51,439 bases of DNA, taken from contig CALWXR010000013.1 of the NCBI GenBank assembly GCA_944385535.1, positions 1-51,439 on the forward strand, read 5' to 3'. The position numbers and the translations under genes are program-made. This document shows positions 1 to 51,439 of this stretch, piece by piece; within the stretch, counting starts at the first letter, position 1; every line of letters starts with the position of its first letter. The notes under the pieces were generated by a model. The model had not been told where the DNA came from. It searched no databases and was given only the letters and a program-made list of their open reading frames with translations. The DNA is from an uncultured Oscillospiraceae bacterium. GTDB taxonomy: Bacteria > Bacillota > Clostridia > Oscillospirales > Oscillospiraceae.

Positions 1-66
1 ATGAAAGGAAATTCGTTCATTGAAGAGATCTACCAGGAAGTAACATCCTGGGAAATTATTACATAA
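1..66 (+). CDS. Short reading frame at the window edge, possibly the 3' end of a longer gene
   Basis: The frame opens with ATG at base 1 and stops at TAA (64-66), giving 21 residues that begin MKGNSF and end EIIT. Because it starts exactly at the edge, it could equally be the C-terminus of a longer upstream gene. It lies 15 bases before the holin gene on the same strand, so it probably belongs to the same prophage-like unit. No family is recognised and no ribosome binding site can be judged. Confidence 0.3.
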   Translation: MKGNSFIEEIYQEVTSWEIIT

Positions 67-81
67 TGGGAGGAAAAGCAT

Positions 82-489
82 ATGGAAATGATCGTGAATG
101 CTCTGATTGACAGTGGTGTTCAGGTCCTGGTGGCTCTGGCGGTAGCGCTGATCGGCGTGGCCGGAACCTGGCTCACAGCTCAGATCGGCAAGGTGAAGCA
201 GCTCCAGACGGTGCAGATCGCCGTGGATGAAGCCAAGAACGCTGCCATCACCACGGTGCTGGAATTGCAGCAGACGGTGGTGGATGACTTGAAGGCCGCC
301 GCCGTGGACGGGAAACTGACCAAGGAGGAAATCAGTAAATTGAAAAATGATGTGATCTCCATGTCCATGGCGAAGCTGTCCGATGCTTCCGTGAAGGTAC
401 TTACCGCCGCCGGCGTGGATATCTCCGCCATCATCACCGGCGCCGCCGAGGCCATGGTGGGGAACATTAAAACGAGGCAGAAGAAATAA
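82..489 (+). CDS. Phage holin, LLH-type
   Basis: A 135-residue protein with one N-terminal hydrophobic helix (about residues 9-32), then a long Ala/Val/Lys-rich helical segment with regular charged spacing and a basic C-terminus (KTRQKK). This layout, and the region around residues 36-90 (VKQLQTV, AKNAAITTVLELQQ), fit the LLH family of phage holins, which form membrane pores that release endolysin. GGGAGGAAA (68-76) sits about six bases before the ATG. It lies just outside the 3' end of tmRNA, a favoured phage integration site, so I infer it is the last lysis gene of a prophage or prophage remnant continuing leftwards. A cellular membrane protein of similar topology cannot be excluded. Confidence 0.65.
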   Translation: MEMIVNALIDSGVQVLVALAVALIGVAGTWLTAQIGKVKQLQTVQIAVDEAKNAAITTVLELQQTVVDDLKAAAVDGKLTKEEISKLKNDVISMSMAKLSDASVKVLTAAGVDISAIITGAAEAMVGNIKTRQKK

Positions 490-615
490 CCGCCGCAAAT
501 CTGTTAGCAATCTCGTTAGCAAAATGAGATTTTGACTGTGATTTGATGATTATAAAATTAACCATATAAACACAGAGAAAAGCGTGAAAAAGCGAGAATA
601 CGCAATTAAAATGAA

Positions 616-646
616 AATCCCCTGGATGACAAACATCCAGGGGATT
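616..646 (-). terminator. Intrinsic terminator of tmRNA
   Basis: A perfect 13-bp stem (616-628 with 634-646) with a five-base loop lies just past the encoded CCA end of ssrA. On the minus strand the stem is followed by a T-rich stretch (TTTTCATTTT), as expected for rho-independent termination of ssrA. Confidence 0.85.
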
Positions 647-653
647 ACTTTTG

Positions 654-1000
654 TGGTGGAGCCGAGGGGAATCGAACCCCTGTCCGAAAGCAACTTGGAA
701 AGAACTTCTCCGGGCGCAGTTTGTTATTTACATTCCCTCATCCCGGCGGGAACAAACACCCTACGGGAATCAGTAGCTTCATGATGCGTGGTATGGGCAA
801 AGCTTACCATACGCACGGACTCCACTCAAATCACACCCGAGCCCGGCTCGTGGACCTTCCGGGGCGGATGGGCGCCTAATTAGGCAGCCAGAGCAACAGT
901 CTTGTTGTCAGTTAAATTTAAAATTGCCCGTTTTATCGTGGCCAGGCGCCACGGCCCGCTATTCCAGCCTCACTACCCCCGTCGAAACCAGTACGGCCCC
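654..1000 (-). ncRNA. ssrA: Transfer-messenger RNA (tmRNA)
   Basis: tmRNA rescues stalled ribosomes together with SmpB and adds a degradation tag. The 5' end (1000 downwards) reads GGGGCCGTACTGGTTTCGAC, with the conserved TTTCGACGGGGG element. The 3' end has a T-arm (GGGATTCGATTCCCC-like) and GGCTCCACCA, so CCA is encoded. A seven-pair acceptor stem closes between GGGGCCG and CGGCTCC. The tag frame appears to start at GCA (927-925) and stops at TAA (882-880), giving AILNLTDNKTVALAA. Its ALAA end is typical, but the start of the tag lacks the common AND/AN beginning. The length of 347 nt is normal. No convincing promoter lies directly upstream, so it may be processed from the smpB-cyclophilin transcript. 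Confidence 0.95.
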
Positions 1001-1019
1001 AGGTTTAGTTTGGTTGGTA

Positions 1020-1041
1020 CCGGGGCGGAAAACCGCCCCGG
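1020..1041. other. GC-rich hairpin between the cyclophilin gene and ssrA
   Basis: A perfect 9-bp stem CCGGGGCGG / CCGCCCCGG with an AAAA loop. It is followed by TTTTTGTTTT only on the plus strand, where no gene would need termination. Read on the minus strand there is no U-run, so it may let transcription through into ssrA or act as a processing site. Confidence 0.5.
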
Positions 1042-1053
1042 GTTTTTGTTTTC

Positions 1054-1593
1054 TCAGAATCTGCCGTAGGGATCGGGCAGCTTCTTGGGTTCGGGATAGT
1101 GTTCGCCCTTGGTGTCTACGGTGATGGAGGCGATCTTCTGCTCGGTCATGGGGCGGTCGGACCGGTCAGTCTGCACGGAGGCGATAGAATCCACCACATC
1201 CAGACCGGAGGTGACCTTTCCAAAGGCAGCGTACTGGCCGTCTAAGTGCTTGGCGTCGGCGTGCATGATGAAGAACTGGCTGCCGGCGGAATTGGGAGAC
1301 TGGCTTCTGGCCATGCTCAGCACGCCCCGTTTATGGCGCAGGTCGTTCTTTACGCCGTTATAGAAGAACTCGCCCTTGATGCAGTAGCCGGGGCCGCCCA
1401 TGCCGGTGCCCTGGGGGCAGCCGCCCTGGATCATGAAGCCCGGGATGACCCGGTGGAAGATCAGGCCGTCATAGAAATTGTGATTGCACAGATCGATGAA
1501 ATTGTATACGCTCTGGGGGGCGATTTCCGGATACAGCTCGCCCTCAATAACGCCGCCGTTTTCCATGGTGATCTTAAAAGTGGGATTTGCCAT
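1054..1593 (-). CDS. Cyclophilin-type peptidyl-prolyl cis-trans isomerase
   Basis: A 179-residue cytoplasmic protein with no signal peptide, the size of small bacterial cyclophilins. Recognised motifs are FHRVIPGFMIQGG (active-site Arg and Phe), AGSQFFIM, and HLDGQYAAFGKV. The family catalyses cis-trans isomerisation of X-Pro bonds during protein folding. The ATG at 1593 follows GAAGGAGAG, which overlaps the end of smpB, and the smpB stop (1597-1595) lies one base before the ATG, so the two are co-transcribed and translationally linked. The C-terminal Pro-rich tail (PEPKKLPDPYG) is an unremarkable extension. The fold assignment is secure; the cellular substrate is unknown. Confidence 0.93.
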   Translation of the reverse strand: MANPTFKITMENGGVIEGELYPEIAPQSVYNFIDLCNHNFYDGLIFHRVIPGFMIQGGCPQGTGMGGPGYCIKGEFFYNGVKNDLRHKRGVLSMARSQSPNSAGSQFFIMHADAKHLDGQYAAFGKVTSGLDVVDSIASVQTDRSDRPMTEQKIASITVDTKGEHYPEPKKLPDPYGRF

Positions 1594-1594
1594 G

Positions 1595-2056
1595 TTAATA
1601 TCTCTCCTTCATAGCCCGGTCGATTTGACGCTTGGCGTCACGCTCCGCCGCGGCTTGTCGTTTGTCATACAGCTTTTTGCCTTTGCACAGGCCCACGTTT
1701 ACCTTCACCCGGCTGCCCTTAAAGTAGACGGACAGGGGAATCAGGGAGTAGCCGTCCTGCTTGACCTTGCCGTAGAGCCGCATGATCTCCCGGCGGTGCA
1801 TCAAAAGCCTTCGGGGGCGGCGGGGGTCTACGTTGAATCGGTTGCCATGGTCATAAGGGGAGATGTGCATCTGGTTCAGGATCAGTTCCCCATCCTTGAT
1901 GCCGCACCAGGCGTCCTTCAGGTTCAAGGCGCCGGCACGGATGGACTTGACCTCGGTGCCCACCAGTTCAATACCGGCTTCGAATTCCTCTTCTACAAAG
2001 TATTCATGGCAGGCTTCCCGGTTCCGGGCCATGACTTTCACGCTTGCCTTTTCCAG
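1595..2056 (-). CDS. smpB: SsrA-binding protein SmpB, probable CTG start
   Basis: SmpB binds tmRNA and is required for trans-translation. The protein has the family signatures [42 protein letters not shown] and LLMHRREI, and the basic C-terminal tail [18 protein letters not shown]. The frame is open back to TTG at 2086. However, a TGGTATAAT extended -10 at 2098-2090 puts the transcript start near 2083, so that TTG would hardly be transcribed. AAAAGGAGG lies eight bases before an in-frame CTG at 2056. Starting there gives 153 residues whose N-terminus ([11 protein letters not shown]) aligns in length with Bacillus SmpB (MPKGSGKVLSQN). ATG at 2032 would remove conserved sequence and has no ribosome binding site. 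ssrA lies just downstream. Confidence 0.93.
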
Positions 2057-2089
2057 ACGACGCACCTCCTTTTCCTTCGGCCACAAATG

Positions 2090-2098
2090 ATTATACCA
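2090..2098 (-). promoter_or_regulatory. Extended -10 promoter of smpB
   Basis: On the minus strand TGGTATAAT is a perfect extended -10 element 34 bases upstream of the proposed CTG start. No good -35 is seen at 17 bp. It places the transcription start at about 2083. Confidence 0.7.
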
Positions 2099-2154
2099 TA
2101 GTTGTCAAGGGAAATAAACCGGTTTGATCGTAAAGTTTCTGAAAACGATTGGGG

Positions 2155-2823
2155 TTATTTTCCGCTTTCAAAGAGAAACGCTTCCAGCTCCTGGGGATCA
2201 TCAAAGGTGAAATCGCACAGTGACCGCATTTCTCCGGACAGCTCAGGGAAATCCGCCTTGCTCCAGGCGGCGAAGGCTACCTGAACGCCTAAAGGATGGG
2301 CCATCCGCCAGGCCAGCTTCATATCGTCCACCACCAGAAGATCCTCTACCCGAAGATCGTACCGGCCCATGATATCTTCCAGGGGGAAGGGGTTGGGTTT
2401 GCGCAGCTCCTCCGGATAGTCCCAGCCGTAGATGGCGTCGGGCTGGAGGCCGAAGTGGACCCGGTAATCCCGGGTGATGTTCTCCACCGCGGAGTGGGAA
2501 ACTACACAAATGAGCCCGCCTTCTTCCTTCTGACGGCGGATCACCCGGCGGATCCCGGGGCAGGGGGCAGGAATATGGGTGCGGATGTATTGCTGCCAGC
2601 CCCGGTATTCCTCGTCCAGCTCCTGCTGGGTAAACTGCCACTTCTGCCGGCACATTTCCGCGAATCCCAGGTTATGGCAGGCGTGGACATAGTCCTTTAA
2701 CGAGATCTTCTGTCCCGGGCGAAATTTGTCCAGAACGGTACAGAAATAGGGATATCCGATGGTTTTCTCGCTTTGAACCACAGTGTCATCGTGATCCAGT
2801 ACCAGACAGGGGTATTTGAGCAT
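2155..2823 (-). CDS. HAD-superfamily hydrolase
   Basis: A 222-residue haloacid dehalogenase-type hydrolase. Motif I is LDHDDT near residue 10 (nucleophile and acid/base Asp). Motif II is the Ser of VVSHS, motif III the Lys of RKPNP, and motif IV the DD pair in LLVVDDMKLA. An alpha-helical cap occupies the segment between motifs I and II. The ATG at 2823 is chosen because AGGAGG lies five bases upstream; the frame is open further upstream but without such a site. Members hydrolyse small phosphate esters such as sugar phosphates or phosphoglycolate, and the substrate cannot be read from sequence. It has its own promoter, divergent from the gene at 2958, and is separated from smpB by an internal promoter. 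Confidence 0.88.
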   Translation of the reverse strand: MLKYPCLVLDHDDTVVQSEKTIGYPYFCTVLDKFRPGQKISLKDYVHACHNLGFAEMCRQKWQFTQQELDEEYRGWQQYIRTHIPAPCPGIRRVIRRQKEEGGLICVVSHSAVENITRDYRVHFGLQPDAIYGWDYPEELRKPNPFPLEDIMGRYDLRVEDLLVVDDMKLAWRMAHPLGVQVAFAAWSKADFPELSGEMRSLCDFTFDDPQELEAFLFESGK

Positions 2824-2857
2824 AGGCGCCTCCTGAGATGTTTTTGGAATTTGACCC

Positions 2858-2886
2858 ATTATACCAAACTCCGACTGTTCCCGCAA
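2858..2886 (-). promoter_or_regulatory. Promoter of the HAD hydrolase gene
   Basis: On the minus strand TTGCGG (2886-2881), a 17-bp spacer, and TGGTATAAT including the -10 TATAAT (2863-2858). It lies back to back with the plus-strand promoter at 2901-2929. Confidence 0.75.
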
Positions 2887-2900
2887 CCTGAAAATTCCAC

Positions 2901-2929
2901 TTGTTTTATTCGAACAAATGTGCTATAAT
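2901..2929 (+). promoter_or_regulatory. Promoter of the 87-residue orphan gene
   Basis: TTGTTT (2901-2906), a 17-bp spacer, and TATAAT (2924-2929) preceded by TGC, an extended -10. This is one of the best sigma-A-type promoters in the window. Confidence 0.8.
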
Positions 2930-2957
2930 AAAGCCAAAAGGGAAAGGAGGGCCGGAT

Positions 2958-3221
2958 ATGGGGATACAGAGGGTGGACGTGATCTCCCTGTGCAGCGCTT
3001 CCGGGGAAATTCGTCCTCTGCGGCTGCGGATAGAAAATGAATCGCATCAGCTTCAGCGGGTGGATATTGAGGAAATTCTCAGCACCAAGCAGATTCCCTA
3101 TGTGGGGGCGGAGGCCACGGTGTTTCTGTGCCGGGGAAGAATGGAGCAGCGGCCGTGGCTGTTTGAGCTGAAATATACCATCCGCACCCATAGCTGGTGC
3201 CTGCTCCGGCGGATCTGGTGA
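2958..3221 (+). CDS. Small protein of unknown function
   Basis: An 87-residue protein of no family I recognise. The start at 2958 is supported by GGAAAGGAGG (2941-2950) seven bases upstream and by the strong promoter at 2901-2929. There is no signal peptide or membrane segment. The pattern of alternating hydrophobic residues (VDVISLC, RPLRLRIEN, EATVFLCR, LFELKYTI) suggests a small mostly-beta fold. Three cysteines occur but not as a metal-binding pair. It is divergently transcribed from the HAD hydrolase gene and precedes the DUF6054 gene, which has its own promoter. The good expression signals make it a likely real gene. Confidence 0.7.
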   Translation: MGIQRVDVISLCSASGEIRPLRLRIENESHQLQRVDIEEILSTKQIPYVGAEATVFLCRGRMEQRPWLFELKYTIRTHSWCLLRRIW

Positions 3222-3327
3222 GCCCTCCGGAAGATTCGCGGAAATCCCGGCCGGAACGGCAGACAGAAAGGCGGTTTGCCCATCGCAGCTTCCTCTCCAC
3301 CGGAGCTGCGTCCCCAAGGGGAATCTA

Positions 3328-3356
3328 TGGACATTTACCGTGGGCTGTGGTATACT
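3328..3356 (+). promoter_or_regulatory. Promoter of the DUF6054 gene
   Basis: TGGACA (3328-3333), a 17-bp spacer and TATACT (3351-3356) preceded by TGG. The roughly 85-nt leader contains an imperfect CTTTCCC / GGGAAAG hairpin before the ribosome binding site. Confidence 0.7.
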
Positions 3357-3445
3357 GATTCATAGAATAAACGGCCTTTCCCGGCAGCGGAAGGGGAAAG
3401 CGCTGAATTCATCCGCTTGTATATGTTACCGAAAGGAGAATGACC

Positions 3446-3772
3446 ATGGCAAAATTGGAAAAAACCCTTGGTGGAGACTTTTCTTCTCTTCTTAGCAAAA
3501 TCGAAACCGGGATCATCAATGGAAGTGCGTCCGCTTCGCTGGAGGATTCCAGCGACTTTCAAAGCGGGGAGGCCCGATGCAGCGTTCGTGTGTTTGAGCG
3601 CTACAGCTCTGCGGGAGGAAACCGGGTGAGCCTGAGCGTTACCTTGTTTCAAAACGGGGAAGGGCCCATCCATCTTTCTGCCATCACCGCGGGAGGCAGT
3701 CAGGCCATGTTCTTTAAGATAAACACCCTGGGAGAAGAGGCGTTCCTGGATAAGCTTCGGGAGCTGCTGTGA
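3446..3772 (+). CDS. DUF6054 family protein
   Basis: A 108-residue soluble protein that matches what I know of the DUF6054 family of Clostridia: an N-terminal LEKTLGGDFSSLL segment, the conserved ARCSVRVFERYS stretch in the middle, and a GGSQAMFFKINTLGEE motif before the C-terminal helix LDKLRELL. The function of the family is not known. The second of two ATGs (3446) is preferred because AAAGGAG lies seven bases upstream of it but only one base before the first ATG at 3440. It has its own promoter and is followed within 45 bases by the Nudix gene, with which it may be co-transcribed. Confidence 0.8.
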   Translation: MAKLEKTLGGDFSSLLSKIETGIINGSASASLEDSSDFQSGEARCSVRVFERYSSAGGNRVSLSVTLFQNGEGPIHLSAITAGGSQAMFFKINTLGEEAFLDKLRELL

Positions 3773-3817
3773 TCCCGGGACGGTTGAAGGATCCGATGAC
3801 AGAAGGGGAGGAATACC

Positions 3818-4294
3818 ATGTCCATTGTGACCTTTTATAACTGCGACCCCAAGGACGCCCCCAAGACCACCATGCCCGCCCATTTGGGAGCCAATGGGAT
3901 ACTGACCTGGCAGGGAAAGCTTCTGCTGGAAAAGCGACGGGATTCCGATCTCTGGGGACTGGTGGGAGGCGGCTGCAAAAAGACGGAGACAGGCCGCCAG
4001 GCCATTGCCCGGGAGGTTTATGAGGAGCTGGGGCTGCGGATCCCCAAGGAGCGTTTTCGCAAGCTGAAGGTCTATGACAATCCGGGACGGATCGCCGCCT
4101 ACCGGGACGGAAGCATCTGGCGGATGGTGATCGTGGTCTACGGACTGGAATTTGAGGAGAAGCCGGTTCTGCGCATCAGCAGCGAGTCGAAGGAACTGGG
4201 ATTCTTTACGGCGGAGCAGGTGAAGGATCTGGAGATCGCCGTGACCCACAGAGACATTGTGGAGGAGTGCTTTCTCCGGGGCGGGGCGATCTGA
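3818..4294 (+). CDS. Nudix hydrolase
   Basis: A 158-residue protein with a complete Nudix box (G-x5-E-x7-REVYEELGL) from the GGGCKKTE segment at about residue 50 to residue 73. The catalytic Glu residues sit in REVYEELG. Nudix enzymes cleave nucleoside diphosphates linked to another group, using Mg2+ bound by this box; the specific substrate is not predictable here. The start ATG is supported by GGGGAGGA just upstream. The gene precedes the OLE RNA locus, which has its own promoter, so a functional link to it is not implied. No terminator is obvious after the stop. Confidence 0.88.
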   Translation: MSIVTFYNCDPKDAPKTTMPAHLGANGILTWQGKLLLEKRRDSDLWGLVGGGCKKTETGRQAIAREVYEELGLRIPKERFRKLKVYDNPGRIAAYRDGSIWRMVIVVYGLEFEEKPVLRISSESKELGFFTAEQVKDLEIAVTHRDIVEECFLRGGAI

Positions 4295-4355
4295 CAGAGT
4301 CCAGCCTTTTTGATGTATAAATTTGTAAACAAATATTCAAATTTTGAAAAAATAC

Positions 4356-4384
4356 TTGTATATTCGCCAAAACTATGCTAATAT
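4356..4384 (+). promoter_or_regulatory. Promoter of the OLE RNA operon
   Basis: TTGTAT (4356-4361), a 17-bp spacer, and TAATAT (4379-4384) preceded by TGC. Transcription would start at about 4391, exactly where the predicted closing stem of the OLE RNA begins (4392). Confidence 0.8.
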
Positions 4385-4390
4385 ACATCT

Positions 4391-5010
4391 TGACGGTGCA
4401 GTATCCTAGTCAGGATGGCCATTTTCCAAGAAGGGCCTAAAAATCCTTTGAAGGGCACATCGATGAAGTCCCTGGTGTCTGCTTTTTACGCCCAGTTTAG
4501 GGTGGATGCTGGGGGTTAAGGATCCCGGGCGCGCGCCAATGGCATGGCGCATACGACCCGGTTTCCGTGGAGACCTGAAGCTTGTGCGACGACGGTTAGA
4601 ACCCTCGATGAGGGCCCGCTCGCGTACGACTCAGGTATGAACCTGCAAGGCGGTGCACAGAATCGTGTGCTGCGTGCAGAGTAGCCTGCCTTGCGTGAGT
4701 ATGCGGGGAACGATGACAGGCGGCCGGCGGCTATGGCCATAGCTGCTGCCGTTATTGCTTCGGGAAACCATGCTTGCAAAAGAGGCTAAGACTATGGTGC
4801 ATTCTGCCGTGGAAAACACCTAGGCTGTCCGAAAGGGGCAGGCAGGGGATTACAGTACGGTCTAAGTGGCAATCGGGTACCCATTATCCTGGCAACACTT
4901 GGGCGGATGGATCAAATGGAAACGGCCTGCGCGGCAACGGCAGGTTCTGTCCGGTGAAAAACAACCCGACCTAAGCCGTAAGATTTATCTTGCCTGCTAC
5001 CGTCTTTTTG
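4391..5010 (+). ncRNA. ole: OLE RNA (Ornate, Large, Extremophilic)
   Basis: A gene-free, highly structured stretch between the Nudix gene and oapA. The 5' GACGGTGCAG (4392-4401) pairs with the 3' CTGC-T-ACCGTC (4994-5004), one bulged T aside, closing an RNA of 613 nt. OLE RNAs are about 600 nt. The identification rests on this size, on the dedicated promoter, and above all on synteny: OLE RNAs lie directly upstream of oapA, and often near dxs, an FtsJ-like methyltransferase gene, argR and recN, as here. OLE RNA forms a membrane-associated ribonucleoprotein with OapA in Bacillus halodurans and is linked there to tolerance of Mg2+, cold and ethanol. Long open frames through this stretch are chance. 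A TTTTTGT run directly after the closing stem could act as a partial terminator. Confidence 0.88.
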
Positions 5011-5056
5011 TCTTTACGATTTTTGAATTTTTGATTAATAAAAGGGGAACTTCTGC

Positions 5057-5632
5057 GTGGGTAAAAACAGCTCCGAGGCGTCCAAACGAGAGAGAAATAA
5101 GACCATCCGATGGGTGGTCACCGTTTTCTTTGCGACCATCCTGATCTCCGGCACCATTTCCCTGGTGTCTGACGCGGTGATGGCCAGCAGCTCCCTGGCG
5201 GTGGCGTTTCTGATCCTGCTTGCCATTATTTTTGTAGGTATTATTTTTGATATCATAGGCATGGCGGTGGCTACCGCCAACGAAAAGCCCTTCCATTCCA
5301 TGGCCGCCCGAAAGGTTCCCGGTGCCCAGGAGGCGATCAAGCTTCTGCGCAACGCCGAACGGGTCAGCTCCATCTGCAATGACGTGGTAGGCGATATCTG
5401 CGGCGTTGTGTCCGGCTCTGCCTCCGCTACCATCGCGGCGCTGATCCTTTCCAACGTGGAAATAGGCTGGCCCGAGGGGATCTCCCTAGTCATGTCCGCA
5501 CTGGCGGCGGGACTGACGGTGGGAGGAAAGGCCATTGGAAAAACCTTTGCCGTTAATTCCTGCACCCAAATCGTGCACTTGGTAGGCAAGTTGATCTACA
5601 CGGTAAAAAACCTCTTTCAAAAAAGAAAATAA
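5057..5632 (+). CDS. oapA: OLE-associated membrane protein OapA
   Basis: A 191-residue integral membrane protein. Hydrophobic segments fall at about residues 17-39, 46-70, 112-132 and 140-158. After the second helix comes the motif ATANEKPFHSMAARKVPGA, typical of OapA and reminiscent of the DUF21/CNNM Mg2+ transporter core. The N- and C-termini are basic (KRERNK, KNLFQKRK), suitable for contacting RNA at the membrane. In Bacillus halodurans, OapA binds OLE RNA and localises it to the membrane. Translation starts at GTG 5057, with AAAGGGGA eight bases upstream. It lies 53 bases after the closing stem of OLE RNA and 26 bases before dxs, so it is in the same transcription unit. Confidence 0.88.
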   Translation: MGKNSSEASKRERNKTIRWVVTVFFATILISGTISLVSDAVMASSSLAVAFLILLAIIFVGIIFDIIGMAVATANEKPFHSMAARKVPGAQEAIKLLRNAERVSSICNDVVGDICGVVSGSASATIAALILSNVEIGWPEGISLVMSALAAGLTVGGKAIGKTFAVNSCTQIVHLVGKLIYTVKNLFQKRK

Positions 5633-5658
5633 ATAATAATGTCAGGTTGTGTGAATTC

Positions 5659-7515
5659 GTGGATATTTTAGACAGAGTCAACGGTCACGAGGATCTACTA
5701 AACTTAACGGATCAGGAGCGCAAACAGCTTTGCAGGGAGATCCGGGATTTTCTCATCGACAGTGTCTCCAAAACCGGCGGCCATCTGGCCGGTAATTTGG
5801 GCGCGGTAGAACTGACCGTTGCCATTGAGACCGTTTTTAATACAGTTGTAGACCGCCTGGTATTTGATGTGGGTCATCAGTCTTATGTGCATAAGCTGCT
5901 GACCGGACGCCGGGCGGATTTTGCGCGGCTGCGGCAGTACGGCGGCATATCCGGTTTCCCGAAGCCTTCGGAAAGCGATGCCGACGCCTTTGTGGCCGGC
6001 CACGCTTCCAGCTCCGTGTCCATTGCCCTGGGCATGGCCCGGGCCAGAACCTTACTGCATCAGGACTACCATATCATCGCCTTGATCGGTGATGGCGCCT
6101 GCACCGGCGGCATGGCCTACGAAGGCTTAAACGACGCGGCGGTGAGCGGGGAGCCCATGATCGTCATTCTGAACGACAATGAAATGTCCATCGGCAAAAA
6201 TGTAGGCGGCATGTCCCGCCATCTGTCCAGGCTGCGCACCAGCGAGAATTACCTGGGCGCCAAGCGGGCATACCGGAAGATCATGAAAAAGATTCCCGGC
6301 GGCAGAGTCATTTATCGTCTTTCCAGCCGCCTGAAAAACCGGCTGAAGCGGTTTTTGCTTCCCGCTACCATTTTTGAGAATATGGGCTTTACCTACCTGG
6401 GGCCGGTCAGCGGGCATGATCTGCCTGGACTGATCTCTCTGCTCACCACTGCCCGGGATTTAAAAGAGCCTGTGCTGATCCATGTGGTTACCAAAAAGGG
6501 CTGCGGTTTTGCCCTTGCGGAGGAGGATCCGGCCCGTTATCACGGCATTGGCAAATTTGATCCGGAGACAGGCAGGAAGCTGGCGCCCAAGGTCAAGACC
6601 TTCTCTGACGGGTTTGGCGAGACCATGCTCTCTCTGGCGGCGGAAAATGAAAAGCTGTGCGCCATCACCGCCGCCATGCCCGGGGGTACGGGCCTTCTGG
6701 CGTTTCAGAAGAAATACCCGAACCGCACCTTTGACGTGGGCATCGCGGAGGAGCACGCGGTTTCCATGGCCGGCGGCCTGGCTAAGCAGGGCATGGTGCC
6801 GGTGGTGGCTGTGTACTCCACCTTCCTGCAGCGGTCTTACGATCAGATCATGCAGGATGTGGCCATGCTCCACCTTCATGTGGTGTTTGCCATCGACCGG
6901 GCCGGTCTGGTGGGAGACGATGGCCCCACCCATCACGGCGTATTTGATGTGGGATTTTTAAGCCAAATGCCGGGCATGCTGATATTGGCCCCCGCCAGCC
7001 TGGCGGAACAGCGGGATATGCTCCGCTGGGCGGTTCTTGATTACAACGGCCCGGTGGCGATCCGCTATCCCCGGGGCGGAGAGCGGGGGTATTCTGACTC
7101 CTGCTGGAAAGGGCTGGAAACAAGCCTGGTCACCCACCGCCGGGGCAGGGATGTGACCTTCCTGACCTACGGAACCATGCTGGAAAATGTGATGGAGGCG
7201 GCGCGGCTTCTTTCCTCGGAGGGGATCGAGGCAACGGTGCTTCGTCTGATGCGGGTATCGGATATTCCTGCTGAGGAAATTTTGAAGCGGCTGCCGGAAA
7301 GCCGCCGGGTGATTATGGTGGAAGAAACCTGCACCGGTTCCGGCATTCGGGAGAATTTGGCCTGGAGATTGGGTGCGCTATGCCCGGATCTTCGCTTCTC
7401 CGGTCTGGATCTGGGGGCGGAATTTGTCCCCCACGGCTCTCAGAATGAGCTTTATAAGCACTGCGGCCTGGACGGTCAGTCCATTGCCGCTTTTACCAAG
7501 GAGGTGCTGTCCTGA
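5659..7515 (+). CDS. dxs: 1-deoxy-D-xylulose-5-phosphate synthase
   Basis: A TPP-dependent enzyme condensing pyruvate and glyceraldehyde-3-phosphate, the first step of the non-mevalonate isoprenoid pathway. The 618-residue length is normal. The TPP/Mg2+ motif GDGACTGGMAYEGLND starts near residue 144. The transketolase-like half carries DVGIAEEHAV and DRAGLVGDDGPTHHG, and the C-terminal domain follows. Start choice: GTG 5659 gives MDILDRVNG, matching family N-termini, but the only Shine-Dalgarno-like AGG is 12 bases away; TTG at 5647 abuts that AGG. Translation initiation thus looks weak. The gene lies directly behind oapA, and its stop (TGA) is immediately followed by the tlyA ATG. ispE, from the same pathway, is at 41008. 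Confidence 0.96.
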   Translation: MDILDRVNGHEDLLNLTDQERKQLCREIRDFLIDSVSKTGGHLAGNLGAVELTVAIETVFNTVVDRLVFDVGHQSYVHKLLTGRRADFARLRQYGGISGFPKPSESDADAFVAGHASSSVSIALGMARARTLLHQDYHIIALIGDGACTGGMAYEGLNDAAVSGEPMIVILNDNEMSIGKNVGGMSRHLSRLRTSENYLGAKRAYRKIMKKIPGGRVIYRLSSRLKNRLKRFLLPATIFENMGFTYLGPVSGHDLPGLISLLTTARDLKEPVLIHVVTKKGCGFALAEEDPARYHGIGKFDPETGRKLAPKVKTFSDGFGETMLSLAAENEKLCAITAAMPGGTGLLAFQKKYPNRTFDVGIAEEHAVSMAGGLAKQGMVPVVAVYSTFLQRSYDQIMQDVAMLHLHVVFAIDRAGLVGDDGPTHHGVFDVGFLSQMPGMLILAPASLAEQRDMLRWAVLDYNGPVAIRYPRGGERGYSDSCWKGLETSLVTHRRGRDVTFLTYGTMLENVMEAARLLSSEGIEATVLRLMRVSDIPAEEILKRLPESRRVIMVEETCTGSGIRENLAWRLGALCPDLRFSGLDLGAEFVPHGSQNELYKHCGLDGQSIAAFTKEVLS

Positions 7516-8331
7516 ATGAAGGTTAAGAAACGACTGGATGTATTGCTCACGGAGCAGGGTTACGCGGACAGCCGCTCCAAGGCCCAGGCCATTATCATGA
7601 GCGGTCAGGTGTATGTGAACGGACAAAAAGCGGATAAGCCCGGCGTCTCCTTTGAACAGACCGCCCAGCTGGAGGTTCGGGGGGCGGTGTGCCCTTATGT
7701 AAGCCGGGGCGGTCTGAAGCTGGAAAAGGCGCTGCGCAGCTTTGGCATCCGGCCGGTTGACTATGTTTGCAGCGATTCCGGCGCTTCCACCGGCGGATTC
7801 ACCGACTGTTTGCTCCAGCAGGGGGCGAAGAAGGTGTTCGCCATCGATGTGGGCTATGGACAGCTGGACTGGAAAATCCGCTCCGATCCCCGGGTGGTGG
7901 TGATGGAACGAACCAACATCCGTTATGTGACCCCCGAGCAGCTGGGAGAGCCGCTGGATCTATCTGTGGTGGACGTCAGCTTCATCTCATTGAAGATCGT
8001 GCTGCCGGTGATCAAAAGTCTGCTGAAGCCTACCGGCCAGGTGGTATGCCTGATTAAACCTCAATTTGAGGCCGGCCGGGAAAAGGTCGGCAAAAAAGGC
8101 GTGGTGCGGGACAAAGCGACCCATAGAGAAGTGCTGGACGGCTTTGTGGCGCTGGCAGGGGAGCTGGGCTTTCAGATCCTGGGCCTGACCTATTCTCCCG
8201 TGAAGGGGCCGGAAGGCAATATTGAGTTTTTGGGTCATTTGACATTGGAACAGAGGGATGGGATCCGTCCGGACACCGCCCTTCTGGTGGAGCAGGCCCA
8301 TGAGGCCCTGGATAAGGGGGCAGAGGAATGA
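7516..8331 (+). CDS. tlyA: TlyA-family rRNA 2'-O-methyltransferase (hemolysin A family)
   Basis: A 271-residue protein with an N-terminal S4 RNA-binding domain (residues 1-60: RLDVLLTEQGYADSRSKAQ, IMSGQVYVNG) followed by an FtsJ/RrmJ-type SAM-dependent methyltransferase domain. The SAM site is around residues 85-105 (DSGASTGGFTDCLLQQGA, then AIDVGYGQLDW), and VVDVSFISL follows further on. Members methylate ribose in 16S and/or 23S rRNA; the old name hemolysin is misleading. Its ATG directly follows the dxs stop, and its last four bases overlap the nadK start, so it is tightly coupled in the operon. FtsJ-like genes are part of the OLE neighbourhood in other Firmicutes. Confidence 0.93.
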   Translation: MKVKKRLDVLLTEQGYADSRSKAQAIIMSGQVYVNGQKADKPGVSFEQTAQLEVRGAVCPYVSRGGLKLEKALRSFGIRPVDYVCSDSGASTGGFTDCLLQQGAKKVFAIDVGYGQLDWKIRSDPRVVVMERTNIRYVTPEQLGEPLDLSVVDVSFISLKIVLPVIKSLLKPTGQVVCLIKPQFEAGREKVGKKGVVRDKATHREVLDGFVALAGELGFQILGLTYSPVKGPEGNIEFLGHLTLEQRDGIRPDTALLVEQAHEALDKGAEE

Positions 8332-9191
8332 AAAATGTGATCCTGACTCCCAATCCCTATCGGGATAAGAATTTTCAGACGGTTCGGGAAGCCATGCAGA
8401 TTCTCCGCTCCGCAGGCGTCCAGATTCGGGTATGCCTGCCCTTTGAGGTGGACAGAAGCTTTGAGCTTCCCAAGGATATCCGGTTTTCCCGGCTGGAGCG
8501 GGAACTGCCCAACGCGGAAATGGTGGTTTGCTTCGGCGGCGACGGCACCATTCTCCATATGGCTAAGGCCGCGACCCGGAAAAATGTGCCCATCCTTGGG
8601 GTGAACATCGGCACCATGGGCTTTATGGCAGAACTGGAAAGCACCGAACTGGATAAGCTGACCCAGGTGGTTTCCGGGAATTATTCCGTGGACAGTCGGG
8701 CCATGCTGGATATTTCCATACAGCGGGATCGGGATATTGTTTTTCACGATATCTGCCTGAACGATGTGGTTGTGACAAAAGGCACCATTGCCCGGATCGT
8801 CCATTTGGCAGTAAAATGCGACGGCGTTCAGGCCATGGAGTGCGGCGGCGACGGCGTGGTGATCGCTACCCCTACCGGCTCTACGGCTTACAGCTATTCC
8901 GCCGGCGGCCCAATTGTGGAGCCAGAGGCGAGAAATATCATCATTACCCCCATCTGTGCCCACGATATGGGCAGCCGAAGCATCGTAGCCTCGGATAAAC
9001 GGGTGGTGACTGTGGAAATGGTTCAGAACCCCCGGCGCAATGCCTTCGTGTCCGTGGACGGCGGGAAAGCCATCCGGCTGAATATGGGGGATGTGGTGAC
9101 CGTCCGCAGATCCCATCTGGAAACCAAGCTGGTTCGGCTGAAGGATCGAAGCTTCTACGATGTAGTTAACGGGAAATTTAAAAAGGTTTAA
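8328..9191 (+). CDS. nadK: NAD kinase
   Basis: A 287-residue enzyme phosphorylating NAD to NADP. The GGDGTILHMAK motif (near residue 70) and the second conserved block GGDGVVIATPTGSTAYSYSAGGP with downstream ITPIC are diagnostic. The size is usual for bacterial NAD kinases of the polyphosphate/ATP-using family. It overlaps the tlyA stop by four bases (ATGA), which indicates translational coupling, and lies 13 bases ahead of argR. It is cytoplasmic. Between tlyA and argR, nadK is a common member of this conserved Firmicutes cluster. Confidence 0.96.
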   Translation: MKNVILTPNPYRDKNFQTVREAMQILRSAGVQIRVCLPFEVDRSFELPKDIRFSRLERELPNAEMVVCFGGDGTILHMAKAATRKNVPILGVNIGTMGFMAELESTELDKLTQVVSGNYSVDSRAMLDISIQRDRDIVFHDICLNDVVVTKGTIARIVHLAVKCDGVQAMECGGDGVVIATPTGSTAYSYSAGGPIVEPEARNIIITPICAHDMGSRSIVASDKRVVTVEMVQNPRRNAFVSVDGGKAIRLNMGDVVTVRRSHLETKLVRLKDRSFYDVVNGKFKKV

Positions 9192-9204
9192 GAGGTGACC
9201 GGCA

Positions 9205-9657
9205 GTGAAATCCAAACGACAGGCGAAAATCATGGAAATCATATCTACCACCAATGTGGAGACCCAGGAGCAGCTTTTGCAGGAGCTCCAAGAGGCCGGT
9301 TTTACCAGCACGCAGGCAACCATTTCCCGGGATATCAAGGAATTGCGGATCGTGAAGGAGCTCACCAGCTTCGGCACCTACCGCTATACCGCCGCTGTAC
9401 GGGAAGTGCCCAGCACATTCTCGGGACGGCTGAATACCATCTTCCGGGAGAGCGTCACCAGCTTTGACTATGCCCAGAACATCATTGTCATTCACACCCT
9501 GCCAGGCCTCGCCAGCGCGGCGGCTTCCGCCCTGGACGCCATGCACATGAGCGTGATTCTGGGCACCCTGGCCGGGGACGATACGGTGATGGTGGTTATG
9601 CGGGACAGCAATGCCGCCGCCGCCTTCTGCGGTGAGATCAAAAGCCTGATGCGCTGA
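9205..9657 (+). CDS. argR: Arginine repressor ArgR/AhrC
   Basis: A 150-residue regulator with an N-terminal winged helix-turn-helix (residues 1-65; TQATISRDIKELRIVK is the recognition region) and a C-terminal arginine-binding, hexamer-forming domain (about residues 85-150; LPGLASAAASALD and GTLAGDDTVMVVM motifs). ArgR binds ARG boxes when arginine is plentiful and controls arginine metabolism. The start GTG 9205 has AAGAGGTGA six bases upstream. It is followed by recN, an arrangement conserved across Firmicutes. No arginine genes lie in this window, so it acts in trans. Confidence 0.95.
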   Translation: MKSKRQAKIMEIISTTNVETQEQLLQELQEAGFTSTQATISRDIKELRIVKELTSFGTYRYTAAVREVPSTFSGRLNTIFRESVTSFDYAQNIIVIHTLPGLASAAASALDAMHMSVILGTLAGDDTVMVVMRDSNAAAAFCGEIKSLMR

Positions 9658-9674
9658 ATGTGGAGGGATTGGCC

Positions 9675-11324
9675 GTGCTGAGTTTGCTGCATATTGAAAA
9701 TATCGCGGTCATAGAAAGTGCGGATATTTCATTCGATCAGGGCTTCAATGTTCTGACCGGTGAGACCGGCGCCGGTAAGTCCATTGTCATCGACGCCATT
9801 TCCGCCATTTTGGGAGAGCGGGCCTACCGGGACATGATCCGAACCGGAAGTAGCAAGGCTTCCGTCCGGGCGGTGTTTACCCAGGTGCCCCAATATCCCT
9901 GGTTTGAGGAAAACGGGGTGGACTATGACCCGGAGACGGTGATCCAGCGGGAAATTTTCCTGGACGGAAAAAATGTTTGCCGGGTGAACGGATCGTTGGT
10001 CAGCGTGGCGATTTTGCGGAAGCTGGGAATTCAGCTGATCAATATCCACGGCCAGCACGATTCCGCTTCGCTGTTTGACGAGGAAAACCATCTGCGGTTT
10101 TTGGACGATTTCAGCGGCAATGAGGATCTTCGGCAGCGCTATGGCCAGTGCTATGAGGCGGTTTCCAAGCTTCGCCGGGACATTGACCGGATGACCATGG
10201 ACGAAGGGGAAAAGCTTCGCCGGATGGAGACCCTGAAGTACCAGATTGCCGAGATCGAAAAGGCGAATCTGGAACCGGGGGAGGACGAGCGGCTGGAAGA
10301 GCGGCGAAAGATCCTGCAAAGCGCGGAAAAACTCAGCGACGGCATGAATACCGCGGTAGAGTGCCTCTACGGCGGAGACGACAGCGACGGCGCGGCGGGA
10401 CTGCTGGCCCAGGCGGAGTATGCCTTGGCCAGACTTTCCCGGTTCAGCGACAGCTTCCAGTCCCTGCACGATCGAGTCAGCGACCTTATGTATCAGGTTC
10501 AGGACGCGGCGGAGGAGGTCCGGGACGCCCGGGACGAACTCAGCTATTCCGCCGACGAATTGGAACAGATCGAGGAGCGGCTGGATGTGATCCACAAGCT
10601 CCGCCGGAAATACGGCGTGACCTGTGAGGACATTCTGGCCTACCTGGACAAGGCGAAAAAAGAACTGGACGATATTGAATTTGCCGACGACCACCTGGAA
10701 CGGTTGAAGGGGAAGCTGAAAAAAGCGGAAAAGGAAGCCTGGGACGCAGCCCTGGACCTGCGGGAAAACCGGAAGAAAGGGGCAGAGGCCCTGTCTGGCC
10801 GGATTCTGGAAGAGCTTACTCAGCTGGATATGCCCCGGGTGCAGTTTTCCTGCCGGTTCCGGGAGCTGGAACTGACGCCCACCGGCGCGGATGGGGCAGC
10901 TTTTTACATGTCCGCCAATGCCGGAGAAGCCCTGAAGCCCATGAGCAAGGTGGCCTCCGGCGGCGAATTGGCCCGGATCATGCTGGCAATGAAAAATGTG
11001 CTGGCGGAAAAGGATCAGGTGGGCACCTTGATTTTCGACGAGGTGGACACCGGCGTTTCCGGCCGGGCGGCCCAGAAGGTGGCCCAAAAGCTGAAAAGCG
11101 TGGCCCGTCACAAGCAAGTGCTGTGCGTGACCCATCTGCCCCAGTTAGCGGCCCTGGCCAGCACCCATCTGCTGATTTCCAAAAGCGAGCGGGGCGGGCG
11201 AACCTATACCCAGGTGACCCCTCTGGATTTGGAAGGGCGAAAGCGGGAGCTGGCACGGATCATCGGCGGCACGAATATTACAGAAACCACCTTAAAGAGC
11301 GCGGAGGAAATGCTGGACATTTGA
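9675..11324 (+). CDS. recN: DNA repair protein RecN
   Basis: An SMC-like ATPase acting early in double-strand break repair. The 549 residues contain the N-terminal Walker A GETGAGKS near residue 30, a central coiled coil (about residues 150-370, rich in Glu/Arg/Leu heptads), the signature VASGGELARIMLA, and Walker B LIFDEVDTGVSG. The GTG at 9675 is chosen because GGAGG (9662-9666) lies eight bases upstream and the product then begins MLSLLHIENIAVIE like other RecN proteins; an earlier GTG at 9660 lacks a site. It is the last gene of the OLE-led operon. No separate terminator is visible before the next promoter at 11345. Confidence 0.96.
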   Translation: MLSLLHIENIAVIESADISFDQGFNVLTGETGAGKSIVIDAISAILGERAYRDMIRTGSSKASVRAVFTQVPQYPWFEENGVDYDPETVIQREIFLDGKNVCRVNGSLVSVAILRKLGIQLINIHGQHDSASLFDEENHLRFLDDFSGNEDLRQRYGQCYEAVSKLRRDIDRMTMDEGEKLRRMETLKYQIAEIEKANLEPGEDERLEERRKILQSAEKLSDGMNTAVECLYGGDDSDGAAGLLAQAEYALARLSRFSDSFQSLHDRVSDLMYQVQDAAEEVRDARDELSYSADELEQIEERLDVIHKLRRKYGVTCEDILAYLDKAKKELDDIEFADDHLERLKGKLKKAEKEAWDAALDLRENRKKGAEALSGRILEELTQLDMPRVQFSCRFRELELTPTGADGAAFYMSANAGEALKPMSKVASGGELARIMLAMKNVLAEKDQVGTLIFDEVDTGVSGRAAQKVAQKLKSVARHKQVLCVTHLPQLAALASTHLLISKSERGGRTYTQVTPLDLEGRKRELARIIGGTNITETTLKSAEEMLDI

Positions 11325-11344
11325 TTATGAAAGACCCCTGCCTC

Positions 11345-11373
11345 TTGACAAATACCCTTATTTTTGCTAGGAT
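11345..11373 (+). promoter_or_regulatory. Promoter of the tyrosyl T-box operon
   Basis: TTGACA (11345-11350), a 17-bp spacer, and TAGGAT (11368-11373) preceded by TGC. Transcription would start near 11380, at the base of the T-box leader. Confidence 0.8.
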
Positions 11374-11379
11374 ATGCGT

Positions 11380-11636
11380 AACGCAGTGAAGGGAAGAAGT
11401 AAGCGTCTCCTTTTCCGCCAGAGAGCTGCCGGCTGGTGCAAGGCAGTGGGAAAAGCCGCCCAAATACCTCCCGGAGCGGTCTGCCTGAAGGAACAGTAGG
11501 GCAGGACGGGTTCGCCCGATACAGCGAAAGGCGTTGTTGGACGCCGTGAGGGTACGGTTCGTAAGGCCGTGCTGAACTGAGGTGGTACCGCGTAAATGTT
11601 ACGCCCTCTGTCCCGATTGAGACAGAGGGCGTTTTT
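11380..11636 (+). promoter_or_regulatory. T-box riboswitch, tyrosine-specific
   Basis: A complete T-box leader. Stem I carries AGAGAGCTG and GGCTGGTG (11420-11440), the usual distal motifs. The 3' side of the specifier loop reads AAATACCTCCCGGAGC with TAC (Tyr) at 11465-11467. The T-box sequence CTGAGGTGGTACCGCG lies at 11577-11592. An intrinsic terminator follows at 11602-11636 (11-bp stem, T5). Uncharged tRNA-Tyr is expected to pair with the specifier and the T-box bulge and to stabilise the antiterminator, turning on the downstream peptidase gene and tyrS. The tyrS gene downstream fits the specifier; the intervening gene is discussed separately. Confidence 0.92.
11602..11636 (+). terminator. 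Terminator hairpin of the T-box leader
   Basis: An 11-bp perfect stem (11602-11612 with 11621-11631), an eight-base loop, then TTTTT. It is the regulated terminator that competes with the T-box antiterminator. Confidence 0.9.
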
Positions 11637-11656
11637 CAATGGTAAGGAGAGGAAGA

Positions 11657-12583
11657 ATGAAACCAATGGATGTATTGCGGGACTTTCCTGTGCGAAAATC
11701 CAGAAAGCAGAAGCAGGCCTTCCGGGAGACGGTATGCGCCTTTGGTGAACAGCTGGGGTATGCCTGCGCTGTGGAGAAGGGACGCTTCGGAGTTCACAAT
11801 CTGGTTCTGGGAGACCCGGAGAAGGCCAAATACTTAATCACCGCCCACTACGACACCTGCGCCCGGCTGCCTGTGCCCAACCTGCTCACGCCTTGCAGCT
11901 TCTGGCCTTTTTTGGGCTATCAGATATTTCTGTGCGCGTTTATGCTGGCGGTTCCCCTGGCGCCCTGGCTTGTGGTGAAAGTGGTCACCGACAGTTTTGG
12001 ATATGCCTGGATTGCCTGGTATCTCTGCTTCTGGGTGGAGCTTTTCCTGCTTTTCTGCGGCCCGGCCAATCGGACCAACGCCAACGACAACACCTCCGGG
12101 GTGGTGACGGTGCTGGAGATCGCGGCCACGCTGCCGGAAAATCTGCGGGATAGGGTATGCTTTGTGCTCTTTGATCTGGAAGAACTGGGCATGCTGGGAT
12201 CCGGCGCCTACGCCTCAGCCCACAAGCAGGCAGTGAAAGGGCAGCTGGTGCTGAATCTGGACTGCGTAGGGGAAGGGGATCACATCCGCCTGTTTCCTAC
12301 GAAAAAGCTGAAAAAAGATCTGCGGAAGCTGAAGCCGTTGCATAGCATCTGCGGCGATTTGGGCAAGAAAAACATCCAGATCCGGGAAAAAGGCTTTGCC
12401 GCCTTTCCTTCCGATCAGATGTCCTTTCCCTACGGGGTGGGCATCTGCGCCCTGAATCAAAGCAAGGTGGGGCTGTATCTGTCCCGGATTCATACCGGCA
12501 GGGATACCATTCTGGAGCAAACCAATGTGAATATTCTGCGCGCCGCCTTGATCACCCTGATCGGCCGCAGCGCAGTTCAATAG
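11657..12583 (+). CDS. M28-family zinc peptidase with inserted membrane segments
   Basis: A 308-residue protein with the metal-ligand pattern of M28 aminopeptidases: AHYDT near residue 63, NANDNTSG near 143 (bridging Asp), FDLEELG near 174 (catalytic Glu pair), LNLDCVGEGD, and a C-terminal IHTGRDT His. Between the first and second ligands, residues about 85-135 form two or more hydrophobic helices, so the enzyme is probably membrane-anchored. The start ATG 11657 has AAGGAGAGGAAG upstream. The gene sits directly behind the Tyr T-box terminator and 16 bases ahead of tyrS, so its expression should rise when charged tRNA-Tyr falls. The substrate is unknown; a role in recovering amino acids is inference. 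Confidence 0.82.
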   Translation: MKPMDVLRDFPVRKSRKQKQAFRETVCAFGEQLGYACAVEKGRFGVHNLVLGDPEKAKYLITAHYDTCARLPVPNLLTPCSFWPFLGYQIFLCAFMLAVPLAPWLVVKVVTDSFGYAWIAWYLCFWVELFLLFCGPANRTNANDNTSGVVTVLEIAATLPENLRDRVCFVLFDLEELGMLGSGAYASAHKQAVKGQLVLNLDCVGEGDHIRLFPTKKLKKDLRKLKPLHSICGDLGKKNIQIREKGFAAFPSDQMSFPYGVGICALNQSKVGLYLSRIHTGRDTILEQTNVNILRAALITLIGRSAVQ

Positions 12584-12599
12584 AAAGGAAGAAGTGAAC

Positions 12600-13823
12600 A
12601 TGAAACTTTACGACGAACTGGTGGCCCGGGGTCTGATCGCCCAGGTGACCAATGAGGAAGAAATTCGGGAAATGATCGACAACGGCAAGGCCACCTTCTA
12701 CATCGGCTTTGACTGTACCGCCGACAGCCTGACCGCCGGTCACTTTATGGCGCTCACCCTGATGAAGCGGCTGCAAATGGCAGGCAACAAGCCCATCGCC
12801 CTGATCGGCGGCGGCACCACTCTGATCGGCGACCCCTCCGGCCGGACCGACATGCGGAAGATGCTCACAAAGGAGGACATTGACCACAACGCCAAATGCT
12901 TTCAAAGGCAGATGGAGCGGTTCATCGAGTTTGGCGAGGGGAAGGCCCAGATGGTGAACAACGCCGACTGGCTGCTGAACCTGAACTATGTGGATCTGCT
13001 GCGGGAGGTGGGCGCCTGCTTCTCCGTGAACAATATGCTCCGGGCGGAGTGCTACAAGCAGCGGATGGAGAAGGGCCTGAGCTTCCTGGAATTCAACTAC
13101 ATGATTATGCAGTCCTACGACTTCTACCACCTGTTCCAGCACTACGGCTGCAATATGCAGTTCGGCGGCAACGACCAGTGGAGCAACATGCTGGGCGGCA
13201 CGGAACTGATCCGGAAGAAGCTGGGCAAGGACGCCCACTGCATGACCATCACCCTGCTCACCGACTCCCAGGGTAACAAGATGGGCAAGACCGCCGGAAA
13301 CGCGGTGTGGCTGGATCCCAATAAGACCTCGCCTTTTGAATTCTACCAGTACTGGCGGAATGTGGACGACGCCGACGTGATGAAGTGCATCCGGCTGCTC
13401 ACCTTCCTGCCTTTGGAGCAGATCAGCGAGATGGACGCTTGGAAGGACGCCAAGATCAACCAGGCCAAGGAGATCCTGGCCTACGAGTTGACCAAGATGG
13501 TTCACGGGGAGGAAGAGGCGGAGAAGGCCCAGGCCGCTGCCCGGGCGCTCTTCACCGGTGGCGGTGAGAATGCCGACATGCCTACCACCCAAATCCCCGC
13601 CGACAAGCTGACAGAGGGTCAGATGGGCATTCTGAACCTAATGGTGGCCTGCGGCCTGGCTTCCTCCAACAAGGAGGCCCGCCGTCTGGTGGAGCAGGGA
13701 GGCGTGTTCGTCAACGACGAAAAGGTGAGCGCCGCTTCCTTCGCCGTCACGGAAGAGATGCTGAAGGAAGGCGTGAAGATCCGCAAGGGCAAAAAGGTTT
13801 TCCACAAGGCAGTTCTGGCTTAA
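12600..13823 (+). CDS. tyrS: Tyrosyl-tRNA synthetase
   Basis: A class I synthetase of 407 residues charging tRNA-Tyr. It has the nucleotide-binding YIGFDCTADSLTAGHFM region (HIGH-equivalent), the tyrosine pocket GGNDQWSN, a KMGKT motif (KMSKS equivalent) and a C-terminal S4 RNA-binding domain (NKEARRLVEQGGVFVND). ATG 12600 is preferred over GTG 12594 because the AAAGGAAGAAG site is better spaced. It is controlled by the tyrosine T-box at 11380-11636, together with the upstream peptidase gene. It is followed by the palindromic repeat at 13837. Confidence 0.97.
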   Translation: MKLYDELVARGLIAQVTNEEEIREMIDNGKATFYIGFDCTADSLTAGHFMALTLMKRLQMAGNKPIALIGGGTTLIGDPSGRTDMRKMLTKEDIDHNAKCFQRQMERFIEFGEGKAQMVNNADWLLNLNYVDLLREVGACFSVNNMLRAECYKQRMEKGLSFLEFNYMIMQSYDFYHLFQHYGCNMQFGGNDQWSNMLGGTELIRKKLGKDAHCMTITLLTDSQGNKMGKTAGNAVWLDPNKTSPFEFYQYWRNVDDADVMKCIRLLTFLPLEQISEMDAWKDAKINQAKEILAYELTKMVHGEEEAEKAQAAARALFTGGGENADMPTTQIPADKLTEGQMGILNLMVACGLASSNKEARRLVEQGGVFVNDEKVSAASFAVTEEMLKEGVKIRKGKKVFHKAVLA

Positions 13824-13836
13824 GAGAATACCCAAA

Positions 13837-14035
13837 GCCCAAGGCGTTGTCTCAAAACTTTCGTTTGAGACAACGCCTTGGGCAATTTGTCCAACTTGAT
13901 ATTTCAAGTTGGACAAATTGCTCGCCTGCGGGCGGGTTATTGAACGCGCAGGGGGCCTCGAGGCCGGCCCCCCGCACACACCCCCCGCCAAGCTTTTGTG
14001 CATCTGTTTTCATTGGGCTATTTTGAGACAGCCCC
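13837..14035. repeat. Nested palindromic intergenic repeat element
   Basis: Two nearly perfect hairpins stand side by side: a 20-bp stem (13837-13856 with 13864-13883, seven-base loop) and an 18-bp stem (13882-13899 with 13904-13921, four-base loop). After them come a GC-rich palindrome (GGGGGCC...GGCCCCC, about 13951-13973), a run of C and CA repeats, and at about 14014-14035 a GGGCTATTTTGAGACAGCCCC segment that echoes the TGTCTCAAA of the first stem. No T-run follows, so it is not a simple terminator. It resembles a REP- or MITE-like dispersed element. Open frames through it on both strands look fortuitous. Confidence 0.6.
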
Positions 14036-14063
14036 TGTTTGCCTGTGTCAAAAGGAAGGAATG

Positions 14064-14939
14064 TTACGAGAGTCCCAGGCACTTTTCCAGGGCTTTGACG
14101 GTCTGCTCCTTGGCCGGCGTGAGAGGCAGGCGGCAGTCTCCGCAGTCGTACCCCATAAGATTCAGGGCGGCCTTCACCGGGATGGGGCTGACTTCACAGA
14201 ACAGCAGATTGCAAAGGGGCAAAAGAGTGAGCTGTAAGTCCGCGGCGGTATCAAAGTCTCCGTCCAGGGCGGAGCGGGCCATGGCCTGGACCTGCTCGGG
14301 AAACAGGTTGGAAACCACGGAGATCACCCCCTGGCCTCCCAGGGCCATGACGGGCACGGTCATATCGTCGTTGCCGCTCCACAGGCAGAAGGAGGGAGGA
14401 CAGGCGGCTTTGATTTTGGCGAACTTGGAAATGTCGGTGGACGCTTCCTTAACCCCTGCCATGTTGGGGATCTGGGACAGCTGCTGGTAAACGGATACCG
14501 GGATATCCACGCCGGTACGGGAGGGGACGTTGTAGGCGATCACCGGGATATGTACCGCCGACGCGATGGTACTGTAGTGGGCCATGAGCCCTTCCGCAGT
14601 GGCCTTGTTATAGTAGGGGGAGACCACCAGCAGGGCGTCCACCCCCAGCTTTTCCGCCGACTGACTTAGAAACAGCGCGTGCTCCGTACAGTTGGAGCCG
14701 GTGCCCGCGATGATCTTGCAGCGGTTTCCCGCGTAGGTTTTGGCCCGGTGGAACAGTTCCAGCTTTTCGCTGTCAGACAGAGTGGGGGATTCTCCCGTGG
14801 TTCCGCAGATCACGACCGCGCTGATCCCCGCGTCCATTTGCCGCTTCAGAAGCTGCTCCAGCATGGGATAGTTGACTTTCCCGTTTAAAAACGGGGTAAC
14901 CAGGGCGGTGCAGGCCCCGGTAAAAACTGGTTTTTTCAT
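14064..14939 (-). CDS. dapA: 4-hydroxy-tetrahydrodipicolinate synthase
   Basis: A 291-residue TIM-barrel aldolase condensing pyruvate with aspartate semialdehyde, the first committed step to diaminopimelate and lysine. Diagnostic motifs are GTTGESPTLS near residue 45, the catalytic Tyr in VIAYNVPSRTG, and the Schiff-base Lys in MAGVKEAS. GGAGG nine bases upstream supports ATG 14939; the frame is open seven codons further without support. DapA also feeds dipicolinate synthesis in spore formers, consistent with the sporulation genes here. It stands alone, divergent from the flavodoxin-membrane fusion gene. Confidence 0.95.
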   Translation of the reverse strand: MKKPVFTGACTALVTPFLNGKVNYPMLEQLLKRQMDAGISAVVICGTTGESPTLSDSEKLELFHRAKTYAGNRCKIIAGTGSNCTEHALFLSQSAEKLGVDALLVVSPYYNKATAEGLMAHYSTIASAVHIPVIAYNVPSRTGVDIPVSVYQQLSQIPNMAGVKEASTDISKFAKIKAACPPSFCLWSGNDDMTVPVMALGGQGVISVVSNLFPEQVQAMARSALDGDFDTAADLQLTLLPLCNLLFCEVSPIPVKAALNLMGYDCGDCRLPLTPAKEQTVKALEKCLGLS

Positions 14940-14988
14940 AAGCTGATACCTCCAGGCCATCCTATGCAGCCGGAGGCCATTTTGTCTG

Positions 14989-15017
14989 TTGCAAATTATG
15001 CCGATTTGGGCTATACT
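14989..15017 (+). promoter_or_regulatory. Promoter of the flavodoxin-membrane fusion gene
   Basis: TTGCAA (14989-14994), a 17-bp spacer and TATACT (15012-15017), 22 bases before the start codon. It overlaps the dapA upstream region. Confidence 0.7.
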
Positions 15018-15038
15018 GAATGGGAATGGGGGGAGAAT

Positions 15039-16622
15039 ATGAGGATCCTTTTGATCAATGGCAGTCCCAAAGGGGTAAGAAGCAACACCTACCGCCTGGC
15101 AAAGGCGTTCCTGGAAGGCATGGGGGAAGGGGAGCCCCGGGAGCTGACCACTTGCCGGATGGACATACAGCCCTGCCGGGGCTGTTTCGCCTGTTGGAGC
15201 AAAACACCGGGGCAGTGCGTCCTGGGTGATGACATGGCTTCGGTGATCGAAAGCATCCTCTGGGCGGATGTGATCCTGTGGAGTTTTCCGCTATACTACT
15301 TTTCTGTGCCGGGAGGACTGAAGAATCTCATTGACCGGCAGCTTCCCATGAACCTACCGTTTATGGAATCGGCCAGCCGGTTCGGGGGACACCCGGGCCG
15401 GTATGATCTGTCCGGCAAGCGCCATGTTGTCATTTCCACCTGCGGCTTTTACACTGCCCGGGGAAATTACGACGGTGTGACAGCGATGTTTGACCATATG
15501 CTGGGAAAAGGAAACTACACGTCCATTTTCTGCGGCCAGGGAGAATTGTTCCGAGTCAAGGAGCTGGCGGAACGGACGGAGGAATACCTTTCCTATGTGC
15601 GCCAGGCGGGGTGGGAGTTTATAAGGGACGGGATTTCCCGGGAAACCTATGAAAAGCTTTCTCAGCTGCTCTACCCCCGGGAGGTGTTTGAGGCCATGGC
15701 CGACGCCAGCTGGGGCGTGGAAAAGACCGGACAGACCAGCCCCCAGTGGCTGACCTTTACCAGGCAGATGGGAGCGCTGTATAACCCCAAAGCCTGGCCG
15801 GGGAAAGACCTGGTGCTGGAAATGTGCTACACCGATGTGGACGGATGCTGCCAGCTGGTGCTGACGGAAACGGGATGCCGTGTTTTGACGGATGATTTTC
15901 TTCCCTATACCACCCGGATCGAAACCCCCTTTTCTGTGTGGAACGCCATTGCCGCTGGAGAGATTACCGGAGAGGAGGCCCTGGCCCGGCAGCAATACCG
16001 GGTAAAGGGAGATTTTTCTCTGATGCTTCATTGGGACGATTACTTCGGCCCTGAAAAGCCGCGGACAACGGCCGGGACAAAAAAGTGTTCCACCAATATG
16101 AATATCCTGCTGCTGCCCTGGATTGTGTTCTGGGTAGCGGCGCCCATGGATGCCTTTTACGGGGCGGTGATCAGCGCCGGAGTCTGCGCTCTCATCCCAC
16201 TGGGGTTTTATAAGAACAGGAAAACCATCTATGACGTGCTGTCTGCCGCCTTGGTCACCGGCTGCGCTCTGGCGCTGCTTCTTTCCGCGCCGGTACGCAC
16301 GGTGCTGCCCCTTTCCTATTTTGCCTTTGGCCTGATGTGGAGCGTCTCCTGCTTTTTGAAGATCCCGCTCACCGCCCACTATTCCATGAACGACTACAAC
16401 GGAGAGCAGGCGCTGAACAATCCCTTGTTTATAAAAACCAACCGCATTCTCACCGGCTGCTGGGGCGTGCTGTATCTGCTGACGCCTATATGGACCTATT
16501 ATTGGATGGGGACGGCGCTTGCCTCCTGGACGGGCGCTGTCAATTCGGTGCTTCCCGCGCTGATGGGGCTGTTTACGGTCTGGTTCCAAAAATGGTACCC
16601 GGCCAGGATTGCCCGGGGATAG
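15039..16622 (+). CDS. NADPH-dependent FMN reductase-like protein fused to a membrane domain
   Basis: A 527-residue protein in three parts. Residues 1-200 form a flavodoxin-like FMN reductase domain ([16 protein letters not shown] phosphate-binding loop, CRGCFACW cysteine motif, [19 protein letters not shown]). The middle (about 200-350) is soluble, recalls no family I can name, and includes an SCP2-like stretch. From residue 353 to the end there are about five hydrophobic helices. Such oxidoreductases transfer electrons from NAD(P)H via FMN; the membrane part suggests a membrane-bound role, perhaps redox or export. ATG 15039 follows GGGGGGAGAAT. Its stop lies 34 bases before queA, with which it may be co-transcribed. 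The physiological substrate is unknown. Confidence 0.72.
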
Positions 16623-16656
16623 AATTGCTTACTCCATAAGAAACGAGGAAATGACA

Positions 16657-17679
16657 TTGAAAACCCATGATTTTTGGTATGACCTTCCGGAGGAGCTGAT
16701 TGCCCAGACCCCGCTGGAAAAAAGAGACGCTTCCCGGCTCATGGTGATGTCCCGGCGCACCGGGGAGGTCAGCCACAGGCATTTTTACGATATCATCGAC
16801 TATTTAAATCCCGGGGACTGTCTGGTCATGAACGACTCCCGGGTGCTGCCTGCCCGGCTCTTGGGCCACCGGCCTACCGGCGGCGCGGTGGAGGTACTGC
16901 TGCTGCGGGATTTAGGGGAAAAGCGCTGGGAGTGTCTGTGCAAGCCCGGGCGGAAAATGCAGGAAGGCCAGCAGGTGGTATTCGGAAACGGAGAACTTAC
17001 CGCCACAGTCCGGGAGGTTCAGGAGGACGGCAACCGGGTGGTGGAATTTGACTATGCGGGTATTTTCCTGGAGGTGCTGGAACGGCTGGGGAAAATGCCT
17101 CTGCCTCCTTATATCAAGGCGGAGCTTCAGGATCAGGAGCGGTATCAGACCGTATACTCCCGGGAGTCAGGCTCCGCCGCCGCCCCCACTGCGGGACTGC
17201 ATTTTACGGAGGAACTGCTGGATAAGATTCGCCGGAAGGGGGTCAAAACGGCCTTTGTCACCCTCCACGTGGGGCTTGGCACCTTCCGCCCGGTGAAGGC
17301 GGAGGAGATCACCGACCACCACATGCACGCGGAGCTTTGCATGATGAATCAGGAGACGGCGGATTTGCTGAACGAGACCCGGCGTGACGGCGGGCGGATC
17401 ATTTGCGTGGGCACCACCTCCTGCCGGACATTGGAATCCCTGGTCAATGAGGACGGAAGCTTTGCGGCAAAGTCCAAGTGGACGGAGATCTTCATCTATC
17501 CGGGGTACACTTTTAAGGCAATGGACGGCCTGATCACCAACTTCCATCTTCCGGAAAGCACCCTGGTGATGCTGGTATCCGCCTTCGCCGGACGGGAGCA
17601 TGTACTGAACGCCTATGCACAGGCGGTGCAGGAACGGTATCGGTTCTTCTCCTTTGGGGATGCCATGTGTATTTTGTGA
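16657..17679 (+). CDS. queA: S-adenosylmethionine:tRNA ribosyltransferase-isomerase
   Basis: QueA transfers the ribosyl moiety of SAM to 7-aminomethyl-7-deazaguanine in tRNA, making epoxyqueuosine. The 340 residues contain [24 protein letters not shown] at the N-terminus, [13 protein letters not shown], the [12 protein letters not shown] motif, and [20 protein letters not shown] 16657 is chosen: GAGG (16645-16648) is eight bases upstream and the product begins MKTHDF like other QueA proteins. The ATG at 16651 abuts the site. It forms a queuosine pair with tgt at 18808, separated by the GNAT gene; both are on the same strand and closely spaced. Confidence 0.96.
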
Positions 17680-17688
17680 GGAAAAAAT

Positions 17689-18804
17689 ATGAATGCGATT
17701 GTGGATATTTCCCAGATTCGCCTGGAAACAGACCGGCTGATCCTTCGGCCCTGGGAGCAGGGAGATCTGGAAGACTTTTATGAATACGCCCGGGTGGATG
17801 GCGTGGGTCAAATGGCCGGGTGGCTGCCCCATGACTCCATAGAGGCAACCCAGAAGGTGTTAGACAGCTTTATCAGCAAGAAGAAAACCTTCGCCCTGGA
17901 ATGGAAGGAAAACGGGAAGGTTATCGGCTCTCTCGGACTGGAAAAGGAAGAACCTGTGTTGGAGCTTCCCAAGGACCGCGTAGGCCGGTCCATCGGCTAT
18001 GTTCTCAGCAAGGACTACTGGGGCCGGGGGGTAATGGCCGAGGCGCTGCGCGCGGTCATTGATTACTGCTTCCGGGAAGAGCACTGTGACTTCCTGACTT
18101 GCGGCCATTTTTTGAGCAACTACCGTTCTCGCCGGGTGATGGAAAAATGCGGCTTTGTGCCGGTGGCGGAAACCCTCCATCAGACCCGGTGGGGCAGTTG
18201 GGAGCCTACCCGGCTGTATCTGCTGCGGAATTTTCGGAAGGTAACCGCCCTCTGGGATGTGACCGGGATCCGAATCGAAAGTCCGCGGCTTCTGCTTCGT
18301 CCTTTGGCAATGGAGGATCTGGAGGCGTTTCATGAGATCGTGTCGGATCCTGACGTGGCTTCCATGGAAGGCGGCTGCCCCTGCGCGGACCTTGCCATGA
18401 CCCGGCAGCGGCTTGAAAACAGCGTTTCCAGAAAAGAGGATCTGGCAATCATCCGCAAAGACACCGGGGCTATGATCGGCATCATCGCGGCCCAGGCCAG
18501 AGACTGGAAACGGTATCCCATGGATCCCTGGATGGTGGGACGGGAATTCGGCTTCGGCCTGAATAAAGCCCATTGGGGCAATGGCTTTGCGCCGGAAGCG
18601 GTGACGGCGGTGACCAGGTACTGCTTTGATACGCTGAGGTATGACTTTGTCAGCTGCGGCCATTTTCTGCGAAACCAACGTTCCGCCAGAGTGATCGAAA
18701 AATGCGGATTCCACTTCCTGTTTGAAGGGGAATTTGACTTTGACCCCAATGTGACGGAGCGGATTCGTACTTACATTCGATACAACCCGAAAATGGAGAA
18801 ATAA
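17689..18804 (+). CDS. Tandem GNAT-family N-acetyltransferase
   Basis: A 371-residue protein made of two RimJ/RimL-type GNAT domains, residues 1-180 and 190-371. Each begins with a similar strand (LETDRLILRPW and IESPRLLLRPL), has an acetyl-CoA loop region (YWGRGVMAEAL and HWGNGFAPEAV), and ends with CGHFL-N-S-RV-EKCGF. This is an internal duplication. Single-domain relatives acetylate the N-termini of ribosomal proteins or small amines. The start ATG follows GAGGAAAAAAT. It is inserted between queA and tgt, nine bases after queA and three bases before tgt, so it is co-transcribed with them, which may hint at a translation-related substrate. That link is inference. Confidence 0.85.
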   Translation: MNAIVDISQIRLETDRLILRPWEQGDLEDFYEYARVDGVGQMAGWLPHDSIEATQKVLDSFISKKKTFALEWKENGKVIGSLGLEKEEPVLELPKDRVGRSIGYVLSKDYWGRGVMAEALRAVIDYCFREEHCDFLTCGHFLSNYRSRRVMEKCGFVPVAETLHQTRWGSWEPTRLYLLRNFRKVTALWDVTGIRIESPRLLLRPLAMEDLEAFHEIVSDPDVASMEGGCPCADLAMTRQRLENSVSRKEDLAIIRKDTGAMIGIIAAQARDWKRYPMDPWMVGREFGFGLNKAHWGNGFAPEAVTAVTRYCFDTLRYDFVSCGHFLRNQRSARVIEKCGFHFLFEGEFDFDPNVTERIRTYIRYNPKMEK

Positions 18805-18807
18805 ACC

Positions 18808-19938
18808 ATGTTTACACTGAAAAAAACCGAAGGAAAAGCCCGGCTGGGCGAGTTTACCTGCGCCCACGGAAGGGTTCAGACTCCGGTGTTTATGAACGTA
18901 GGCACCCAGGGGGCCATAAAGGGCGCCCTCAGCGCCCAGGACCTGAAAAATATCGGCTGTCAGGTGGAGCTGTCCAACACCTACCATCTGCATCTGCGCC
19001 CCGGCGACGAGATCGTTCGCCAAATGGGCGGTCTCCACAAATTTATGACTTGGGACGGACCTATTTTAACGGATTCCGGAGGATTTCAGGTGTTCAGCCT
19101 GTCCTCCCTGCGGCGGATCAAAGAGGAGGGGGTCTACTTTTCCTCCCACATTGACGGCCGGAAGATCTTCATGGGGCCGGAGGAGAGTATGCGGATCCAG
19201 TCCAATCTGGGCTCGGATATCTGCATGGCCTTTGACGAGTGCATTGAAAACCCCGCGCCCCGGGACTATGTGCAAAAAAGCGTGGATCGCACCTACCGCT
19301 GGCTGGTTCGCTGCAAGGAGGAAAACGCCCGCTTAAACGCCCTGCCGGACACAGTGAATAAAGCCCAGATGCTTTGGGGCATTAACCAGGGAGGCACCTA
19401 TTCGGACATCCGGGTGGATCACATGAAGCGGATCGCCGACCTGGAGCTGCCGGGCTATGCCATCGGCGGTCTGGCGGTAGGGGAGACGGCTCAGGAGATG
19501 TATGATATCATTGAGGCGGTGGAGCCCCATATGCCCCGGGATAAGACCAGATATCTCATGGGGGTAGGCACCCCTACCAACATCATTGAGGCAGTGGCCC
19601 GGGGCGTGGACTTTTTTGACTGCGTCATGCCCGCCCGGAATGCCCGCCATGCCCGGCTGTTCACCTGGGAGGGGGCCATCAACCTGAAAAACGCCAAGTA
19701 CCAGCTGGACGAACAGCCGATTGACCCCCACTGTGACTGTCCTGTGTGCCGCCGTTACAGCCGGGCCTATATCCGGCATCTGTTTGTAGCGGAGGAAATG
19801 CTTGCCATGCGTCTTTCCGTGATGCACAACCTGTATTTCTACAACAAGCTGATGGAAAAAATCCGCCAGGCTCTGGCGGAAGGAAGATTTGAACAGTTCC
19901 GCCGGGAATATTCCGAGAAATTGGCCCGGAGGATTTAA
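18808..19938 (+). CDS. tgt: Queuine tRNA-ribosyltransferase
   Basis: A 376-residue enzyme exchanging guanine-34 for preQ1 in Asp, Asn, His and Tyr tRNAs. It has the nucleophile Asp region DSGGFQVFSLSSLRRIKEEGV, the second Asp region FFDCVMPARNARHARLF, and the zinc site CDCPVCRRYSRAYIRHLF near the C-terminus. The family's TIM barrel and length are intact. It follows the GNAT gene by three bases and shares an operon with queA. No preQ1 riboswitch is seen upstream of queA in this window. Confidence 0.97.
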   Translation: MFTLKKTEGKARLGEFTCAHGRVQTPVFMNVGTQGAIKGALSAQDLKNIGCQVELSNTYHLHLRPGDEIVRQMGGLHKFMTWDGPILTDSGGFQVFSLSSLRRIKEEGVYFSSHIDGRKIFMGPEESMRIQSNLGSDICMAFDECIENPAPRDYVQKSVDRTYRWLVRCKEENARLNALPDTVNKAQMLWGINQGGTYSDIRVDHMKRIADLELPGYAIGGLAVGETAQEMYDIIEAVEPHMPRDKTRYLMGVGTPTNIIEAVARGVDFFDCVMPARNARHARLFTWEGAINLKNAKYQLDEQPIDPHCDCPVCRRYSRAYIRHLFVAEEMLAMRLSVMHNLYFYNKLMEKIRQALAEGRFEQFRREYSEKLARRI

Positions 19939-19985
19939 GGAAAATCACTCTTGTCAATTAAATCAGAGGTTCCCTAACTTCCCCC

Positions 19986-20013
19986 TTGCAATTTGTGGAA
20001 ACAATGCTATAAT
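19986..20013 (+). promoter_or_regulatory. Promoter of yajC
   Basis: TTGCAA (19986-19991), a 16-bp spacer, and TATAAT (20008-20013) preceded by TGC. It separates yajC transcription from tgt even though the two genes are often co-transcribed in other bacteria. Confidence 0.75.
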
Positions 20014-20046
20014 AGACAAGAAACCACACACGAAGGAGTTTTTTTA

Positions 20047-20424
20047 ATGAATTTTCTGACCAATAGTGCCGGCGCTACCGGCGCAAGCAGCCTGCTGATG
20101 CTGGTTCTGATGCTGGCCATCTTCTACTTCATGCTCATCCGCCCCGAAAACAAGCGAAAGAAGGAAGCCGAGCAGATGCGCAACGCTGTGAAAAAGGGCG
20201 ATAAGATCGTCACCATCGGCGGCATTACCGGCACAGTTGTGGATGTGAAGGAAAGCGGCATCGTCCTGGAAACCGGCGCTGATCAGGTTCGCATTGAGTT
20301 TGAAAAGTGGGCCATCTCCAGCAACGAAACTGCCAACCAGGCTGCCAAGGAAGAGGCCAGAAAGGCCGAGGAAGCCAAGGCCAAGGCCAAGGCTGCCAAG
20401 AAGGCGGAGAAGGAAAAGAAATAA
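20047..20424 (+). CDS. yajC: Preprotein translocase subunit YajC
   Basis: A 125-residue small membrane protein of the SecDF-YajC complex that assists Sec-dependent export. One transmembrane helix (about residues 12-31, LLMLVLMLAIFYFMLI) is followed by the RPENKRKKE motif, the conserved GDKIVTIGGITGTV block, and a long Ala/Lys/Glu-rich charged tail. ATG 20047 is preceded by GAAGGAG. The gene lies next to tgt, a common pairing. A clear terminator follows at 20438. secD/secF are not in the window. Confidence 0.93.
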   Translation: MNFLTNSAGATGASSLLMLVLMLAIFYFMLIRPENKRKKEAEQMRNAVKKGDKIVTIGGITGTVVDVKESGIVLETGADQVRIEFEKWAISSNETANQAAKEEARKAEEAKAKAKAAKKAEKEKK

Positions 20425-20437
20425 TGGCGTTTAACAG

Positions 20438-20469
20438 GGCTGCCGCTTTTCTGCGGCGGCCTTGTTTTT
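20438..20469 (+). terminator. Intrinsic terminator after yajC
   Basis: A 9-bp stem GGCTGCCGC / GCGGCGGCC (20438-20446 with 20453-20461, one G-U pair), followed by TTGTTTTT. Confidence 0.85.
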
Positions 20470-20560
20470 GCGTTAATCCGAAACGGGGAAGCCGGGGAAC
20501 GATCCGATCTGGCAGCGCGTCGGTTAATAACAAAATTCCAATAAGAAATTCACAAAATGT

Positions 20561-20590
20561 TTGGGAAACCATCGAATGATATGGTATAAT
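20561..20590 (+). promoter_or_regulatory. Promoter of the ABC transporter operon
   Basis: TTGGGA (20561-20566), an 18-bp spacer, and TATAAT (20585-20590) preceded by TGG. Confidence 0.65.
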
Positions 20591-20626
20591 GTTAATTAGA
20601 AATCGTGTGTTTTGGAGTGAAGAGAA

Positions 20627-21328
20627 ATGGCCTTTGTGGAATTTCGGGATGTGGGAAAAACCTACCGTATGGGTGAGGTGGAGATCAATGCCATCCACGA
20701 TGTTTCTTTTGAAGTGGAAAAAGGGGAATTGGTTGTGATTGTGGGCCCTTCCGGCGCCGGTAAGACGACCCTTTTGAATATTTTAGGGGGCATGGATGTG
20801 CTGAGCTCCGGCACGGTGATGCTGGACGGCCGGGAGATTTCCGCTCTGAACAGAAAACAGCTGACGGAATACCGGCGCTATGACGTGGGCTTTGTATTCC
20901 AGTTTTACAATCTGATCGGAAATCTTACCGCCCTGGAAAATGTGGAATTGGCGAACCAGATTTGTAAGGATCCTCTGGATGCCCAGCAGATTCTAAAGGA
21001 CGTGGGCCTGGAGCATCGGATGAAAAACTTTCCAAGCCAGCTTTCTGGCGGTGAGCAGCAGCGGGTTGCCATTGCCCGGGCACTGGCAAAGAATCCCAAG
21101 CTTCTGCTGTGCGACGAGCCCACCGGCGCCCTGGACTATCAGACCGGCAAGGCTATTTTGCAGCTGCTGCAGGATACGGGACGAAGAACCGGTATGACGG
21201 TAATCATCATTACCCACAATAGCGCTTTGACCGCCATGGCGGACCGGGTCATTCGGGTGAAGAACGGCACCGTCACATCCGTGACCATAAACGAAGATCC
21301 TCAGGACATTGCGGAGATCGAATGGTAA
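20627..21328 (+). CDS. ABC transporter ATP-binding protein, MacB/LolD type
   Basis: A 233-residue ATPase subunit with Walker [12 protein letters not shown] near residue 42, Q-loop [16 protein letters not shown], signature [15 protein letters not shown], Walker [13 protein letters not shown] and H-loop ITHNS. The sequence type ([22 protein letters not shown]) matches partners of FtsX-like permeases. These usually export peptides or work as mechanotransmission machines instead of importing substrates. It overlaps the start of the permease gene, so the two make one exporter. It has its own promoter upstream. Possible roles are antimicrobial peptide resistance or envelope remodelling; the sequence does not decide this. 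Confidence 0.93.
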
Positions 21329-24300
21329 TGAAAAGAAACGCCATGCGCAAGAATCTGCGCCAATCCATTTTTAAGTCCTTTGGCCGATACATAGCCATTG
21401 TGGCCATCATTGCCCTGGGCTCAGGATTGTTTATGGGGCTTTTGATGACCAAGACGGACATGGTGGCAACAGGGCAGTCTTTTACCGACCAACAGAATAT
21501 GTTTGACCTGCGCCTGGTTTCCAGCTACGGCTGGGATAAAGAGGATACGGTGGAAACCATTTCCGGAATGGAGGGAGTTCAGGACGCGGAGGGCGCCATC
21601 TACATGGATTTGATCGCCAGACAGGGAGATCAGGAGGAGGCGGTGTACCGCTTCCATTCTCTTCCGGAGAAAATTGACCAGGTAGCCCTTCGGGGTGGGC
21701 GGATGCCTCAGGCGGATAACGAGTGCCTGGCGGACGGCTTCCACAACGATGACAGCGTTCTGGGGACAACCGTTACCATTTCCCAGGAAAACGAGGAAGA
21801 CTCTTTGGATGCCCTGCGGTATGAAACCTTTACAGTGGTGGGCTATGTCTCTTCGCCTCTGTATATGGATATGAACCGGGGCACCACTTCCGTGGGAAGC
21901 GGTACCCTTTCCAACTATTTCTACATACCAGAGGGCGCTTTCGATGTGGATTATTACACCGAGATCCACGTAACCATTCCGGGCGATTATTCCATTTACA
22001 CCGACCAGTACAACGACGCCATGGATCAAGCCGCTGAAAGCCTGGAGCCGGAGCTGGAGAAGCTGGCCCAGGAGCGGCTGGTTCAGCTTCGTCAGGAGGC
22101 GGAGGAGGAATATGCCGACGGTCTGGAAGAATATCAGGACGGACTGGAAGAATACTATGACGGCTTCCATGAGGCGTACGATGAGCTTCAGGACGGCTAC
22201 TGGGAATTAATGGACGGGGAACAGACCCTGATCGACAGTGAGCAGTCCCTGATTGATGGAGAACAGGCAATTGAAGACGCCAAGGTGATGATCCAGGACA
22301 GCCGGGTGACCTTGCAGCAGTCCCGAAAAACCCTGGCGGATGCCAAGGCGGATGGTTATGCTCAAATTGCCGATGCAAGCAACACTTTGTTTGAAAATTA
22401 TCAGACCGTCTCTGAAAATATGCAGCAGGTGGACAACGGTCTGATCCAGATCAACGCGGGCCTGATCGAGCTGAACGCGGGTATCACACAGCTGGAAGCC
22501 GGCCTTGCCCAACTGGATGCGGGCATTGAGCAGATGGAGATCCTGATTTCCATTATAGACACCGGAATCAATACCGCGCAGCAGGCCCTGGATTTTGCCC
22601 TGTCTCAGGAGATCATTGACCAGGAGAAGGTTGAAGAGCTTCAGGCCAAGCTGGATGAATACGCCGTCAAGCGGGACGAGTATGTGGTGCAGCTGGAGGA
22701 TTTGAAGGCTCAGCGGGAAGATTATAATTCCCAGCTTCAGGATCTGTACGCGCAGCGCGAGGATCTGGAAAGCCAGAAGTCGGAGCTGGAAGCCAGCAAA
22801 GACACGCTGGAGGCGGCCATGGACTCCATTGAGGAAGGGTATCTGGAGCTTGCCAACAACCAAACCATCATGGAAAACCAGTTTGCTTCCGCAGAGGCCC
22901 AGATTGCTGCCGGAGAAGCTCAGCTGGAATCCTACGAAGCCCAGCTGGTGACCCAGCAGGAGCAGATCGACCAGGGGTGGATCGACCTGGAGGAAGGAAA
23001 GAAGGAGCTGGAAGAGGGCTGGATAGAGTACCGCGATGGAAAGCGGGAGGCGGTGCAAGAGTTGTCCGACGCCCGCCAGGAGATCAACGACGCCAAGGCG
23101 GAGCTGGCGGACGCTCGGGAGAGCATTGATTCCATGACGGAAAACACCCTGCATATTCTGGACCGGACCAGCAATGTGGGCTACAACAGCCTGGACAGCA
23201 GTTCCGATATTGTTCAGGGCGTTTCCCGGGTATTCCCGGTATTCTTCCTGCTGGTGGCTTCCCTGGTGTGCATCACCACCATGACCCGGATGATCGATGA
23301 GGAGCGTACCCAGATCGGCACCCTGAAAGCCCTTGGCTACAGCAACGGGGCAATTATCGGTAAGTACATGTTCTATTCCGGCAGCGGCGCCATTCTGGGC
23401 TGCGGCGTTGGCGTCGTGGTTGGCAGTGTGGCTTTTCCCATGATCCTTTGGGAAGCTTACTGCATCATGCTCTACATTCAGCCCAGGGTTGTGCTGACCA
23501 TGAACTGGCCGTTATGCATTGCCATTGTGGCGGTATATACCGGCGTGATGCTGTTTGTTACCTGGTATTCCTGCCGCCGCACCCTGCGGGAGGAACCGGC
23601 GGAATTGATCCGTCCCAAGTCTCCCGAAGCGGGGAAGAAGATTCTGCTGGAGTATCTGCCCTTCTGGGGGAGGATCAGCTTCCTGAACAAGGTGAGCATT
23701 CGAAACATCTTCCGATACCGCCAGCGCCTTGCCATGATGCTGCTGGGCATCGGCGGCTGTACGGCCCTGCTGGTAACCGGATTTGGTCTGCGGGATTCCA
23801 TCGTCAATGTAGTGGACTATCAGTTTGAGGAAGTGACCCACTACGATTTACAGGTTTACTTCACCGACGATGTGACGGAGCAATCCAAGGAGGAATTTGC
23901 CCAAGAGATCCGGGAGGAAGCGGATCAATACCTGTTCTACCGGCAAAGCAGCGTGGATCTGGAATTTGACAACACGGTTCGCCAGGTGTATCTCATGACC
24001 GGCGGCGACGGGCTGATGGATTTTCTGGATCTGCACTATAATAGGGAAACGGTGGCTATGCCTGGGCTGAACGAAGCGGTGCTGTCCGCCGGTGTGGCGG
24101 AGGCCATGGACATTAAAACGGGGGATACCATCCTGCTGCGGGATTCCGATATGCAGACCCTGGAATTGACGGTATCCGGCATTTATGAAAACCATGTTTA
24201 CAACTACTGCATCATTCGTCCGGAGACTGCCCAGGCACAGCTTGGGAGCACGGCTACGGAACAAATGGCCCTGGTGACCGTAGCGGAAGGGCAGGATGTT

Positions 24301-24798
24301 CATGAATTGGGCGCCAGGATCACAGAACTGGACGATGTGATGAATGTGACGGTCAGCGAAGATGTGGCGGCCACCGTAGGAGGCATGATGGATGCTTTGG
24401 ATCTGGTGGTGGTGGTCATTGTGTTCTGCGCCGGACTTTTGGCGGTGATCGTGCTGTATAACCTGACCAACATCAACATCAACGAGCGGATCCGGGAGAT
24501 TGCCACCGTCAAGGTGCTGGGCTTTAACGCAGGAGAAACGGCCGCTTATGTATTCAAGGAAAACCTGGCCCTATCGGCAATCGGCTCTTTGGTGGGCATT
24601 GTGTTCGGAAAGCTGCTGTTGGAATTTGTTATGAGCCAGATCAAGATCGATATGGTGTGGTTCAAGGCTTTGGTGGAACCCCAGTCCTATATATGGGCAA
24701 TTGCCTTGACATTGCTGTCCGCTGTGGTGGTGGATTTCATCTTCTACTTCAAGCTGGATAAGATCAATATGGCGGAAGCGCTGAAATCTGTAGAATAA
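21322..24798 (+). CDS. FtsX-family ABC permease with a large extracellular coiled coil
   Basis: An 1158-residue permease. There is an N-terminal membrane helix (about residues 14-40), an extracytoplasmic MacB-like segment, then about 375 residues (235-610) of charged heptad-like repeats (YADGLEEYQDGLEEYYDGF, LEAGLAQLDAGIEQ and similar). It continues with an FtsX core near 630-780 (EERTQIGTLKALGYSNG) and a second FtsX core at the C-terminus (about 1020-1150; RIREIATVKVLGFNAGE). Two FtsX cores give the full channel. ATG 21322 overlaps the ATPase stop; ATG 21328 is equally possible. With the ATPase it probably forms a cell-surface or peptide exporter; the coiled coil may reach through the wall or sense a partner. 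The substrate is unknown. Confidence 0.88.
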   Translation: MVMKRNAMRKNLRQSIFKSFGRYIAIVAIIALGSGLFMGLLMTKTDMVATGQSFTDQQNMFDLRLVSSYGWDKEDTVETISGMEGVQDAEGAIYMDLIARQGDQEEAVYRFHSLPEKIDQVALRGGRMPQADNECLADGFHNDDSVLGTTVTISQENEEDSLDALRYETFTVVGYVSSPLYMDMNRGTTSVGSGTLSNYFYIPEGAFDVDYYTEIHVTIPGDYSIYTDQYNDAMDQAAESLEPELEKLAQERLVQLRQEAEEEYADGLEEYQDGLEEYYDGFHEAYDELQDGYWELMDGEQTLIDSEQSLIDGEQAIEDAKVMIQDSRVTLQQSRKTLADAKADGYAQIADASNTLFENYQTVSENMQQVDNGLIQINAGLIELNAGITQLEAGLAQLDAGIEQMEILISIIDTGINTAQQALDFALSQEIIDQEKVEELQAKLDEYAVKRDEYVVQLEDLKAQREDYNSQLQDLYAQREDLESQKSELEASKDTLEAAMDSIEEGYLELANNQTIMENQFASAEAQIAAGEAQLESYEAQLVTQQEQIDQGWIDLEEGKKELEEGWIEYRDGKREAVQELSDARQEINDAKAELADARESIDSMTENTLHILDRTSNVGYNSLDSSSDIVQGVSRVFPVFFLLVASLVCITTMTRMIDEERTQIGTLKALGYSNGAIIGKYMFYSGSGAILGCGVGVVVGSVAFPMILWEAYCIMLYIQPRVVLTMNWPLCIAIVAVYTGVMLFVTWYSCRRTLREEPAELIRPKSPEAGKKILLEYLPFWGRISFLNKVSIRNIFRYRQRLAMMLLGIGGCTALLVTGFGLRDSIVNVVDYQFEEVTHYDLQVYFTDDVTEQSKEEFAQEIREEADQYLFYRQSSVDLEFDNTVRQVYLMTGGDGLMDFLDLHYNRETVAMPGLNEAVLSAGVAEAMDIKTGDTILLRDSDMQTLELTVSGIYENHVYNYCIIRPETAQAQLGSTATEQMALVTVAEGQDVHELGARITELDDVMNVTVSEDVAATVGGMMDALDLVVVVIVFCAGLLAVIVLYNLTNININERIREIATVKVLGFNAGETAAYVFKENLALSAIGSLVGIVFGKLLLEFVMSQIKIDMVWFKALVEPQSYIWAIALTLLSAVVVDFIFYFKLDKINMAEALKSVE

Positions 24799-24834
24799 AA
24801 CATACCCACCGGCAGCGCCGGTGGGTATGTTTTA
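24797..24834. terminator. Bidirectional terminator between the ABC permease and aroQ
   Basis: A perfect 17-bp stem (24797-24813 with 24817-24833) with an AGC loop, flanked by A-runs on the left and T-runs on the right. It serves the plus-strand ABC operon and the minus-strand aromatic operon. Confidence 0.9.
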
Positions 24835-25266
24835 TGAGGCGTAATGTTCTTTCAAATACAAAATGGCTTCCCGGTAGCCCTCCAGGCCGTGGCCCTTGAT
24901 GGTTTTTTCACAGGCGAGGCCCGGGTAGGAAATTTGCCGGAAGGGCTCCCGGGCGTCCACATCGGAGATATGCACCTCCACCGCGGGAATGGATACGGCC
25001 TTCAGAGCATCCAGGATGGCCACGGAGGTGTGGGTGTAGGCGGCGGGATTGATGACGATGCCGTCAATTTTGCCGTAGGCCCACTGGATCTTGTCCACCA
25101 GATCCCCTTCGTGGTTGGACTGATACTGGATCAGCTCAATCTGCTCCGCTTTGGCGGTTTCCTCCAAAAGCCGCAGCAGATCGGCAAAGGTGTTTTTTCC
25201 GTAGATCCCCGGTTCCCGGATGCCCAGGAAGTTCAGGTTGGGGCCGTTGAGGACCAAAATTTTCAT
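24832..25266 (-). CDS. aroQ: 3-dehydroquinate dehydratase, type II
   Basis: A 144-residue type II dehydroquinase, the third step of the shikimate pathway. The family motif ILVLNGPNLNFLGIREPGIYG contains the catalytic Tyr. QYQSNHEGDLVDKIQ carries the active-site His/Glu loop, and INPAAYTHTSVAI and VEVHISDVDAREPFR complete the site. Its ATG overlaps the aroEK stop codon (ATGA), so it is translationally coupled. It is the last gene of the eight-gene aromatic operon and is followed at once by the bidirectional terminator. Confidence 0.97.
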   Translation of the reverse strand: MKILVLNGPNLNFLGIREPGIYGKNTFADLLRLLEETAKAEQIELIQYQSNHEGDLVDKIQWAYGKIDGIVINPAAYTHTSVAILDALKAVSIPAVEVHISDVDAREPFRQISYPGLACEKTIKGHGLEGYREAILYLKEHYAS

Positions 25267-26489
25267 GGCGTTCCCTCCAATATGGCAATGATGGCGGCGG
25301 CGGCATCCTCCGGGGAGCCGTCGTTGCTTACAACATGGTCGGCAAACCGGGTGTACATAGGCGCCCTTTGCTGGTACAGCTGGCTTAAGTCACTGGACTG
25401 GGAAAGGGGCCGGCCTTCGGTGGGAAGCTTCCGGATATCCCGCTTCAGCCAGAACAGTTGGCCGTTTTGGTGGAGCAGGGGATAGTTTTGCTCCCGGGTC
25501 ACACATCCGCCGCCGGTGGCAATCACCAGGCCGGACTGTTTGCCAAGCTGGGAGAGCACCTGGGTTTCCCATCGCCGGAAACCCGGTTCCCCCTCCTTGG
25601 CGAAAACTTCAGGTATGGAGCAGCCTGCAAGACGGCAAATTTCCTCGTCCGCATCCAACAAAGCTCTGCCAAGAGAACGGGCCAAAGCGGCTCCTACGGT
25701 GGTTTTTCCGCAGCCGGGCATACCGATGAGGACGATGTTCTCCATTTGGACAGAGAGCTTGCGGTGAATGGCGGCAATGACGCCATCATCAATGGGTGCG
25801 CCGGTAAAATACTCCGCCGCCTCCTTGGCCTGGGCCACCAGCATCCAAAGGCCGTTTTCCCCGGGAAGGCCCAGTTTTTCCGCGTCCAATAAAATCTGGG
25901 TCCGGGCAGGGTTATACACCACATCCAGCACCCCTTCCAGCCGGGGAAAGGCGCGCAGATCCACAGGCGACAGGCCGGTGCTGGGATACATGCCCACGGG
26001 AGTGGTGTTGACGATCACCCGGGCGTCGGCGTGAAGATGAAGATTGTCATAGTTGTTTTCTCCGGAACGGGAGACGATCACCACCCGGGCCCCCTGTTCC
26101 TTCAGCACCGCCGCGGCGGTATGGGAGGCGCCGCCGCTGCCCAGCACCAGCACTTTCTTATCTGCCACATCCAGCTTACTGCGCTTCAGCAGGGAAGCAA
26201 AGCCAAAATAGTCCGTGTTGTGGCCGAAGAGACTGCCGTCCTTCCGGCGGACGATGGTGTTCACCACCCCCAGCTGCTTCGCCCGGGGGGACAGTTCATC
26301 CAAATAGGGGATCACGGTTTTCTTGTATGGCATGGTCACATTCAGGCCGGTAAAGTCTCCGGTTTTCAGAAAATGCCCTACCTCGTCCGGCTCCACCTCA
26401 AATAAATCGTAGGAATACGCGCCCAGATAGGAATGGATCTGAGGGGAGTAGCTGTGCCCCAATTTTCTTCCCAGCAATCCGCACCGCAT
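25263..26489 (-). CDS. aroEK: Shikimate dehydrogenase-shikimate kinase fusion
   Basis: A 408-residue bifunctional protein. Residues 1-250 are shikimate dehydrogenase (GLLGRKLGHSYSPQIH substrate motif, NVTMPYKK with catalytic Lys, HNTDYFGF, Rossmann GSGGASHTAA). Residues 250-408 are shikimate kinase (P-loop GMPGCGKT, DADEEI, ATGGGCVTRE, and the lid-region Arg in EGRPLSQ). It does two consecutive pathway steps. No frameshift is needed to join the halves. ATG 26489 fits the GAGGTGG site best, overlapping the pheA stop; ATG 26492 is the alternative. It sits between pheA and aroQ in the operon. Confidence 0.95.
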   Translation of the reverse strand: MRCGLLGRKLGHSYSPQIHSYLGAYSYDLFEVEPDEVGHFLKTGDFTGLNVTMPYKKTVIPYLDELSPRAKQLGVVNTIVRRKDGSLFGHNTDYFGFASLLKRSKLDVADKKVLVLGSGGASHTAAAVLKEQGARVVIVSRSGENNYDNLHLHADARVIVNTTPVGMYPSTGLSPVDLRAFPRLEGVLDVVYNPARTQILLDAEKLGLPGENGLWMLVAQAKEAAEYFTGAPIDDGVIAAIHRKLSVQMENIVLIGMPGCGKTTVGAALARSLGRALLDADEEICRLAGCSIPEVFAKEGEPGFRRWETQVLSQLGKQSGLVIATGGGCVTREQNYPLLHQNGQLFWLKRDIRKLPTEGRPLSQSSDLSQLYQQRAPMYTRFADHVVSNDGSPEDAAAAIIAILEGTP

Positions 26490-27631
26490 CATACCACCTC
26501 AGTATAGCTTCCCAAGTACTTGAATTCCTCACACAGCTCGTCCAGCTCGCACATGAGCTGAACGAATTCCTCTGAGTAAATGGAGGTCTCCAAATCGAAA
26601 TAGAACATAAACTCAAATTCCCGATCTGGCAGAGGGCGGGATTCCAGCTTGGTCACGTTGATGCCCAGGGTGTAGAGCCTTGCCAGGACTTTATACAGGG
26701 CGCCGGGTTTGTGGGATAGGATCATCATGATGCTGGTCTTGTCAGAGCCGGGATAAATCTCCAGGTTCTTGCTGATGCAGATAAACCGGGTGTGATTGTT
26801 CCCCTTGTCCTGAACGGCGTGCTTTAAGATCTCCAAACCGTACAGCTGGGCGCAGGCGCGGCTGCTTAAAGCGGCTACGTCGGTTCGGGAAGAGGCGGCT
26901 ACCATCTCCGAGGCGACGGCCGTGTTGGCTACCGGCACCACATTCACACCGGGGAGGGACTGTAAAAACTCCCCGCATTGGCTGATGGCCTGCTCGTGGG
27001 AATAGATCTCTTTGATCTGGGAAAGCGCGGTACCGGGCTTCACCAGAAGATTGTGATCCACCTTCAGCCGGAAGGTGCGGACAATGGAGAAGTTATGCCG
27101 GATCATCAGATCATACACCTTGTTCACGGAACCGGCGGTAGAATTCTCAATGGGCAGGACGCCGTATTGGCACATGCCGGATTCTATGGCGGAAAATACC
27201 CCGTCAAAGTTTTTGAAATAGAGAATAAAGGGGGATTTGAAAATCTTCTCGCAGGCGATCTGGGAGTAGGCCCCCTCCACCCCCTGACAGGCTACCATGG
27301 GGGCCTGGGGGAACAGCTTGGGGGTCTGTTCGATGGCGTGGGTGATGGTACGGTAAAGCTCGCTCAGCTGGCCGTTACGCTTGGACTGGTAGCTGCGGCT
27401 CAGTTCAAAGAGCATGGAGTACAGCACCCTGGTGTAGTTTGCCATTTCCGCGCCCGCCTTTTCCGCTACGTCCTGAAGCTTGCTCCGCTCCCGGGCGGGC
27501 TGAAGAATAGGCAGACCGTTTGCCTTCTTATAATCCGCCACCTGGGCGGCGGCCTCCATCCGGGCGCAGAACAGCTTGACCAGCTCGTCATCGATTCGGT
27601 CAATGTCTTTACGGATCTCATTTAAGTCCAT
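26489..27631 (-). CDS. pheA: Bifunctional chorismate mutase-prephenate dehydratase
   Basis: A 380-residue P-protein converting chorismate to prephenate and then to phenylpyruvate. Residues 1-90 are an AroQ-class chorismate mutase (RKDIDRIDDELVKLFCARM). Residues 110-290 are prephenate dehydratase (GVEGAYSQIA, PIENSTAGSV, and NHTRFICIS as the TRF motif). Residues 295-375 form an ACT domain with ESRPLPDREFEFMFY, the phenylalanine-binding feedback site. The start overlaps the aroC stop by 14 bases with AGGAGG inside the aroC end. Feedback inhibition by Phe is expected from the intact ACT domain. Confidence 0.97.
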   Translation of the reverse strand: MDLNEIRKDIDRIDDELVKLFCARMEAAAQVADYKKANGLPILQPARERSKLQDVAEKAGAEMANYTRVLYSMLFELSRSYQSKRNGQLSELYRTITHAIEQTPKLFPQAPMVACQGVEGAYSQIACEKIFKSPFILYFKNFDGVFSAIESGMCQYGVLPIENSTAGSVNKVYDLMIRHNFSIVRTFRLKVDHNLLVKPGTALSQIKEIYSHEQAISQCGEFLQSLPGVNVVPVANTAVASEMVAASSRTDVAALSSRACAQLYGLEILKHAVQDKGNNHTRFICISKNLEIYPGSDKTSIMMILSHKPGALYKVLARLYTLGINVTKLESRPLPDREFEFMFYFDLETSIYSEEFVQLMCELDELCEEFKYLGSYTEVV

Positions 27632-28724
27632 GGTTCATTTTCCTCCTGTCTGTCTGGGTATTCCCCAGGATCATATCCATGATGGCAATGGCTGCCGCTG
27701 CCTCTACCACCGGCACCGCTCTGGGGACGATACAGGGGTCGTGGCGGCCCTTTACCGAAAGGGAAGTGATTTCCTGTGCGCTGAGGGAAACGCTTTGCTG
27801 AGGGGCGGAGATGGAGGGCGTGGGCTTGACGGCGGCGCGGAAGAGGAGCGCCATGCCGTTGGTGATCCCTCCAAGGATTCCGCCGCTGTGATTGGTGGTG
27901 GTTTTCACGATGCCGTCCTCCAGAGTAAACGGATCGTTGCACTGACTGCCCCGAAGATCGGAAGCCCCAAAGCCCGCGCCGAATTCCACGCCCTTCACCG
28001 CCGGAATGCCGTAGACGATTTGGGCGATCCGGCTTTCCACACCGCCGAACATTGGCTCGCCTATGCCGGGGGGAAGTCCCACAACGGCGCACTCAATGAC
28101 GCCGCCTACGCTGTCCCCTGATTTCCGGGCCTGGTCAATGGCCTGGCGCATGGCCTCTCCAGCCGAAAGATCCAGCACCGGAAAGTCCGGGGAAACTTGG
28201 CTCAGCTGGGGATGGATGGGATCAAAGGCCTGATCCCGGCGTCCGGCGATGGAGAGGATGTGGGCTCCCATGAAAATGCCCATCTCCTCCAGCCACTGCT
28301 TGCACAGCCCTCCGGCCATGCAAAGGGGAGCGGTGAGACGGCCGGAGAAGTGACCGCCCCCAGCAGAATCCTGAAAGCCGCCGTATTTTATCTGGGCGGT
28401 GTAATCCGCGTGCCCGGGACGGGGGCAGTCCTTTAAGTTGTCGTAATCTCCGGAGCGGGTGTTTTTGTTATAAATGATTGCGGCAATGGGGGCCCCGCAG
28501 GTGAAGCCGTCTAAAATGCCGCTTAAAAATTCCGGCCGATCCTCTTCCCGCCGGGGGGTGGACCAGTCGTTCTGCCCCGGGGCCCGGCGGTTGAGGAAGG
28601 CTTGAAGCTTTTCCGGATCCACCGGCAGACCGGCGGGAATGCCGTCCAGGGTCATGCCAATGGCGGCTCCGTGGGACTGGCCGAAAATGGAAAGTTTTAA
28701 GTTTTCACCGTAGGTGCTGCTCAT
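27618..28724 (-). CDS. aroC: Chorismate synthase
   Basis: A 368-residue FMN-dependent enzyme making chorismate from EPSP. Family motifs are YGENLKLSIFGQSHGAAIG at the N-terminus, the RRAPGQN region, AGGGHFSGRLTAPLC, and the C-terminal VKGRHDPCIVPRAVPV. The size is usual. AGGAGG five bases upstream supports ATG 28724. It overlaps the aroA stop by 20 bases and the pheA start by 14 bases, so expression is coupled on both sides. Confidence 0.97.
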   Translation of the reverse strand: MSSTYGENLKLSIFGQSHGAAIGMTLDGIPAGLPVDPEKLQAFLNRRAPGQNDWSTPRREEDRPEFLSGILDGFTCGAPIAAIIYNKNTRSGDYDNLKDCPRPGHADYTAQIKYGGFQDSAGGGHFSGRLTAPLCMAGGLCKQWLEEMGIFMGAHILSIAGRRDQAFDPIHPQLSQVSPDFPVLDLSAGEAMRQAIDQARKSGDSVGGVIECAVVGLPPGIGEPMFGGVESRIAQIVYGIPAVKGVEFGAGFGASDLRGSQCNDPFTLEDGIVKTTTNHSGGILGGITNGMALLFRAAVKPTPSISAPQQSVSLSAQEITSLSVKGRHDPCIVPRAVPVVEAAAAIAIMDMILGNTQTDRRKMNHGLK

Positions 28725-29901
28725 AAGTTCCTCCTAACCGGCGGTATTCGTCAAAGAAATGGGGATAGGATTTTTTAACGCATTCCGCTCCCAGAATGGT
28801 CACAGGCCCTGTACAGACGGTTGCCCCGATGGCGGCGGACATGGCGATGCGGTGATCGCTGCAGGCGTCCACCACGCCGCCGGTGAGCATCCGGGGGTAC
28901 ACGGTCAGTGCGTCATCCTCTGCTTCCGCCCATCCTCCCAGGGCGTTGATCATGGCGACCACCGAGGCCACTCGGTCCGATTCCTTCAGCCGAAGCCGCC
29001 GGATGTGGGTGAATACCGCGCCCTGGCGGCAGGCGGCCACAACGCTTAAGATGGGCACCAGATCCGGAATGTCCGCCGCGGAAATGGTGATATGATCTTG
29101 CAAGGCATCCAGCAGATGGGATGCCGCCCGATCCCCCTGGGGAGAGTCAGGAGAGAGATTTTCCATCCGGACGGCGCTTCCCAGGGCGTTTGCCGCCAGG
29201 AAGAACGCGCCGTTGCTCCAATCGCCTTCCATCGTCACCTGACCCACAGAGCGGTAGGGGAAGCCGCCCGCTACATGAAGATGCTCTGCATCCCGGCCGA
29301 ACAGGCCCATGGCCTGAATGGTCATGTCAATATAGGGCCGGGATTCTACCGTACCGGTGAGCCGGATCTGGGAGGTTCCCGGGATCAGGGCGGCGGCAAA
29401 CAGCAGTCCGGTGATAAACTGGCTGGATACGCCCCCGTCAATGGTGTATACCCCCGGCTTCAGCCGCCCTTCACAGAAAATGGTGTTGGCGGTTGGGCGG
29501 GACAGGCGGCAGCCCATCCGCTCCATTTCTTCCCACAGAGGGGACAGGGGACGCTCAGGCAGCCGTCCTTCCAGCAGGAAGGTGGCGTTCACCCCCAGAG
29601 CGCCGGCGATGGGCAGGAGAAACCGCAGTGTGGAACCGCTGTCGTGACAGTTAAGGGTGGGATTTTTGGTAACGGTGGTTACAGGATTTACCTGATAGCC
29701 TTCCTCAACCCGGCGGATGTCTGCGCCCAGAGCGTTGAGACACTGAGCGGTGGCGTCCATATCCCGGCTCACTTCCCGACAGATCAGGGAAGTAGGGCCG
29801 TCGGCAAAGGCAGCGCAGATCAGCAGCCGGTGGGCCTGGGATTTGGAGGGAATGACATGTAAGGAGCCGGATAATTTCCCGGGAAACAGGGTGATGTCCA
29901 T
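28705..29901 (-). CDS. aroA: 3-phosphoshikimate 1-carboxyvinyltransferase (EPSP synthase)
   Basis: A 398-residue enzyme joining shikimate-3-phosphate and phosphoenolpyruvate. PSKSQAHRLLICAA is the N-terminal substrate motif, CHDSGSTLRFLLPIAGAL the PEP-binding block (a variant of GNAGTAMR-type loops), and RLKESDRVASV the C-terminal block. The SGSTLRF form is typical of class II-like enzymes. ATG 29901 lies one base past the aroB stop with GAGGCAGG upstream. Its end overlaps aroC by 20 bases. It is the sixth step of the pathway. Confidence 0.96.
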   Translation of the reverse strand: MDITLFPGKLSGSLHVIPSKSQAHRLLICAAFADGPTSLICREVSRDMDATAQCLNALGADIRRVEEGYQVNPVTTVTKNPTLNCHDSGSTLRFLLPIAGALGVNATFLLEGRLPERPLSPLWEEMERMGCRLSRPTANTIFCEGRLKPGVYTIDGGVSSQFITGLLFAAALIPGTSQIRLTGTVESRPYIDMTIQAMGLFGRDAEHLHVAGGFPYRSVGQVTMEGDWSNGAFFLAANALGSAVRMENLSPDSPQGDRAASHLLDALQDHITISAADIPDLVPILSVVAACRQGAVFTHIRRLRLKESDRVASVVAMINALGGWAEAEDDALTVYPRMLTGGVVDACSDHRIAMSAAIGATVCTGPVTILGAECVKKSYPHFFDEYRRLGGTYEQHLR

Positions 29902-29902
29902 A

Positions 29903-30937
29903 TCAAAGACCTGCCTCAATGAAGGGTTTCAAAAGTTCTACCTGGGTGGGGACGATGGCGCAGTCCCCAATGGCATTGGGAATGATCAGATTTACCAGAT
30001 TGCCCGAACGCTTTTTGTCCGACAGGGTATAGCGGTAGAGATCCTCGGCGGAATACCCGGTAGCGGTGGGCAGGCCGAACCTATCTAACAGGGCGATGAT
30101 CCGCTGGGCGTCAGGGCACCGGGCGGCCCGGCTTACAATGGCAATGCCTATGGCCACGGCTTTTCCATGGGAGACGGAGAACCCGCTTTTTGCCTCGATC
30201 CCATGTCCAATGGTGTGGCCCAGGTTCAGCTTCATCCGCGCGCCGGTGTCAAACTCATCCTGGTTTACCACATCCCGCTTCAGCTGAACGCACCGGGTGA
30301 TTACCGCTTCCCGGTAAAACTCCAGGCCCCGTTCTTCCAGGTGGGCAAACAGCTGGGAATCGTAGAGCACGCCGTACTTGATGACCTCGGCGCAGCCGTC
30401 CCGGAAGGTATCCTCCGGAAGGGTATTCAAGGTGTCCGTGTCGCACAGCACCAGACTGGGCTGATAAAAGGTGCCTGCCAGGTTTTTTCCGGCCGGAAGA
30501 TCAATGGCGGTTTTGCCTCCAACGGAGGAATCCACCGCTGCCAGCAATGTGGTGGGCGCCTGAATAAAGCGGATGCCCCGCAGGAAACAGGCGGCGGCAA
30601 AGCCAGCCAGATCCCCAACCACGCCGCCGCCCAGGGCCACCAGAAGGTCGGAACGGGTCAGCTTGTTTTCCGCCAGGAAATTCAGTAAATCCAGAAAGAC
30701 GGTTCCGTTTTTGCTTTCCTCCCCCTGGGGGAACACATAGCTGACCACGGTAAAGCCGGCGCTTTCCAGGCTGTCCTTTACGATCTGGCCGTAGAACGGA
30801 TACACGGCGCTGTCGCTGACGATACATACCATCCCAGCGCCGCCCAGGGCTTTGGCATGCTGTCCGATGGCGGGCAGCAGCCCCGGGCCGATATGGATGT
30901 CATAGGCTTTGGAAGCGTTGACTGTGACGGTATTCAT
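29903..30937 (-). CDS. aroB: 3-dehydroquinate synthase
   Basis: A 344-residue NAD- and zinc-dependent enzyme turning DAHP into 3-dehydroquinate. Characteristic segments are ALGGGVVGDLAGFAAACFLRGI (nucleotide site), PTTLLAAVDSSVGGKTAID, the metal Glu of CAEVIKYG, and the metal-binding His of LNLGHTIGHGIE with SVSHGKAVAIG. The start ATG overlaps the tyrA stop by four bases (ATGA). It is the second step of the pathway and the third gene of the operon. Confidence 0.97.
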   Translation of the reverse strand: MNTVTVNASKAYDIHIGPGLLPAIGQHAKALGGAGMVCIVSDSAVYPFYGQIVKDSLESAGFTVVSYVFPQGEESKNGTVFLDLLNFLAENKLTRSDLLVALGGGVVGDLAGFAAACFLRGIRFIQAPTTLLAAVDSSVGGKTAIDLPAGKNLAGTFYQPSLVLCDTDTLNTLPEDTFRDGCAEVIKYGVLYDSQLFAHLEERGLEFYREAVITRCVQLKRDVVNQDEFDTGARMKLNLGHTIGHGIEAKSGFSVSHGKAVAIGIAIVSRAARCPDAQRIIALLDRFGLPTATGYSAEDLYRYTLSDKKRSGNLVNLIIPNAIGDCAIVPTQVELLKPFIEAGL

Positions 30938-31764
30938 CCGTCCACCTCCTCTTTCCGCCGCTTTCCTTCCTCCAACAGGGCTACCAAGGCATCCTCCCGG
31001 TTGTCCGCGATGGCCTGCCGGTAGGCGGTGAGACTGTCAATATAGGTATCCAGTTCAAACAGAAGATTCTCACGGTTTTCCAGGAACAGCTCTCCCCACA
31101 TCTGGGGATTCAGCCATGCTACCCGGGTCAGATCCTTGTAGCTGCCTGCGGAAAAGCCTTTGTGACGGGCGGCGGTAGGGGATTTGATAAAGGCGTTGCT
31201 TAAAATATGGGGCATCTGGGAGGTAAAGGCGATGATTTTGTCGTGCTCTTCCGCTGTGGTTACGGAGAAGGCGCCAAAATGGCAGGGTTTTAAGGCGTCC
31301 TTTACCCGCTGAAGCAGTTCAATGTCATCGTAAACCGGGGGAACCAAAACCATAGGGGCCCCTTCAAACAGATCCGCCCGGCTGTACTTGAAGCCGGAAA
31401 ACTGGGAACCGGCCATTGGGTGGCCGCCTACATAGGTAAAGCCATACTGCTTTGCCAAAGGAAAGCAGCGGCGGCAGATTTCCTCTTTGACGCCGCAGCA
31501 GTCTATGACCAGGGCTTCCCGGGAGATAAGAAAGGCGTTCTTCTCCAGCCACATGGCGCTGCCCCCGGGGTAGATGGCCAGCAGGATCAAATCGCACCCG
31601 GGGACGGTGGTTTCGTCCAGCTTTCCCTGGACGGCGCCCGCCAGCATGGCAAAGGAGAGCATGGATTCATCCTTTTCCCCGGCGAATACGCTGTGGCCTT
31701 CCAGCGCGTAGGCTCTGGCCAGGGATCCGCCGATGAGACCAAGGCCTAAAATGCCAACCTTCAT
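30934..31764 (-). CDS. tyrA: Prephenate dehydrogenase
   Basis: A 276-residue NAD(P)-dependent enzyme converting prephenate to 4-hydroxyphenylpyruvate for tyrosine. The N-terminal Rossmann motif is GILGLGLIGGSLARAY. GGHPMAGSQFSGF holds the catalytic His region and AFTSQMPHILSNAFI the helical domain. It is short and has no C-terminal ACT domain, unlike some Firmicutes enzymes that carry a tyrosine-responsive extension, so feedback control is likely elsewhere. It overlaps aroF by four bases. Confidence 0.95.
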   Translation of the reverse strand: MKVGILGLGLIGGSLARAYALEGHSVFAGEKDESMLSFAMLAGAVQGKLDETTVPGCDLILLAIYPGGSAMWLEKNAFLISREALVIDCCGVKEEICRRCFPLAKQYGFTYVGGHPMAGSQFSGFKYSRADLFEGAPMVLVPPVYDDIELLQRVKDALKPCHFGAFSVTTAEEHDKIIAFTSQMPHILSNAFIKSPTAARHKGFSAGSYKDLTRVAWLNPQMWGELFLENRENLLFELDTYIDSLTAYRQAIADNREDALVALLEEGKRRKEEVDG

Positions 31765-32762
31765 GCGATCACCTCACGGATCCGCTGGATCTTCCGGTTT
31801 AACTCATCAAATTGTTCCGGTGTCAGGGACTGAGCGCCATCGCAAAGGGCGCAGGAGGGATTGTTGTGTACCTCCACCATGATGCCGTCGGCTCCCGAAG
31901 CGGCCGCGGCACAGGCCATGGGGGGCACCAAACCGGCCACACCGGTGGCGTGGCTGGGATCCACCACCACAGGCAGATGGGTCAGGTTGTGGAGCACCGC
32001 CACGGCGGACAGATCCAGGGTGTTCCGGGTGGCGGTCTCAAAGGTGCGGATGCCCCGCTCGCAAAGGATCACCTGCTCGTTGCCCTCGCTCATAATGTAT
32101 TCCGCGCTCATAAGCAGCTCCTGGATGGTATTGGCAAGGCCCCGCTTTAGTAAAATGGGCTTTTTGGTTTTGCCCAGTTCCTTTAACAGATCGAAGTTCT
32201 GCATATTCCGTGCGCCCACCTGGATGATGTCCACATCCGCGAACAGATCCAAGGTGGCGATGTTCATGATCTCGGTGACGATGGGCATGCCCGTGGCCTT
32301 CTTCGCCTCCAGAAGCAGACGGATGCCCTCGCCCTTCATGCCCTGGAAGGCGTAGGGGGAGGTGCGGGGCTTAAAGGCGCCGCCCCGGAGAATGTTGGCC
32401 CCGGACTGCTTCACCGCGTTGGCCACGGAGATGATCTGCTCCTCAGACTCCACGGAGCAGGGGCCGGCGATCATGGCGAAATATCCGCCGCCGACACGCA
32501 CACCGCCTACGTCGATGATGGTCTCTTTGGGGTGAAACTTCCGGTTGGCCTGCTTGAAGGGCTCGGACACCCGCTTTACAGAGTCTACCATTTCCAGGCT
32601 TTTCAGCAGCTCCATATCCACCCGGCTGGTGTCGCCGATCAGGCCGAGAATGGTCACCTCGGCGCCCTCGGAAATGTGGACGTCCAGGTTCATATGCTTC
32701 AGCCAGTCCACCAGGTGCTGGATCTGGGCGGGGGTAGTGCCTTGCTTGAGTACTGCGATCAT
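31761..32762 (-). CDS. aroF: 3-deoxy-7-phosphoheptulonate synthase (DAHP synthase)
   Basis: A 333-residue enzyme condensing PEP and erythrose-4-phosphate, the entry to the pathway. Residues 1-70 form a ferredoxin-like regulatory domain (IAVLKQGTTPAQIQHLVDWL) as in the Thermotoga type. The KDSA-like barrel follows: IAGPCSVES, LRGGAFKPRTSPYAFQG, KRGLANTIQE, and VVDPSHATG for metal and substrate binding. In relatives the N-terminal domain binds Phe or Tyr. It is the first gene of the aromatic operon, under the leader-peptide attenuator at 32777-32930. CAGGAG eight bases upstream supports ATG 32762. Confidence 0.97.
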   Translation of the reverse strand: MIAVLKQGTTPAQIQHLVDWLKHMNLDVHISEGAEVTILGLIGDTSRVDMELLKSLEMVDSVKRVSEPFKQANRKFHPKETIIDVGGVRVGGGYFAMIAGPCSVESEEQIISVANAVKQSGANILRGGAFKPRTSPYAFQGMKGEGIRLLLEAKKATGMPIVTEIMNIATLDLFADVDIIQVGARNMQNFDLLKELGKTKKPILLKRGLANTIQELLMSAEYIMSEGNEQVILCERGIRTFETATRNTLDLSAVAVLHNLTHLPVVVDPSHATGVAGLVPPMACAAAASGADGIMVEVHNNPSCALCDGAQSLTPEQFDELNRKIQRIREVIA

Positions 32763-32776
32763 AATATCATCTCCTG

Positions 32777-32813
32777 AATAAAATAACGCCGCACGGGCAA
32801 TTCGTGCGGCGTT
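32777..32813 (-). terminator. Attenuator terminator of the aromatic operon
   Basis: On the minus strand an 11-bp stem AACGCCGCACG / CGTGCGGCGTT (32813-32803 with 32795-32785) is followed by ATTTTATT. It lies between the Tyr/Phe leader peptide and the aroF ribosome binding site, so it would end transcription unless prevented. Confidence 0.85.
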
Positions 32814-32858
32814 TCAAGTGTATTGAAAGTCCTGGCAAATTCACTGCAGCACAAATCG

Positions 32859-32889
32859 CTATTACTTTTTGTGAGTAAAAAAGTAATAG
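32859..32889 (-). promoter_or_regulatory. Leader hairpin over the Tyr/Phe codon run
   Basis: A perfect 12-bp inverted repeat (32859-32870 with 32878-32889) covers the last aromatic codons and the stop of the leader peptide. It would form only when no ribosome occupies this stretch, as expected for a 1:2-type pause or protector hairpin in attenuation. Confidence 0.6.
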
Positions 32890-32930
32890 TAGGAAAAGTA
32901 AAAGTAAGCTGCGGTGTTGTACATTGCCAT
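32862..32930 (-). CDS. Tyr/Phe-rich attenuation leader peptide
   Basis: A 22-codon frame on the minus strand, ATG at 32930 to TAA at 32864-32862. GTGGAGG lies nine bases upstream of the ATG. The peptide has six Tyr and four Phe, with the run YFYFSYYYFF at residues 9-18. It contains no Trp. It sits between a strong promoter and a terminator hairpin ahead of aroF. By analogy with enteric pheA and pheST leaders, ribosome stalling at Tyr/Phe codons when charged tRNA is scarce would prevent terminator formation and raise expression of the Phe/Tyr operon. The peptide itself is unlikely to have another role. Regulation by this means is inferred from layout and codon content. Confidence 0.85.
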   Translation of the reverse strand: MAMYNTAAYFYFSYYYFFTHKK

Positions 32931-32963
32931 GGTATTTTTCCTCCACGTCCGGTAGGTGTGGAC

Positions 32964-32992
32964 ATTATACCACGGTGCGCGGAATAATGCAA
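32964..32992 (-). promoter_or_regulatory. Promoter of the aromatic operon
   Basis: On the minus strand TTGCAT (32992-32987), a 17-bp spacer, and TATAAT (32969-32964) preceded by TGG. It directs the leader peptide and all eight aromatic genes. Confidence 0.85.
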
Positions 32993-33097
32993 GAGGCAAT
33001 TCCGTTTTTTTCGGGGAATTCTACCCGGTTTATTGGACAGTAGCTGTGATAAGATTCCTTTGAGAAACAGGGAAATCCTTCCCGGTGAATGGGGTGT

Positions 33098-35245
33098 ATG
33101 ATTGTGGAATACTTACAGCAGCTGAATGAACAGCAGCGGCAGGCCGCTACCACAACGGAAGGCTACATCCGGGTGGTAGCCGGGGCGGGATCCGGCAAGA
33201 CAGGGACGCTGACTGCCCGATACCTATATCTGGTGGAGGCTCTGGGCATTTCCACCGCCAACATTCTGTGTGTCACCTTTACCAATAAGGCGGCCGGAGA
33301 GATGAAAAAACGGATCCGCAGCCTGATCCCGGATCAGGATCTGGGCAGGATCACCACCTTCCATGGCTTCTGTGTGGGGCTGCTGAAGGAGGACTGTCAT
33401 GTGGTCCGGTATCCAAGCACCTTCATCGTCCTGGATGAGGAGGACAAGGAGGCGATGCTGCGCACGGTATTCCAGGATCTTCAGATCACCAGCAGGGAAA
33501 TGACCATCAAGGAAGCGGTGGATCATATCGGCTGGCGAAAGGGCGGCAGGGGATATGTGAAAACCCTGATCGGCGACCCGGAGCAGCTGCTTCGGTTGTC
33601 CCGGGAGGCAACCACGTTAAAAGACAAGGTGCTCTACCGCTACTTCTATGAGCAGCGCAAGTGCTACGGACTGGACTTTGACGATCTGTTGTACTTTGCT
33701 CTGTACATTTTGCGGCAGGATCCGTCTGTCCGGGAGAAGTGGCAGCGGCGGCTGGAATACATTATGGTGGACGAGTTTCAGGATATTGACAAGGACCAGT
33801 ACGCTCTGGCGGAGATATTGTCCGGCTACCATAAGAATCTGTTTGTGGTGGGAGATCCGGATCAGACCATATACACCTGGCGGGGCGCGGATGTGAAGTT
33901 CATACTGGAGTTTGACGCCCGCCATGAGCAGGCCAAAACCATTTACCTGAATACCAATTACCGTTCCCGGCCTCAGATCCTTACCGCCGCCAACGCCCTT
34001 ATTGACAAGAACCGGAACCGGCTGAAAAAGAAGCTGGAGGCCGTGCGGGAAGATGACCGGAAGCCCCTGTATTTTCATGCCAAAACCGGTCAGCTGGAAG
34101 CGGACTGGATCACTGCCAATATGCGCGCCCTTCATGAGGCGGGAGTGTCCTACGCTGCCATGGGCGTGCTGTACCGGGCCCACTATGTATCCCGGGCAGT
34201 GGAGGAATCCCTGATTAAGAATAAGATCCCCTATGTGCTCTACTCCGGCGTGGAGTTTTACAAGCGGAAGGAGATCAAGGATATCTTGTGCTATCTTCGC
34301 ATGATCTACTGCGGAGACGATATCAGCTTTCTTCGCACGGTGAACGAACCCAGGCGAGGGGTGGGCCGCACCCGGATCGCCGCCCTGAAAGAATACGCCC
34401 AGCTGAACCAATGCAGTTTATACCAGGCCCTTGCCGCCAATCTGGAAACCGAGCTGTTCCGACGGAGCCGGGCCAGGGACTATGTGCGGCTGATCGAAAA
34501 ATACCGGGCCATTTTTGACGGTATGGATCTGACGGATCTGTTGGCCGGCGTGCTCAGCGAAAGCGGATATGAGGATATGCTTCGCAGCAGCGGCGAGGAA
34601 GAAAGACTGGACAATCTGGCGGAACTGAAGCAGGCCATCTATGACTTTGAGCGGAAGGCAGGGGAGGAGGTCACCCTGGGTAACTACTTAGATCACGCCG
34701 CCCTGTTTACCAATATGGATCAGACAGACCGGAAGGAGGCGGCAAAGCTCATGACCATTCACGCGGCCAAGGGGCTGGAATTTCCGGTGGTGTTCCTGTG
34801 CGGCATGTCAGAGGGGATCTTTCCGGGAAAGCGGGCGAACACCCGGGAAAAATTAGAGGAGGAGCGGCGGCTGTGCTACGTGGCCTTTACCCGGGCGAAG
34901 GACCGGCTGTTTTTGTCCGACGCGGCGGGGAGCAACTATGACGGTTCCTTCCGCAGTCCCAGCCGGTTTTTGTTCAACGCGGAAAAGGAAAATGTGGATT
35001 ACGCGGTTCCTTTGGATCCGGAGTTGGAAGAGCGTACCCGGGAGCGGATTCAGCGGACAGAGGCTCAGGAGTGGGCCGGGGAGGGAACTGACGATGCTTT
35101 GGGCAAGCGTGTGCGTCATCCCATCTTCGGAGAGGGCAGCGTCATTGGCGTACCAAGAGATCAGAGCGGCGTCATCGTTCAGTTCGACGCCGTAGCAACC
35201 CCCAGAACCTTCGGCCCCGGGGCGCAGCTGGAATGGCTGACATAA
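33098..35245 (+). CDS. UvrD/PcrA-like ATP-dependent DNA helicase
   Basis: A 715-residue superfamily 1A helicase. It has Q-motif LNEQQRQAA, Walker A VAGAGSGKT near residue 29, motif Ia CVTFTNKAAGEMKKRI, motif II VDEFQDID, motif III FVVGDPDQTIYTWRGAD, motif IV LNTNYRS, motif V TIHAAKGLEFPVV and motif VI YVAFTRAKDRLF. The C-terminal segment RHPIFGEGSVIG is a PcrA/UvrD-type tail that binds RNA polymerase in relatives. It acts in nucleotide excision repair and removal of obstacles from DNA. The start is uncertain: ATG 33098 is preferred; ATG 33089 and GTG 33104 are near and none has a strong ribosome binding site. It is a single gene followed by a strong hairpin. Confidence 0.93.
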   Translation: MIVEYLQQLNEQQRQAATTTEGYIRVVAGAGSGKTGTLTARYLYLVEALGISTANILCVTFTNKAAGEMKKRIRSLIPDQDLGRITTFHGFCVGLLKEDCHVVRYPSTFIVLDEEDKEAMLRTVFQDLQITSREMTIKEAVDHIGWRKGGRGYVKTLIGDPEQLLRLSREATTLKDKVLYRYFYEQRKCYGLDFDDLLYFALYILRQDPSVREKWQRRLEYIMVDEFQDIDKDQYALAEILSGYHKNLFVVGDPDQTIYTWRGADVKFILEFDARHEQAKTIYLNTNYRSRPQILTAANALIDKNRNRLKKKLEAVREDDRKPLYFHAKTGQLEADWITANMRALHEAGVSYAAMGVLYRAHYVSRAVEESLIKNKIPYVLYSGVEFYKRKEIKDILCYLRMIYCGDDISFLRTVNEPRRGVGRTRIAALKEYAQLNQCSLYQALAANLETELFRRSRARDYVRLIEKYRAIFDGMDLTDLLAGVLSESGYEDMLRSSGEEERLDNLAELKQAIYDFERKAGEEVTLGNYLDHAALFTNMDQTDRKEAAKLMTIHAAKGLEFPVVFLCGMSEGIFPGKRANTREKLEEERRLCYVAFTRAKDRLFLSDAAGSNYDGSFRSPSRFLFNAEKENVDYAVPLDPELEERTRERIQRTEAQEWAGEGTDDALGKRVRHPIFGEGSVIGVPRDQSGVIVQFDAVATPRTFGPGAQLEWLT

Positions 35246-35251
35246 TACGAT

Positions 35252-35282
35252 CTGCCCGGAAAGGCGTTAGCTTTCCGGGCAG
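35252..35282 (+). terminator. Hairpin after the helicase gene
   Basis: A perfect 12-bp stem CTGCCCGGAAAG / CTTTCCGGGCAG (35252-35263 with 35271-35282), seven bases after the helicase stop. A T-run is lacking, so termination is probable but not certain. Confidence 0.6.
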
Positions 35283-35336
35283 CGCATATAACGTGGTTTT
35301 TTACCCGGCGTTTGGGCCGGGTGGATATTCATTACG

Positions 35337-35933
35337 TCAAATCCTTTCAAGAATCCAATGAACCAACCGTATGATAAAGGGCTGAAAGAAGAACATAAAG
35401 GCAAAGGAGAGACCGGCGACTATGTATACGTCCCTGGTTTTTCCGCTGGGAATGGTCTTAAACCACAGCTTTGATAACAGCATTCCCATACACCAGCCCA
35501 GTATGGCGCCAAAGGTGTTGGTCATCAGGTCGTTCACATCGGTTGCGCGGAAGCTAAACAACTGAAGCAGCTCAATGGTTCCGGAAAAGCAAAGGCCAAA
35601 CAAAAATGTCCAGTGGAACTTTCGGAAAGTCTCCCAGAGCAGAGGCAGAAGCACACCCAATGGAAGAAACAGCAGAACGTTCAGAAGGCTGTTTTTATAG
35701 TCGGAGAACATATACGCGAAGGGGACAAGGTTGCAGTTGGGAGCAAACCGAACATACATGGCGTCGGGAAGTCCGACCACTGCATACACTGCCGAAAAAT
35801 AAACCGCCAGAATAAAATACCAGGCGGTTCGTGTTCTGTTGTGAAAAAGGCGTTTATCCAGCAGTTCCAGCAGCAGGAAAAGAAACGGTGAAGCAACCGC
35901 CGCTTCCAAACACATACTGAATACTCTACCCAT
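35337..35933 (-). CDS. VanZ-like membrane protein
   Basis: A 198-residue integral membrane protein with five hydrophobic segments (about residues 10-26, 38-56, 82-102, 107-125 and 137-155) plus a last helix near 170-192. The VanZ signature is NLVPFAYMF with NSLLNVLLFLPLGVLLP and the conserved ELLQLFSFRATDVNDLMTNTFGAILG. VanZ relatives are associated with glycopeptide resistance or envelope functions, but most are uncharacterised. ATG 35933 has GGGGAG eight bases upstream. It lies 17 bases downstream of the phospholipase C-like gene, with which it is co-transcribed. Confidence 0.85.
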   Translation of the reverse strand: MGRVFSMCLEAAVASPFLFLLLELLDKRLFHNRTRTAWYFILAVYFSAVYAVVGLPDAMYVRFAPNCNLVPFAYMFSDYKNSLLNVLLFLPLGVLLPLLWETFRKFHWTFLFGLCFSGTIELLQLFSFRATDVNDLMTNTFGAILGWCMGMLLSKLWFKTIPSGKTRDVYIVAGLSFAFMFFFQPFIIRLVHWILERI

Positions 35934-35950
35934 CGTTCATTCTCCCCAGA

Positions 35951-36502
35951 TCAGAAAATGGGCTTGGCAAACAGCATGGCGACTACGCAGCAGCAGGCGG
36001 CCAGGGCAAAGCGGGAGTCGGTAAAGATATTGGCGTCCTGGGATTCATATTCCCGGTGGTAGGCGTAAATGGAACCCATGATGCTTTTGGCGGCCTGGGG
36101 ATTGATGTGGGGATCTTCCTGCAGATAATTCAGAAAATGGTTCTGCAGCTCCACTTCATATTCCCGGTGGTCGCTGAGGGCGGTGGGGAAGGTGTCGTTG
36201 TGGGCGAAGGTAAAGGCGTCCGCGGTGTAATGGATCAGCTTGCCCAGGGTATAGTAATCGTATAGATTCAGCTTGGATTTCTTTTCCAGCCGCTGGGAGA
36301 TCTGACGCATAAACCGACGGGCGTTGCGGTAGTTGTGGCCCCGGAGCCATTGACAGCGAATGGAGCCTTTCAGATATGTAGCGGGATTCCGATCCGGCTC
36401 AATACAGCCTACAAGAAATGCCTTTACATATCGCTGGGGTGTGTCGTTCATATATCGCTGCACCAGATACTGCCCAAGGCAGCGGTGACTTTTTCCGCGC
36501 AT
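35951..36502 (-). CDS. Zinc-dependent phospholipase C-like protein
   Basis: A 183-residue protein of the zinc-dependent phospholipase C / S1-P1 nuclease type, judged from its His/Asp arrangement: MRGKSHRCLGQY at the N-terminus, GCIEPDRN, LRGHNYRNARRFM, and LGKLIHYTADAFTFAHND. These supply the usual ligands for a tri-zinc site. There is no clear signal peptide, but a hydrophobic stretch ends the protein (FALAACCCVVAMLFAKPIF), so it may be membrane-attached. GAAAGGA eight bases upstream supports ATG 36502; an extended -10 (TGTTATAAT, 36540-36532) lies upstream. The substrate is unknown. It is co-transcribed with the VanZ-like gene. Confidence 0.72.
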   Translation of the reverse strand: MRGKSHRCLGQYLVQRYMNDTPQRYVKAFLVGCIEPDRNPATYLKGSIRCQWLRGHNYRNARRFMRQISQRLEKKSKLNLYDYYTLGKLIHYTADAFTFAHNDTFPTALSDHREYEVELQNHFLNYLQEDPHINPQAAKSIMGSIYAYHREYESQDANIFTDSRFALAACCCVVAMLFAKPIF

Positions 36503-36637
36503 AAATCCATTCCTTTCCAAAGGTTTGAAAGGATTATAACACATTTGGAAAGAAAATGTGTGAACAAAACCAGAAATCAGAGATTGTCACAATGAAAGAT
36601 CAGGAAAGAACCTGTCTTTTGGGCATAGCAACGAACA

Positions 36638-36673
36638 ATGCCGGGGAAGCCGCTGAAGCGGCTTCCCCGGCAT
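36638..36673 (-). terminator. Hairpin after the kinase gene
   Basis: A perfect 16-bp stem (36638-36653 with 36658-36673) with a TGAA loop, just downstream of the kinase-like gene. On the minus strand it is followed by TGTTCGTTGCT, a weak U-rich tract. Confidence 0.7.
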
Positions 36674-36684
36674 GGGGCAGAGGT

Positions 36685-39465
36685 TCACTCTGTGATGGTG
36701 AAGGTGATTACGGTGATGGCGGCGCCGTTAAAGTAGACGCTCAGGGAGTATTCGCCGGGGGTGGTGGGTACTGTAGGAATATCCAGCTCGCCGTAGTGGT
36801 AATCTCCGTCGTACCAAAGCTCCTTCCAATCCGCCGTATCCTGGGAGATCAAATCCGGCAGTACGTTGCCGTAGGCGTCCCGGATTACGTAAAGTACGCT
36901 CAGCGCTCCCTCGGGAACATAGAAATTGGTTTGGCCCTGGAGCACCAGGGAAACCGGATCACCCACGGCAAAGGTGTCGGTGAAGGCCTCTGTGCCAACA
37001 TCCTCAAAGGTCCAATCCTCGTCGTCGGGCGTCTTAACAAGATGGGCGCTGATGTTGTCGGCGGACAGGCCGTTGCCTTCAAACACAGCCGCGCCGGGGC
37101 AGGTGTAGGTACGGACATTGCCGAAAATGGAAGTCCCGTCCGCAGACTGGATGGTCACAGTGTATTTCGCTTCCGGAACCCGGGGAGAAATGACGGCGGT
37201 GGGTTCCGTGCATTTTACCACATTGCGGGAGTCGCTGCCATCCATGGTGTACATCACCAGCCAGCCGCCGTCGGGAGCCGAGCCGGTGTATTCCCAGTTT
37301 AAGGTGAGCTGGGACAGGTCGGATTCGTCCACCTGGAAGGAAGTGATGTTGATGGGATTGGCGGTGATGCTGGTGCGGGTAGACTGGGTCATACCGGCGG
37401 CGGTCACTTCCACGGTATAGGGAACCGAGGGATCGATATCCGAGAAGTATACCTCGGTATCGGTAACGGTGAGCTGCTGCTCATAGCCGCTGTCGCTGTA
37501 GCAGCGAACATCCCAGCTGTCCACCACCACGCCGCCGGGGGAGTCCCAGCGAACCGTCATGTCATTGCCGCTGCTGGCGGCGATGGTGAGATTCTCTGCC
37601 ATTACCAGACGAGAGGCCATATATTCCAGCGTGGTTTCCCCGCTGAGGGTGGCGTCTGCGGTGGTGTCAAGGGTGAAGGTGTATTTCTTACCCACACTCA
37701 GGCCGGTAATGGTAACGGTATGGCCGGTGAAAACCTGGCTTTGCTCTTCCTCGCCTTCAGCAAGGTATCTTACCATCCATTCCTCCGGCTCGGCGCCGCT
37801 AACCGAGAAATTCAGAATGACGGAACCATCCTCAGAACCGGTAATGGCGGAGAAGGTAATGATCTTGGTGGAGCTTTCCGTGGTGAAGATATCGGAGGTT
37901 TTGCCCACCAGCTTGTGGAAGCCGGAAATGTCCAGCTGAATCCGGTAGAGAGAATCCGGCAGCAGATCCGTAAATACGGCCTGACCGTCCACCAACTCTT
38001 TGGTCACGGAACTTCCGTAATTGTCGGCGCAGGTGACGGTGAGCAGAGATTCGTCCGCCTGGGTGTCCACACTGACCACCAGCTGATATTGATCGCCTTC
38101 TATGGTGATGTTGTCAATGGTTTGCAGATAGTAGTTCTGGTAGACCCAAACCGTTCCGCAGCCTGCCGCGGCCAGTACCAGCAGCACCAATGCGGCGGAC
38201 AGGAGCTTTTTTATCTTGGCAAGCCGCTCTTTTTTCCTGGCTTCTTTTTGCCGCCGCTTTTCCTCTTCCGCGTCGGACATGTCCGCTTCTGTGGGCTGGG
38301 GGAGATCGTCGATCACCTCTTCCTCCGGCTGGGCGAAGGCGAAGGGATCCTTGGCCTGTTCGGCCTCGGTGATCTCCTGGGGGATCTGGTGGGAGATCAG
38401 CGAATCTGCCTGCTCCACCATCTTGGATAGCTCGTCGGACATTTCATGGGGCAGCAGATCCTGTCCGTCTGCCTCGGTCGGAGCGGTTTCGTCGGTGGGG
38501 GGATCTTCCTTCTCCGGCGGCGGAGGGGAAAGAAGCTCCTCCGGGGAAACCTCCAGGGGCGTATAAATGGTGATGGGGGTATCGTTGACCGCGTTTCGCT
38601 GCATGTAAGATACCAGCGCCTGGCCCATTTCCTTGGGATCTGCCCACCGCTGCTGGGGATCGGGATGGATGGCTTTCATAATGATCTCCGCCATCTCATA
38701 GTCCGCGTTCACAGGAGAGGGCAGGGCTTCCTCCGGGGCTTTTCCCTTAAAGGGCAAATGGCCGTCGTTATAAAGCTGGTACAGGATCATGCCCAAAGCA
38801 TAGGTGTCCGCTGTTTCATTCAGGGTGGACATGGGATCGTGAAGCTCCGGCGGGGAGTAGGGACTGCGGTACTTGTCCGGCAGCGAGGTGTATTTCAAAG
38901 CGCTGAGGGAAACGAAGCCCAAATCTCCGATGTGGTAATGCTTTTCGTCGGTAATAAAAACATTGGTTGGCTTCAGATCAACATACAGATATCCGCTTTG
39001 ACGGCATACCGACAGGGCAGAGCAAAGATCAATGCCCATATTGACGGCTTCCAGGTGGGTCACCGGGCTGCGTCGGACATGCTTTTCCAGAGAGCGTTTG
39101 TAGGTGCTGACAAGATATACCTGATATCCCAGCCGCCGGCGGGTAATGGGCTCCACCTGCCAGCTTTCGTAGGGGATAAACCCTTCCAGCTTGGAAAGCT
39201 TCAGCAAAACCTCTGCTTCCTTTACGATGCCGTCGGCGATATCCTTAAAATAGTCCATGGCATCGGCGGGATCTTTATACGCTCCGGTAAGGAGCAAAGC
39301 ATCCATCTGAACCTGAGACGCGGGAACGGATATGATTTTTACGATGTACTTATTCTCTGAATTTTCCTTGATTGCGGGACAACAGCGCACGCCGTCGTGG
39401 TCGCTCATGGGACTGCCCATGGCAAACCCGTCCAGCAAAGGAGAGATGAGTTTTGACTCAGACAA
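36685..39465 (-). CDS. Membrane Ser/Thr protein kinase-like protein with fibronectin-like ectodomains
   Basis: A 926-residue protein. Residues 30-290 form a protein kinase fold: K43 in YIVKII, D163/K165/N168 in YVDLKPTN (HRD replaced by YVD), D181 in DLG (for DFG), and SPPE for APE. The key catalytic residues are kept, so activity is possible. Residues 300-415 are an acidic, Pro/Glu-rich linker followed by a Lys/Arg-rich juxtamembrane stretch. A transmembrane helix spans about 420-442. The rest (450-926) holds several fibronectin type III-like beta repeats outside the cell. TTG 39465 has GGAGG nine bases upstream and a promoter beyond. Unlike PrkC-type kinases it has no PASTA repeats. It is transcribed divergently from the Ig-like protein gene. 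Confidence 0.8.
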   Translation of the reverse strand: MSESKLISPLLDGFAMGSPMSDHDGVRCCPAIKENSENKYIVKIISVPASQVQMDALLLTGAYKDPADAMDYFKDIADGIVKEAEVLLKLSKLEGFIPYESWQVEPITRRRLGYQVYLVSTYKRSLEKHVRRSPVTHLEAVNMGIDLCSALSVCRQSGYLYVDLKPTNVFITDEKHYHIGDLGFVSLSALKYTSLPDKYRSPYSPPELHDPMSTLNETADTYALGMILYQLYNDGHLPFKGKAPEEALPSPVNADYEMAEIIMKAIHPDPQQRWADPKEMGQALVSYMQRNAVNDTPITIYTPLEVSPEELLSPPPPEKEDPPTDETAPTEADGQDLLPHEMSDELSKMVEQADSLISHQIPQEITEAEQAKDPFAFAQPEEEVIDDLPQPTEADMSDAEEEKRRQKEARKKERLAKIKKLLSAALVLLVLAAAGCGTVWVYQNYYLQTIDNITIEGDQYQLVVSVDTQADESLLTVTCADNYGSSVTKELVDGQAVFTDLLPDSLYRIQLDISGFHKLVGKTSDIFTTESSTKIITFSAITGSEDGSVILNFSVSGAEPEEWMVRYLAEGEEEQSQVFTGHTVTITGLSVGKKYTFTLDTTADATLSGETTLEYMASRLVMAENLTIAASSGNDMTVRWDSPGGVVVDSWDVRCYSDSGYEQQLTVTDTEVYFSDIDPSVPYTVEVTAAGMTQSTRTSITANPINITSFQVDESDLSQLTLNWEYTGSAPDGGWLVMYTMDGSDSRNVVKCTEPTAVISPRVPEAKYTVTIQSADGTSIFGNVRTYTCPGAAVFEGNGLSADNISAHLVKTPDDEDWTFEDVGTEAFTDTFAVGDPVSLVLQGQTNFYVPEGALSVLYVIRDAYGNVLPDLISQDTADWKELWYDGDYHYGELDIPTVPTTPGEYSLSVYFNGAAITVITFTITE

Positions 39466-39491
39466 AAGCGATCGCCTCCTTTAACTAATTT

Positions 39492-39520
39492 ATCATAAAA
39501 TAAAATTATGAAAAATGCAA
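39492..39520 (-). promoter_or_regulatory. Promoter of the kinase-like gene
   Basis: On the minus strand TTGCAT (39520-39515), a 17-bp spacer and TATGAT (39497-39492). It overlaps the region of the divergent promoter at 39532-39560. Confidence 0.7.
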
Positions 39521-39531
39521 CACTTTTGTAG

Positions 39532-39560
39532 TTGTTTTCTTTGGGAAAGAGTGCTATAAT
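39532..39560 (+). promoter_or_regulatory. Promoter of the zinc-ribbon/Ig-like protein gene
   Basis: TTGTTT (39532-39537), a 17-bp spacer and TATAAT (39555-39560) preceded by TGC. Confidence 0.75.
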
Positions 39561-39607
39561 GGCGAATAATAATGGAACAGTGTGTGTTTCCCTACAGGAG
39601 GTATGAT

Positions 39608-40636
39608 ATGAGCAAGGTAATTTGTGACATTTGCGGAACCACTTACCAGGATACCGCGGATGTTTGTCCCATTTGCGGATGTGCCCGGGATATAGGCGCG
39701 AAGCTGTCCGACGAGGAACTGCTGGGGGAGGATTATTACCAGGCTTCCAAAGGAAAAGGCGGCCGTTTTTCCAATAAAAAGAAGAAAGAGATCTTTGATT
39801 TTGACCGGGTAAACCCGGACGACGAGGACGAGGAACCGGAACCCATTGAAGCCTACGCGGTTGCGGATGAGCTGACTGCGGAAAGACCCAGACATAATGT
39901 TTTCCTGGTGGTTTTGCTGACCATCGTGATTACGGTTTTGGTGGTTGCCACCGGGTATCTGTTTGGCCGGTATTACTTACCCAATATTCTGGGAGTCCAG
40001 GAAACCACTGCCGCCACAGAAGAACAGACGCTCCCGGCCCAGACGGAGTCTACAGAAGTGCGGATTCCCTGCCAAAACATTGTTTTGACGGACGCCAACG
40101 CGGAACTGACCCATGAGGGCAACTATTTCCTGCTGAATGTGGTTGTAAAGCCGGAGAATACCACGGATCAGCTTACCTTCGCGTCGGCGGATGAGAGCAT
40201 TGCCACGGTTACGGAAAACGGACGGATCACGGCGGTTTCCCAGGGAGAGACGGTAATCTATGTTACCTGCGGTGACAAGCAGCTGACGTGCAAGGTGACC
40301 TGCAACTTTGAGGAGGCGACCCAGCCCGAGACGGAAGCGGAGCAGGTCAGTGTGGAAACCACCGGGGAGACCGTCCAGGAAACCACCCCCCAGACCACGC
40401 TGGCGGATGTGGAGCTGAAGCTGGAGAAAACCGATGTACGGCTGATGGTGGGATACTCCTTTACGCTGGGATTGGACTGCGAACTGGATCCTGAAGATGT
40501 GGAATGGAGCGTAGAGCACGACTACATCTGCAAGGTGGACAACGGCTATGTGACCGCTTTGAAAAGCGGTAATACCGATGTGATCGTAAAATACGGCGAT
40601 CAGGAAGCGCGCTGCATCGTCAGATGCTATCAGTAA
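39608..40636 (+). CDS. Zinc-ribbon membrane protein with bacterial Ig-like domains
   Basis: A 342-residue single-pass membrane protein. At the N-terminus a zinc ribbon has C6, C9, C20 and C23 (ICDICG, CPICG). An acidic linker (DDEDEEPEPIE) follows, then a transmembrane helix at about 98-120. Outside the cell there is a Thr/Glu-rich spacer and two Ig-like (Big_2-type) domains, about residues 145-235 and 265-342, recognisable from SADESIATVTENGRITAVSQGETVIYV and VEHDYICKVDNGYVTALKSGNTDVIV. AGGAGG supports ATG 39608. It has the same topology as the divergent kinase-like protein, so the two may work together at the envelope. Confidence 0.82.
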   Translation: MSKVICDICGTTYQDTADVCPICGCARDIGAKLSDEELLGEDYYQASKGKGGRFSNKKKKEIFDFDRVNPDDEDEEPEPIEAYAVADELTAERPRHNVFLVVLLTIVITVLVVATGYLFGRYYLPNILGVQETTAATEEQTLPAQTESTEVRIPCQNIVLTDANAELTHEGNYFLLNVVVKPENTTDQLTFASADESIATVTENGRITAVSQGETVIYVTCGDKQLTCKVTCNFEEATQPETEAEQVSVETTGETVQETTPQTTLADVELKLEKTDVRLMVGYSFTLGLDCELDPEDVEWSVEHDYICKVDNGYVTALKSGNTDVIVKYGDQEARCIVRCYQ

Positions 40637-40644
40637 GAAAAATT

Positions 40645-40675
40645 GGGCAGTTCTTTTCGGAACTGCCCGTTTTTT
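40645..40675. terminator. Bidirectional terminator
   Basis: A 9-bp stem GGGCAGTTC / GAACTGCCC (40645-40653 with 40660-40668) is followed by TTTTTT on the plus strand and by AAAA/TT-rich sequence on the other side. It separates the Ig-like gene from the convergent DUF378 gene. Confidence 0.85.
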
Positions 40676-40877
40676 ATTCTCCTTCCACCAGAGGCTTCCT
40701 GCGGAACAGAAACGAAATGCACCACAGCCCCGCCAGGCCTACGATGGTGTAGACGATCCGGCTGAGCAGCGTGCCAGTTCCGCCGAAAAGCCAGGCAACC
40801 AGGTCAAACCGGAACAAACCGACCAGCCCCCAGTTGACGCAGCCAATGATGGATAAAATTAGCGCAATGGTATCCAT
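40674..40877 (-). CDS. DUF378 family membrane protein
   Basis: A 67-residue protein with two hydrophobic helices (about residues 4-24 and 40-58) and the family motif INWGLVGLFRFDLVAWLFG (here CVNWGLVGLFRFD). DUF378 members are small conserved membrane proteins of unknown function in Firmicutes. ATG 40877 follows GGGAGGGAA. The gene is convergent with the Ig-like protein gene and divergent from ispE. Confidence 0.88.
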   Translation of the reverse strand: MDTIALILSIIGCVNWGLVGLFRFDLVAWLFGGTGTLLSRIVYTIVGLAGLWCISFLFRRKPLVEGE

Positions 40878-40946
40878 ACGATTCCCTCCCTTTCAAATTC
40901 CGGATACGGATAGGATGCGCATGTTTTGGTTTTTTATCACCGGGTG

Positions 40947-40975
40947 TTGCAAAATGGCGGACAGTTCGATATAAT
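40947..40975 (+). promoter_or_regulatory. Promoter of ispE
   Basis: TTGCAA (40947-40952), a 17-bp spacer, and TATAAT (40970-40975), about 30 bases before the ispE start. Confidence 0.75.
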
Positions 40976-41007
40976 GAATTTACTCAGAATAAAGGACGGT
41001 TAAATCA

Positions 41008-41865
41008 ATGACAACGCTTTATGAATCTGCTTTTGCCAAACTGAACCTGACGCTGGATGTGCTGGGGAAGCGTCCGGACGGCTATCATGACTTGCAGAGT
41101 GTGATGCAGACCATTTCCGTGCGGGACGATGTGGAGATCGATGTGGGCACTGGAAAGCCCTGGAAGCTGATATGCTCCAGAGAGGGGATTCCCACAGATG
41201 AAACAAACCTGGCCTGGAAAGCGGCCAAGGTCTATTGTGACAACCTGAACAAAAACCCGGACGGTCTTGAAATTCGGATTTTGAAACGGATTCCCTCCGG
41301 CGCCGGTATGGGCGGCGGCAGCGCCGACGCCGCGGCGGTCCTCCGGGCCCTGAACCGCCACTACGGCAACCCCCTGTCCATTCTGGCTCTGGCGGAACTG
41401 GGCGCTCAGGTGGGCAGCGATGTGCCCTTCTGCGTTCTGGGCGGTACCGCCATGGCGGAGGGCAGGGGAGAGATCTTAAGAAAACTCCCGGACATGCCGG
41501 ACTGTGTCTTTGTGGTGTGCAAGCCGGCGTTCTCCGTGTCTACGCCGGAACTGTACCGGAAAATTGACCAGGCGGCCATTGCCCAGCGGCCTGACAACCG
41601 GGCCATGGAAAGCGCCCTGATTTCCGGAGATCTGCTGAAGGTTGCCCAGCAGCTGTGCAATGTGTTTGATCCGGTGGTTACCCAGGAGCATCTGGAGCTG
41701 AACTACATCAAATCCCTGTTCCACCAATACGGCGCGGTGGGCTACCAGATGACCGGCTCCGGCTCCGCTGTATTCGCCATCGTATCGGAGTTTGAAGTGG
41801 CGGCGGTGATCTGCAATATGCTGAAAGAGAACTATCCCGATGTTTTCATTGCCAAACCTGTATAA
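41008..41865 (+). CDS. ispE: 4-diphosphocytidyl-2-C-methyl-D-erythritol kinase
   Basis: A 285-residue GHMP-family kinase of the non-mevalonate isoprenoid pathway, phosphorylating CDP-methylerythritol. FAKLNLTLDVLGKRPDGYHDLQSV is the N-terminal substrate motif, IPSGAGMGGGSADAAAVLRAL the ATP-binding loop, and MTGSGSAVFAI the C-terminal GHMP motif. It complements dxs at 5659 in the same window. A dedicated promoter lies upstream and a terminator-like hairpin lies just behind it, ahead of spoIIR. Confidence 0.96.
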   Translation: MTTLYESAFAKLNLTLDVLGKRPDGYHDLQSVMQTISVRDDVEIDVGTGKPWKLICSREGIPTDETNLAWKAAKVYCDNLNKNPDGLEIRILKRIPSGAGMGGGSADAAAVLRALNRHYGNPLSILALAELGAQVGSDVPFCVLGGTAMAEGRGEILRKLPDMPDCVFVVCKPAFSVSTPELYRKIDQAAIAQRPDNRAMESALISGDLLKVAQQLCNVFDPVVTQEHLELNYIKSLFHQYGAVGYQMTGSGSAVFAIVSEFEVAAVICNMLKENYPDVFIAKPV

Positions 41866-41877
41866 TGCTGCCAATTT

Positions 41878-41918
41878 CCGTCCATACTGGAAGTATTTCA
41901 GTATGGACGGTGTTTTTT
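41878..41918 (+). terminator. Terminator hairpin between ispE and spoIIR
   Basis: A perfect 12-bp stem CCGTCCATACTG / CAGTATGGACGG (41878-41889 with 41899-41910), a nine-base loop, then TGTTTTTTT running directly into the spoIIR ATG at 41920. Confidence 0.8.
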
Positions 41919-41919
41919 T

Positions 41920-42525
41920 ATGGGAAAGCTATGTAAGCGGGTAAGCTTATGCTTTGTTTTGGCGGCTTTTGTGTGGGCCGGTACATTGATCGCGGACCGG
42001 CAGCGGCTGAATGAAGAACTGATCCGGCTCCATGTGGTGGCAAATTCCGATTCGGAAGCGGATCAGAGCTTGAAACTGCGTGTTCGGGACGCTGTGACCG
42101 AAAGCTTACAGGATGATTTATCCAAGCTGGGGGATGTGGAAGAGGCGAAGGCCTATTTGCGGGAAAGCCTGCCAAAAATTCAGGCGGTTGCCAACGAAGC
42201 TTTGGCTGCGGCGGGCTGTGACGACCGGGCCGTGGTCACACTGTGCAAGGAAGTCTTTGACACCCGGCACTATGATACATTTTCCCTTCCCGCCGGGATC
42301 TATGAGTCTTTGCGGATTGTGATCGGAAACGGGCAGGGACATAATTGGTGGTGCGTGGTATTTCCTTCCCTGTGCCTTCCGGCGGCGTCCGATGGATTTG
42401 AAGCGGAGGCGGCGTCGGCGGGATTCCCGGATCCCCTTACAGGCGCGCTGCAGGGGGAGGAATACCAGCTGCGATTTTTTATGCTGGATGTCCTTGGAAG
42501 GGCGCAGACGCTGGTGGGAGAATGA
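41920..42525 (+). CDS. spoIIR: Stage II sporulation protein R
   Basis: A 201-residue protein that in Bacillus is made in the forespore under sigma-F and signals SpoIIGA to activate sigma-E in the mother cell. An N-terminal hydrophobic export segment (about residues 8-26) is followed by the family motifs LIRLHVVANSDSEADQSLKLRVRDAV and GHNWWCVVFPSLCLP. ATG 41920 directly follows the T-run of the hairpin; the only Shine-Dalgarno-like bases (GGACGG) lie in the hairpin's 3' arm. The hairpin may therefore cover the ribosome binding site in longer transcripts. A sigma-F promoter was not identified with confidence. It shows that the host forms endospores. Confidence 0.93.
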   Translation: MGKLCKRVSLCFVLAAFVWAGTLIADRQRLNEELIRLHVVANSDSEADQSLKLRVRDAVTESLQDDLSKLGDVEEAKAYLRESLPKIQAVANEALAAAGCDDRAVVTLCKEVFDTRHYDTFSLPAGIYESLRIVIGNGQGHNWWCVVFPSLCLPAASDGFEAEAASAGFPDPLTGALQGEEYQLRFFMLDVLGRAQTLVGE

Positions 42526-42594
42526 TCCAGGAAAAATACCCTGTTTTTTGGACAGATTCTGTGGTATGATAGCTTAAAACAGGAAAGGGGTGGA

Positions 42595-45500
42595 ATGATG
42601 CTTCACCTTTTATTGGGTACAGACTGGACAGCCAACCGGGAGGCTGTTCTAAACCGGATCGCCGGAGATATCCAGAAGAGAAAGGGCGGCCGGATCCTGA
42701 TGGTACCGGAACTGATCAGCCACGAGACGGAACGGCGGCTTTGCGCCGTGGGAGGGGATACCGCCAGCCGGTATGCCGAGGTGCTTTCCTTCACCCGGCT
42801 CTCCCGGCGGGTGGCGGATTCCATGGGCAGCGCCGCGGAGGAATGCCTGGATAACGGGGGGCGGATGGTCGCCATGGCGGCGGCGGCCAGACAGCTGGTC
42901 AGCAAGCTGAAAGCCTATGCCGCGGTGGAGACCAAACCGGAATTTTTAACGGGCATGATTGACGCGGTGGATGAATTTAAGCGCTGCTGCATTACTTCCG
43001 CAGACTTGAAATGGGCCTCTCAGGAGACGGAAGGCAGCCTTGCCCAGAAAATGGAAGAGCTGTCATTGCTGATGGAAGGATATGACAGCCTGTGCAGCCG
43101 GGGAAAGCGGGATCCCAGAGACCAGACGACCTGGCTGCTGGAGCAGCTTGAACAGGGAAGCTTTGCGCAGGAGCATGTTTTTTACATAGACGGCTTCCCG
43201 GACTTTACCCGTCAGCACCTGGCCATTCTGGAGCATTTAATCAAGTACGCTCCGGAGGTGACGGTAAGCATGAACTGCGACCGGATCTCCTCTTCCTTAC
43301 TGGCCTTTGAAAAGCCGGGCAATACCGCTTTCCAACTGGTTCGTCTGGCAGAACAGGCGGGGGTGAAGGTGGATGTCCAGGTGATTACACCCCCGCCGTC
43401 CCCCCTTGGGCCGGTACGGCAGGCTTTGTTTCAGGGCCCTGTGGAGAAGGGGGCGGCTTCCGGATCGCTGCATACCTTTCAGGCGGGATCGCCGTACCTT
43501 GCCTGTATGAGCGCGGCCCAGGAGGTCATGAAGCTGGCAGCCCAGGGCTGCCGCTACCGGGATATTACCCTGGTGTGTACGGATATGGATGTGTATCTGC
43601 CTTTGGTGAACCTGGTGTTCCACCGGTTTCACATCCCTGTGTACCAGTCGGGCACAGAGGATATTCTGGAAAACGGCGTGATGAACACTGTGCTCAGCGC
43701 TTTGGACGCGGCGCTGGGGGGCTTTGAGCAGCGGGAGGTTCTGCGATACCTTCGCTCGGCCCTGTCGCCCCTGGATCCGGATGTCTGTGACCGGATGGAA
43801 AACTACGTGATCATCTGGGGCATACGGGGAAAAAAGTGGACGGAGCAGTGGCGGAACCATCCGGAAGGACTCAGCGGTCAATGGACAGAGGAAGCCCAAG
43901 CACAGCTGAACGATCTGAACCAGGCCCGGGCGCTTGTCATTACGCCGCTCGCGGGCCTGAGAGAGGGATTTCAAAAGGCCGCCGATTTGCGCGGGCAGGT
44001 ATTGGCCCTGTACGAATTTCTGGAACAGATCCAGCTGGCCCAGCGGCTTTCCCAAATGGCCGGGGAGATGGACGGGGCGGGGGATAACCGGAGCGCTCAG
44101 ATCCTGGATCAGCTATGGGAGATCCTGCTGTCCGCGCTGGAACAGATGTACGATATTTTAGGTCAAACCTACTGGGAGGCGGAGCATTTTACCCGCCTGC
44201 TTCGGCTGCTTTTGAGCCAATATGATGTAGGCACCATTCCGCCGGTGCTGGACGCGGTGCAGATGGGGCCTGTGTCCGCCATGCGCTGCCATGAGCAGAA
44301 GCATTTGATTCTGCTGGGAGCGGAGGAAGGAAAGCTGCCCGGCTATACCGGTTCCGCCGGTGTGCTCACGGATCAGGAGCGGGTGACGCTGCGGGAACTG
44401 GGGGTACCCCTGACCGGCGGCGCTATGGAAGGCATTCAGGCCGAATTTTCTGAAATCTACGGAGTGTTTTGCGGCGCGAAGGAATCCATTCGGGTCTACT
44501 GTGCCGGGGAACAGCCTTCCTTTGTTTTTCGCCGACTGACGGAGCTGGCAGGCGGGCCGGAGGAGGCGGATCCCGGTTTGGGGTTTGCCTGTGCCGACGA
44601 TTATGAGGCCGGGGCCTGGCTTGCCCGTTGGAATGAGGATGGGGCTGCCCGCCGGCTGGGCGTGGAGGCGTCGTTTCTGGACGCTTGCCGCCGCCGGGAC
44701 TACGTTCTTGGAAGCGTGGACAGAGAGAACATCCGCCGGCTGTATGGCAGCACCTTGAATCTGTCCGCGTCCCAGATTGACCGTCAGGCGGAGTGCCGTA
44801 TGTCCTATTTCCTGAAATACGGATTGCGGGCCCAGGAGCGGAAGGAAGCGGCCATCGATCCGGCGGAGTTTGGCAGCTATGTCCACTGGGTACTGGAAAA
44901 CACCGCCCGGGAGATCCGGGATCGCGGCGGTTTTCATGAAGTCTCTTTGGAGGATACTTTGGACATTGCCCATGGCTACAGCGAAGCCTATGCCCGGGAG
45001 CATTTCAGCCAAATCGATTCCCAGCGGGTAACCTATCTGTTCAACCGCCATATTCAGGAGCTGGACATGGTGGTAGCCGAGCTGTGGGAGGAGCTGAAGG
45101 AGGCGCTGTTCCAGCCTGTAGGCTTTGAGGTGAATTTCGGCATCGGTGAGGATTGCCTGCCGCCCATCCCCATTCCCAACAGGGGTATGAACGCCCTTCT
45201 GCGGGGACTGATCGACCGGGTGGACGTGTGGCAGTCCAAGGGCAGCGAATACTACCGGGTGGTGGACTATAAAACCGGCAAAAAGGACTTTGACTACTGC
45301 GATGTGTTCAACGGTGTGGGATTGCAGATGCTTTTGTACATGTTCGCCCTGAAAAACAGCGGCGGCGGCTTGCTGAAGCCCGGGGCGGTAGCGGCAGGCG
45401 TTCAGTATTTTCCTGCCCGGGCGGCCTATGTAACCGCCGACGGAAGGCTGAGTGGGGAGGAACTGGAAAAGGCGCGGCGAAAGGAATGGAAGCGGCAAGG

Positions 45501-45861
45501 GCTGCTGCTGCGGGATGACGCGGTGCTCCAAGCCATGGAGCCGGGAGCGGATACCAAGCGGCTTTGCTGTACCATGACAAAGGACGGCGTATGGAAAGGG
45601 GATCTGGCGGACCGGGAACAGATGGGAATGCTGAAAACCTATGTGTTTCAGGTGCTGGCAAAATTGGTGGAGGACATTGCCTCCGGAAACGTCGAACCCA
45701 ATCCCTACACCCGGGGCAGCAGCCATGACGCCTGCCGGTTCTGCCCTTACGGAAGCATCTGCCACAGCGAAGAATTACCCGGCAGGCGGAATTACCAGGC
45801 CATGAGCGCCGAGGAATTTTGGGAAGGGATCGGAAAGGAGATAGAAAACCATGGCAGATAA
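42595..45861 (+). CDS. addB: ATP-dependent nuclease AddB (RexB)
   Basis: A 1088-residue subunit of the AddAB helicase-nuclease, which processes double-strand breaks for recombination. AddB carries a nuclease domain and an iron-sulphur cluster. The four cluster cysteines are visible at C734, C1047, C1050 and C1056, with the same 3- and 6-residue spacings as Bacillus AddB. The nuclease core includes GLIDRVDVWQSK and VVDYKTGKK. The N-terminus is helicase-like but lacks a P-loop; LLLGTDWTANREAV stands at that place. ATG 42595 and 42598 follow AAGGGGTGG; either may be used. The last ten bases overlap addA. Confidence 0.95.
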   Translation: MMLHLLLGTDWTANREAVLNRIAGDIQKRKGGRILMVPELISHETERRLCAVGGDTASRYAEVLSFTRLSRRVADSMGSAAEECLDNGGRMVAMAAAARQLVSKLKAYAAVETKPEFLTGMIDAVDEFKRCCITSADLKWASQETEGSLAQKMEELSLLMEGYDSLCSRGKRDPRDQTTWLLEQLEQGSFAQEHVFYIDGFPDFTRQHLAILEHLIKYAPEVTVSMNCDRISSSLLAFEKPGNTAFQLVRLAEQAGVKVDVQVITPPPSPLGPVRQALFQGPVEKGAASGSLHTFQAGSPYLACMSAAQEVMKLAAQGCRYRDITLVCTDMDVYLPLVNLVFHRFHIPVYQSGTEDILENGVMNTVLSALDAALGGFEQREVLRYLRSALSPLDPDVCDRMENYVIIWGIRGKKWTEQWRNHPEGLSGQWTEEAQAQLNDLNQARALVITPLAGLREGFQKAADLRGQVLALYEFLEQIQLAQRLSQMAGEMDGAGDNRSAQILDQLWEILLSALEQMYDILGQTYWEAEHFTRLLRLLLSQYDVGTIPPVLDAVQMGPVSAMRCHEQKHLILLGAEEGKLPGYTGSAGVLTDQERVTLRELGVPLTGGAMEGIQAEFSEIYGVFCGAKESIRVYCAGEQPSFVFRRLTELAGGPEEADPGLGFACADDYEAGAWLARWNEDGAARRLGVEASFLDACRRRDYVLGSVDRENIRRLYGSTLNLSASQIDRQAECRMSYFLKYGLRAQERKEAAIDPAEFGSYVHWVLENTAREIRDRGGFHEVSLEDTLDIAHGYSEAYAREHFSQIDSQRVTYLFNRHIQELDMVVAELWEELKEALFQPVGFEVNFGIGEDCLPPIPIPNRGMNALLRGLIDRVDVWQSKGSEYYRVVDYKTGKKDFDYCDVFNGVGLQMLLYMFALKNSGGGLLKPGAVAAGVQYFPARAAYVTADGRLSGEELEKARRKEWKRQGLLLRDDAVLQAMEPGADTKRLCCTMTKDGVWKGDLADREQMGMLKTYVFQVLAKLVEDIASGNVEPNPYTRGSSHDACRFCPYGSICHSEELPGRRNYQAMSAEEFWEGIGKEIENHGR

Positions 45862-48800
45862 ATTAACGCCCCAACAGGAACAAGCGGTCTATGACCGGGG
45901 GGGAAAGCTGCTGGTTTCCGCAGCCGCCGGTTCTGGCAAGACCAAGGTGCTGGTGGACCGGCTGCTCAGCTATCTGACAGACGACCGGGATCCTGCCAAT
46001 TTGGATGCGTTCCTTATGATTACCTACACAAAAGCCGCCGCGTCGGAGCTGCGGGGGAAAATTGCCGCCAAGCTGACAGAGCAGATTGCCCTTTGCCCTG
46101 AAAATAAGCATCTGCAAAAGCAGATGCAGCGGCTGTTTCTCACGAAGATCTCCACCGTCCACGGCTTTTGCAGCGATTTGCTGCGGGAATATGCCTACCG
46201 GTTGGATATCGCCGCGGATTTTCGGGTGGCGGATGAACATGAGTGTCGGGAGATCCGGGAAACCGTGCTGGAAGATCTGCTGGACAGAGCCTACGAAGGG
46301 GCGGGGGAGTCGGAGGATTTCCGGGCTTTTGTGGACACCCAGGGGGTGGGCCGGAACGATAAGCTGGTGCCTCAGATCATCGAAACCGTCTTTGACAACG
46401 CCCGGTGCCATCTGGATCCGGCGCGCTGGCTGGAGAAGGCTTTGGAGGATACGGATGTTTCTCGAACTGTGGACGCCTCGCAGACCCTATGGGGCAGATA
46501 TCTGATGGAGGATCTGGCAGACTATCTGGACTGTCAGATGGAGATTCTGAATCAGTGTGCCCAAAGCGCCGAGAGCTGCCCCGGATTTGAAAAGGCCGCG
46601 GTGGTTCTCCGTGACGCGGTATATCAGATGGAGATCTTACGCCGGTGTGAAAGCTGGGATCAGGTGGTAGCCCATAAGCAGATCGACTTCAAACGGCTTA
46701 CCTTTCCCACCTCCAAAAACCCGGATCCGGAGCTTTCCCAGCGGATCAAGGCCGCCTGGAACCTGTGCAAGGATGGGATCCGGGGAAAGCTGAAGGGCTT
46801 TGCCAATAGCTCCCAACAGGTTCTGGAGGATCTGAACCAATGCGGCGACGCCGCCCGGGGCCTGGTCCGTCTGGTTCGGAAGTTTGAAAAAGATTACGGG
46901 GCGGCCAAAGCCCGCCGCCGGTGTCTGGACTTCAGCGACCTGGAACAAAAGACCCTGGATCTGCTTTTGGGAAAATCCCGAAGCGGCCCCACCGCCGCGG
47001 CGCTGGAGATCGGACGGCGATATCGGGAGATTATGGTGGACGAGTACCAGGACTCCAATGAAGTCCAGGACGCCATCTTCGGGGCGTTAACGCTGCAGCG
47101 GCAAAACTGCTTCATGGTGGGAGATGTGAAGCAGTCCATTTATCAGTTCCGGCTGGCGGATCCAAGTATCTTTCTGAAAAAATACAATTCCTACGGCCCG
47201 GCGGAAACGGCGCTGCCTGGTCAGGGGAGAAAGGTTCTGTTAAGCCACAATTTCCGCTCCGGCCCGGAGGTGATCGAAGGGGTGAATCAGGTTTTTCACA
47301 GCTGCATGAGCGCCAAGGTGGGGGGACTGCACTACACAGAGGCAGAGCAGCTTCGGGAAGGCATTCCCCATATGCCGCTGCCAGATGCAGGTGTGGAACT
47401 GCATGTGATCCAGACCCGGGAAAACCAGTACCGGGAGGAAGCTCAATTCGTAGCGGAAAAAATCCAGACCATGCTTCGTCAGGGAACGCCGGTTCGGGGC
47501 AAGGAGGGCCTGCGGCCTGTGACGCCGGAGGATATCGTGATCTTGCTCCGGTCTCCCGGCAGCGGCGGCAGCTATTTCCAGCAGGCCCTGGAGCAGCGTG
47601 GGATCCGCTGCGCCTCCGGCGGCGGCACCGATCTGCTGAAAACCCAGGAGATCGCAACCCTGCGCGCTTTGCTGCAAACCATTCAGAACCCCAGGCAGGA
47701 CATCCCCCTGCTCAGCACTCTGGCAAGCCCTGTCTTTGGATTTACCGCTGACGATCTGGCGGCGTTTCGAAGCAGGCAAAAGAAAGGCAGCATCTACGAC
47801 GCTTTGCTGCTCAGCGACAGCCCCAAGGCCCGCGCCTTTCTGGAAACCCTGGGCCTGCTGCGCCGGGAGGCCAGAAAAAATTCCTTGACCGCCCTGCTGG
47901 AGACTTGCTTTACGCTGACCAGAATGGACAGCATTTACGGGGCCATGCCCGGCGGAAAGGGGAAAGAAGCCAATCTGCAAAGCTTTTTCCAGCTGGCGGC
48001 GGACTTTGAAAAGGGCAGCCGGGGGGATCTGGATCGGTTTTTGTATCATTTGGCGGCAATGGAGGAAAAGGGGCTGCTGACAGCGGAAGCCGCCAATTCC
48101 GGCTGCGTGACCATTATGAGCATCCACAAGTCCAAGGGCCTGGAATTTCCCGTGGTTTTCCTGGGAAATCTCTCCCGCCGGTTCAATAAAGAAAACCTGA
48201 AAGCCCCAATTCTCTGCGACAAGGATCTGGGCCTGGGCTTATCCGCGGTGGATACGGCCAATCGCGTCCGGTATTCCTCCTTGTCTAAGCGGGCCATAGC
48301 CGTGAAGCAGGGGGCGGAAAGCTTAAGCGAAGAACTGCGGGTGGTGTATGTAGCCATGACCCGGGCAAGAGACCGGCTGATCATGACCTACGCGGAGAAA
48401 AACCCCCAAAAGCTGCTTCAGGAATTGGCTTTGATGTGCTCCTTTGACGGCGGGCGGCTGAGCTGCCGGGAAGCCCAGCGGCCGGGAGAATGGGTGCTAC
48501 TGGAAGCATTGCAGCATACGGAAGCCGGGACGCTCCACGCCCTGGGGGCCAGGCCCGCCCAGACACGAATGGGGCGGTACCCCTGGAAGGTCACCCTCTC
48601 GGATCCCCCTGAGACGGAAGTCGGGGCCTCCGCTGTGAGCCGGATGAGACCCGCTCTCCCCCAGGGGGGAGAGCAGGAACTGAAAGAGGCCCTGTCCTTC
48701 CGGTATTCCCACGCAGAGGCTACATTGGCGCCTTCCAAACAGACCGCTACCGGGCGGAAAGGACGGGTGAAGGACGCGGAGGCGGCAGAGAACACAAAGC

Positions 48801-49369
48801 CCCCCAGAATGGCGGATCATCGCTTTCGCCGCCCGGTATTTCTGGAGGAAAAGCAGGCAGACGGAAGGGCCTACGGTAGCGCGATGCACGCCGCTCTACA
48901 GTATTTGCGCTTTGAAAACTGCGGTTCCTTGGAAGCGGTGGAGCAGGAGATCCGGCGGCTGATCCAGGGGAAATTCATTACCCAGGAGCAGGGCGGATTG
49001 GTAAACTGCCCACAAATTGCCGCCTTTTTCCAAACGGACATTGGGCGGAAGCTGAGCAGCGGCACGCCCTGTATCCGGGAATTCAAGTTTTCCATTCTGG
49101 ACGATGGAAAGCACTACGGGGAAGGTCTGGAAGGGGAACAGGTGCTGCTTCAGGGTGTGGTGGACTGCGCCCTGATCGAGAACGACGGGATCACCATTGT
49201 GGATTTCAAAACGGACAGAGTCAATGACTCTACGGTGTCCACCACCGCTGAACGATATCGGCCACAGGTGGAGGTCTACGGGGAAGCCCTGAGCCGGATC
49301 TATGAAAAACCCATTAAGAGGAAGCTGCTCTACTTTTTTCAGTTGGGACGATTTGCAGAAATTCTGTAA
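45851..49369 (+). CDS. addA: ATP-dependent helicase/nuclease AddA (RexA)
   Basis: A 1172-residue subunit with an SF1 helicase and a C-terminal nuclease. Walker A is VSAAAGSGKTKVLVDRLL near residue 23. Other motifs are MITYTKAAASELRGKI, VDEYQDSNEVQD, MVGDVKQSIYQFRLADPS, HNFRS, SIHKSKGLEFPVVFL and YVAMTRARDRLIMTY. The RecB-like nuclease residues lie near the end (VDFKTDRVND, QVEVYGEALSRI). It has the usual AddA length. It overlaps addB by 11 bases and works with it at DNA ends. A terminator follows at 49406. Confidence 0.97.
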   Translation: MADKLTPQQEQAVYDRGGKLLVSAAAGSGKTKVLVDRLLSYLTDDRDPANLDAFLMITYTKAAASELRGKIAAKLTEQIALCPENKHLQKQMQRLFLTKISTVHGFCSDLLREYAYRLDIAADFRVADEHECREIRETVLEDLLDRAYEGAGESEDFRAFVDTQGVGRNDKLVPQIIETVFDNARCHLDPARWLEKALEDTDVSRTVDASQTLWGRYLMEDLADYLDCQMEILNQCAQSAESCPGFEKAAVVLRDAVYQMEILRRCESWDQVVAHKQIDFKRLTFPTSKNPDPELSQRIKAAWNLCKDGIRGKLKGFANSSQQVLEDLNQCGDAARGLVRLVRKFEKDYGAAKARRRCLDFSDLEQKTLDLLLGKSRSGPTAAALEIGRRYREIMVDEYQDSNEVQDAIFGALTLQRQNCFMVGDVKQSIYQFRLADPSIFLKKYNSYGPAETALPGQGRKVLLSHNFRSGPEVIEGVNQVFHSCMSAKVGGLHYTEAEQLREGIPHMPLPDAGVELHVIQTRENQYREEAQFVAEKIQTMLRQGTPVRGKEGLRPVTPEDIVILLRSPGSGGSYFQQALEQRGIRCASGGGTDLLKTQEIATLRALLQTIQNPRQDIPLLSTLASPVFGFTADDLAAFRSRQKKGSIYDALLLSDSPKARAFLETLGLLRREARKNSLTALLETCFTLTRMDSIYGAMPGGKGKEANLQSFFQLAADFEKGSRGDLDRFLYHLAAMEEKGLLTAEAANSGCVTIMSIHKSKGLEFPVVFLGNLSRRFNKENLKAPILCDKDLGLGLSAVDTANRVRYSSLSKRAIAVKQGAESLSEELRVVYVAMTRARDRLIMTYAEKNPQKLLQELALMCSFDGGRLSCREAQRPGEWVLLEALQHTEAGTLHALGARPAQTRMGRYPWKVTLSDPPETEVGASAVSRMRPALPQGGEQELKEALSFRYSHAEATLAPSKQTATGRKGRVKDAEAAENTKPPRMADHRFRRPVFLEEKQADGRAYGSAMHAALQYLRFENCGSLEAVEQEIRRLIQGKFITQEQGGLVNCPQIAAFFQTDIGRKLSSGTPCIREFKFSILDDGKHYGEGLEGEQVLLQGVVDCALIENDGITIVDFKTDRVNDSTVSTTAERYRPQVEVYGEALSRIYEKPIKRKLLYFFQLGRFAEIL

Positions 49370-49405
49370 TGGCAGATCCTTCGCTATGGACATAACAAAA
49401 AATAG

Positions 49406-49443
49406 GGGCCGCTCCCGATTTGGGGGCGGCCCTGCCGTTTTTT
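49406..49443 (+). terminator. Terminator after addA
   Basis: An 11-bp stem (49406-49416 with 49422-49432, one G-U pair) followed by TGCCGTTTTTT. Confidence 0.75.
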
Positions 49444-49449
49444 GGAAAA

Positions 49450-49563
49450 TCAGCGGCTGTTCTTGTTCTGGTTCTGGGTCTCGTTCTTATTTTCGTTCTG
49501 GGTCTTGTTCTGAGTCTGGGTCTGCTTGCTGTTCTGGTTCTGGGTCTTGTTCTGATTATTCAT
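49450..49563 (-). CDS. Asn/Gln-rich 37-residue peptide
   Basis: A 37-residue frame on the minus strand, ATG at 49563 and TGA at 49452-49450. GGGAGGAAG lies eight bases upstream of the ATG. The peptide is almost only Asn, Gln, Lys, Thr and Glu, in repeats of the type TQNQNK. It has no membrane segment. It is unstructured in appearance, hydrophilic and charged, and follows spoVAE by about 60 bases in the same direction, so a role in the spore is possible. Small Asn/Gln-rich proteins of this kind occur in Clostridia but I cannot name a family. Confidence 0.7.
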   Translation of the reverse strand: MNNQNKTQNQNSKQTQTQNKTQNENKNETQNQNKNSR

Positions 49564-49622
49564 AACATTCTTCCTCCCAATCTGTATTGCGGTTTTTCCG
49601 CTCCCATAGCATGCCCGCTTTT

Positions 49623-49979
49623 TCAAGATTTATCCTTGGCTTTAAAAATCAAGCTGGCCAGGAGTCCGGCGGTAATGGCGGCGGTGATCCCGCCGGCAGC
49701 TGCCTTCAGGCCACCGGTAAAGATCCCCAGAAAACCGCTTTCATCCACAGCTTCCCTTACGCCCTTGGCCAGAGTGTTTCCGAAGCCGGTGAGGGGAACG
49801 CCCGCGCCGGCGCCCGAAAAGTCCACCAGAGGCTGGTAAAGGCCCAAAGCGCCCAGCAGCACGCCCAGAACTACATAGCTTACCAGGATTCTCGCGGGGG
49901 TCAGCTTGGTTTTGTCTACCAGAATCTGTCCAATCAGGCAAAGAAGGCCCCCTACGACAAAGGCTTTGACATAGTCCAT
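49623..49979 (-). CDS. spoVAE: Stage V sporulation protein AE (SpoVAE)
   Basis: A 118-residue membrane protein of the SpoVA complex, which moves calcium dipicolinate into the developing spore and out at germination. Three to four hydrophobic segments are visible (about residues 3-20, 31-52 and 88-112), with YVKAFVVGGLLCLIGQIL at the start and VPLTGFGNTLAKGVREAV as the family motif. AGGAGGA seven bases upstream supports ATG 49979, which begins one base past the spoVAD stop, so the two are co-transcribed. Confidence 0.93.
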   Translation of the reverse strand: MDYVKAFVVGGLLCLIGQILVDKTKLTPARILVSYVVLGVLLGALGLYQPLVDFSGAGAGVPLTGFGNTLAKGVREAVDESGFLGIFTGGLKAAAGGITAAITAGLLASLIFKAKDKS

Positions 49980-49980
49980 G

Positions 49981-50997
49981 TTATCTTCCTCCTGTAATCG
50001 CGATCCCATGGCATACCCCAGGGATTGGCAAGCCCTGCTGAGTCGAGGTGGGGGAGAGCAGAGCGCCGGTGCCGCAGAAAAGGATCTTTTTCAGCTTTCC
50101 GGTGTTCAGCTGCCCCAGAAGGTATCCGCACAGGGTAACGGCGCTGCACCCGCAGCCGGAGCCGCCGGCGTGGACGTCCTGTACGGTGTTGTCAAAGACC
50201 AGATTGCCGCAGTCTGTCAGCTTGCCTCCCAGGGAAAGACCGTCCCGCTTGGCCAGCTCCAGGAGCATTTCCTTGCCCAGCTGCCCCAGATCTCCGGTGA
50301 CGATGAGATCAAAATCCTCCGGCCCCACCCCCATGTCGGTAAAATGGGCCCTGATGGTGGCGTAGGCGGCGGGGGCCATGGCCGCGCCCATGTTGTTGGC
50401 GTCCTTGATCCCCAGATCCGTGACGGTGCCGATGGTGCAGCCGGTGATTCGGGGCCCTTTCCCTTCGCTGCATACCAGGGCCGCTCCGGAACCGGTGACC
50501 GTCCACTGGGCGGTGGGGGTCCGCTGACCGCCGTAGCCCAGAGGGAAGCGGTACTGCCGCTCGGAGGAGGCAAAGTGGGAGGAGGTCATGGCCACCACCT
50601 TGTCCCCGAAGCCGCCGCCTACTGTCATGGAAGCCAGAAGCAAGCTTTCCGCCATGGTGGAGCAGGCCCCGTAAAGTCCCAAGTGGGGAATGCCCATATT
50701 CCGCAGGGTGAAGGAAGAACCGATGCACTGGTTCAGAAGATCCCCGGAAAACACCAGGTCGAATTCCTGCTGCCGAAGCCCTGCCTTTTTTGCCAGGGTT
50801 TCCAGGGCCAGCTTCTGCATCTGCTTTTCGCCCTGTTCCCAGGTCTTTTGGCCGAAATAGGCATCCTGAGAAGTCAGGTCAAAGGTATGGCCCAAGGGAC
50901 CTTCCGATTCTTTTTTTCCCGCTACGCTGGCCCAATGGGTAATCACTGCCGGGCGGTTCAGCTGAAAGCTCTGCCGCCCCCGCTTTTGACTGGCCAT
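49981..50997 (-). CDS. spoVAD: Stage V sporulation protein AD (SpoVAD)
   Basis: A 338-residue soluble protein with a thiolase-like fold that binds dipicolinate in the SpoVA channel. Family segments are EGPLGHTFD, GLYGACSTMAESL, YRFPLGYGGQRTPTAQWTVTGSGA, VTGDLGQLGKEML, and the C-terminal GGSGCGCSAVTLCGYLL. ATG 50997 follows AAGGAGCG seven bases away. The usual partner spoVAC is not found upstream within the window: 51000-51439 contains no convincing reading frame. In most spore formers the order is spoVAC-spoVAD-spoVAE. Confidence 0.95.
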   Translation of the reverse strand: MASQKRGRQSFQLNRPAVITHWASVAGKKESEGPLGHTFDLTSQDAYFGQKTWEQGEKQMQKLALETLAKKAGLRQQEFDLVFSGDLLNQCIGSSFTLRNMGIPHLGLYGACSTMAESLLLASMTVGGGFGDKVVAMTSSHFASSERQYRFPLGYGGQRTPTAQWTVTGSGAALVCSEGKGPRITGCTIGTVTDLGIKDANNMGAAMAPAAYATIRAHFTDMGVGPEDFDLIVTGDLGQLGKEMLLELAKRDGLSLGGKLTDCGNLVFDNTVQDVHAGGSGCGCSAVTLCGYLLGQLNTGKLKKILFCGTGALLSPTSTQQGLPIPGVCHGIAITGGR

Positions 50998-50999
50998 GA

Positions 51000-51439
51000 T
51001 TTCACGCTCCTTATTGTTCCTGGGAAATCTTTGATTCTTGGCAATGAAAATCAGATGTATTTTCTGGTTCAGAGCTTTTCTCTAGTATGCACCGGAGAAG
51101 GTTATGTGATTCATAGTCGGAGGCGGCAAAAAGCATCCAAATGAAAATACTTCCCATGATTCGCTCAACCGTGTATAATATATATGATGGCGAATTCTGT
51201 GCGGAAAGAACGGATAAAAAGCATGGAATCTATATCTAGCGGCAAAATGGGCATTTTCGAAAGACGGATACAAAAGCTTTGCCAGGCGGGCCGCATAGGG
51301 TGAAATTCAGGATACCAAAAGACGCGGAAAGCCCGTTGACGGGAGAGGAAAATATAAGAAAAAATAAACCTGAATTATTCACGCCACCCAAGGTAGTGCG
51401 CTGAAGCCATGGATCCAAACACAATTTGCAGCATATCTT
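51000..51439. other. Gene-free region with possible structured RNA leader
   Basis: No convincing gene lies here on either strand. A -10-like TATAAT at 51174-51179 (weak TTCCCA -35 at 51151-51156, 17-bp spacer) points right. Downstream, 51241-51283 begins GGCAAA and ends TTTGCC, with CGAAAG, a CAAAAGC and GGGCC in between, and a GGGC/GCCC pairing follows (about 51288-51335). These resemble elements of a cyclic-di-GMP-I riboswitch, but the match is partial. The controlled gene would lie beyond the right edge. Confidence 0.35.

Follow-up and report, generated by a model that had tools for sequence, protein, structure and literature searches.

How is the aromatic amino acid operon of an uncultured Oscillospiraceae bacterium controlled, and does a short reading frame rich in tyrosine and phenylalanine codons ahead of its first gene take part? 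The window analyzed here is the whole 51,439-nucleotide stretch of contig CALWXR010000013.1 (assembly GCA_944385535.1). On its minus strand, the operon begins with aroF, which encodes DAHP synthase (31761..32762, ATG at 32762; NF006421/TIGR01361), and continues at 24832..31764 with tyrA, aroB, aroA, aroC, pheA (chorismate mutase-prephenate dehydratase), an aroE-aroK fusion, and aroQ. These eight genes cover the entire chorismate route together with the Phe and Tyr branches. The preliminary description had called the operon complete, which holds for the chorismate route and both branches and not for the transaminase step, since neither a transaminase gene nor a trp gene is among the eight. Downstream of aroF at 59 loci (the AroF-found named-genome loci with at least 7 kb past the aroF start), relatives of TyrA are encoded in 51, of AroB in 49, of AroA in 52, of AroC in 51, of PheA in 42, of AroE-K in 45, and of AroQ in 35. 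The window's gene order is present in 7 of 9 relatives inspected and differs in the other two, L052 and L066.

Between position 32992 and the start of aroF at 32762, the minus strand carries in order a promoter, a ribosome binding site (SD), a short frame, a hairpin, and a terminator. All of the parts that had been described there, including the 22-codon frame with its own SD and ten aromatic codons, were located on this strand. The promoter (32964..32992, read from the sequence) consists of TTGCAT (32992-32987), a 17-nt spacer, and TATAAT (32969-32964) with an extended -10 TG (32972-32971). A sigma-70 consensus scan omits it, since the rule of the scan demands four of six matches in the -35 element and this promoter has three; the scan returned one plus-strand promoter-like site versus a chance expectation of 0.8. 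The SD is GGAGG (32940..32944, minus strand), and the leader peptide frame MAMYNTAAYFYFSYYYFFTHKK (32862..32930, minus strand) runs from an ATG at 32930 to a TAA at 32864-32862 and is kept in kind in relatives. Ten of its 22 codons specify Tyr or Phe, and the placement of nine of these within residues 9-18, as first reported, is exact in the translated frame. There are no Trp codons, and the operon's end branches, Phe and Tyr, match the codon run. No other window open reading frame of 8 to 60 codons with an SD of at least four bases is as dense in aromatic codons (9 of 10 here; 6 of 10 in the runner-up).

The leader RNA folds with a free energy of -59.2 kcal/mol (z score of -5.8 versus 200 dinucleotide shuffles). 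A core 1:2 hairpin of 12 pairs (32859..32889, minus strand, from the alignment) lies over the Tyr-Tyr-Phe-Phe codons and the stop and is formed by the arms CUAUUACUUUUU (32889-32878) and AAAAAGUAAUAG (32870-32859). In the minimum free energy fold, the codon RNA CACCGCAGC (32908..32916, minus strand), the outer part of region 1, can pair with 32850-32842; this pairing overlaps the antiterminator strand and lengthens the protector helix. Region 2, the antiterminator strand (GCGATTTGTGCTGC / GCGAUUUGUGCUGC; 32846..32859, minus strand), is conserved in near relatives and pairs with region 3 at 13 of 14 positions (32859-32846 with 32810-32797). Region 3 (GCCGCACGAATTGC / GCCGCACGAAUUGC; 32797..32810, minus strand) comprises the terminator 5' arm and loop and is the competing partner of region 2 according to the swap tests described below. 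The intrinsic terminator hairpin, 3:4 (32785..32813, minus strand), was identified by a terminator scan and by covariation and has 11 pairs, 8 of them G-C, with a T-rich tail at 32784-32775.

The frame was sought upstream of aroF at other loci with two rules that were untuned and had no held-out set. The strict rule called for an SD of at least four bases, a position inside 300 nt, and at least six Tyr/Phe per 10 codons; under the looser rule, the SD was optional and Trp was counted too. The first set consisted of 110 loci, with the window itself as L082; L049 was dropped for its short upstream DNA. Its loci from named genomes were the best 80 of 591 AroF matches, a nonrandom choice, and its family sample was 30 loci including the window, with 160 of 200 family genomes matching AroF. 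Under the strict rule, 79 of the 105 distinct regions upstream of aroF (window included) have a leader, compared with 0.24% of 2,100 dinucleotide shuffles, 0 of 105 reverse complements, and 0 of 1,793 random 300-nt stretches from loci L002-L081. These controls were chosen because T-rich DNA yields Phe, Leu, and Ser in any frame, and by them a chance origin of the frame is rejected. Under the looser rule, which admits some doubtful leaders, such as that of L078 (SD 3, GTG start), 93 of 109 loci have a leader (89 of 105 without four duplicate rows) and 16 are leaderless.

Leaders also occur in samples taken further from the window. With an SD of at least three bases, they were found in 16 of 20 regions from the same family, 26 of 40 from the class, and 11 of 20 from the phylum; counted by family, leaders are present in 25 of the 38 families sampled in the class and in 11 of the 20 sampled in the phylum. 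These 80 regions were hand-picked from among the best-ranked places, mostly one per family, and thus favor window-like AroF. A further 40 regions, hand-picked from the remaining places and with several in families already sampled, gave a leader in 26. Five of the 120 regions repeat first-set loci over 150 nt (L128, L133, L140, L143, and L189; three with a leader and two without), five (L163, L181, L217, L237, and L244) have no start codon at the position taken as the beginning of aroF, and L151, with 99 nt upstream, was scored as a miss. The preliminary description had proposed that relatives be examined for the frame, its Tyr/Phe codons, and the terminator. The frame and codons proved to be conserved in kind, and an intrinsic terminator stands behind 90 of the 93 looser-rule leaders and follows every one of the 55 leader frames detected among the 80 regions. 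The taxonomic frame of that description was too narrow, given the leaders in 25 of the 38 class families sampled. The best reading of these counts is that such attenuators are widespread in Clostridia.

What is conserved in related leaders is composition: the order of residues drifts (YYYFF, YFYFYF, YYYYY), and the Tyr/Phe content is maintained. Over 170 leaders (167 distinct DNA sequences), Tyr makes up 13.6% and Phe 17.0% of in-frame residues, versus 1.5% and 4.1% for Tyr and 10.0% and 9.0% for Phe in the other two frames, a comparison that is description and not proof, being dependent on leaders picked by aromatic content. Trp codons occur in 39 of the 170. A DNA similarity search found no second copy of the leader in the same genome. 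In L088, L092, L099, and other relatives, the frame appears to pass through region 2 (KVKVISAAKN and similar) and to stop beyond it; the window differs in that its stop sits at the start of region 2. L052 and L066, the two loci with a different gene order (aroF, pheA, tyrA), also have a Tyr/Phe leader before aroF and lie on contigs titled Lentisphaerae and Kiritimatiellae. Either aroF was transferred there together with its attenuator, or the contigs are misbinned or misnamed.

The pairing of region 2 with region 3 is specific to each locus. Over 86 loci, 2:3 duplexes made from a locus's own strands have a mean energy of -15.2 kcal/mol, those with swapped partners -11.9 kcal/mol (standard deviation, 0.27), and those with a shuffled region 2 -9.6 kcal/mol; none of 10,000 permutations was as good as the native set (z score of -12). 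Taken singly, only 46 of the 86 loci score better than every one of 20 shuffles made from their region 2. The same test on 54 leaders from the wider samples gave -13.4 kcal/mol for own strands versus -9.9 kcal/mol for swapped strands (0 of 10,000 permutations), and on 38 leaders outside the family it gave -12.8 versus -9.3 kcal/mol (0 of 10,000; z score of -9). The antiterminator pairing, for which alternative folds had been proposed as a check, therefore exists in the window and is locus specific across loci.

To assess helix covariation, the window was aligned to 18 near relatives with MAFFT, and 500 shuffles served as a control. In 2:3, 88.8% of cells are paired, and both sides change in six pairs, a number reached by 2 of the 500 shuffles. 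In 3:4, 91.8% of cells are paired, with both-side changes in seven pairs and 27 cells (0 of 500 shuffles). All cells of core 1:2 are paired, and 31 of 500 shuffles match its values; covariation of this helix tells little, because 8 of its 12 pairs never vary. Pairing between the codons ahead of the aromatic run and the antiterminator strand is again locus specific over the 86 loci (z score of -7.1; 0 of 5,000 permutations), and the codons immediately ahead of the run are often Ala-Ala or Ala-Gln. The leader frame thus appears to contain part of the terminator 5' arm in a second copy, by which the protector helix would be able to shut out the antiterminator. In the window, 2:3 is overlapped by the outer extension of 1:2 and not by its 12-bp core.

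Computation thus yields a frame with its SD, a codon content and a conservation in kind, a terminator, and a locus-specific 2:3 pairing with covariation. The SD-led frame, the cognate codon run, the intrinsic terminator, and an antiterminator that excludes the terminator are hallmarks of a leader-peptide attenuator, and with the conservation of frame, codons, terminator, and antiterminator and the lack of a T-box they support the original reading of this leader as a Tyr/Phe attenuator. We conclude that, very probably, the leader is a trpL/pheL-type transcription attenuator mediated by the ribosome and governs the aroF-to-aroQ operon through the supply of charged tRNA-Tyr and tRNA-Phe. Judged by its codons, the signal would be both charged tRNAs, and we infer that the frame is translated, that ribosomes stall on it, and that read-through follows. 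A ribosome would begin translating the leader frame before RNA polymerase has left the leader. With Tyr- and Phe-tRNA charged, it would get to the stop codon and mask much of region 2, allowing the 3:4 terminator to form and transcription to stop ahead of aroF. When Tyr- or Phe-tRNA is short, the ribosome would stall in the Tyr/Phe run and open the 1:2 hairpin; region 2, once freed, would pair with region 3, so that the terminator would be delayed and the operon transcribed.

The switch was modeled by placing a ribosome-sized mask at each codon and measuring how far the terminator 5' arm is paired upstream before the 3' arm is made. Over 86 loci, the mean value was 0.76 when the ribosome stalled at aromatic codons and 0.65 when it stalled at nonaromatic ones; with the stop masked it was 0.34, and the unmasked leader gave 0.51. 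The best stall exceeds the stop by more than 0.2 in 72 of the 86 loci. That nonaromatic stalls fall only a little under aromatic stalls counts against the mechanism. So do the 16 leaderless loci, the loci whose region 2 does not beat all of its shuffles, and the relatives in which the frame passes beyond region 2. The window shows a weaker contrast (stalls, 0.82; no ribosome, 0.82; stop, 0.61) because its 12-bp 1:2 core does not overlap 2:3, and in this model the no-translation state of the window leader does not appear clearly "off." When the complete leader is folded at equilibrium, the terminator prevails whatever the ribosome state, with values of 0.92 to 0.96 in the window and means over 86 loci of 0.96 with no ribosome, 0.84 for an aromatic stall, and 0.96 at the stop. 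The switch must therefore be kinetic, if it works. Known attenuators are likewise kinetic.

A second type of leader, with a peptide like FxFSWGYFYFSAGYF, was seen in L147, L152, L217, L226, L228, L232, L243, and others, as well as in L158, L163, and L177. Among 21 leaders of this type, selected by pattern, several columns show conservation of the third codon position (TTT, AGC), and in several leaders the stretch folds as a hairpin within the frame. Because of these two features, the constraint looks like one on RNA, perhaps a pause or protector hairpin. L150, L206, L211, and L213 share a further variant, with the common motif TRFT(G/S)F(Y/W/G)YP(G/R)(Y/F)F.

Firmicutes often use T-boxes for such genes, and the window leader could be imagined as a T-box or riboswitch that binds tRNA or a metabolite, with the frame incidental. 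The genome has 14 T-box matches, 5 of them over the cutoff; the genes behind the 14, named by eye, include several for tRNA synthetases, a TrpB-like protein, threonine dehydratase, and transporters. A T-box stands before aroF itself in 3 of 100 class and phylum regions (L182, L183, and L225), all of which, however, are without a leader frame, and at the window leader a covariance-model search found neither a T-box (RF00230) nor any other Rfam family. At E values of up to 5, that search gave three subthreshold matches (snoRNA, malK-II, and miRNA) and no amino acid leader family. A T-box or riboswitch at this site was rejected for want of an Rfam match; moreover, an SD-led Tyr/Phe frame at 79 of 105 loci versus 0 of 1,793 random stretches is not incidental, and we regard this explanation as extremely improbable. 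The sensor before aroF seems to have been exchanged between T-box and leader peptide. A whole-locus scan of 11 loci (10 of the 16 leaderless loci plus L078; L037, L044, L056, L067, L073, and L079 were left out) detected a single T-box, which lies in L032 on the strand opposite to aroF and roughly 6 kb away from it. The only above-cutoff T-box of the window lies at 11377-11611. It had been described as a leader for tyrS; the T-box is there, but an M28 peptidase gene comes first and the tyrosyl-tRNA synthetase gene second (11377-13823).

An SD-led short frame followed by a terminator is equally compatible with a nascent-peptide arrest sensor of the TnaC/Erm type, in which the peptide would stall the ribosome upon binding of a small molecule, for example, Tyr or Phe, and not in response to tRNA charging. 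Recurrence of the peptide motif FSWGYF..AGYF in the second leader type speaks for such a sensor, but the third codon positions of that type are conserved as well, pointing to an RNA constraint, and window-type leaders drift in residue order with their Tyr/Phe content kept. Arrest peptides are unlike this, and we consider arrest sensing very unlikely. Leader translation might also act through Rho, RNA stability, or translational coupling and not through the intrinsic terminator, given that the position of the ribosome could hide or expose other sites and that the leader is pyrimidine rich, as Rho prefers according to excerpted text of PMC13323073. Such a route is hard to square with an intrinsic terminator after all 55 frames, whose 5' arm covaries both with the 3' arm and with region 2, and its probability is in our judgment very small.

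Leader-peptide attenuators are known from enteric bacteria, as at pheL-pheA and trpL, and Rfam presumably includes the enteric Phe leader family. Aromatic regulation in low-GC Gram-positive bacteria is reportedly the subject of Panina et al. 2003. As a ribosome-mediated attenuator, the window leader shares with enteric pheL and trpL an SD-led short frame, a run of end-product codons, 1:2, 2:3, and 3:4 helices, an intrinsic terminator, and a biosynthetic operon. It differs from them in having no Rfam leader match, in mixing Tyr and Phe codons, in preceding a DAHP synthase/chorismate-Phe-Tyr operon, and in belonging to Clostridia. T-box leaders (RF00230) share the gene, aroF, in the three sampled loci named above; they differ in binding tRNA directly and in having no frame, and they are absent at the window's aroF. 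In the excerpted text of Brewer et al. 2021 (PMC8632094), uORFC-13-1 is a candidate uORF with "at least one phenylalanine residue" and a terminator, and 24 representatives precede aroF in Acholeplasma and environmental DNA. The two have in common that a candidate frame containing Phe codons, together with a terminator, lies ahead of aroF; compared by description and not by consensus, the window leader differs in its Tyr run, of which that excerpt makes no mention.

Within Firmicutes, the excerpted report of Kaiser et al. 2018 (PMC5794164) gives experimental support for a Leu-rich attenuator peptide of the Staphylococcus aureus ilv-leu operon. This too is an amino acid leader-peptide attenuator in a Firmicute, differing in its amino acids (Leu/Ile), its operon, and its class, Bacilli. 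Naville and Gautheret 2010 (PMC2965389, in excerpt) predicted that hisS paralogues of bacilli are preceded by His leader peptides and stated that, to their knowledge, none had been demonstrated outside Proteobacteria and Actinobacteria. Those leaders resemble the present one as leader peptides in place of a T-box in Firmicutes and differ in being predicted, in sensing histidine, and in preceding synthetase genes. Narunsky et al. 2024 (PMC11109978) list eight uORF candidates, and their main text does not name aroF, phenylalanine, or tyrosine. No description of an aroF leader in Clostridia was found in the open-licence PMC literature. The kind of element is therefore known, and this element and its breadth are new to the literature examined. 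Family models miss attenuators of this kind, whose frames are short and whose sequences are little conserved.

The leader is also relevant to whether transcription and translation are coupled in Firmicutes. Excerpts of two papers (PMC10953045 and PMC13323073) predict that the RNA polymerase of Firmicutes/Bacillota outruns ribosomes, and the latter classes Bacillota under runaway transcription. A polymerase that outruns ribosomes would hinder leader-peptide attenuation, which speaks against the proposed mechanism. With our confidence evenly divided, we suggest that the window leader belongs to an old, Clostridia-wide set of aromatic attenuators that has at least two RNA architectures and has been exchanged with T-boxes in some lineages, and that the kept locus-specific antiterminator pairing means that ribosomes keep pace with polymerase at least at these leaders, perhaps by way of a pause hairpin in the frame, in a phylum classed as runaway. 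The presence of a leader before aroF in 25 of the 38 class families sampled offers many natural test sites for the uncoupling prediction. The leader also points to a way in which gut Clostridia may adjust their synthesis of Phe and Tyr. Elsewhere in the window, at 4377-5019, a full-length OLE RNA (429.7 bits) lies upstream of a DXP synthase gene; the relatives of this OLE RNA-bearing genome are largely animal-gut metagenome-assembled genomes.
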